Source: an uncultured Bacteroidales bacterium
GTDB lineage: Bacteria; Bacteroidota; Bacteroidia; Bacteroidales; UBA932
Assembly: GCA_945870315.1 (NCBI GenBank)
Contig: CAMBRR010000019.1
Coordinates: forward strand, 1 to 32,243
DNA: 32,243 nt
Direction of reading: 5' to 3'
Positions 1 to 32,243 of this stretch are shown piece by piece. Every line of letters begins with the position of its first letter. Positions within the stretch are counted from its first letter, which is position 1. The notes under the pieces were generated by a model. It ran no database searches and was not told where the DNA came from. It worked only from the letters and a program-made list of their open reading frames with translations. Position numbers and translations under genes: made by a program.

Positions 1-494
1 GATGGCCAGACAGACGAATCCGTCTCCCCTCCAAGGCTGATGATTTCAGAACGGAAGGATGCCCCGAGCATCTTTTTGGCAACTGCTCCTGCTGCCACAA
101 CCGGAAGAGTGAGTCTTCCGGAGAAATGTCCTCCTCCGCGTGGGTCCTGATATCCGCCAAAGCGCAGGGATGCCGTGTAGTCGGCGTGTCCTGGACGTGG
201 AATATCCTTGAAAAGAGAGTAGTCGGAGGAATGGGTGTTGGTGTTGTCAAAGAGGATGGCAAGTGGTGCACCTGTTGTTTTCCCATCATACAATCCGCTA
301 ACAATCAATGGTTTATCCGCTTCAATACGAGGCGTTGTACCTTTTGCACCGCTCTTTCGTCTGAGGATATCCTCCATAAGGTCTTCTTCCGAAAGTTCCA
401 GCCCAGGCTTTACGCCGTCAATGACGACACCTATTTTCTCACCGTGGGATTCCCCAAAAATGGAAACCCTGAAATTTCTACCGAAAGTATTCAT
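1..494 (-). CDS. aroC: Chorismate synthase, N-terminal part (cut by window edge)
   Basis: Last step of the shikimate pathway: 5-enolpyruvylshikimate-3-phosphate to chorismate, using reduced FMN, in the cytoplasm. About 164 codons are present, reading leftward off the window, so the C-terminal half is missing. Translation from the ATG at 494 starts MNTFGRNFRVSIFGESHG, the classic chorismate synthase N-terminal signature. It is followed by DILRRKSG, RPGHADYT, QDPRGGGHFSGR and VVAAGAVAKK, all conserved in the family. It starts 7 bp after the stop of the fused aroD-aroA gene and is almost certainly the third gene of the aroB operon. The start is secure because the conserved region begins at the first residues. 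Confidence 0.95.
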   Translation of the reverse strand, partial: MNTFGRNFRVSIFGESHGEKIGVVIDGVKPGLELSEEDLMEDILRRKSGAKGTTPRIEADKPLIVSGLYDGKTTGAPLAILFDNTNTHSSDYSLFKDIPRPGHADYTASLRFGGYQDPRGGGHFSGRLTLPVVAAGAVAKKMLGASFRSEIISLGGETDSSVWP

Positions 495-501
495 CGTTAA
501 A

Positions 502-2568
502 TTATAAAGAATCAAAAACGTGGTTGAAGTGAGGGTAGGATTTGGCAACGCAGTCCTTGTCGTCAATCTCCAAAGGGCTGTCTGCCGCGAGGGAGGCAAC
601 GCTCAAGGCCATTGCCATTCTGTGGTCGTGACTTGAGGTGAAGCGACCTCCACGAAGGAGGGCAGTCGCTCCGCAAGGAAGACTCATTCCACGCGAATGG
701 AACAGAAGCCTCCTTGCAAGAGGGCATCCTGACACCACAAGAGTATCCCCGTCCACACTGGCTTTCTGTCCAAGCCCCTCAAGCATATCCAATATTGCAG
801 TTTTCCTGTCACTTTCTTTAGTTGAAAGCCTTCCAAGGCCGGAAATGCGACTGCTTCCATCACAGAAAAGAGCCAGAACGGAAAGAATAGGGAACAGATC
901 CGGACAATTGGATGCATCCATCGAGAATGCCGTCAAAGGCCCTCTGGTCACGGTTATATCCCCCTCCGGTTCATCCAACTGAGAAACCACCGCACCGGCA
1001 TCCACAAGGGCCGGAACAATCTGGAAATCAGCCTGGGACGACTCTGTATTGAGGCCAGACACAGTGACGCTTCCGAAAACTGCGCCTATGACAAGCAGAT
1101 TGGCGGCACCGCTCCAGTCTCCTTCTATCGCAAAATCTGCGCTGCGGTATCTCTGATTGCCCTTTATCCTGAAGACGATGTCCGTGCAGTATCTCAGGTC
1201 ACCGTCACTATTGAGGAAGTCCTCGTCACCGAGCATCTCATATGACGCCTTGATGCCGAAGCGCTTGAGCACCTCCAGAGTCATTACCAGATAGGGAATG
1301 CTCTTTGGATTATGAACTACAAGGGTGGTATTCTTATGTGACAACGGCAGGGCCATCAGCAGACCTGTGATAAGCTGGGAACCCTCACTTCCGGACACTT
1401 CAATACGTCCGTTCTTCAATGGTCCGCACACTGAAAACGGCACAGTAACAACGTCTTCAGGACAGTCTATGGTGGCACCGAAGGCCTCCATCGTCTCCCT
1501 TACCCCTTTCAACGGACGAATACAGAGAGTCTTTTCACCGGTAAACTCCACTTTGGAAGGACTGATGGCAGCGCAAAGCGGAATCATCATCCTTGTAAGC
1601 AGTCCGGACTCTCCGACATTCAGTGATGTCAAAGGATGCTGCCCGCACGATGCTCCTATTCCCTCTATTTCAATTCTGTCACCATCTATCTCAACCCTTG
1701 CCCCAAGAGCCCTGGCCACCCGAACGGCAGAGTCGGTGTCCGAACAGGAGGTATATCCCTCCAGGACAGAAACGCCCTCTGCAAGCGAAGCTGCTATAAC
1801 GGCCCTTTGAGCATAACTCTTGGATGCGGGAGCCTTCTGGATACGACCACTATTGATGAATGTAAAATCGCCATAGACATCCTGCATCATTTTCCTGAAT
1901 GGAATCTGCCCCGGAGCAGCCGCCTCCGTCTCGTCCAGGCAGGCATAGGTATAAGGAGCCCCCTCAAGAAGGCAGTCCAGACGGCTGTCCCGACCGGCCT
2001 CACCCATACAGAATGCTATCAGACGGCCCTGAGGAGCGTGTTTATATAGTGAAAACACCCTTTCAACATCCTCCTTGCAAGAAGCCGTGGTAACGATTTT
2101 GACGAGGTCTGCTCCGTGATAGAGGCACTTCTTCAATATATTCCCAAGTTCTTCTTCCGAAGGGGTTTTAGTAAAATCGTGATATGACCTGATGAAGGTA
2201 GTTCCATACTCATAGGCAAGGGAACGCAACCTCTTGGACATCTCCTTTGGAGCTTCCATCTCGACATCCACCCAGGAAGCCCCCGCAACTATAGCCTTCG
2301 TGAGCAAGTTTTCAGCCTTCTGCGCGGCCCTTGCCTGTTTTGCAGCCTCAGGCAGAGCAGAAGTGTCAGCCTGACAAAGGTCCGCAATACGGCAGGTTGC
2401 CACAAGAGAACGGTCCGAACTGAAGACAGTCTGGATATCATCTTCGGAAAGAGTACATCTGTCAAGCCTTATCTCAGCCATTTCACACTGGGAAAGAGCA
2501 TCCAGCAACTGTTCAATATTTTTATTCTGTAAAGTTGTGCAAATCATATCACAAGGGGAAATTAACAT
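502..2568 (-). CDS. aroD-aroA: Fused type I 3-dehydroquinate dehydratase / EPSP synthase
   Basis: One 688-codon frame joins two shikimate enzymes. Residues ~1-230 are a type I dehydroquinase: AEIRLD near the start, SYHDF (general base His), ADLVKIV (Schiff-base Lys) and CMGEAGRDSR. Residues ~235-688 are a full EPSP synthase: KAPASKSYAQRA (PEP/S3P-binding Lys, Ser, Arg), NVGESGLLTRM, GSEGSQLITG, EGDWSGAAN, the catalytic-Asp region NCPDLFPIL, KESDR, HDHRMAM and VAKSYPHF at the end. No key residue of either active site appears lost, so a bifunctional enzyme for steps 3 and 6 of the pathway is inferred. The ATG at 2568 directly follows the aroB stop. A second ATG at 2547 (MICTTLQNKN) fits the usual dehydroquinase N-terminus better and may be the real start. 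There is no stop or frameshift at the junction. Confidence 0.93.
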   Translation of the reverse strand: MLISPCDMICTTLQNKNIEQLLDALSQCEMAEIRLDRCTLSEDDIQTVFSSDRSLVATCRIADLCQADTSALPEAAKQARAAQKAENLLTKAIVAGASWVDVEMEAPKEMSKRLRSLAYEYGTTFIRSYHDFTKTPSEEELGNILKKCLYHGADLVKIVTTASCKEDVERVFSLYKHAPQGRLIAFCMGEAGRDSRLDCLLEGAPYTYACLDETEAAAPGQIPFRKMMQDVYGDFTFINSGRIQKAPASKSYAQRAVIAASLAEGVSVLEGYTSCSDTDSAVRVARALGARVEIDGDRIEIEGIGASCGQHPLTSLNVGESGLLTRMMIPLCAAISPSKVEFTGEKTLCIRPLKGVRETMEAFGATIDCPEDVVTVPFSVCGPLKNGRIEVSGSEGSQLITGLLMALPLSHKNTTLVVHNPKSIPYLVMTLEVLKRFGIKASYEMLGDEDFLNSDGDLRYCTDIVFRIKGNQRYRSADFAIEGDWSGAANLLVIGAVFGSVTVSGLNTESSQADFQIVPALVDAGAVVSQLDEPEGDITVTRGPLTAFSMDASNCPDLFPILSVLALFCDGSSRISGLGRLSTKESDRKTAILDMLEGLGQKASVDGDTLVVSGCPLARRLLFHSRGMSLPCGATALLRGGRFTSSHDHRMAMALSVASLAADSPLEIDDKDCVAKSYPHFNHVFDSL

Positions 2569-3657
2569 TCAACCAATCAATTCAACTGCTTCCTCCGGGG
2601 TCATATCCCTGACCACCACCTTTCCGATTCCCTCCGGCAAGATGAAATGAACCTTCTTGCCGGCTGCCTTCTTGTCTTTGTACATTGCAGGTGCAAGGTT
2701 TTCCAGAGGGAAAGGACAATCAACAGGCAATCCGCAGGCATTGAAGTCAGTTCTCAGCCTCCTTTCAAGACTACCATCGGAAAGCCCCAAAGAATCAGCG
2801 CACTTTGCCGCCAGGACGGTTCCGATACCCACAGCAAGTCCGTGGGGAAGATGGATATTGTTTTCCATAGCCAGAGACTCCATTGCGTGGGCGAAAGTAT
2901 GTCCGAGATTGAGATTACGCCTCTCCCCCTTTTCGAACTGGTCACGGCTGACCACTCCTGCCTTTACTCTCGCCGAGGCTCCCACGAGGGCTGAAATTTC
3001 AGACAAAAGGGATGAAAGATGGACTCCTTGATGGAGGGCGGAAAACAAGGAAACCGCCTTTTGATAGTTTCCGTCGTCCTGAATGATGAAAGTCTTGAGC
3101 ATCTCCGCACATCCGCACAAAAGGTCTTCCTTTGGAAGGGACAACAGGACAGAAGGAGAGAGGAAGGTAAATTCCGGCTGTCTGATGACGCCGAGTATAT
3201 TCTTGTAATTCAGGAAATTGACACCTGTCTTTCCTCCTATTGCGGCATCTACCTGCGAAAGGAGGGTGGTCGGGAAGAAGGCGAACCGGACTCCCCTTTT
3301 ATATATGGAAGCAGCAAATCCTGTCATATCAGTAGTGATTCCGCCTCCAATGGCAAGGACAAGGGCATCCCTGTCAGCCCCCTGTTCCATAAGAAAAGAT
3401 GCTATTGCGAGGACGGTATCCATTGATTTTTCTGCTTCTGAGGCATTGATTCCGAATATGGGACAACCTTTTGATGAAAGATGCTCCACAATTTTTCCTG
3501 CACAAGGACATTTCTCCGCCGCAAGGGAGTCCGCCACAGCATAAACCCTGTCATAGCCCGCCAGAATGGCATCCAATGCCGGAACCGGATCGGCATCCGG
3601 ACAGTTATATATCTGACTTGCAAGAGTGGTCCCCGTCTTTACAAAGATTGTTTCCAT
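2569..3657 (-). CDS. aroB: 3-dehydroquinate synthase
   Basis: Converts DAHP to 3-dehydroquinate (NAD- and metal-dependent, cytoplasmic), the second step of the shikimate pathway. Signatures are the NAD-binding GGGITTDMTGFAAS, FFPTTLLSQVDAAIGGKTG, a metal-ligand NLGHTFAHAME and LPHGLAVGIG. The length of 362 aa from the METIFVKTG start is normal for the family. The frame stays open to an upstream ATG at 3720, but that start lies upstream of the likely promoter (-7 box at 3688-3695), so the ATG at 3657 is chosen; it leaves a leader of about 25 nt. First gene of the operon aroB, aroD-aroA, aroC; its stop abuts the next start. Confidence 0.94.
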   Translation of the reverse strand: METIFVKTGTTLASQIYNCPDADPVPALDAILAGYDRVYAVADSLAAEKCPCAGKIVEHLSSKGCPIFGINASEAEKSMDTVLAIASFLMEQGADRDALVLAIGGGITTDMTGFAASIYKRGVRFAFFPTTLLSQVDAAIGGKTGVNFLNYKNILGVIRQPEFTFLSPSVLLSLPKEDLLCGCAEMLKTFIIQDDGNYQKAVSLFSALHQGVHLSSLLSEISALVGASARVKAGVVSRDQFEKGERRNLNLGHTFAHAMESLAMENNIHLPHGLAVGIGTVLAAKCADSLGLSDGSLERRLRTDFNACGLPVDCPFPLENLAPAMYKDKKAAGKKVHFILPEGIGKVVVRDMTPEEAVELIG

Positions 3658-3687
3658 AGAATCAAATGAATAATAACTCATAAACTG

Positions 3688-3714
3688 CAAATATACACAT
3701 TTCGGGGAACACAA
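3688..3714 (-). promoter_or_regulatory. Bacteroidetes-type promoter of the aro operon
   Basis: On the minus strand TATATTTG (3688-3695) matches the Bacteroidetes -7 consensus TAnnTTTG. A TTG at 3712-3714 lies 16 bp upstream, which is shorter than the 19-21 bp seen at the other promoters here, so the -33 element is weak. The inferred transcription start near 3681 decides the aroB start. It lies back to back with the porin promoter. Confidence 0.6.
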
Positions 3715-3722
3715 GAGCACGA

Positions 3723-3754
3723 TTTGGACATTTAAGCAGAAATCCGTACCTTTG
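3723..3754 (+). promoter_or_regulatory. Bacteroidetes-type promoter of the porin gene
   Basis: TTTG at 3723-3726, then a 20-bp spacer, then TACCTTTG at 3747-3754. This matches the Bacteroidetes sigma consensus in both elements and spacing. The ATG at 3763 lies only 8 bases past the -7 box, so the mRNA would be leaderless or nearly so. Confidence 0.7.
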
Positions 3755-3762
3755 CCGGGTTT

Positions 3763-6477
3763 ATGAGAAAGTTTTTGGCGAAAATATGGTTCCCGGTAGC
3801 AGTCACTGCTGTGATTGCAACAGAGTCATTCGGTATAGATGCTGGCCGTATGGCAAGGCTGGGTGCAGTCGCTGATTCTCTGGAACTTACAAGTGTCCCG
3901 GATACCCTCTCTATTGACAGCATCAGTCGCAATGACAGCATCAGCCTCAATGACAGCATTGTGGCTGACACTCTGGTCATCAACCCGGCAGATACCATAA
4001 AGGTTCCGGATTCCCTCCGCCTGAGCGACCCTCTCCGATACAAATATTACATAGCCATAAAGGACTCAGCAACAAGGGTTAGCGTAAGAGACTCCCTGAT
4101 GGCAGCAGGAGACACATTGGAACTGCACCTTCTGGATTCGCTTTATATCAAGGACTCCACAGACGTTGCCACTGCAAAATTCAATGCCTGGTATTCCTCA
4201 TTAAGCAGAAAAGAAAGGAAAAAATATGACTATGAGCAGGCCCTTCCTGCGAAGATCGAGGCGATGAGGAGGAAGATGGAGGTAAAAGACAGTATCAAAG
4301 CAGTCAAGGACAGTATAATTGAAGCAACTCCAAGGGTGCTCAGCACTTATGTCCTTCCTGATTCAATGCAGTATAAGAGACTGATATCGTGGACGCATGA
4401 GAGGTATTTCCAGAACCTTGACGTCAGCATTCCAGATACGAGCTACAACGCTCATTTTCACGAATATCCGTTCTTCAAGAACGATGTCAATGCGACATAT
4501 CTCGGCGTAATAGGCTCACCTGTACTGACTTACAACTATTTTAAAAGAGAAGAGACAGACAATGCCATCTTCTATACGCCGTACCAATGCTACAATTACA
4601 GTCCGGAATCACTTCCTAACTACAATACCAAGACGCCATACACGGAACTCGCCTACTGGGGAACCCTCTTCGCCAACAAGGAAAAGGAGGAACAGAACAT
4701 AAAGATTCTTTCGACCCAGAACATCACCCCTGCGCTGAACCTGAACCTTGAATATCACCGCTTTGGAGGTAACGGCATACTTCAAAAGGAAAAGGTCAAC
4801 AACAGAACGGCCGTAGTGGCCCTCAACTATCTAGGCAAAAAGTACCTGATGCATACCGGCTACATCTACCATATGGTGGAAAAGAGCGAGAACGGCGGAA
4901 TCCAGGATAACAGCTGGATTAGGGATACGACTGTGGATGCCAGGGAAATAGACATCAGATTGAATAGTGCCAGCAACAAGCTAAAGAAACACACTGCCTA
5001 TCTGGACCAGACATTCAGGATTCAGTTCAATTTCATAGAAAAGGCAAAGCAAAAGAAAGCACTCAAACTGGTACAGGCCCACAGGGACAGCATTCTGGCA
5101 AGCGGGGACTCCTTGGCCATCGAGAGGATGTATGAAAAAATTGCGGAGGATTCACTGGAAAGTATTGCCGTGAAAGTGGATACAATCAACAAGGACCTGA
5201 CCTCTGCCTTCATAGGACACAGCAGTGAACTGAGCTCATTCAGAAAGGTTTACAAGGACGAGATAGGTCTGTCGGATGCTGTAGGAAGAGCCTTCTACAA
5301 CGACAGGTTCTACATCAATCCTACGAAAAGTGCAGACTCGCTGAGGGTACTGAAGTTCGAAAACAGGGTTTTTCTGAGGCTGCAGCCGTTCAAGAGCGAC
5401 GCTATAGTATCCAAAATCGATGTCGGTGTCGGGGATAAGATGGCCAAATATTTTCTCTTCAATCCGAACAGCTACATCGGAGCCAAGAACAACGTAACCC
5501 TCAATTCGGCTTATGTTTATGCCGGGGCCAACGGCAGGTTCAAGAAATATCTGACCTGGGATGCCAGCGGAAAATACAATTTTGCAGGCTATGAAGTCAA
5601 TGACTTCGGTATCAATGCGAACCTGTCCTTCAGCGCATACCCGTTCCGAAGGGACAGGAACAGTCCGCTGACACTGAAAGCAAGTTTCGAAACCTCTCTA
5701 AAGGAACCGGACTACTATCAGCAGCACCTGTACACCAACCATTTCAAATGGGACAACAACTTCAGCAAGACATCCGTAACCAAAGTCAATGCCCGACTTG
5801 AAATTCCTAGATGGAAACTCGAAGCCGGATTCAGTTACGGTCTGCTGGATGGAAACATATATTATGATACTGAAGGTATCGTAAGGCAGAATAATTCACC
5901 GATGAGCGTCATTGCCGCATCGTTGAAAAAGGATTTTACCATATGGAAATTCCACCTCGACCACAGGCTTCTGCTACAGTTCTCCTCCAATGAGGACGTA
6001 CTGCCGCTGCCTCTTTTCTCCTGCAATCTGAGATATTACTTCCAATTCAACGTAGTGAAGAATGTGATGCAGATGCAGGTTGGAGCAAATGGAATGTTCA
6101 CGACAAAATGGTATGCACCCGCCTACAACCCAGTTCTGGGAGTATTTCACAATCAGGACAGGGAGAAGTACGGAAATGTTCCATATGTGGACGTTTTCCT
6201 GAACATTCAGTGGAAAAGAGCCTGCATTTTCCTCAAAGTCGTCAACCTGAATATGGGTTGGGGCAAAGGAAAAGCGGACTATTTCTCAGCTGACGGATAC
6301 ATTGCCCCTCAAAGGGCGTTCAAGGTGGGAATATCCTGGCCTTTCTATATTCTGCCAGGAAGAAGAAACACTTCTGCTTCAGGATCGCAACCCCTGGGAG
6401 GGGGAGGCAGGCAATCCTCGATGTCGGGCTCTGGTTCGCCCGACGGGATAGGAGGCAGACTAAATGGAATAAGATGA
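3763..6477 (+). CDS. Putative outer-membrane porin (Bacteroidetes 'putative porin' family)
   Basis: A 904-aa protein with an N-terminal export signal (MRKFLAKIWF plus a hydrophobic stretch). A Ser/Asp-rich stretch follows (~residues 35-130, repeated DSI, DTL and DSL motifs), then a charged segment (KERKKYDYEQALPAKIEAMRR). From ~residue 210 there are long aromatic, amphipathic beta-strand-like segments (YLGVIGSPVLTYNYF, LNLNLEYHRFGG, YTGY-like turns) typical of an outer-membrane barrel. The layout resembles the Bacteroidetes 'putative porin' family (Porin_10 type); the substrate is unknown. Odd points are the low-complexity N-terminal region, which may be a periplasmic spacer, and a Gly/Ser-rich tail after the last strand. 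The stop overlaps the start of the transglycosylase gene (ATGA), so the two are probably co-translated. Confidence 0.75.
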   Translation: MRKFLAKIWFPVAVTAVIATESFGIDAGRMARLGAVADSLELTSVPDTLSIDSISRNDSISLNDSIVADTLVINPADTIKVPDSLRLSDPLRYKYYIAIKDSATRVSVRDSLMAAGDTLELHLLDSLYIKDSTDVATAKFNAWYSSLSRKERKKYDYEQALPAKIEAMRRKMEVKDSIKAVKDSIIEATPRVLSTYVLPDSMQYKRLISWTHERYFQNLDVSIPDTSYNAHFHEYPFFKNDVNATYLGVIGSPVLTYNYFKREETDNAIFYTPYQCYNYSPESLPNYNTKTPYTELAYWGTLFANKEKEEQNIKILSTQNITPALNLNLEYHRFGGNGILQKEKVNNRTAVVALNYLGKKYLMHTGYIYHMVEKSENGGIQDNSWIRDTTVDAREIDIRLNSASNKLKKHTAYLDQTFRIQFNFIEKAKQKKALKLVQAHRDSILASGDSLAIERMYEKIAEDSLESIAVKVDTINKDLTSAFIGHSSELSSFRKVYKDEIGLSDAVGRAFYNDRFYINPTKSADSLRVLKFENRVFLRLQPFKSDAIVSKIDVGVGDKMAKYFLFNPNSYIGAKNNVTLNSAYVYAGANGRFKKYLTWDASGKYNFAGYEVNDFGINANLSFSAYPFRRDRNSPLTLKASFETSLKEPDYYQQHLYTNHFKWDNNFSKTSVTKVNARLEIPRWKLEAGFSYGLLDGNIYYDTEGIVRQNNSPMSVIAASLKKDFTIWKFHLDHRLLLQFSSNEDVLPLPLFSCNLRYYFQFNVVKNVMQMQVGANGMFTTKWYAPAYNPVLGVFHNQDREKYGNVPYVDVFLNIQWKRACIFLKVVNLNMGWGKGKADYFSADGYIAPQRAFKVGISWPFYILPGRRNTSASGSQPLGGGGRQSSMSGSGSPDGIGGRLNGIR

Positions 6478-7541
6478 TATTAAAAGAAAAGACGAAAAGA
6501 AAAATCAGGACAGTTCTTGCATCAACCCTGATTATATGTCTAGCCCCCGTATTCCAGAGGGTGAGGACGGTCAGTGGAGCCAGCAGTATGGCAGCATTTG
6601 CAGGAAAAGAAATTGTTTGCGCCATTGATTTGAACGACCAGAACTACGGCGCAAAAGGGCTTGAAACAGGCTTGAACTATGAGTTGCTTGAAAAATTTGC
6701 ATCAGACAACAGGTGTTCTGTGAAGATTGTGGCAGCAAACAAAGGAACAGACTATCTGGACTCACTCAAGAACGGAAAGATTGACATCTTGGTTTCCAGG
6801 GAGGAGAAAGAAATGGATAACCTACTGGTTTCAAAGGAATTGCACAATGGAATAGTCTGGACGGTAAAAGATGGTTCCAATGGTCAGATGAGACAAATCA
6901 ACAACTGGATAGGTCACTTCACATCTTCGGCAGATTTCCAGTCCACAGTGGGACGCTATTATGGCAGCTACAACCCTTTGAAAAAGGCGGAAAAAGGAAT
7001 AAGGTGCAAGGAAGTAAGCCCATATGACGCTATCATCAAGCAGAATGCTAAATCCTTAGGATGGGACTGGAGGATGCTTGCTGCCGTAGTTTATCAGGAA
7101 TCCAAGTTCTCCATCGCATCCAGGTCACCGCGAGGAGCTGTAGGCCTGATGCAGGTAATGCCCCACACTGGGAAGCACTATGGAAACGAAGATCTTCTGA
7201 ACCCGAGGGAGAACATTAAGACAGGAACAGAACATCTCAAAAGACTGCAGAATATGTTCTCAAAATACAATCTGAGTGACGAGGAACTTATAAAATTCAC
7301 CCTTGCAGCATACAATGCCGGAGAGGGCAGAATCATAGATTGCAGGAATTTTGCAGCCAGCAGGAATGTCAACCCTGACAACTGGGATGAGATAGTGAAA
7401 CTTATTCCTTTGATGAGGGAGGATTCCATCCTTCAGGAAGAATCCGTCAAACTTGGGAAGTTCCAGGGATATGAAACGATAGCATATGTTGACAGCGTAC
7501 TTTGCCTGTACGATGCCATATGCGAGATATGTCCCAGATAA
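6474..7541 (+). CDS. MltF-like lytic transglycosylase with a shortened substrate-binding domain
   Basis: A 355-aa exported or membrane-anchored protein (hydrophobic segment ~residues 11-30). Residues ~46-160 resemble the periplasmic solute-binding domain that precedes the catalytic domain in MltF. Only one lobe is evident: after GKIDILVS the sequence jumps to NGIVWTVKDGS and QINNWIGHF, which match the returning part of lobe 1. Residues ~180-330 are an SLT/lysozyme-like domain with the catalytic Glu209 (VVYQESKF), SPRGAVGLMQVMP and LAAYNAGEGRI. It should cleave peptidoglycan between MurNAc and GlcNAc to give 1,6-anhydro ends, in cell-wall turnover or in making room for envelope complexes. It overlaps the upstream porin gene by 4 bp (ATGA). 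Confidence 0.85.
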   Translation: MILKEKTKRKIRTVLASTLIICLAPVFQRVRTVSGASSMAAFAGKEIVCAIDLNDQNYGAKGLETGLNYELLEKFASDNRCSVKIVAANKGTDYLDSLKNGKIDILVSREEKEMDNLLVSKELHNGIVWTVKDGSNGQMRQINNWIGHFTSSADFQSTVGRYYGSYNPLKKAEKGIRCKEVSPYDAIIKQNAKSLGWDWRMLAAVVYQESKFSIASRSPRGAVGLMQVMPHTGKHYGNEDLLNPRENIKTGTEHLKRLQNMFSKYNLSDEELIKFTLAAYNAGEGRIIDCRNFAASRNVNPDNWDEIVKLIPLMREDSILQEESVKLGKFQGYETIAYVDSVLCLYDAICEICPR

Positions 7542-8711
7542 TCATTTTACCCGAACCGATTCGGAAGGATCCACCCTGGAGATGAAGATGCACGGCAGCA
7601 ATAGCAGCAGCACTATGACCAGGTACGAGACGATGTCGGATAACAGGATTACTGACAAGTCCACATTCATCGGGACAAAGGAAACAAAATAGTTCTCAGG
7701 ATTAAGCCGTAAAATATGAGTCTTCTCCTGCAGGAAACAAATCAGCAGGGCAATGACATTGCCCAGAAGCATACCCTTAAACACCATAACTGACCCTTTA
7801 TAAAGGAAGATGCGGGCAATTGCAGTGGTTTTCATTCCCATAGACTTCAGCAAGCCTATGGTGGATATGTTTTCAAAAAGCATTATCAGCAGTCCGGAAA
7901 TCATATTGAAGCCTGCAACAATGGTCATAAGGATGAGGATGACAAGTACATTGAGGTCAATTACCTGAAGCCAGTCAAAAAGCACCGGATAACGCCTTGC
8001 AGAAGAGGTGGCTATGACAGGATGTTCGCTTGAGGCAGAATAGTCGCTCACCAGCATACCTATTCCATAAGCCGCATCATCAAGTGATTTTACGCTTTTG
8101 TATCCGTCATCAAGGATTACCTCAAGGGTAGAAACCTGGCCTTCATCCCAGCCATTGAGCCTGCGAATATCCTGCAAGGGAGCATATACAAGCAGTTTGT
8201 CGTCCGTCCGGACCAGGTCATCATAAAGGGAAACTATCCGAAACTTCCTGATTTTCAATCTGTCGCCGATAAAATAAGCGGGCATCTCATCTCCTTGTGA
8301 AAGACCGAGGAGTTCCCCAAGGCGCGAAGGAATGGAAACAGGGAAAGAAACGCTATCGGGATTTTCCATAGGAATCCCCTTGAAAAGGACACCGTGAAGG
8401 AGGTCCCCGCTCTTGACCATTCCCGCCTTATAGACTGCCGGAACAACATCTTTGACACAATCAAGTGCCATGAGATCAGGTAGATACGACGGATTTTCCT
8501 CAATCGGGAAACTTTCATCCAGCACATTCAGACTAGGAGGCGTTATTGCTATGTCTCCCCCGAGCTGGGAAAGGGATGAGGAGATTTCCCTGCGGAATCC
8601 TGAAGCTACCGCCACGGCAATTATCATCACTACAAAACTGACAGTGATGCATCCGACGACAAGTCCCTTCTTGGATTTCAATCGGGACGATATGAAGAAT
8701 GAGACATCCAT
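7542..8711 (-). CDS. FtsX/LolC-LolE family ABC transporter permease
   Basis: A 389-aa inner-membrane protein with the four-TM plan of lipoprotein-releasing (LolC/E) and MacB-like permeases. TM1 is at ~19-41, then a large periplasmic domain (~42-245), and three more TM segments at ~250-280, ~305-330 and ~355-380. The conserved cytoplasmic loop MLFENISTIGLLKSMGMKTTAIARIFLYKG precedes TM3 and is the surface that meets the ATPase in this family; the start MDVSFFISSRLKSKKG is also typical. No ATPase gene is adjacent, so a LolD partner must be encoded elsewhere. Role inferred: release of lipoproteins from the inner membrane. Its start abuts the stop of the TPR gene, and its stop abuts the convergent transglycosylase stop with no gap. 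Confidence 0.82.
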   Translation of the reverse strand: MDVSFFISSRLKSKKGLVVGCITVSFVVMIIAVAVASGFRREISSSLSQLGGDIAITPPSLNVLDESFPIEENPSYLPDLMALDCVKDVVPAVYKAGMVKSGDLLHGVLFKGIPMENPDSVSFPVSIPSRLGELLGLSQGDEMPAYFIGDRLKIRKFRIVSLYDDLVRTDDKLLVYAPLQDIRRLNGWDEGQVSTLEVILDDGYKSVKSLDDAAYGIGMLVSDYSASSEHPVIATSSARRYPVLFDWLQVIDLNVLVILILMTIVAGFNMISGLLIMLFENISTIGLLKSMGMKTTAIARIFLYKGSVMVFKGMLLGNVIALLICFLQEKTHILRLNPENYFVSFVPMNVDLSVILLSDIVSYLVIVLLLLLPCIFISRVDPSESVRVK

Positions 8712-9650
8712 CTATTTGGTTTTCAGCGCTTTGAGCCGCATTTCAGCAGCAGATTTCTCTTGGTCTGAAGCGATTTTCACAAACTCTTCCAGATGCTTGG
8801 CTTCATTTTTAAAATTCTTCAGCCTGCGTGTGATGAGTATGCAGTTCTTCAGGGCGGTATAATCCTGAGGATATTTCTTCAACACCTTGCAATACTGTTT
8901 ATAGGCCTTTTTAGGCTCCTTGCAGCCGACCATATAATATGCTCCGATATTGTTCATAAACTGAGCATCATTCGGGTAAAGTTGAAGCATTTTTTCCGAA
9001 AGGGCACGGAAGGCCTCCATAGACTGCTGAGTTCCAATCAGATAGAAAGAATAGCAATATTGATTCATCGCATCCTTAAAAAAATCCTTCTCCACTGCAT
9101 TTCCCTCATATTCCCATCCCTTATCCTCGCACTTTGAAGCAAGTTCAGTCAGATATGCAAGCGCCATATCTGGACTCCCCTTTTCGTAGGCGATGTAGGC
9201 ATTAGCTTTCATAAAACGGAATTCCAGCATCTGAGGATGGAGAGATATAGCCCTATCCACTGTTTTGATTGCCTGTCCATAGCATTCATCGTCAAAAAAA
9301 GGCTCCTGAAAATAATAGACATCATTTCCAAGGCTATCCTTGAGGGAAAGAACGGGATCCATTCCAAGATAACGTTTCTCCGGTCTGGTAACTATTTCCT
9401 CTGACCTGCTCTTGGTGAACCAGAAGTTGAACCTGGCAGAGAGGAGATTCACGTCGGCAGAATCCACCTTCTCCCAATTGTCCAGCAAGGTTTCGACTCC
9501 TACTCCCGCTGCCCCTACCCTGGCAACCAGGTTGTTGTATCTCTGCAGGTAATTATTGCTCTGTGCGGAAGCGGGAACAACAAGGGCGAAAGTTGAAACT
9601 GCAAGTACCGCAGCAGCAAATATCAAGGTCAAGACTTGTTTATTTTTCAT
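8712..9650 (-). CDS. Exported TPR-repeat protein
   Basis: A 312-aa protein with a clear signal peptide (MKNKQVLTLI, hydrophobic core, cleavage likely after ASAQ at ~30), so it is periplasmic or surface-associated. From ~residue 125 helical pairs of TPR type occur (QAIKTVDRAISLHPQMLEFRF, NDAQFMNNIGAYYMV, KAYKQYCKVLKKYPQDYTALKN). TPR proteins are scaffolds for protein partners; nothing here shows which. It lies between the rRNA methyltransferase (13 bp upstream) and the LolC/E-like permease (0 bp downstream), so a role in lipoprotein or envelope assembly with the permease is possible but only inferred. Confidence 0.75.
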   Translation of the reverse strand: MKNKQVLTLIFAAAVLAVSTFALVVPASAQSNNYLQRYNNLVARVGAAGVGVETLLDNWEKVDSADVNLLSARFNFWFTKSRSEEIVTRPEKRYLGMDPVLSLKDSLGNDVYYFQEPFFDDECYGQAIKTVDRAISLHPQMLEFRFMKANAYIAYEKGSPDMALAYLTELASKCEDKGWEYEGNAVEKDFFKDAMNQYCYSFYLIGTQQSMEAFRALSEKMLQLYPNDAQFMNNIGAYYMVGCKEPKKAYKQYCKVLKKYPQDYTALKNCILITRRLKNFKNEAKHLEEFVKIASDQEKSAAEMRLKALKTK

Positions 9651-9663
9651 AAATTATTGATTA

Positions 9664-11052
9664 TCAAATATCCATTCTTATTCTTCTCTCCTGTGGATGG
9701 AGATTGTTGCACCTGATGCCGAGGTTTTTCACAAAGCCAAGAGGATGACCGGAGTAGCAAACCATCACATAGCCTTCCTTACAGCCATCAAGCCTTATGG
9801 CATCCTTGTGGAGAAATGACAGGGCAGTCCTTAGGTCAACTTCTTTACGGACAAACGCATCCTGGTTGACGAAAACAGACAAGGCCAGGTCCTCGTGAGG
9901 AACCATCTTTCCGGCCTTCAAGGTCCCCACCGTGCAGCCTGACTGGATTATATTCAGGAAGTTGCGTAAAAGAGACAAATCTGTTTCAAGATGCTTAGGA
10001 ACAGCAACCGTCATATTGGACATTGTCTGAAGGGAAACAGGGATTGTAAAATATTCCTCATATTGTTCCACTTCCTTTGAGGCCTTGCCCCTGGAAGAAG
10101 AGTAAATCCCGGGCGCCTTTTTCGCACATCCGCCTGAGGAGGAAATCTTTCTCAATGCAGCACAATACTGTCCTTCTCCTGGAACGAATCCCGGAACAAG
10201 GCTGTAGCCGTTTTCCGTCACGATGACTCCGGAGGCGGAAGATGAGTCGCAGCAGCGGATTATCTCTGCGCCAAGAGTTTCCGCAATCCAAGAAACATTA
10301 TCATCATTCTCCTTCTTGTTGAACGTGCAGGTGGAATATATCAGTAGGCCTCCCTCTCTGAGAGAAGGCCAAACATCTGCCACTATCCTCCTCTGGCGGG
10401 CCTGACACAGGGCCACGTTCTCAGCAGACCACTGTTCCAGAGCCTTTATGTCCTTGCGGAACATCCCCTCGCCGGAGCAAGGCACGTCTGTCAGTATGAT
10501 ATCGAAATATCCGTCAAGAGGCTTGAAATCAGAAGGATCATTGCTGACAACAGCGATATTCGGATCACCCCATCTTGCAACGTTGTCTGCAAGGATGTGG
10601 ACTCTTGAACGCATCACCTCGTTGGATACCAGCAGAAAATTGTCTGCAAAAATCTGTCTGAGACTTGCTGCGAAGTCAGTAGTCTTGCCTCCGGGCGAGG
10701 CACACAAGTCAAGTGCGCGCACCCTGCCACCGCATTCCATGAAGTTATCCTCCAACAATTTGCGAAGCATATATCCGACAAACATAGAAGATGAATCCTG
10801 AACATAATAGGCACCACTGTGAAACAAAGGGTCCAGAGTGAAAGAAGGCCTTTCCCCGAGGATGAGCCCAAGCGGATTCCAGGGCGGAACCACCCCGACG
10901 CCCCAATGTCCGGCATCCTTATCATCCGTTTTGAAAGGATTGAGGCGAATGGACACTGAAGCAGGGGTATCCAAAGCCGAAAAAGCGACAAGGGCATTTC
11001 GGCTCCCTATCGCTTCCTCTGTATATCTTATGAAATCATTGTCAAGAACCAC
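9664..11052 (-). CDS. RsmF/NOP2-type rRNA 5-methylcytosine methyltransferase
   Basis: A 462-aa SAM-dependent RNA m5C methyltransferase. Seen: SAM-binding DLCASPGGKTTDFA (115-128), motif IV DVPCSGEGMFRKD with Cys192, and motif VI YSTCTFNKKEND with catalytic Cys242, the two-cysteine signature of the NOP2/RsmB/RsmF group. The C-terminal ~100 residues (LHKDAIRL, CYSGHPLGFVKNLG, LHPQERRIRMDI) form the PUA-like RNA-binding tail of RsmF relatives. The target base is not deducible. An in-frame stop just upstream forces a GTG start at 11052, overlapping the SRPBCC gene by 11 bp, which suggests translational coupling. Confidence 0.9.
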   Translation of the reverse strand: MVLDNDFIRYTEEAIGSRNALVAFSALDTPASVSIRLNPFKTDDKDAGHWGVGVVPPWNPLGLILGERPSFTLDPLFHSGAYYVQDSSSMFVGYMLRKLLEDNFMECGGRVRALDLCASPGGKTTDFAASLRQIFADNFLLVSNEVMRSRVHILADNVARWGDPNIAVVSNDPSDFKPLDGYFDIILTDVPCSGEGMFRKDIKALEQWSAENVALCQARQRRIVADVWPSLREGGLLIYSTCTFNKKENDDNVSWIAETLGAEIIRCCDSSSASGVIVTENGYSLVPGFVPGEGQYCAALRKISSSGGCAKKAPGIYSSSRGKASKEVEQYEEYFTIPVSLQTMSNMTVAVPKHLETDLSLLRNFLNIIQSGCTVGTLKAGKMVPHEDLALSVFVNQDAFVRKEVDLRTALSFLHKDAIRLDGCKEGYVMVCYSGHPLGFVKNLGIRCNNLHPQERRIRMDI

Positions 11053-11530
11053 GGTTCATCCCGAATTTTGAAGGATCGAAACCATCCGGGAACATCGAAG
11101 GATCGACTCCCTCCGGAAGCCGGCCTTCCGAAATGGCCACCATAGCATCTACGACCTGGTCCAGGGCGGACTTGATTTTGGAACCGAGAACCGCCTTCAT
11201 CATAAAGTTCAGTTCCGCCTCCACCTCGATGCTGAATTCAGTCTTATACTGGTCAGCAAGCGAGTCAAAATGCATAGCCAGACTGAATTTGAAAGGGGAA
11301 CCGTCATCTTCGAAACCAATCAGAGAGTATGGTACCCTTTCGATGACCTTGACTCCGATGCCGAACCCCTGTACAGTCGCGTGGATGGAGTCATAATCAG
11401 CAGTCACCCCCTCCCTCTTGTCCTCGGGAATCATCTGGACGAGGTTCCTCATATCGACGAAAGACATATATAATTGAAACGGAGGCATCGACACGATGCC
11501 TTTCTTGCTTTTGAACTCTGCCATAATCAT
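11042..11530 (-). CDS. SRPBCC-fold (START/polyketide-cyclase-like) protein
   Basis: A ~160-aa soluble protein, MAEFKSKKGIVSMP then pattern PFQLYMSFVDMRNLVQMIPED, a small alpha/beta protein resembling the SRPBCC hydrophobic-ligand-binding fold conserved next to pyrE in many Bacteroidetes. It ends in a low-complexity Gly/Asp/Pro tail (DGFDPSKFGMNRG). Ligand and function are unknown. Two starts are possible: ATG at 11530, whose ATGA overlaps the pyrE stop, or ATG two codons later at 11524. The frame extends further upstream inside pyrE but that part has no family features. It sits between pyrE and the rRNA methyltransferase, overlapping both. Confidence 0.72.
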   Translation of the reverse strand: MIMAEFKSKKGIVSMPPFQLYMSFVDMRNLVQMIPEDKREGVTADYDSIHATVQGFGIGVKVIERVPYSLIGFEDDGSPFKFSLAMHFDSLADQYKTEFSIEVEAELNFMMKAVLGSKIKSALDQVVDAMVAISEGRLPEGVDPSMFPDGFDPSKFGMNRGS

Positions 11531-12183
11531 TCTGAAATTCCCCAGGTTGACGGAGAGAATCTCCACTCCCTGAGAGTATCCATATCTTCGTTGCGTATGT
11601 ACCCGGTCTCGTTTGCCACATCAATAAGAGTGTCATAGTTGGACAGGGTTGTCAGTTCGACATTGGAATTCTCGAAAGCCTTTCTTGCGTAATTAAAATT
11701 GTATGAGAAGATTGCAACCATTCCCATCACATCCGCACCGGCCTTTCCAAGAGCATCCACAGCCGCCAGACTGCTCTTTCCTGTTGAAATAAGGTCTTCC
11801 ACGACCACCACCTTGGCGCCTTTTTCCAGCAGACCCTCAATCTGGGAACCGGTTCCATGATCCTTCGGCTTAGGTCTTACATATATAAAAGGTTTCCCAA
11901 GCATATGGGCCACGAGATAGCCGTGAGCAATCGCTCCAGTTGCCACACCTGCAATTACCTCCACTTCAGGATATTGCTTCAGGATGATGTCTGCCATCCA
12001 CCTGCAAACCTTTTCTCTTATATCAGGGTATGACAAAATTTTTCTGTTGTCACAATAGATTGGGGAATGCCAGCCTGATGCCCACACAAAAGGCTCATTC
12101 GGACGAAGCATAACGGCATTGATGTCCATCAAAGCCTTCGCCACCTGTCTTTCAACGCTTTCAATAGAATTGTCCATATTCAT
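11527..12183 (-). CDS. pyrE: Orotate phosphoribosyltransferase
   Basis: Makes orotidine 5'-phosphate from orotate and PRPP, in cytoplasmic pyrimidine synthesis. Seen: FVWASGWHSPIYCDNRK near the N-terminus, YVRPKPKDHGTGSQIEG (the flexible loop) and the PRPP-binding loop VVVVEDLISTGKSS at 125-138. The 218-aa length is normal. The first codons are ATG AAT ATG, so either 12183 or 12177 may be used. First gene of a leftward five-gene run (pyrE, SRPBCC, RsmF-like, TPR, permease), with a divergent promoter shared with the NUDIX gene. Confidence 0.95.
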   Translation of the reverse strand: MNMDNSIESVERQVAKALMDINAVMLRPNEPFVWASGWHSPIYCDNRKILSYPDIREKVCRWMADIILKQYPEVEVIAGVATGAIAHGYLVAHMLGKPFIYVRPKPKDHGTGSQIEGLLEKGAKVVVVEDLISTGKSSLAAVDALGKAGADVMGMVAIFSYNFNYARKAFENSNVELTTLSNYDTLIDVANETGYIRNEDMDTLREWRFSPSTWGISE

Positions 12184-12200
12184 ATATTATTGTATCTTTG
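12170..12200 (+). promoter_or_regulatory. Promoter of the NUDIX gene
   Basis: TTG at 12170-12172, a 20-bp spacer, then TATCTTTG at 12193-12200, continuing into GCCGGCCA. Good match to the Bacteroidetes consensus. The -33 element lies inside the first codons of pyrE on the other strand. Inferred start ~12205, giving a leader of ~60 nt. Confidence 0.65.
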
Positions 12201-12240
12201 CCGGCCAATGGCCTCTTGCAAAAATTTAGTCCAAACACGG

Positions 12241-12272
12241 CAAAGTTAATAAATTAAAGTGAATATGCACAA
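12241..12272 (-). promoter_or_regulatory. Promoter of the pyrE operon
   Basis: On the minus strand TTG (12270-12272), a 21-bp spacer and TAACTTTG (12241-12248) followed by CCG. Inferred start ~12236, leader ~55 nt. It overlaps the region transcribed from the NUDIX promoter, so the two 5' ends are complementary over ~30 nt. Confidence 0.62.
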
Positions 12273-12876
12273 AATATACTTTGAAAAGAGATGTCTGTTG
12301 ATATGTCCGCCGGACGAACAGGTATTGACCAATCCTAATGCAGTGCTGGTCAACATAAATGAAGGCTCGCAGGTGCACGACCTCATCAACATGTTCGAAG
12401 TGTCGGACTCCCTCGGGCTCGTCTATATCCCGTCGGAAGATACAGAACGGACCTACAGACTCATCTGCGACGAATTCAAGGAAGTGAATGCTGGAGGAGG
12501 ACTTGTCAGAAACCGCCGCGGGGACTACCTCCTGATAAAGCGGAACGGGCTGTGGGACCTGCCCAAAGGGCATCAGGAAGATGGAGAGGACATCCAGGTC
12601 ACGGCCTTGAGGGAGGTGGAGGAAGAGACCGGAATCCCACAGTTGGAACTGGGCCAGCTAATCTGTGTGACCGACCATTGCTACCGGCGCAACGACATCT
12701 GGCATCTCAAGCACACCTGGTGGTACGAAATGCTGTACTGCGAACCGACTGACCTGACCCCGCAGAAAGAGGAAGACATATCCAAGGCTGCCTGGGTTGC
12801 CAAATCCAGTCTGCCTGCATTCCTGACCAACACCTTTCCGTCAATCCAGGAAGTGTTCAAAGAGGCTAAAGTCTAA
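12265..12876 (+). CDS. NUDIX hydrolase
   Basis: A 203-aa protein with an exact NUDIX box (G-x5-E-x7-REVEEETGI): the box begins GHQEDGEDIQ after LWDLPKGH. NUDIX enzymes hydrolyse nucleoside diphosphates linked to another group, with metal held by the Glu cluster; the substrate cannot be read here. Residues ~1-75 form an N-terminal extension (MHKIYFEKRCLLIC, NEGSQVHDLINMFEV) shared by Bacteroidetes relatives and not part of the catalytic domain. Start taken at ATG 12265; a GTG two codons earlier is in frame but adds nothing. Divergent from pyrE, followed by queA after 70 bp. Confidence 0.88.
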   Translation: MHKIYFEKRCLLICPPDEQVLTNPNAVLVNINEGSQVHDLINMFEVSDSLGLVYIPSEDTERTYRLICDEFKEVNAGGGLVRNRRGDYLLIKRNGLWDLPKGHQEDGEDIQVTALREVEEETGIPQLELGQLICVTDHCYRRNDIWHLKHTWWYEMLYCEPTDLTPQKEEDISKAAWVAKSSLPAFLTNTFPSIQEVFKEAKV

Positions 12877-12924
12877 AAAAATCATATACGATGAAACATT
12901 TTTCCAGATTAATCGTATAATGTA

Positions 12925-12932
12925 TAGATTTG
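12925..12932 (+). promoter_or_regulatory. Possible -7 box of queA
   Basis: TAGATTTG fits TAnnTTTG and lies 14 bp before the queA ATG, but no TTG is found at the expected distance upstream (only T-rich sequence). No terminator is seen after the NUDIX gene, so read-through is also possible. Confidence 0.3.
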
Positions 12933-12946
12933 ATATTTTATAAAAT

Positions 12947-13996
12947 ATGAAACTTTCACAATTTCAGTTCAATCTTCCGGCAGAAAAAATAGCCACGGAG
13001 CCGCCGAGATGGCGAGATGAATGCAAACTCATGGTCCTCCATAAGGACACAGGCGAGATAGAGCATAAGATTTTCAAGGACATCATCAATTATTTCGGCA
13101 AGGGCGACACCTTCGTATTCAATGACACCAAGGTTTTTCCGGCAAGGCTTTACGGCAACAAGGAAAAGACCGGAGCGGACATTGAAGTCTTCCTTTTGAG
13201 GGAACTGAACAAGGAGCAGAGGCTCTGGGATGTGATTGTCGATCCTGCAAGAAAAATCAGAATAGGCAACAAGTTGTATTTCGGAGATGACGAAAGCCTT
13301 GTGGCAGAGGTTATTGACAACACGACATCCAGAGGAAGGACACTCAGATTCCTCTATGACGGAAGCTATGAGGAATTCAAGGAGACATTGTTCAGCCACG
13401 GCCAGACTCCGATTCCGAGCTGGGTGAAGACCACAGTTACACCGGAGGACAAAGAGAATTTCCAAACCATATTCGCAAAACACGAAGGAGCAGTTTCTGC
13501 CCCTGCAGCAGGCCTGCATTTCAGCCGGGAGTTGTTCAACAGGATGATACTCAAGGACATAAACAAGGCATTCATTACCCTGCATATGGGCATCGGGCAT
13601 TTCCGTGAAGTGGATGTTGAGGACCTTTCCAAACATAAGATGGATTCGGAAAGGCTAATCATAACCCAGGAAGCTGCGGATATGATCAACAAGGCAAAGA
13701 AAGCTAAGCATCAAGTATGCGCAGTCGGCATCACGGTAATCCGCGGACTTGAGACCTATGTGACCACAAACGACGAGGTCAACGCATTTGATGGATGGAC
13801 CAACAAGTTCATCTTCCCTCCATATAGATTTGCCATACCGACGAGCATAGTTTCCAACTTCCACCGTCCCGGTTCGACAATGCTGATGTCAGTTGCAGCG
13901 TTTGGCGGATATGAAAATGTAATGAAGGCATATAGGACCGCCCTGGAGATGGACTACAAATTTGGCCCTTATGGAGACGCTCTCCTGATCATTTGA
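12947..13996 (+). CDS. queA: tRNA preQ1(34) S-adenosylmethionine ribosyltransferase-isomerase
   Basis: Transfers and isomerises the ribosyl part of SAM onto preQ1 at the wobble base of tRNA, giving epoxyqueuosine. The 349-aa length is standard. Typical blocks: [83 protein letters not shown] and [17 protein letters not shown] near the C-terminus. A strong terminator follows directly, so it is probably transcribed alone or with the NUDIX gene. Confidence 0.95.
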
Positions 13997-14041
13997 CAAA
14001 AAAAGTATCAAAAAAAATACATTTTGAATGTCATTCGTCCC

Positions 14042-14078
14042 AAAAAGACTTGAAACCTCGGTTTTCAAGTCTTTTTTT
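14042..14078 (+). terminator. Rho-independent terminator after queA
   Basis: Stem AAAAAGACTTGAAA (14042-14055) pairs with TTTCAAGTCTTTTT (14063-14076) around a 7-nt loop, ending in a T run. It lies just upstream of the dprA ATG, which argues against the longer dprA frame beginning at 14028. Confidence 0.88.
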
Positions 14079-14102
14079 ATTTGTTTCGCAGAAAAAAAAG
14101 AA

Positions 14103-15272
14103 ATGGAAACATCAATTGAAAAGGCGGCAGTGTGCGCGTTGGGAAAGATCTTCGGCTTCAGACCGAAGACGGGGATATCGCTGATGAAACATTTTGGGAG
14201 CGCGATGGCGGTATTTGAGGCAGGACAGGAAAGAATCAGGCAGGTTATGGGGCCGTTCAACGATGTCAATGGAAAACTTACTCTTAAAGAAGTGGAAGAA
14301 TGCATGCGTATGCTCGAGAGACTCTCCGGGGAAGGTGTGGATTTCATAAGTATTAATGACGAATCCTACCCACGGCTTCTGAAAGAGTGTGATGATCCTC
14401 CACTGGGTCTATATGTCAAAAGCGTAACACCGGCCAAGGAATTGTGGAACGACAGAAGAATCATCGCTGTGGTCGGCACAAGGGATTTGAGCAGTTATGG
14501 AGAATACTGGTGCAGGGAAATAATTAAGAGTCTTGCAGAATGTGAAGAAAAGCCTGTGATCGTGAGCGGTCTGGCAATTGGCACGGACATATGTGCCCAT
14601 AGGGCAGCCTTGGAATTTGGGCTTCCGACCATAGCCGTAATGCCGACAGGGGCTGACAGCGTATATCCCAAACGCCATTTCGGTTATGCCCAAAGGATAT
14701 GCTCGACAGAAGGATGCGCCCTGGTGACCGACTATCCTCCCGGGACCGAAGCCCTTGCCATCCATTTCCTGCGGCGCAACAGGATAATAGCCGCCCTGGC
14801 AGAAGCGCTGATACTTACAGAATCCAGGATTAAAGGAGGTGGAATGATGACTGCAAGGCTGGCCTTTTCATACAACAGGGATGTCTATGTACTGCCGGGA
14901 AGAATCGACGATGTTCGCTCACAAGGATGCAACTACCTGGTGAGGAACAAGATAGCAGAATTCATCACGTCTGCTGAGGACTTGCTGGAAAACATAGGGA
15001 TGAAACGGCGCAAAGGGTTGGCTGATTCCTTGTCAATTAGACAGACTGCTGAAAGGATGTATTCGGAAAAGATGGATGGAGATAAGGTTGAGTTAATGTC
15101 AAGGCTCCTGATGGAAATCCGATCCGAGAGAGACATCAATGTGGAAGAGCTCGCATCCAGGCTCCTGATAAGCTACACCCTCGCCTCCCGTCTGACCGGA
15201 ATGCTGGAAAGTGACGGCCTTATCAGAAAAGACCTTCTCGGAAGGTGTTCAATTAATGGTAATTTTGTATAA
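14103..15272 (+). CDS. dprA: DNA-processing protein DprA
   Basis: A 389-aa cytoplasmic protein that loads RecA on incoming single-stranded DNA in natural transformation; it is also common in species not known to be competent. The Rossmann-like core carries VVGTRDLSSYG (123-133), VSGLAIGTDICAHRAAL (154-170), MPTGADSVYP, FLRRNRIIAALAEALILTES and GRIDDVRSQGCNYLV. A C-terminal winged-helix-like segment (~335-389: NVEELASRLLISYTLASRLTGM) resembles the DML1-like tail. Start: the frame is open back to 14028, but that part encodes the queA terminator hairpin, so ATG 14103 (METSIEKAAV) is used. Confidence 0.92.
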   Translation: METSIEKAAVCALGKIFGFRPKTGISLMKHFGSAMAVFEAGQERIRQVMGPFNDVNGKLTLKEVEECMRMLERLSGEGVDFISINDESYPRLLKECDDPPLGLYVKSVTPAKELWNDRRIIAVVGTRDLSSYGEYWCREIIKSLAECEEKPVIVSGLAIGTDICAHRAALEFGLPTIAVMPTGADSVYPKRHFGYAQRICSTEGCALVTDYPPGTEALAIHFLRRNRIIAALAEALILTESRIKGGGMMTARLAFSYNRDVYVLPGRIDDVRSQGCNYLVRNKIAEFITSAEDLLENIGMKRRKGLADSLSIRQTAERMYSEKMDGDKVELMSRLLMEIRSERDINVEELASRLLISYTLASRLTGMLESDGLIRKDLLGRCSINGNFV

Positions 15273-15277
15273 CTTTG
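15270..15277 (+). promoter_or_regulatory. Possible -7 box of tatD-ansA
   Basis: TAACTTTG overlaps the dprA stop codon and lies 39 bp before the tatD ATG; TTTGC follows as at other promoters in the window. The -33 element is not convincing (GTTC at the expected place). Confidence 0.4.
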
Positions 15278-15316
15278 CATAGCTTTCCCGAAAAGGGATT
15301 TGCATAGTAGCAATAT

Positions 15317-16099
15317 ATGGACAATATATATATAGACACCCACACCCACCTTTACGACGAAGCCTTCGATAGCGAGGCTGATGCATCTGTGGAGAGGGCT
15401 ATTCTAGCCGGGGTAAGGAAAATGGTATTTCCGGACATCGATTCCACTACCCGCGAGAAGATGTTCAGCCTGTCACGCCGTCATCCGGGCAAGGTTTTCC
15501 CCTGTCTCGGTATTCATCCCACCTCCATTACAGCCAGTTTCCGGGACGAGCTGGACAGGATTGAAGATTTCCGAAGCTGTAACGAAGACAGGATTTACGC
15601 CGTGGGAGAGGTTGGGATGGACCTGTACTGGTCAAGGGAATTCGAAAAGGAACAGGAAGAAGCCCTTCGCATTCAGCTTGAGTGGGCATCTTCCTGGAAT
15701 CTGCCTGTGATTATCCACTCCAGGGACGCCACAGGTCCCCTGCTCCGCATATTGAAGGATTGCGGCAATCTCTCACTTCGGGGAGTCTTCCATGCATTCA
15801 GCGGCAGTGAAGAAACATTCAGGGAACTGTCCCGGTTGGGAGAGTGGTATATTGGAATTGGGGGCGTGCTGACCTTTAAGAATTCCAATCTTGGGGAAAC
15901 CTTAAAGAAGATTCCTCTTGACAAAATGATACTTGAGACCGATTCTCCCTACCTTACCCCAGTCCCTTTCAGAGGGAAAAGGAATGAAAGCTCCTACATC
16001 CCTTACATAGCGCAAAAACTTGCCGAAGTCAAAGGATGCAGCCTGGAAGAAATTGCAAAAACCACGACATCCAATGCAGAAAAACTGTTTGGAATATAG
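15317..16099 (+). CDS. tatD: TatD-family metal-dependent hydrolase/DNase
   Basis: A 260-aa TIM-barrel metal hydrolase with metal ligands DTHTHLYD (His9, His11), GEVGMDLYW (Glu), VIIHSRDA (His), GVFHAFSG (His) and LETDSPYL (Asp). TatD enzymes are 3'-5' exonucleases or D-aminoacyl-tRNA-type hydrolases; which activity applies here cannot be told (TatD versus YcfH/YjjV). It follows dprA by 44 bp and precedes the asparaginase by 8 bp, so the last two are an operon. Confidence 0.9.
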   Translation: MDNIYIDTHTHLYDEAFDSEADASVERAILAGVRKMVFPDIDSTTREKMFSLSRRHPGKVFPCLGIHPTSITASFRDELDRIEDFRSCNEDRIYAVGEVGMDLYWSREFEKEQEEALRIQLEWASSWNLPVIIHSRDATGPLLRILKDCGNLSLRGVFHAFSGSEETFRELSRLGEWYIGIGGVLTFKNSNLGETLKKIPLDKMILETDSPYLTPVPFRGKRNESSYIPYIAQKLAEVKGCSLEEIAKTTTSNAEKLFGI

Positions 16100-16107
16100 A
16101 TAACTGT

Positions 16108-17157
16108 ATGAATATAAATCAAATAAGCAAATCGTCCATCCTCCTCATCTACACAGGAGGGACCATAGGAATGAAGGAAGACCCAGTCGAGCACACGCTC
16201 AAACCTTTCGATTTCAGCCAGATTCTGGCCGAAGTTCCGGAATTGGGCAAATTTGCCTGCAAGATAGATTCTTACACCTTCAATCCTTTGATCGACTCCT
16301 CGGACATTGAGCCCTCCAACTGGAAGAATCTCGTAAAGGTGATTGATACCAATTATGAGAAATACGACGGATTCGTCATTCTGCACGGGACAGACACGAT
16401 GGCCTATACAGCATCTGCACTCAGTTTTATGATAGAAGGGCTCACGAAGCCTGTCATCCTGACCGGAAGCCAGCTTCCCATAGGAGTACCGAGGACAGAC
16501 GGGAAAGAAAATCTGATATCAGCTGTCGAAATTGCAGCTTCCAGACAAGAAGACGGCACTGCAACCGTACCGGAGGTGTGCATCTGCTTCGACAATGTGC
16601 TGATGAGAGGCAACAGGGCGACCAAATTCAATGCAGACAACTTCAGGGCCTTCATAAGTGAGAATCTGCCTCTGCTGGCAGAAGCCGGCATCAACATAAA
16701 ATACAACTACGCATATATCAGAAGGCCACAGAACCCGCACTTGAGGCCGATATTCCACTACAACCTCGACACCAGGGTGTCCATTCTCAAAATACATCCC
16801 GGAATCACGCCTCAAGTTGTAAGGGACATCGTATGCGGTGCGGGAACCAGGGCAGTCATTCTGGAGACCTATGGAGCAGGCAACGCGCCTTCAGCCGAAT
16901 GGTTCATCTCACTTGTGAGGGAATCTGCCCAGTCCGGAAAAATACTCCTCAACGTAACTCAGTGCATGGCAGGCGAGGTGGATATGGACATATATGCAAC
17001 CGGGAAATGTCTGAAAGAGGCTGGGGTTATCAACGGATATGACAGTACCACCGAGAGCGCGCTTGCCAAACTTTTCTACCTTATGGGGGAATTTGAGGAA
17101 AATGACAAGGTCAGAAAGTATTTGGATATGGATTTAAGGGGTGAAATATCAAAATAA
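16108..17157 (+). CDS. ansA: Type I (cytoplasmic) L-asparaginase
   Basis: Hydrolyses L-asparagine to aspartate and ammonia. Seen: the first catalytic-Thr motif IYTGGTIGM (Thr16), the second GFVILHGTDTMAYTASAL (Thr95, Asp96), and TGSQLPIGVPRTDGKENL. The 349-aa length and lack of a signal peptide point to the cytoplasmic AnsA type. The frame is open upstream to 16036 inside tatD, but homology begins at MNINQISKSSILL, so ATG 16108 is chosen. No clear terminator follows. Confidence 0.93.
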   Translation: MNINQISKSSILLIYTGGTIGMKEDPVEHTLKPFDFSQILAEVPELGKFACKIDSYTFNPLIDSSDIEPSNWKNLVKVIDTNYEKYDGFVILHGTDTMAYTASALSFMIEGLTKPVILTGSQLPIGVPRTDGKENLISAVEIAASRQEDGTATVPEVCICFDNVLMRGNRATKFNADNFRAFISENLPLLAEAGINIKYNYAYIRRPQNPHLRPIFHYNLDTRVSILKIHPGITPQVVRDIVCGAGTRAVILETYGAGNAPSAEWFISLVRESAQSGKILLNVTQCMAGEVDMDIYATGKCLKEAGVINGYDSTTESALAKLFYLMGEFEENDKVRKYLDMDLRGEISK

Positions 17158-17160
17158 TTC

Positions 17161-17190
17161 TTGCCGATTGAAAATTAATTGCTAAATTGC
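17161..17190 (+). promoter_or_regulatory. Possible promoter of the exb operon
   Basis: TTG (17161-17163), 19 bp, then TAAATTGC (17183-17190): spacing is right but the -7 box deviates from TAnnTTTG. The leader to exbB would be ~70 nt and is AT-rich (TTTAAATTAATTAAACACAC just before the ATG), a translation-enhancer-like leader often seen for highly expressed Bacteroidetes genes. Confidence 0.35.
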
Positions 17191-17267
17191 ACCGCATTTT
17201 TTAAAAGGATAGCAAAACATAAAACAATATCAATAACTTTAAATTAATTAAACACACAAAAACAATT

Positions 17268-18047
17268 ATGAAAAAATTTTTCATGTTTTTGGCAGTAATG
17301 GGCTTGATGGCCTTTTCTGCACAGAATGCAGCAGCTCAGGATCAGGCTGCTGATACCACAGCAACCGAAGTGGCAGCTCCTGCAGCTGATGTCCTTGACG
17401 GACCGGAAGAAGTTCCGTTGCATCAGGCCCTCAAGACCAAGTTCATCGAAGGTGGCGCCGGCTTTATGGCTCTGGTTATCGTCTGCCTTATCCTCGGTCT
17501 TGCACTCGCAATTGAGCGTATCCTTTATCTTGGATTTTCAAAGACCAACACCAAGAAGCTTCTTGCAAAAGTTGAGGAAGCTCTCCAGAACGGTGGAGTT
17601 GAGAAAGCTATGGAAGTTTGCCGCAACACCCGCGGTCCTGTAGCCAGCATCTTCTATCAGGGTCTTCTCCGTATGGATCAGGGAATCGAGGCAGTTGAGA
17701 AATCTATCGTCAACTATGGTTCCGTTCAGATGAGCCAGATGGAAAAAGGTCTTTCTTGGATTTCCCTCTTCATTGCTATCGCACCTTCACTCGGATTCTT
17801 GGGAACAGTTATCGGTATGATTCAGGCATTCGATGCTATCCAGGTTGCAGGTGATATGTCACCAAACGTTGTTGCAGGTGGTATGAAGGTCGCTTTGATT
17901 ACAACCGTAGGTGGTTTGATCGTTGCCGTTATCCTTCAGATTTTCTACAACTACATTCTTTCTCAGATTGACTCCCTCACTATCGAAATGGAGGATGCTT
18001 CAATCTCAATGGTAGACCTTTTGGTAAAGTATCAGGAAAACAAATAA
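17268..18047 (+). CDS. exbB: ExbB/TolQ/MotA-type proton channel subunit
   Basis: A 259-aa inner-membrane protein. An N-terminal signal-like hydrophobic segment (1-23, ending AAAQ) and an Ala-rich periplasmic stretch precede TM1 (66-88, LVIVCLILGLALAIERILYL), a cytoplasmic domain, TM2 (163-186, with IAPSLGFLGTVIGMIQAF, the MotA/ExbB signature) and TM3 (207-230, KVALITTVGGLIVAV). With ExbD it forms a proton-driven motor that energises TonB for outer-membrane uptake. First gene of exbB, membrane protein, exbD1, exbD2; the codons are smoother and AT-richer than neighbours, consistent with high expression. Confidence 0.93.
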   Translation: MKKFFMFLAVMGLMAFSAQNAAAQDQAADTTATEVAAPAADVLDGPEEVPLHQALKTKFIEGGAGFMALVIVCLILGLALAIERILYLGFSKTNTKKLLAKVEEALQNGGVEKAMEVCRNTRGPVASIFYQGLLRMDQGIEAVEKSIVNYGSVQMSQMEKGLSWISLFIAIAPSLGFLGTVIGMIQAFDAIQVAGDMSPNVVAGGMKVALITTVGGLIVAVILQIFYNYILSQIDSLTIEMEDASISMVDLLVKYQENK

Positions 18048-18056
18048 TTGAAGACA

Positions 18057-18485
18057 ATGTACGCTAAAGTAATCAAATGGATATCTTGGGTGTTGTTCAT
18101 CCTTGGAGTAGTTGTCAGCGTGTACGGATTCATAGTAGGATTCGACAGCAACGGTGACGCTCCGGTTGACGCAATGCTCTACTATGCGTACGCAATGGTA
18201 GTGATAGCATTGGTTGCCGTTATTCTCGGCGCCGTTGTAATCACAGCGATCAACAATCCGAAGTCGCTTCTTAAACTTGGACTTTATCTGGTTGGAGCCG
18301 CTGTTATCATTGCAGGCGCATACTTCCTCGCTCCCGGTACTCCGGCAGTCGGATATCTCGGAGCTCCCGTGTCTGACGCGACACTCAAATTTACAGACAC
18401 TCTTTTGAACCTTACATATCTCTGCTGCGGCCTTTCAGTTGTCTCCATCATCGTTGGAGCAATAGTTGCCGCTGCACGTAAATAA
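18057..18485 (+). CDS. Small integral membrane protein of the exb operon
   Basis: A 142-aa protein with four predicted TM helices (approximately residues 8-28, 42-66, 73-93, 113-138) and no catalytic motif. It belongs to a group of unnamed proteins found between ExbB and ExbD in Bacteroidetes; a structural or regulatory part of the motor complex is inferred from position only. Start: ATG 18057 preferred over the in-frame TTG at 18048 that abuts the exbB stop. The downstream exbD begins 8 bp after its stop. Confidence 0.72.
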   Translation: MYAKVIKWISWVLFILGVVVSVYGFIVGFDSNGDAPVDAMLYYAYAMVVIALVAVILGAVVITAINNPKSLLKLGLYLVGAAVIIAGAYFLAPGTPAVGYLGAPVSDATLKFTDTLLNLTYLCCGLSVVSIIVGAIVAAARK

Positions 18486-18493
18486 CTGACAAT

Positions 18494-19069
18494 ATGGCAA
18501 GAAAGACACCAGAAATCAACTCAAGCTCTACGGCGGACATCGCGTTCCTCCTGCTTTGCTACTTCCTGATGACCACTACAATGAACCAGGATATGGGTCT
18601 GCAGCGCCGTCTGCCGCCTATGCCTGACAAGAATCAGAAAGTGGAAGACCAGAAGGTCAACCGTCGCAATATCATCATTGTGAAGATCAATTCCGCAGAT
18701 AGACTGTTGGCTGGTAACGAGCCTATTCATGTCAGTCAACTCAAAGACAAGATCAAAGAGTTCCTCACAAACCCTGCAAACAATCCTGAACTGCCTGAGA
18801 AGTCAGAAATTGACATCGAAGGATATGGACCTTGTATGGTTTCCAAAGGCGTCATTTCACTCCAGAACGACCGTGGTACAAGTTACCAGGCATATATCTC
18901 CGTACAGAACGAACTAGTTGCAGCAATCAACGAACTTCGTGACGAGTGGGCAATGGCCAACTACGGTAGCAAGTATGCCAATCTGGATGAAGAAAAGCAG
19001 AATGTAGTCAGAAAGGCAATTCCTCAGAACATTTCAGAGGCAGAGCCTAAGGATATCGCTAAAAAATAA
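18494..19069 (+). CDS. exbD: ExbD/TolR-type biopolymer transport protein (first copy)
   Basis: A 191-aa protein with a short cytoplasmic N-terminus, one TM helix bearing the proton-carrying Asp15 (STADIAFLLLCYFLMTTTM) and a periplasmic domain (NIIIVKIN, LLAGNEPI). The C-terminal ~50 residues (YGSKYANLDEEKQNVVRKAIPQ) form an extension beyond the usual ExbD domain, as in Bacteroidetes homologues. Works with ExbB; 14 bp before the second exbD. Confidence 0.9.
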   Translation: MARKTPEINSSSTADIAFLLLCYFLMTTTMNQDMGLQRRLPPMPDKNQKVEDQKVNRRNIIIVKINSADRLLAGNEPIHVSQLKDKIKEFLTNPANNPELPEKSEIDIEGYGPCMVSKGVISLQNDRGTSYQAYISVQNELVAAINELRDEWAMANYGSKYANLDEEKQNVVRKAIPQNISEAEPKDIAKK

Positions 19070-19083
19070 TAGGAGAAACTGAT

Positions 19084-19551
19084 ATGTCAAAATTCAAAAA
19101 AGGTGATAAGAAAGGGATGCCGGGTATCACGACATCATCACTTTCGGATATCGTGTTCATGCTCCTGTTCTTCTTTATGGTGACGACTACAATGCGTGAA
19201 ACTGAGAATAAAGTTGTCGTAAAGCTTCCGGAAGCCACTGAGGTTGCCAAGCTTGAAAGAAAGGACTTGACTTCATACATCAATATCGGAACCCCTGTAA
19301 GACATCTTCAGGCACAGTACGGTAATGAAGCTCGTATCCAGCTCAACGACTCTTTCAAGACAACAGACGAGATTCGTGATTTCATCGCAGCAGAGCGTGA
19401 TGCTATGAGTGAGGCAGACAGACAGTTTATGACTGTTGCCATCAGAGCGGACGAGAATACGAGAATGGGTATTATCACCGACGTGAAGCAGGAGCTTCGC
19501 AGGTGTTCTGCCCTTAAGATAATGTATTCGGCAAGAAAGTCTGCAAAATAA
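19084..19551 (+). CDS. exbD: ExbD/TolR-type biopolymer transport protein (second copy)
   Basis: A 155-aa protein: basic N-terminus (MSKFKKGDKKGMPG), TM helix with Asp22 (SLSDIVFMLLFFFMVTTTM) and periplasmic domain (YINIGTP, RIQLNDSFKTTDEIRDFI, MTVAIRADENTRMGIITDVKQELR). It differs clearly from the first copy, so the pair probably forms a mixed ExbD dimer. Last gene of the operon, followed by a terminator. Confidence 0.9.
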   Translation: MSKFKKGDKKGMPGITTSSLSDIVFMLLFFFMVTTTMRETENKVVVKLPEATEVAKLERKDLTSYINIGTPVRHLQAQYGNEARIQLNDSFKTTDEIRDFIAAERDAMSEADRQFMTVAIRADENTRMGIITDVKQELRRCSALKIMYSARKSAK

Positions 19552-19573
19552 TTGCAGACCATATATTTAAAGA

Positions 19574-19609
19574 GAGGTTGACTAATTGATATTGGTCAGC
19601 CTCTTTTTT
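19574..19609 (+). terminator. Rho-independent terminator after the exb operon
   Basis: GAGGTTGACTAAT (19574-19586) pairs, with G-U pairs, with ATTGGTCAGCCTC (19591-19603); T run to 19609. Shares the core GGYTGACTAA with two other terminators in the window. Confidence 0.9.
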
Positions 19610-19621
19610 ATAAAAATCATA

Positions 19622-19651
19622 TTGAAGAATGCAGAAAAATTGGTATTTTTG
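19622..19651 (+). promoter_or_regulatory. Promoter of the alkaline phosphatase gene cluster
   Basis: TTG (19622-19624), 19 bp, TATTTTTG (19644-19651), followed by C. Good Bacteroidetes match; leader to the ATG at 19680 about 25 nt. No Pho-box was recognised. Confidence 0.65.
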
Positions 19652-19679
19652 CAAGATTTGATTTTTATCATGTAGGTAT

Positions 19680-20915
19680 ATGAGCAGCTTTATTTCAAAA
19701 ATACTAATTAAGACGGTAACGGCAGGACTGCTGACAACAGCTTTACTGAGCAGTTGCAGTAAGAATAATGATGATAAGGCCGACTACATCTTTCTGTTCA
19801 TTGGAGACGGAATGGGAAGCCAGAATGTAGCCTTGACCGAGTCATATCTGTCATACAAAGCCGGGAAGATTGGAGGAGAACAATTATGTTTTACCACATT
19901 CCCTTGCTATGGTATGGCTGATACCTATTCTGCAAACTTCGCAATAACCTGCTCTGCCGCCTCTGGGACAGCCATTGCGACCGGGTCCAAGACACTCAAC
20001 CGCAACATCGGAGTTGATGCAGAAGGAAATCCGGTCAAAAGCATTGCCTATGAATTGCAGGAGGATGACTATAATATTGGAATCATCTCCTCTGTTCCTT
20101 TGAACCACGCCACTCCTGCCGCCTTCTATACCAATGCCGGCAAAAGGTACAAATATTATGAAATAATGAAATCGCTTCCACAGAGCGGATTCAAATTCTT
20201 TGCAGGTTCGGGATTCATCAAATATTTCGGAAAGGACAACAAGGAACAGAGCAGCGCAGAATACCTCAGGGAAAACGGCTACAATGTATGCTTCTCAGAA
20301 GAAGAGTTCGAGAAAGCTGACAAGGACGGAAAGATTATCCTTTGCCAGCCATACAATAAGGAAAGCGAGCCGGCAAACTACGATGTTGGTGGTCCTCAGC
20401 CAGAAGGACATATTACGCTATCGAGAATGGTTGAAAATGCATTGGAACTTTTCTCAGACAAGAAACCGTTTTTCATAATGTGCGAAGGAGGAGAGATTGA
20501 TTGGGCCGCCCATTCCAATAAGGTAATGCCAACAGTAAAAAGTGTGATAGCATTCGATGATGCAATCCGTGTGGCATATGAGTTTTACAAAAAACATCCG
20601 GACAACACCCTCATTGTAGTGACATCGGACCATGAAACCGGAGGAGCTTCACTGGGAACGGGTACAGGCCACCGCGAAAGCATTGGATGGGCATATCTGG
20701 ACAGCGTCTATACAGCAAACAATTCCACCAACAGGCTGACAGATGAAGAAAACAGGGAATTGAATTGGAAAGCCAATATCGGATGGACAAGCGAGGACCA
20801 CACTGGAGGTGCAGTTCCGGTATATGCCATCGGAAAGGGTGCAGAAAGATTCTGCGGAAGAATGGACAACACAGAAATTAAAGCAAAAATTCTGGCTGAA
20901 GAGCCTTGTAAATAA
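19680..20915 (+). CDS. Alkaline phosphatase, lipoprotein
   Basis: A 411-aa phosphomonoesterase of the PhoA superfamily, held as a lipoprotein: the lipobox ALLSSC places the lipid-carrying Cys at 26. Active site: FLFIGDGMG (metal Asp43), CSAASGTAIATG (nucleophile Ser92), NHATPAAF, GGEIDWAAH (metal Glu and Asp), TSDHETGG and EDHTGGAVPVYAIG (His ligand). The residue before the nucleophile is Cys91 where E. coli PhoA has Asp101. Location would be the outer membrane or periplasm, releasing phosphate from organic phosphates. It is 9 bp before asnS, so some co-transcription is likely. Confidence 0.9.
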   Translation: MSSFISKILIKTVTAGLLTTALLSSCSKNNDDKADYIFLFIGDGMGSQNVALTESYLSYKAGKIGGEQLCFTTFPCYGMADTYSANFAITCSAASGTAIATGSKTLNRNIGVDAEGNPVKSIAYELQEDDYNIGIISSVPLNHATPAAFYTNAGKRYKYYEIMKSLPQSGFKFFAGSGFIKYFGKDNKEQSSAEYLRENGYNVCFSEEEFEKADKDGKIILCQPYNKESEPANYDVGGPQPEGHITLSRMVENALELFSDKKPFFIMCEGGEIDWAAHSNKVMPTVKSVIAFDDAIRVAYEFYKKHPDNTLIVVTSDHETGGASLGTGTGHRESIGWAYLDSVYTANNSTNRLTDEENRELNWKANIGWTSEDHTGGAVPVYAIGKGAERFCGRMDNTEIKAKILAEEPCK

Positions 20916-20924
20916 CTGATTCAA

Positions 20925-22322
20925 ATGGAAAAGAGAATTAAAGTCAAGGACCTGCTCAAATGTGAGCCTGGTCAGGAAGTGACAGCCAAAGGCTGGGTTA
21001 GGACAAAGAGAGGAAATAAGAATGTAGCCTTCATCGCTTTGAATGACGGTTCCACCATATATAACATCCAGGTGGTTGTGGACAAGACTGCTATTGACGA
21101 GAATGTTCTTGCCAAGGTCACCACAGGAGCCTGCATCCGTGTGAGCGGAAAGCTCGTGGAATCTGTAGGAAGCGGTCAGGCCGTGGAAATACAGGCAGGG
21201 GAAATCGAGGTGTATGGGGAATGCGATCCTATGAGATACCCTCTCCAGAAAAAGGACACCTCTTTCGAATACCTCAGGACAGTGGCTCATATGAGACCGA
21301 GGACCAACACCTTCGGAGCCATCCTGCGAATCAGAAACAATATGGCTTTCGCAATCCATAAGTTCTTCAATGAGAAAGGGTTCGTTTACCTTCACACTCC
21401 ACTCATCACGGCCTCTGACTGCGAAGGTGCCGGACAGATGTTCCAGGTAACTACCCTGGATTTGAACAATGTCCCTATGAACAAGAAGGGAGAGGTGGAC
21501 TATACAAAGGACTTCTTTGGCAAACAGACCAACCTTACGGTAAGCGGACAGCTCGAAGGTGAACTCGGGGCAACGGCACTTGGAGAAATCTACACATTTG
21601 GACCGACCTTCAGGGCTGAAAACTCCAACACTCCGCGTCACCTTGCCGAATTCTGGATGATAGAGCCGGAAATGGCCTTTTACGACATTCGTGACAATAT
21701 GGACCTTGCTGAGGAATTTATCAAATACCTTGTTAAATATGCTCTGGACAACTGTGCAGACGATATCAAATTCCTCAACGACCGCTATGACAACGAGCTT
21801 GTCAGCCGTCTTGAAGGGGTTGCGCACACCGAATTCGTACGACTCCCATACACCGAGGGCATAAAGATTCTTGAGGAGGCCATTGCAAACGGTACCAAGT
21901 TCGAGTATCCCGTAGGTTGGGGCACTGACCTTCAGAGCGAGCACGAGAGATATCTTGTAGAACAGCATTTCAAGAAGCCTGTCATCCTTACTGATTATCC
22001 TAAGGACATCAAGGCATTCTATATGAAACAGAATGAGGACGGAAAGACCGTAAGGGCAATGGATGTACTCTTCCCGAAGATTGGTGAAATTATCGGCGGA
22101 TCTGAGAGAGAGGCCTCCCTGGAGAAACTTGAAAGAAGAATCGATGAGCTGGGAATGAGCCGCAGAGGATTGGAGTGGTACATAGACACAAGGCGCTTCG
22201 GTTCCGCTCCACACAGCGGCTTTGGACTAGGCTTCGAGAGGTTGCTGCTATTCGTAACGGGTATGAGCAACATCCGCGATGTCATTCCTTTCCCAAGAAC
22301 ACCTAAAAACGCAGAATACTAA
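20925..22322 (+). CDS. asnS: Asparaginyl-tRNA synthetase
   Basis: A 465-aa class IIb synthetase charging tRNA-Asn. N-terminal OB-fold anticodon-binding domain (1-110: [25 protein letters not shown]), then the catalytic domain with motif 2 ([21 protein letters not shown]) and motif 3 ([27 protein letters not shown]). The C-terminus is the FPRTP form typical of AsnRS rather than AspRS. Length is usual. A 521-codon frame on the opposite strand is an antisense shadow of this gene. Followed by udk after 18 bp. Confidence 0.96.
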
Positions 22323-22340
22323 CCTGATAACCAACAAGTT

Positions 22341-22964
22341 ATGCTTATCATCGGAATCGCCGGAGGATCCGGCTCTGGAAAAACGACAGTAGTCAAGGCA
22401 ATCACCGACCAGCTCAAGGAAAGGGTTGTGGTGATTCCGCAGGACTCCTACTACAAGGACTTGAGCCATTGTACGGAACAGGAGAAGAAAGAACACAATT
22501 TCGACCACCCGGACTCAATTGATTTCGACCTGCTCTGCCAGCATCTGAAAGAATTGAAGGAAGGAAAGACTATCGAGCAGCCTGTCTATTCCTACATTAC
22601 CTGCTCAAGGTCCGCAGACGAGACAGTCACTGTTGCTCCGGCGGATGTAATCATCGTTGAAGGCATCCTTATCTTCACCTGCGCAAAGCTTCGCAAACAA
22701 CTGGATATCAAGTTGTTCGTAGATGCAGACGATGACGACAGGCTGATGAGGGTGATGTCAAGGGATATCTTGGAAAGAGGCAAGACAGTCGAGTGGGTTA
22801 TTGAAAGATATTCAAAGACAGTGAAACCGATGTACCTCCAGTTCATAGAACCTAGCAAGAGGTATGCAGATGTCATCATCCCTCAGGGTGGCCACAATAA
22901 GGTGGCAATTGACATCATTTCCGCAACCATTGAAAAATCGCTCTCTGAGTGCAAGAAAAAATAA
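22341..22964 (+). CDS. udk: Uridine kinase
   Basis: Phosphorylates uridine or cytidine to UMP or CMP in pyrimidine salvage. The 207-aa protein has P-loop GIAGGSGSGKTTV (residues 5-17), IPQDSYYKDLS, NFDHPDSIDFDLL, PVYSY, the ATP-site segment VIIVEGILIF, FVDADDDDRLMRVMSRD and YLQFIEPSKRYADVIIP. Family-typical length. Its stop lies 7 bp before the next gene. Confidence 0.95.
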   Translation: MLIIGIAGGSGSGKTTVVKAITDQLKERVVVIPQDSYYKDLSHCTEQEKKEHNFDHPDSIDFDLLCQHLKELKEGKTIEQPVYSYITCSRSADETVTVAPADVIIVEGILIFTCAKLRKQLDIKLFVDADDDDRLMRVMSRDILERGKTVEWVIERYSKTVKPMYLQFIEPSKRYADVIIPQGGHNKVAIDIISATIEKSLSECKKK

Positions 22965-22971
22965 ATAGAAG

Positions 22972-23688
22972 TTGAACAAGGAAAATATAGCAGGATTGTA
23001 TATCACCGTGATATTCCATCTCACGGTGATTATTGTCTTGCTCGGAATAGGGATAGATTCAACTTTGAAAAAGGAAGAGAGTTTCGTGCTGGACTTCTCC
23101 AAACAAGAAGAAATAGAAAAGCAGGAGCAGCAGGAAAGATTCAAGGAAGACATCAGCAAAAGGCTTGATGAACTAATCTCCCAAGCCGGAGAGGTGCCGT
23201 CATCGCAGATAAGGAACATCGCAGTGGATGCCGGTTCCATCCTAAAGGATGACCGCGGGACTGATGCGCAAAAGCTCTACGAAGATGCCGCAAGACTCCA
23301 GAGAGAACTTGCAACAGGAGCTTCCAACGCCTTTGAAGAGGACGCAAGGGATGAAACTGTGGAAATGCCGTCACAAAAAAAGGACAGCAAGCCAGACAAA
23401 ACCTACAACGGTCCTTCTGTAGTTTCGTACAATCTTGACGGCAGGAAAGCGAGCAAGCTCAGCATACCGGCTTACCGATGCCTTGGAAGCGGGGATGTGA
23501 CAGTCATCATCACGGTGGACAATGCAGGACGGGTAATGGGAGCTAAAATCCTGGATGAAGTTTCCTCAGACGACAAATGTCTCAGGGACTTTGCAGTCAG
23601 GGCGGCAAGGCTTTCAAGGTTTTCCGCATCGCAAAGTGCCCCACCGAACCAGAAGGGGGAAATAGTATATCGGTTCATTGCTCAGTGA
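22972..23688 (+). CDS. TonB-like energy-transducer protein, no proline-rich region
   Basis: A 238-aa protein with one N-terminal TM helix (~7-28, LYITVIFHLTVIIVLLGIG), a long charged, Glu/Lys/Gln-rich coiled-coil-like stretch (~35-125) and a C-terminal TonB-like domain (~160-238: IPAYRCLGSGDVTVIITVDNAG, CLRDFAVRAARLSRF, GEIVYRF). The C-terminal shape matches the Bacteroidetes proteins annotated as energy transducer TonB. It could take force from the ExbB/ExbD cluster at 17.3-19.6 kb and pass it to outer-membrane receptors; this is inference. The usual Pro-Lys spacer of TonB is absent. The start is TTG at 22972; no ATG is available before the TM helix. Confidence 0.75.
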   Translation: MNKENIAGLYITVIFHLTVIIVLLGIGIDSTLKKEESFVLDFSKQEEIEKQEQQERFKEDISKRLDELISQAGEVPSSQIRNIAVDAGSILKDDRGTDAQKLYEDAARLQRELATGASNAFEEDARDETVEMPSQKKDSKPDKTYNGPSVVSYNLDGRKASKLSIPAYRCLGSGDVTVIITVDNAGRVMGAKILDEVSSDDKCLRDFAVRAARLSRFSASQSAPPNQKGEIVYRFIAQ

Positions 23689-23722
23689 GCGTAGGATGCC
23701 GCAAGATTTGTCGGAAGAATTA

Positions 23723-23753
23723 TTGATAATATTTACATTTTTTTGTACTTTTG
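23723..23753 (+). promoter_or_regulatory. Promoter of the TPR/yebC genes
   Basis: TTG (23723-23725), 20 bp, TACTTTTG (23746-23753), continuing into CCGGCCA, the same post-box sequence as at the NUDIX promoter. Leader to ATG 23802 about 45 nt. Confidence 0.68.
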
Positions 23754-23801
23754 CCGGCCACTTGCGGAAGTTTTATAACAGTAAATAATAAATATCAAGA
23801 T

Positions 23802-24476
23802 ATGGCTAAAGAAAATCTACACAAAAATGAAGGTGCCGAGGTAGTTGCCGAGGCAGTTTCCAAGACAGATCTCTTTTTTAAGGAGTACGGAAAACTGATG
23901 GCAATCATCCTCGCCGTATTGGTTGTGCTGGGTGCAGGCGCTCTGTGCTGGTACAAATTCCTCTATCAGCCTGCAGTTGTCGAGGCACAGGGCCAGATGA
24001 CTTCTGCCGAGCAGAGTTTTGCAGAGGGTGATTTCGAGACTGCGCTCAATGGAGACGGCAATGCTCTCGGGTTTGCACAGATTGTTGAAGAATATGGTTC
24101 AAAGGCCGGCAAATCCGTTTATCTGTATGCCGGAATCTGCGAGCTCCAGCTGGGAAACTGGGACAGCGCATTGAAGTACCTCAACTCCTACAAAGGCAAG
24201 GACGAGATTCTTGCAGCCCGCGCAGAAGCCTGCAAGGGTGACGCATATGTTGGACTTGAGAACTATGAGAAGGCACTTGCCCACTTCGAGAAAGCTGCTG
24301 CCAAGGTTGACAATATGTTTGCTGCAACCTACCTTCTCAAAGCTGGTCTGACTGCAGAAAAACTCGGACAGGACGACAAGGCTCTCTCATTCTACAAGAC
24401 AATCAAGGACAAATATCCTCAGTCTATGGAAGGATATGATGTGGACAAATACATAGGCAGAATCGAGAACAAATAA
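23802..24476 (+). CDS. Membrane-anchored TPR protein (YfgM-like layout)
   Basis: A 224-aa protein: charged N-terminus, one TM helix (~33-54, LMAIILAVLVVLGAGALCWYKF), then TPR-type helical pairs outside the membrane (AQGQMTSAEQSFAEGDFETAL, YLYAGICELQLGNWDSALKYL, GDAYVGLENYEKALAHFEKA, KLGQDDKALSFYKTIKDKYP). The layout resembles YfgM-type periplasmic scaffold or chaperone partners; partners are not known here. Start: the frame is open to 23751 within the promoter region, so ATG 23802 (MAKENLHK) is used. Confidence 0.8.
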   Translation: MAKENLHKNEGAEVVAEAVSKTDLFFKEYGKLMAIILAVLVVLGAGALCWYKFLYQPAVVEAQGQMTSAEQSFAEGDFETALNGDGNALGFAQIVEEYGSKAGKSVYLYAGICELQLGNWDSALKYLNSYKGKDEILAARAEACKGDAYVGLENYEKALAHFEKAAAKVDNMFAATYLLKAGLTAEKLGQDDKALSFYKTIKDKYPQSMEGYDVDKYIGRIENK

Positions 24477-24478
24477 TA

Positions 24479-24503
24479 TTAAGGCTGGCAAGTCCAGCCT
24501 TAT
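24479..24503 (+). terminator. Hairpin without T run, possible weak terminator or processing site
   Basis: TAAGGCTGG then CCAGCCTTA form a 9-bp stem with a short loop between the TPR gene and yebC. Only ATTGCAT follows, so intrinsic termination would be weak. Confidence 0.45.
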
Positions 24504-24529
24504 TGCATATACATTAAGTAAAGAACACT

Positions 24530-25261
24530 ATGGGACGTGCATTTGAATTCAGAAAAGAAAGAAAGTTCAAAAGATGGGGTCATATGGCCCGTGTCTTCAC
24601 CAAGATAGGAAAAGAAATCACCATCGCTGTAAAGCAAGGTGGTCCTGACGTAACCGGCAACCCTCGCCTTAGGGCATTGCTTCAGACCGCGAGAAGCGAG
24701 AATATGCCGAAAGAAAATATCGAAAGGGCTATCAAGAGAGCAAGCGACAAGGATCAGAGCGATTACAAGGAGGTGGTATTCGAGGGATATGGTCCTCATG
24801 GAATCGCAGTCCTGGTAGAGGCTGCAACTGACAACAACAACCGTACTGTTGCCAATGTCCGTTCATATTTCACCAAGAGCGGCGGCTCACTCGGAACATC
24901 CGGAAGCGTTGACTATATGTTCGACCGCAAATGTATGTTCAGGATGAAGAGCGACAAGCCATATGATATGGAAGAGCTTGAGCTTGAGATGATTGACTAT
25001 GGCGTAGAGGAAATATTCGAGGAGGAGAACGAGAATGAGGAGATGGAAATCGTCATCTATGGCGAATTCACCGCATTCAACTCCATCCAAAAATATATCG
25101 AGGACAATGGATATGAACTCATCAGCGCTGAATTCACAAGACTCCCTAACGTAGAGTTGAAGGAACTTGAGGGAGAAGACAAGGCTGACATCGAGAAACT
25201 CATCGAAAGAATCGAGGAAGACGATGATGTCCAGAACGTATATACAACAATGAAACCATAA
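24530..25261 (+). CDS. yebC: YebC/PmpR-family translation or transcription factor
   Basis: A 243-aa cytoplasmic protein of the YebC family. The N-terminus reads MGRAFEFRKERKFKRWGHMA where many homologues have MAGHSKWANI; this is the Bacteroidetes version. The rest fits: FTKIGKEITIAVKQGG, NPRLRALLQTARSENMPKENIERAIKRA, YGPHGIAVLVEAATDNNNRTVANVR, then the acidic C-terminal domain. Members act in transcription control or, as recently shown for relatives, in helping ribosomes through difficult (proline-rich) stretches. 6 bp before the phosphodiesterase gene. Confidence 0.94.
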   Translation: MGRAFEFRKERKFKRWGHMARVFTKIGKEITIAVKQGGPDVTGNPRLRALLQTARSENMPKENIERAIKRASDKDQSDYKEVVFEGYGPHGIAVLVEAATDNNNRTVANVRSYFTKSGGSLGTSGSVDYMFDRKCMFRMKSDKPYDMEELELEMIDYGVEEIFEEENENEEMEIVIYGEFTAFNSIQKYIEDNGYELISAEFTRLPNVELKELEGEDKADIEKLIERIEEDDDVQNVYTTMKP

Positions 25262-25267
25262 TCAGTT

Positions 25268-26083
25268 ATGAAAAGACTAATGACCATTCTTGCATTGGCA
25301 GCTACACTGCTTGGAGCAGGCAATGTGCAGGCTAAAAAGGCTCAAAAAGCCAAACCTATCGCAATCGTAGCCCACAGGGGATTCTGGAACTGCGATGAAT
25401 CAGGCAAGGCAAAGAACTCGATGGCTTCAATCACCCAGGCTCAGGCCAATGGTTTCTGGGGTTCAGAGTTTGACGTAAATATTACAAAAGACGGACAGCT
25501 GATAGTTTTCCACGATAGCAAGATTGAGGGAAAACTTATTGAGCAGCATGACTTTGCAGAGTTCAAGGACTATAGGCTCAAGAACGGGGAATCAATCCCG
25601 ACTCTTGATAGCTATCTTGAGCAGGGCAAGAAATCCAAGACAATGCTTGTGTTTGAGATGAAACCTCATTCTTGCAAGGAAGTTGAGGACTTGGCCGTGG
25701 AGAAGAGCATCCAGATGCTTAAGGAGAAGGGGCTGTTGAAGAAAAAGAGAGTGATGTTCATTTCATTCAGTATGAATGCCTGCAAGGAATTTGCAAAGCG
25801 TCTGCCAGGTTTTACTGTTCAGTATCTTGATACAGACTACACTCCTGATCAGGTATTTGCAGAAGGTGTCAATGGAATCGACACTCATCATCCGGCCCTT
25901 GCTAAAGACAGGTCAAGATACGATCAGGCCCGGAGCCACAAGATGAGCATCAACTGCTGGACCGTCAACAAAGAAGAGGATATGAGAAAGATGATTGAAC
26001 TGGGAGTTGACCAGATTACCACCGACAATCCTCTCCAGCTTAGAGCTCTGCTCAAAGAATACGGTATCAAAGAACGTAAATAA
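25268..26083 (+). CDS. Exported glycerophosphodiester phosphodiesterase-family protein
   Basis: A 271-aa protein with a signal peptide (MKRLMTILALAATLLGAGNVQA). GDPD motifs are seen: AHRGFW (His36, Arg37), GSEFDVNITKDGQLIVFHD (Glu67, Asp69, His82), LVFEMKPH, and the late CWTVNKEEDMRKMIELGVDQITTDNP. It would split glycerophosphodiesters to glycerol 3-phosphate and an alcohol in the periplasm, using a metal. Substrate preference is not readable. Followed by a terminator. Confidence 0.88.
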   Translation: MKRLMTILALAATLLGAGNVQAKKAQKAKPIAIVAHRGFWNCDESGKAKNSMASITQAQANGFWGSEFDVNITKDGQLIVFHDSKIEGKLIEQHDFAEFKDYRLKNGESIPTLDSYLEQGKKSKTMLVFEMKPHSCKEVEDLAVEKSIQMLKEKGLLKKKRVMFISFSMNACKEFAKRLPGFTVQYLDTDYTPDQVFAEGVNGIDTHHPALAKDRSRYDQARSHKMSINCWTVNKEEDMRKMIELGVDQITTDNPLQLRALLKEYGIKERK

Positions 26084-26103
26084 CATACCACTCAATACCA
26101 TGG

Positions 26104-26137
26104 GGCTGACTAAATCGTTTTAGTCAGCCTCTTTTTT
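26104..26137 (+). terminator. Rho-independent terminator
   Basis: GGCTGACTAAA (26104-26114) pairs with TTTAGTCAGCC (26119-26129), then CTTTTTT. Second member of the GGYTGACTAA terminator group. Confidence 0.92.
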
Positions 26138-26238
26138 ATAAATATACAAGAAAGGCGCGATGGATGGCGAAATGTGGTGAATTGGTGAATAATGTGGCGC
26201 TATTGCGTGGGAATGGACAGGCTATCAAATAAAATTGC

Positions 26239-26246
26239 TAACTTTG
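26239..26246 (+). promoter_or_regulatory. Promoter (-7 box) of the mmd operon
   Basis: TAACTTTG at 26239-26246 followed by CCG, with the mmdA ATG 22 bp further on. The -33 element is poor: only TGG-like sequence at the right distance, and the nearest TTG (26203-26205) is 33 bp away. Confidence 0.5.
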
Positions 26247-26268
26247 CCGTCCATTTAAAGTGACAGTT

Positions 26269-27831
26269 ATGAGTATCCAACAGGAAAAAATCAAAGAACT
26301 TGTTGAGCGCCGCTCCTCGGCAAGAATGGGAGGCGGACAGAAAAGAATTGACGCACAACACGCAAAAGGAAAATTCACAGCACGCGAGAGACTCGCTATG
26401 CTTCTGGATGAAGGCAGCTTTGAAGAGTTCGATATGTTCGTACAGCATCGCTGCACCAATTTCGGTATGGAAAAAACGAAGTTCGACGGCGACGGTGTTG
26501 TAACCGGCCAGGGAACAATCGATGGCAGACTTGTCTATGTATTCGCACAGGATTTCACCGTATCAGGTGGTTCGATGTCGGAGACAATGGCCCAGAAAAT
26601 CTGCAAGGTAATGGACCTGGCAGTCCGCAACGGAGCCCCTTGCATCGGCCTGAATGACTCAGGAGGAGCCAGAATCCAGGAAGGTATATGCTCGTTGGCA
26701 GGCTTTGGAGAAATCTTCGAAAGGAATATTCTTTCTTCTGGGGTTGTTCCTCAGATTTCCGGAATCTTCGGCCCTTGCGCCGGTGGAGCAGTTTACTCCC
26801 CTGCCCTGACTGACTTCAACATTATGATTAAGGACACTTCCTACATGTTCCTTACCGGTCCTGGAGTTGTCAAGACGGTCACAGGAGAGTCTGTAAGCCA
26901 GGAAGAACTCGGAGGTGCAAGTGTTCACGCAACGAAAAGCGGTGTTGCACATTTTGCTGCGGAGAATGAACAGGAAGGCATTCAGATTATAAAGGAACTT
27001 CTCAGTTTCATACCTTCTAACAACAGGGAACAGGCACCATTCGTTCCTACCAATGACCCCGCAGGAAGGGTTGACGATTCCCTCAATGACATCATTCCGG
27101 ACAGCCCTAACAAGCCTTACGATATGTATAGGGTAATAGGTAGCATAGTCGATGACGGCAAATTCTTCGAGATTCACAAGAGCTATGCGAAGAACATAAT
27201 CATAGGATTCGCTCATATGAACGGCAGGTCAGTGGGAATCGTTGCTAACCAGCCGAAAATCCTTGCAGGAGTCCTGGACATCAACGCCTCGCGCAAGGCT
27301 GCACGCTTTGTACGTTTCTGCGATGCGTTCAATATTCCGATAGTAACACTTGTGGATGTGCCGGGCTTCCTTTGCGGAACTCAGCAGGAGTACGGAGCAA
27401 TCATCTCACACGGAGCCAAACTTCTATATGCTTATGGTGAGGCAACAGTTCCGAAAGTTACCGTTACCCTCCGCAAGTCCTACGGTGGAGCACACATCAC
27501 AATGAGCTGCAAGCAGTTACGCGGAGACATCAACTATGCTTGGCCTTCTGCCAACATCGCTGTTATGGGCGCTGAAGGCGCTGTGGAGATTCTCTACTCC
27601 AAAGAAATCAAGGCTATCGAAGATCCTGCAAAGAGGGCAGAGATTGCCGAGGCCAAGAAGAAAGAATACAACGACCTCTTCTGCAATCCTTACAATGCTG
27701 CAAGTTACGGCTACATTGATGATGTCATTGAGCCTCGCAACACCCGCTTCCGCGTAATCAGGGCACTGGAAGCCCTTGCTGACAAGAAGCAGGAGAATCC
27801 ATACAAGAAACACGACAATCTCCCATTGTAA
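26269..27831 (+). CDS. mmdA: Methylmalonyl-CoA decarboxylase alpha subunit (acyl-CoA carboxyltransferase)
   Basis: A 520-aa carboxyltransferase of the propionyl-CoA carboxylase beta / MmdA family. It moves the carboxyl group of methylmalonyl-CoA to the biotin of the carrier subunit. Seen: [60 protein letters not shown] (oxyanion hole), [47 protein letters not shown] and [14 protein letters not shown]. The ATG at 26269 is used; an in-frame GTG three codons earlier has no support. First gene of a four-gene operon whose other products fix the role as decarboxylase rather than carboxylase. Confidence 0.92.
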
Positions 27832-27843
27832 TCACGCCCGGAT

Positions 27844-28215
27844 ATGATTGATTATCTGACAATTCTATTGAGTACCTCCGCAAAAAGCGAAATGCTTGCA
27901 CAGAGGGATCCTTACGGGTTCATTATGACCGTCACAGCAGTGGCGGTGGTCTTCGGAGCCCTGCTGGTTCTGTACGTTTTCTTCGGAATTCTCGGCGGTT
28001 TCAATTCTGGAAAGATTGACATCAAAAAGTGGTTCAGGTGCAGGAAGAAGACTAAGAAAGAGCCGGACGCAGAGACAGCGGCAGCCATCGCGCTTGCCCT
28101 CTCCGACGAGATGTCCCCTGAGGTTTATGCAGCCATCGGAATGGCTCTGGAAGAGTATCTTGACGAAGGTGTGCACGATTATGAAAGTTACATTATTACA
28201 ATAAAAAGGAAATAA
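27844..28215 (+). CDS. OadG-family small subunit of the Na+-translocating decarboxylase
   Basis: A 123-aa protein with one TM helix (~27-51, FIMTVTAVAVVFGALLVLYVFF) followed by a basic then acidic, Ala-rich cytoplasmic tail (PDAETAAAIALALSDEMSPEVYAAIGMALEE). This is the plan of OadG/MmdD delta-type subunits that hold the soluble parts to the membrane beta subunit. Starts 12 bp after mmdA and ends 2 bp before the biotin carrier gene. Called from structure and context more than from motifs. Confidence 0.82.
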   Translation: MIDYLTILLSTSAKSEMLAQRDPYGFIMTVTAVAVVFGALLVLYVFFGILGGFNSGKIDIKKWFRCRKKTKKEPDAETAAAIALALSDEMSPEVYAAIGMALEEYLDEGVHDYESYIITIKRK

Positions 28216-28217
28216 TT

Positions 28218-28670
28218 ATGAAAGAAAGGACTTATATCATCAACGGTAACGAATATAAGGTTACAGTCAATTCAGTATCAGGCGACAAGGCCAATGTGAC
28301 TGTCAATGGGACAAGCTATGATGTCCAGATCAAGGATGCACCAGCAGCGGCTCCGGCAGCGGCTGCTCCGGCACCAGTGGCAACTACAACACCGGCTGCA
28401 GCTCCGGCACCAGTGGCACCTGCAACACCTGCAGCAGCCCCAACTCCAGCAGGTTCAGGAAAGGCTGCAACAGCCCCGCTTCCTGGAGTCATTATCGCCA
28501 TCAAGGTCAATGTCGGTGACAGTGTCAAGGCAGGTGACGAAGTTGCCGTTCTGGAGGCAATGAAGATGGAAAACTCCATCGAGGCTCCTGTCAGCGGAAC
28601 AGTCACTGCAATCAATGCAGCAAAAGGTGACTCCGTTCTCGAAGGCGCCCCTATTGTGACTATTGCTTAA
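28218..28670 (+). CDS. mmdC: Biotin carrier subunit
   Basis: A 150-aa protein. N-terminal beta domain (1-38), an Ala/Pro linker (40-86, repeated PAAAPAPVA) that gives the carrier arm freedom, and a C-terminal biotinyl domain with the AMKMEN motif; Lys116 is the biotin site. It carries the carboxyl group from MmdA to the membrane beta subunit. The linker DNA is repetitive (GCTCCGGCACCAGTGGCA-like units), so length variation between strains is likely. Confidence 0.93.
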   Translation: MKERTYIINGNEYKVTVNSVSGDKANVTVNGTSYDVQIKDAPAAAPAAAAPAPVATTTPAAAPAPVAPATPAAAPTPAGSGKAATAPLPGVIIAIKVNVGDSVKAGDEVAVLEAMKMENSIEAPVSGTVTAINAAKGDSVLEGAPIVTIA

Positions 28671-28695
28671 TCTCCTGCACACTAATACCTTACAA

Positions 28696-29838
28696 ATGGA
28701 AACGGTAATTGAAAGTCTGCGAGAATTTCTGGGGTACACGGGCTTTGCGAATATGACCTGGCAACACCTGGTGATGATATGCATCGGCATATTCTTCATC
28801 TTTGTCGCCATCAAGAAAGAGTGGGAGCCCCTGCTTCTGATTCCTATCGGATTCGGAATGATAATCGGCAACATCCCCTTTGTATCTGGATTGAACATAG
28901 GCATATACGAAGAAGGTTCAGTGATGAACATCCTCTACCAGGGAGTTCAGAAAGGATGGTATCCACCATTGATTTTTCTGGGCATAGGAGCGATGACGGA
29001 TTTCTCCGCACTGATATCCCAACCACGTCTTATGCTCATCGGAGCTGCGGCACAGTTCGGTATCTTTGGAGCCTATATCCTAGCGATGGCTATGGGATTC
29101 ACTCCTGCAGAGGCCGGCGCCATCGGAATCATCGGAGGAGCTGACGGTCCTACGGCCATCTTCCTTTCATCAAAGCTGGCTCCGGAACTGATGGGCGCTA
29201 TTGCGGTATCCGCATATTCATACATGGCACTTGTTCCGGTCATCCAGAGGCCGATAATGCTGATGCTCACCACCAAGAAAGAGCGTCTGATCAAAATGGC
29301 TCCTCCTAGGCCGGTAAGTCAGAAGGAGAAGATTATCTTCCCTATTGCAGGTTTCATCCTGACAGCCATGATTGTTCCGTCCGGAATGCCTCTGCTTGGA
29401 ATGTTGTTCTTTGGTAACCTGCTGAAAGAAAGTGGCGTGACTAGGCGCCTTGCAGAGACGGCAAGAGGTCCGCTGATTGATGTGGTGACCATCCTCATCG
29501 GTGTTACAGTAGGATGCTCCACTCAGGCAAATGTCTTCCTTTCCGGAAAGTCTGTAAAGATTTTCCTCCTTGGACTTCTGTCATTCGTAATTGCTACCAT
29601 ATGCGGCGTTCTCTTTGCGAAACTGATGAACCTGTTTGCCAGGGAAGGTCATAAGATCAATCCGCTTATCGGCAATGCCGGAGTGTCCGCAGTGCCAGAC
29701 TCTGCCAGGGTTTCTGAAGTGGTCGGAAGGGAATTCGACAAGAACAACCACCTTCTGATGCACGCAATGGCACCGAATGTTGCTGGAGTCATCGGTTCGG
29801 CAGTCGCCGCCGGTATCCTCCTCAGTTTCCTCGGCTAA
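28696..29838 (+). CDS. mmdB: Na+-translocating decarboxylase beta subunit
   Basis: A 380-aa polytopic membrane protein of the OadB/MmdB/GcdB family. It decarboxylates carboxybiotin and uses the energy to pump Na+ out. Seen: ICIGIFFIFVAIKKEWEPLLLIPIGFG, FLGIGAMTDF, the Na+-site IIGGADGPTAIF (Asp150 in GGADGPT), and STQANVFLSG and NAGVSAVPDSARVS near the end. The frame is open to a TTG inside mmdC, but the family starts at METVIESL, so ATG 28696 is used. Last gene of the operon, with a terminator 22 bp on. Confidence 0.94.
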   Translation: METVIESLREFLGYTGFANMTWQHLVMICIGIFFIFVAIKKEWEPLLLIPIGFGMIIGNIPFVSGLNIGIYEEGSVMNILYQGVQKGWYPPLIFLGIGAMTDFSALISQPRLMLIGAAAQFGIFGAYILAMAMGFTPAEAGAIGIIGGADGPTAIFLSSKLAPELMGAIAVSAYSYMALVPVIQRPIMLMLTTKKERLIKMAPPRPVSQKEKIIFPIAGFILTAMIVPSGMPLLGMLFFGNLLKESGVTRRLAETARGPLIDVVTILIGVTVGCSTQANVFLSGKSVKIFLLGLLSFVIATICGVLFAKLMNLFAREGHKINPLIGNAGVSAVPDSARVSEVVGREFDKNNHLLMHAMAPNVAGVIGSAVAAGILLSFLG

Positions 29839-29859
29839 TTTCGGAACAAATACAAAAAG

Positions 29860-29895
29860 GGGCTGACTAAAACGCATTTTAGCCAGCCCTTTTTT
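29860..29895 (+). terminator. Rho-independent terminator of the mmd operon
   Basis: GGGCTGACTAAAA (29860-29872) pairs with TTTTAGCCAGCCC (29877-29889), one mismatch, then a T run. Third member of the GGYTGACTAA group. Confidence 0.9.
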
Positions 29896-29979
29896 ATTCG
29901 TCACACTCCCCGTAGGCTATCGTCCACGACCCCTGTTAGCGGTATTCCGAACCTCCCCGGCTCGGACGCTTCGCTACTG

Positions 29980-30104
29980 GACGTTTTTCGTTATCCCCAA
30001 CATCCCTCCACGTCATCTGAACGTGCTTCCCCCGATGTCACCCTCCAGCGTCATCCTCAACATGCCTGCCCAATGTGTCTCCCTACGTCATCTCCAGCAA
30101 AGTC
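29980..30104 (+). repeat. Left part of degenerate ~13-bp C-rich tandem array
   Basis: Follows ~80 bp of unassigned sequence (29896-29979). About nine irregular units such as AACATCCCTCC, ACGTCATCTG, ATGTCACCCTCC, AGCGTCATCCTC and AATGTGTCTCCCT; the shared form is roughly AAYGTCAYCCCC. Units vary from 10 to 15 bp, so no reading frame is kept and the open frames here are not taken as genes. It runs directly into repeat copy A. Confidence 0.7.
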
Positions 30105-30247
30105 AAAAATCACCTGCCATGGGAGGCTACCGTCTGTGGCACTCCGGGAGGGTTATGGCTGGCAGGTGCGGGGATTTTGACCGAACCTGCCATAATAACC
30201 GCCCGTAGAATGGACTGGATGGCCACATCGTATGGCAGGTGAATTTT
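30105..30247 (+). repeat. Four-armed palindromic element, copy A (143 bp)
   Basis: Arms: CACCTGCCAT (30111-30120), TATGGCTGGCAGGTG (30154-30168), ACCTGCCATA (30185-30194) and TATGGCAGGTG (30231-30241), in alternating orientation. Outer ends AAAATCACC...GGTGAATTTT pair with each other. The inner arms pair as CGGGAGGGTTATGG.. with ..ATAATAACCGCCCG, and TGTGGC/GCCACA pair between. It interrupts the tandem array. Confidence 0.85.
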
Positions 30248-30612
30248 GGGTTATCGTCCCCATCACCGCGCCTCTGTTGCTGTCTCCAACGTCCCCTCTA
30301 ATGTCACCCCCTCACGCGTTATCGCCAACGTCCATCCTCCAATGTAACCCTTCGACGTTCCTCTCCAATGTCACCCCCCTCAATGCCATCCATCGAATGT
30401 CATCCCCAACGTGCCCCCAAATGTCACCCCTCCAATGTCACCCCTCTCACGTCATCCGCAACCTGCTCCCCCCAAATGTCACCATCGCACGTCATCCCCA
30501 ACGTATCACCCTTCAAAGTCACCCTCAAATGTCTCCCTCAAACGTCACCCCCAAACGTTATCCCCCAAACGTTATCCCCAACATCCCTCCCTACGCCATC
30601 TCCAGCAAAGTC
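30248..30612 (+). repeat. Main degenerate ~13-bp C-rich tandem array
   Basis: About 24 head-to-tail units, for example AATGTCACCCCTCC, AATGTCACCCCTCTC, ACGTCATCCGC, AACGTCACCCCCA and AACGTTATCCCC; consensus near AAYGTCAYCCCCYC, unit length 11-15 bp. G is scarce on this strand. Several overlapping open frames exist only because stop codons are rare in such sequence. The last 24 bp before copy B match the 24 bp before copy A with a single difference. Confidence 0.75.
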
Positions 30613-30755
30613 AAAAATCACCTGCAATAGGCAACAGGCCTCTGTGGCATTGTGCGAGGGTTAAGGCTGGCAGGTGCGGCGATTTTGACCGAACCTGCCA
30701 TAATAACCTCCCGCAGAAATGTTTGCACGGCCACATCGTATGGCAGGTGATTTTT
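30613..30755 (+). repeat. Four-armed palindromic element, copy B (143 bp)
   Basis: Same length and order of arms as copy A: CACCTGCAATA, AAGGCTGGCAGGTG, ACCTGCCATA, TATGGCAGGTG. TGTGGC and GCCACA are kept. It differs from A by many scattered substitutions, mostly between the arms. Its end lies ~100 bp before the transposase ATG. Confidence 0.85.
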
Positions 30756-30792
30756 GACTTATCATTTTTCAGAACATTTATTGACTAAGAAT

Positions 30793-30822
30793 TTGATTCT
30801 GTCGATTATTGTGTTAATTTCG
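30793..30822 (+). promoter_or_regulatory. Promoter of the RAYT transposase gene
   Basis: TTG (30793-30795), 19 bp, TAATTTCG (30815-30822), one mismatch to TAnnTTTG. Leader to the ATG about 30 nt. Lies between copy B and the gene, so the gene appears to have its own host-type promoter. Confidence 0.5.
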
Positions 30823-30855
30823 CAACATATTGCCACTTGAGGCGATGGAACGTGT

Positions 30856-31818
30856 ATGGAGATATGTGACAAAAGACTCAAAAGACTCATAGCGGATCTC
30901 GCTATTGACAAAGTATTCGTAAAGGGACAAGAACTTGTAGTAACGAATTGCTGGCATTTTTATACTGATGGGAGCAGTGTCGATGCTTTATTTTATGATG
31001 CTTCAGACTTCAAGGATGGGATGAACAGGATATATAATGTAGTGTCCGATTCTGATTTGGAGATTCTTGCTTTTTGTTTGATGGATACTCATTTTCATTT
31101 CGTCTTACATGGTGATTATGAAATTTGTAACAGATTTATCCACGAATATATTCGAAGGACATCAATGTATATTCAATCGAAGTATGGCGAAAGAAATAAA
31201 CTTGATTCAATAAAGATTAGCCATCAGGTAATAGATACTGACAGGTATCTTAAAACTGTAATCTGTTATACACTAAAGAATGCTCCAGCAGGAGGACTGC
31301 CATATAACGCATTGGACTATCCTTGGTCAAGCGGACCTCTGATGTTTAGAAAAAAGGATGGATGGGCTGCACCGAGATGGACTCTGGACGATCAGATGAC
31401 ATCAGATAAAATGAGTGTATTAAATCTTCGTTCAAATTTGAGATGCAGGAGTGCATTGCCCAAAAATGTGCGAATGATTGATGGTATTGTTTTTCCCGGA
31501 GAATATGTTGCTTATGACATCGCTGAAAAATGTTTCAAAACACATCGTAGTTTCAATTTCTTTATGTGTAACTCAAAAGAAGGAGATGTTGAAAGCAGAA
31601 GTGGAGAAATATCTCACCTTACAATCCCATTGCAAGAAATGAGGCAGCATAAGAATGATTTATGTATGGAACTGTTCGGCCAAAAACATATTCGTAATCT
31701 TGATACAACTTCAAGACTAAAACTTGCAAGGGTTTTGAAATCGCGTTATAACAGTTCAGATAAGCAGATAGTCAGATTATGTGGACTTATCTATGATGAA
31801 GTGAATCATCTTCTGTAA
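30856..31818 (+). CDS. REP-associated tyrosine transposase-like protein (Y1/HUH, RAYT)
   Basis: A 320-aa protein with an intact Y1-transposase core: HUH motif MDTHFHFVL (His79, His81), RRTSMYIQSKYGER, then the tyrosine segment YLKTVICYTLKNAPAGG, where Tyr138 lines up with the catalytic Tyr115 of E. coli TnpA-REP (Y at four residues before the conserved Asn), and LDYPWSSGPL, another RAYT hallmark. Such enzymes cut and join single-stranded DNA at palindromic repeats. Residues ~185-320 are an extension ending in a helix-turn-helix-like segment (LKSRYNSSDKQIVRLCGL). The gene is AT-richer than its neighbours, suggesting transfer. It is flanked by repeat copies A/B on the left and an orphan arm plus C/D on the right, and no IS ends were found. 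A RAYT acting on these repeats is inferred. Confidence 0.85.
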   Translation: MEICDKRLKRLIADLAIDKVFVKGQELVVTNCWHFYTDGSSVDALFYDASDFKDGMNRIYNVVSDSDLEILAFCLMDTHFHFVLHGDYEICNRFIHEYIRRTSMYIQSKYGERNKLDSIKISHQVIDTDRYLKTVICYTLKNAPAGGLPYNALDYPWSSGPLMFRKKDGWAAPRWTLDDQMTSDKMSVLNLRSNLRCRSALPKNVRMIDGIVFPGEYVAYDIAEKCFKTHRSFNFFMCNSKEGDVESRSGEISHLTIPLQEMRQHKNDLCMELFGQKHIRNLDTTSRLKLARVLKSRYNSSDKQIVRLCGLIYDEVNHLL

Positions 31819-31828
31819 TCAGCTGCAC

Positions 31829-31847
31829 CAAAAATCACCTATCATAA
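31829..31847 (+). repeat. Orphan arm of the palindromic element
   Basis: AAAAATCACCTATCATAAT, 10 bp after the transposase stop, resembles the left end of the 143-bp element (two changes in the arm) but the rest of the element is absent. Confidence 0.5.
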
Positions 31848-31901
31848 TATGAAGATCCTTGGAGCGCTCTGTTCGGGACTGCTATGGGATGCCGTAAGAA
31901 G

Positions 31902-32043
31902 AAAATCACCTGCCATAGGCGGCTGCCTTCTGTGACAGTCTGGGAGGGTTATGGCTGGCAGGTGCGGGAATTTTGACCAAAACTGCCATAGTTACCACCC
32001 GTAGAACTGCCTGTACGGCCTCATCGTATGGCAGGTGAATTTT
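31902..32043 (+). repeat. Four-armed palindromic element, copy C (142 bp)
   Basis: Arms CACCTGCCATA, TATGGCTGGCAGGTG, ACTGCCATA (one base shorter) and TATGGCAGGTG, ends AAAATCACC...GGTGAATTTT. Same orientation as A and B. Its first 54 bp are identical to the visible part of copy D. Confidence 0.85.
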
Positions 32044-32189
32044 GGGTTGGTGCTAATGAGGTGCTTGGGGGCAGGTGATTGCTGGAATGGTGCTTGGGGC
32101 AGGTTGTTATGGCAGGTGATTGTTGGGGTGAGCTGGGGAGGGGTGCTAGGGACTGCAGATATGGCGTGGAGATAACGGGCACCAAGTCG
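32044..32189 (+). repeat. G-rich spacer with stray element arms
   Basis: Between copies C and D the sequence is G/T-rich, the opposite bias to the array left of the transposase gene. It holds two isolated right-type arms, GCAGGTGATTG (32071-32081) and TATGGCAGGTGATTG (32109-32123), and irregular units such as GGTGCTTGGGG. No gene is seen. Confidence 0.5.
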
Positions 32190-32243
32190 AAAATCACCTG
32201 CCATAGGCGGCTGCCTTCTGTGACAGTCTGGGAGGGTTATGGC
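32190..32243 (+). repeat. Four-armed palindromic element, copy D (cut by window edge)
   Basis: First 54 bp of the element, identical to copy C; the window ends inside the second arm. Preceded by CAAGTCG, similar to the CAAAGTC before copies A and B. Confidence 0.85.

Follow-up and report, generated by a model that had tools for sequence, protein, structure and literature searches.

A RAYT-like transposase of uncultured Bacteroidales and the four-motif palindromes that it probably recognises

Introduction

The RAYT of E. coli (TnpA-REP, subclass 2.2) joins an HUH motif to a single catalytic tyrosine, and its gene is flanked by palindromes with dispersed copies, features that it has in common with the Bacteroidales locus described here. 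According to the text of PMC8266576, the DNA-binding helix α3 of TnpA-Ec contacts the REP through K82, and the choice and movement of REPs by RAYTs have been studied in vitro with a few proteobacterial enzymes. The way in which RAYTs select and mobilise REPs has long been an open question. In the text descriptions, class 2 enzymes carry the signature Y---NP (PMC6006769), a C-terminal DnaA_C/HTH domain, as in TIRYTs, marks subclass 2.1 (PMC6006769), and REPINs are REP doublets that form a hairpin (PMC3116915).

The nearest described cases, compared here by their text descriptions, are subclass 2.6 and the TIRtrons. Subclass 2.6 (Bertels group 5) occurs in Bacteroidetes and is described with a median length of 179 aa, the motifs NH[LIV]H and YIH[QN]NP, and atypical secondary structures that flank the gene and have copies elsewhere in the genome (PMC6006769). 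In TIRtrons, RAYT-like genes (TIRYT) are said to lie between long inverted repeats, some of them repeated in the genome and some self-complementary, and a GGGGWSAS motif is reported for several TIRs (PMC3733652). Among the papers listed by a search of titles and abstracts in openly available literature, none describes the Bacteroidales RAYT branch or its elements.

Results

We analysed a stretch of 32,243 nucleotides from an uncultured Bacteroidales bacterium (the window). Its final part holds a RAYT-like gene and four copies of a palindromic element. Matches are to R1, a covariance model of an alignment of 52 elements (A1), which was used for the locus and genome searches.

30100-30252, + strand: element copy A, 153 bp, with ACCTGCCAT or a sequence near it four times in alternating orientation (R1 102.1 bits, E 1.1e-22)
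30608-30760, + strand: element copy B, 95 nt upstream of the RAYT gene (R1 100.1 bits)
30856-31818, + strand: RAYT-like HUH/Y1 transposase gene, 320 aa, with H79, H81 and Y138 and putative specificity residues M104, L189 and R192
31165-31167, + strand: codon of M104, in helix 88-110; M or Q there pairs with C at motif position 3
31417-31440, + strand: codons of the predicted recognition helix 188-195; L189 and R192 covary with motif positions 9 and 7
31896-32048, + strand: element copy C, 77 nt downstream of the RAYT gene (R1 84.8 bits)
32184-32243, + strand: first 60 bases of element copy D, 3' end missing (R1 23.1 bits); 58 of the 60 are as in copy C

Copy D is incomplete because the window ends with its contig, C19.

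The 320-aa protein carries THFH at residues 78-81 and Y138 within YTLKN. H79, H81, Y138 and N142 are invariant in 89 aligned homologues, which bears out the claim of the first-pass annotation that an intact HUH/Y1 enzyme with these two histidines and this tyrosine is encoded. After N142 the homologues have A or P and then usually P (YTLKNAP in the window protein). The best fold match was 4er8, a fold of the TnpA-REP type; the HUH motif and the single catalytic tyrosine in a Y1 fold are those of a RAYT. The models Pfam Y1_Tnp and NCBIfam REP_Tyr_transpos score the protein below their cut-offs. In the AlphaFold2 model, residues 189 and 192 lie on helix 188-195 and residue 104 on helix 88-110, which follows the HUH motif. 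The median protein length in the RAYT branch is 320.5 aa.

Fold comparison of the C-terminal domain gave no convincing match, a PHROGs search zero matches, and tblastn against phages and plasmids no match. Sequence matches in the PDB were confined to weak ones to SRP68 (best E 0.049), which we regard as chance. Three source-named homologues, among at least 120 homologues listed, are all annotated just as 'hypothetical protein'. The window genome has two RAYT genes, 50% identical to each other, the second (the paralogue) being on contig C88. Upstream of the window gene, at 28663-29838, lies an ordinary gene for the beta subunit of a Na+-transporting oxaloacetate decarboxylase (PF03977, 494 bits).

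When compared with E. coli TnpA-REP, the window protein differs in its 320 aa, in an inserted region around helix 188-195 and in a C-terminal helical part, and the Bacteroidales branch as a whole has THxH or NHxH, Y-x-x-K-N-A/P and no GTAG. The helix holding residue 104 is presumably the equivalent of α3 of TnpA-Ec. Subclass 2.6 differs in length and motifs when judged by its text description, an overlap of the elements being possible (PMC6006769). The TIRtron consensus GGGGWSAS was found in just 1 of the 52 Bacteroidales elements, and the text description of TIRtrons contains no four-motif architecture (PMC3733652). IS200/IS605 elements have Y---Q and near-identical mobile copies, whereas here Y---N is found and the two genes are 50% identical. 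By its predicted fold the enzyme is RAYT-like, with a length, signature and insert that differ from those of the subclasses tabulated in the text of PMC6006769.

When the entire window was searched, R1 matched at copies A, B, C and D only. Within the window the element is therefore confined to this locus, as first noted; the rest of the genome holds further copies. Copies A to C are pairwise identical at 123-131 of 153 positions. A full copy of 153 bp consists of an outer leader (AACCC or AAGTC, then AAAATC/GAAATTC), the 9-bp motif ACCTGCCAT, its complement ending about 56 nt further on, the motif again, and at the far end the motif complement with the leader mirrored. This M-M'-M-M' architecture agrees with the four arms initially described, and the four copies were found as well, with the qualifications that the full unit measures 153 bp instead of 143 bp and that D is partial.

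An element strand can fold either as one long hairpin or as two half hairpins. As single-stranded DNA, copies A and B fold with z -6.1, a value reached by none of 200 shuffles, and copy C folds more weakly (z -2.4, reached by 2 of 200). As in a REPIN, two inverted units fold as one hairpin, again less strongly in copy C. An origin by tandem duplication of a half unit is not supported: the direct identity of the halves (44-48 of 76) is lower than the inverted identity (50-58). Rfam gave no match at the window-locus elements; its single weak match, mir-14 (E 0.51), is below the gathering score and lies outside them. Between copies A and B, at 30363-30581, there is a degenerate minisatellite of 13-14 nt of the AATGTCACCCC/CGTCATCCCC type, and an unrelated 16-nt minisatellite adjoins the element at the C88 RAYT locus (L013, 241-368).

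The sequence CCCGTAGAA had been likened to the GTAG of classical REPs. This likeness was not upheld: GTAG occurs in 9 of the 52 elements, compared with 22.4 expected from base shuffles, and at the position of CCCGTAGAA in only two. Where a RAYT palindrome would have GTAG at its foot, the elements have a conserved leader tag, GAAATTC, just outside the motif. With REPINs, as the text describes them, they share two inverted halves that form one long imperfect hairpin, dispersal and the link to a RAYT, and half-size forms exist. They differ in several ways: they measure about 152 nt; each half unit, of about 76 nt, has arms of 9 bp separated by some 38 nt, where a REPIN has a short REP stem (16-mer to about 25 nt) and GTAG at both ends; the motif is present four times; and the genomes examined yielded 5-15 copies each. 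In the way it would work the element resembles a REPIN, yet it falls outside the GTAG/short-REP definition given in the text description.

Homologues at E <= 1e-10 were present in 244 of 300 genomes at the genus level and fell into two groups, close homologues with about 40-71% identity and distant ones with about 30%. We took 82 loci, 57 with at least 40% identity to the window protein and 25 below; at least one contig entered the 57 twice, from different sources (L034, L062). A scan of the flanks for four motifs gave top scores of 23-27 (of 27) at 43 of the 57 close and 6 of the 25 distant loci, compared with a maximum of 22 in 164 first-order Markov resamplings. The geometry is constant (about 126-130 nt from motif start to end in most elements, halves of about 54-60), and the motif differs by gene: GGAAGCCCA, GCAGCGCAA, ACCGTCCAC, GTTGAGCAC, GGAGGCCAT and others. 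In A1, 86.3% of cells are paired in the nested structure (covariation 0.722, compared with 0.12-0.15 for slid partners) and 89.7% in the two half-hairpins (0.877, compared with 0.12-0.18), percentages that are biased upward because the elements were picked by palindromy. Leader columns 7-13, which lie outside the selection score, are paired in 36 to 49 of the 52 elements. Half-size elements of 79-80 nt occur at L182, L202, L210 (two), L072 and L075.

The element accompanies the close genes. Of the 57 close loci, 54 have an R1 match no more than 300 nt from the gene (31 have one on each side), as do 17 of the 19 that have no row in R1, a set that includes a copy (L062) and a near copy (L064) of training loci. 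The figure was 27 of 27 for family-level loci (21 on both sides), five of which repeat or nearly repeat training loci as judged by their elements, leaving 22, and 4 of 25 for distant loci. Eleven further loci had elements in 4 of 4 close and 1 of 7 distant cases. The distant-clade RAYT-like genes L096, L101 and L272 (31-33% identity) also have R1-like elements nearby.

The same association was seen between genomes. Among 249 genomes of the family, R1 matches (E <= 1e-6) were found in 40 of 40 with a RAYT at E <= 1e-40 and in at least 19 of the 209 others; at most seven of the 40 gave R1 rows (A1 row list), and after their removal p is 1e-27. In the genus, matches (E <= 1e-3) occurred in 34 of 34 genomes with a best RAYT E <= 1e-60 and in at least 75 of 266 others, a comparison that is partly circular because most R1 rows come from those genomes. 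Because scoring covered the best 12 or 10 candidates in each genome, the counts for RAYT-negative genomes are minimum values. Elements in genomes where no close RAYT was detected are a real exception. In one of these (G059) an element close to the end of a contig has a RAYT C-terminus next to it; missing sequence therefore accounts for at least some of the RAYT-less genomes.

From 74 close genes we obtained usable elements (length 148-156, outer motif copies agreeing at six or more of nine positions). Deduplication at 95% left 64 genes, whose elements show 59 different motifs. When a gene has an element both upstream and downstream, the two motifs match at 8.19 of nine positions (42 pairs, 41 genes); motifs of different genes match at 3.56. 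One genome (G206) has three RAYTs with three motifs (L035, L073, L074); the two sides of a gene agree fully except in one case, where they differ by a single letter. Motif distance tracks protein distance only for near relatives: motifs differ by 1.4 mismatches below 20% protein distance and by about 5.3 at 30-40%. Overall, the two distances correlate weakly (Mantel r 0.12, reached by 74 of 5000 permutations) because motifs saturate beyond about 30% protein distance.

APC-corrected mutual information between 247 variable protein columns and the nine motif positions singled out the pairs 189-9, 192-7 and 104-3, each exceeding every one of 200 permutation maxima. In the 64 genes, R189 goes with C9 in 28 of 30 cases (other residues 9 of 34) and R192 with C7 in 36 of 43 (others 1 of 21), and C3 is found with R, W or H at 104 in 0 of 27 cases and with other residues in 33 of 37; these residue classes were chosen after inspection of the same 64 genes. 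The associations persist at <65% identity (36 genes). They also exceed all 2000 simulations of motif evolution on a tree that FastTree produced with these columns left out (79 genes, 15 of them held-out; two-state model, midpoint root). A relative 71% identical to the window protein (L032) has R for L at 189 and, in conformity with the code, C for T at position 9.

Predictions were recorded before 20 more loci were fetched, 17 of them named beforehand and three added. R1 matched at E <= 0.01 in 18, the matches at L254 and L259 being only weak or partial, and gave none at L250 and L265. We dropped L247, which equals a training gene, and L250, L259 and L265, which have no usable element. For residue 104, 15 of 16 predictions were right: M or Q goes with C (7 of 7) and R or W with a base other than C (8 of 8), the exception being I104 (L262), which goes with T contrary to the recorded rule. 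The rules for the other residues proved imperfect. R189 goes with C in 5 of 7 cases, and a clear C was seen in 0 of 5 with other residues (two ties); R192 goes with C in 6 of 8, and four genes without this arginine gave one C (K192), one A and two ties. These cases are partly dependent: L248, L249 and L252 show 82-90% identity with training genes, L255 and L257 have a motif type in common, and four W104 genes fall into a single motif group. The gene at L253 contains an in-frame stop.

Seven genes lack the stretch with helix 188-195, and an element is present at six of them. Four of these genes have 7 elements whose outer motif copies match at positions 1-6 (0.86-1.0) and fail to match at positions 7, 8 and 9 (0.43, 0.00 and 0.14). 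Ten held-out genes with the helix (15 elements) gave 0.80, 0.73 and 0.67 at these positions, although positions 1 and 2 also reach just 0.73 and 0.67 in this comparison, and 108 training elements, filtered for agreement, gave 0.91, 0.88 and 0.83. The other two helix-less genes are L270 and L267, the latter with another motif; both agree at position 7 and fail at 8, and L267 agrees at 9. Since five of the six share an ACGGAT-type motif, the losses represent one or two events.

Copies beyond the locus, as the first-pass annotation had expected, were found. The exact pattern TATGGCAGGTG occurs 18 times in the window genome (G000), compared with once for its reversed control, and R1 has 13 matches there. 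Distinct places at E <= 1e-6, strands merged, number 13 in G000, 15 in G241, 10 in G216, 13 in G275, 12 in G059 and 5 in G072 (at E <= 0.01: 13, 18, 14, 15, 12 and 7), all being lower bounds, with only part of the candidates scored in four genomes. The expectation had been tens of dispersed copies in RAYT-bearing genomes only; dispersal and the tie to such genomes stood, whereas 5-15 copies were found and exceptions exist.

In G000, seven full copies carry the window motif or one a letter off (three on C19, and C2, C23, C25 and C59:1366), two (C88, C86) resemble the motif of the C88 paralogue, and four (C43, C9, C79 and C59:5866; L160, L162, L163 and L164) fit neither RAYT found in the assembly. 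Those on C9 and C79 have ATCGAGCAG/ATTGAGCAG motifs of the kind seen in genome G059, and C59:5866 seems to combine two motif types.

The copies are dispersed, mostly in unrelated flanks, and 3 of 55 are entirely enclosed by an open frame of 200 aa or more. The related species G216 and G241 have three insertions in common by both flanks, and a longer search added a fourth; some other copies match in one flank only, or occupy sites whose flanks lie apart in the other species. At the orthologous intergenic site in G216 the element of G241:C14 is missing, and no target site is definable there because the edges are too diverged. Four attempts yielded no exact empty site with target duplication: one locus was shared, one had its flanks at two separate places, one had different content between the flanks, and one showed presence in one species and absence in the other, with indistinct edges. 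A solo element in G241 (C40, L190) has as its right flank the sequence beyond the RAYT gene of G216 (C12, L174); its left flank is on another G216 contig. In G275 several copies (L194, L195, L198, L200, L201 and L202) have matching sequence, about 50-400 nt, on a single side, as though the element had moved or recombined together with its neighbour.

Discussion

The first-pass proposal of a REP/RAYT-like system in Bacteroidales is supported by the TnpA-REP fold, by element copies outside the locus and by their co-occurrence with the RAYT; as with TnpA-REP, palindromes with dispersed genomic copies flank the gene. Of the two outcomes that would have spoken against the proposal, copies confined to the locus or just as common in genomes lacking the RAYT, neither was seen. 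We consider it quite likely that the RAYT-type enzyme recognises the motif of its own 153-bp palindromes, and predict that it cuts and spreads them as non-autonomous, REPIN-like elements. The covariation makes recognition likely and presumably reflects physical contact, residue 104 (helix after the HUH motif) and residues 189 and 192 (helix 188-195) reading the motif stem. Cutting and joining are suggested by analogy with the family. The RAYT would bind its motif in the stems of the folded single-stranded element, Y138 would cut one strand at GAAATTC or close to it once the element has folded as ssDNA, e.g. at a replication fork, and the excised strand would be joined elsewhere. A RAYT with an altered specificity residue would favour elements bearing the matching motif, and many mutually insulated enzyme-element pairs, several in one genome, could result.

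Low copy numbers for REPINs, copies with flanks in common on one or both sides, elements in genomes with no detected close RAYT, the lack of an exact empty site in the four attempts, the imperfect rules for residues 189 and 192 and the weak Mantel correlation count against this reading. Both the low numbers and the few RAYT copies per genome would suit the main rival explanation, a domesticated nuclease that processes immobile palindromes for the host (replication forks, supercoiling, transcript ends) and accounts equally well for the recognition covariation. We nevertheless regard it as doubtful. Different motifs in one genome, with nearly every gene having its own, suggest independent selfish pairs; moreover, the flanks of most copies are unrelated, and in one case related species differ in whether the element is present.

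Elements on both sides of the gene (31 of 57 and 21 of 27 loci) and the sequence next to the solo element on C40 of G241 could also be read as the two ends (LE/RE as in IS200/IS605) of an autonomous transposon, with solo copies as MITEs. An active IS, however, would be near-identical, whereas RAYT copies are few and diverged (two with 50% identity here); moreover, many genes have only one near element and the window has two per side. This explanation is unlikely. Even more improbable, to a degree that we give it hardly any weight, is that the RAYT lies by chance in a region rich in repeats, the elements being structured RNA signals or the MITEs of another transposase. Genomes with elements and no detected close RAYT would fit such a coincidence, but it is contradicted by the residue-motif covariation and its held-out confirmation, by cognate motifs on both sides of the gene, by co-occurrence and by the lack of Rfam matches at the window-locus elements.

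Returning to enzymes that recognise and may spread their own palindromes, we lean towards self-diversifying pairs of HUH transposase and element with a readable code, in which helix 88-110 would read position 3 and the removable helix 188-195 positions 7-9, giving private, retargetable specificities. If this is true, RAYTs could be retargeted through a few residue changes in two helices. Among 64 related enzymes there are 59 distinct motifs, and the residue-to-base code has statistical support; together with the naturally occurring loss of the putative reading helix, this makes RAYT specificity testable by single-residue changes. There may be a wider superfamily of RAYT-element pairs. The relatives of the host include gut Bacteroidales, bacteria known from animal guts. 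Many genomes of the genus show at least seven RAYT-like homologues.
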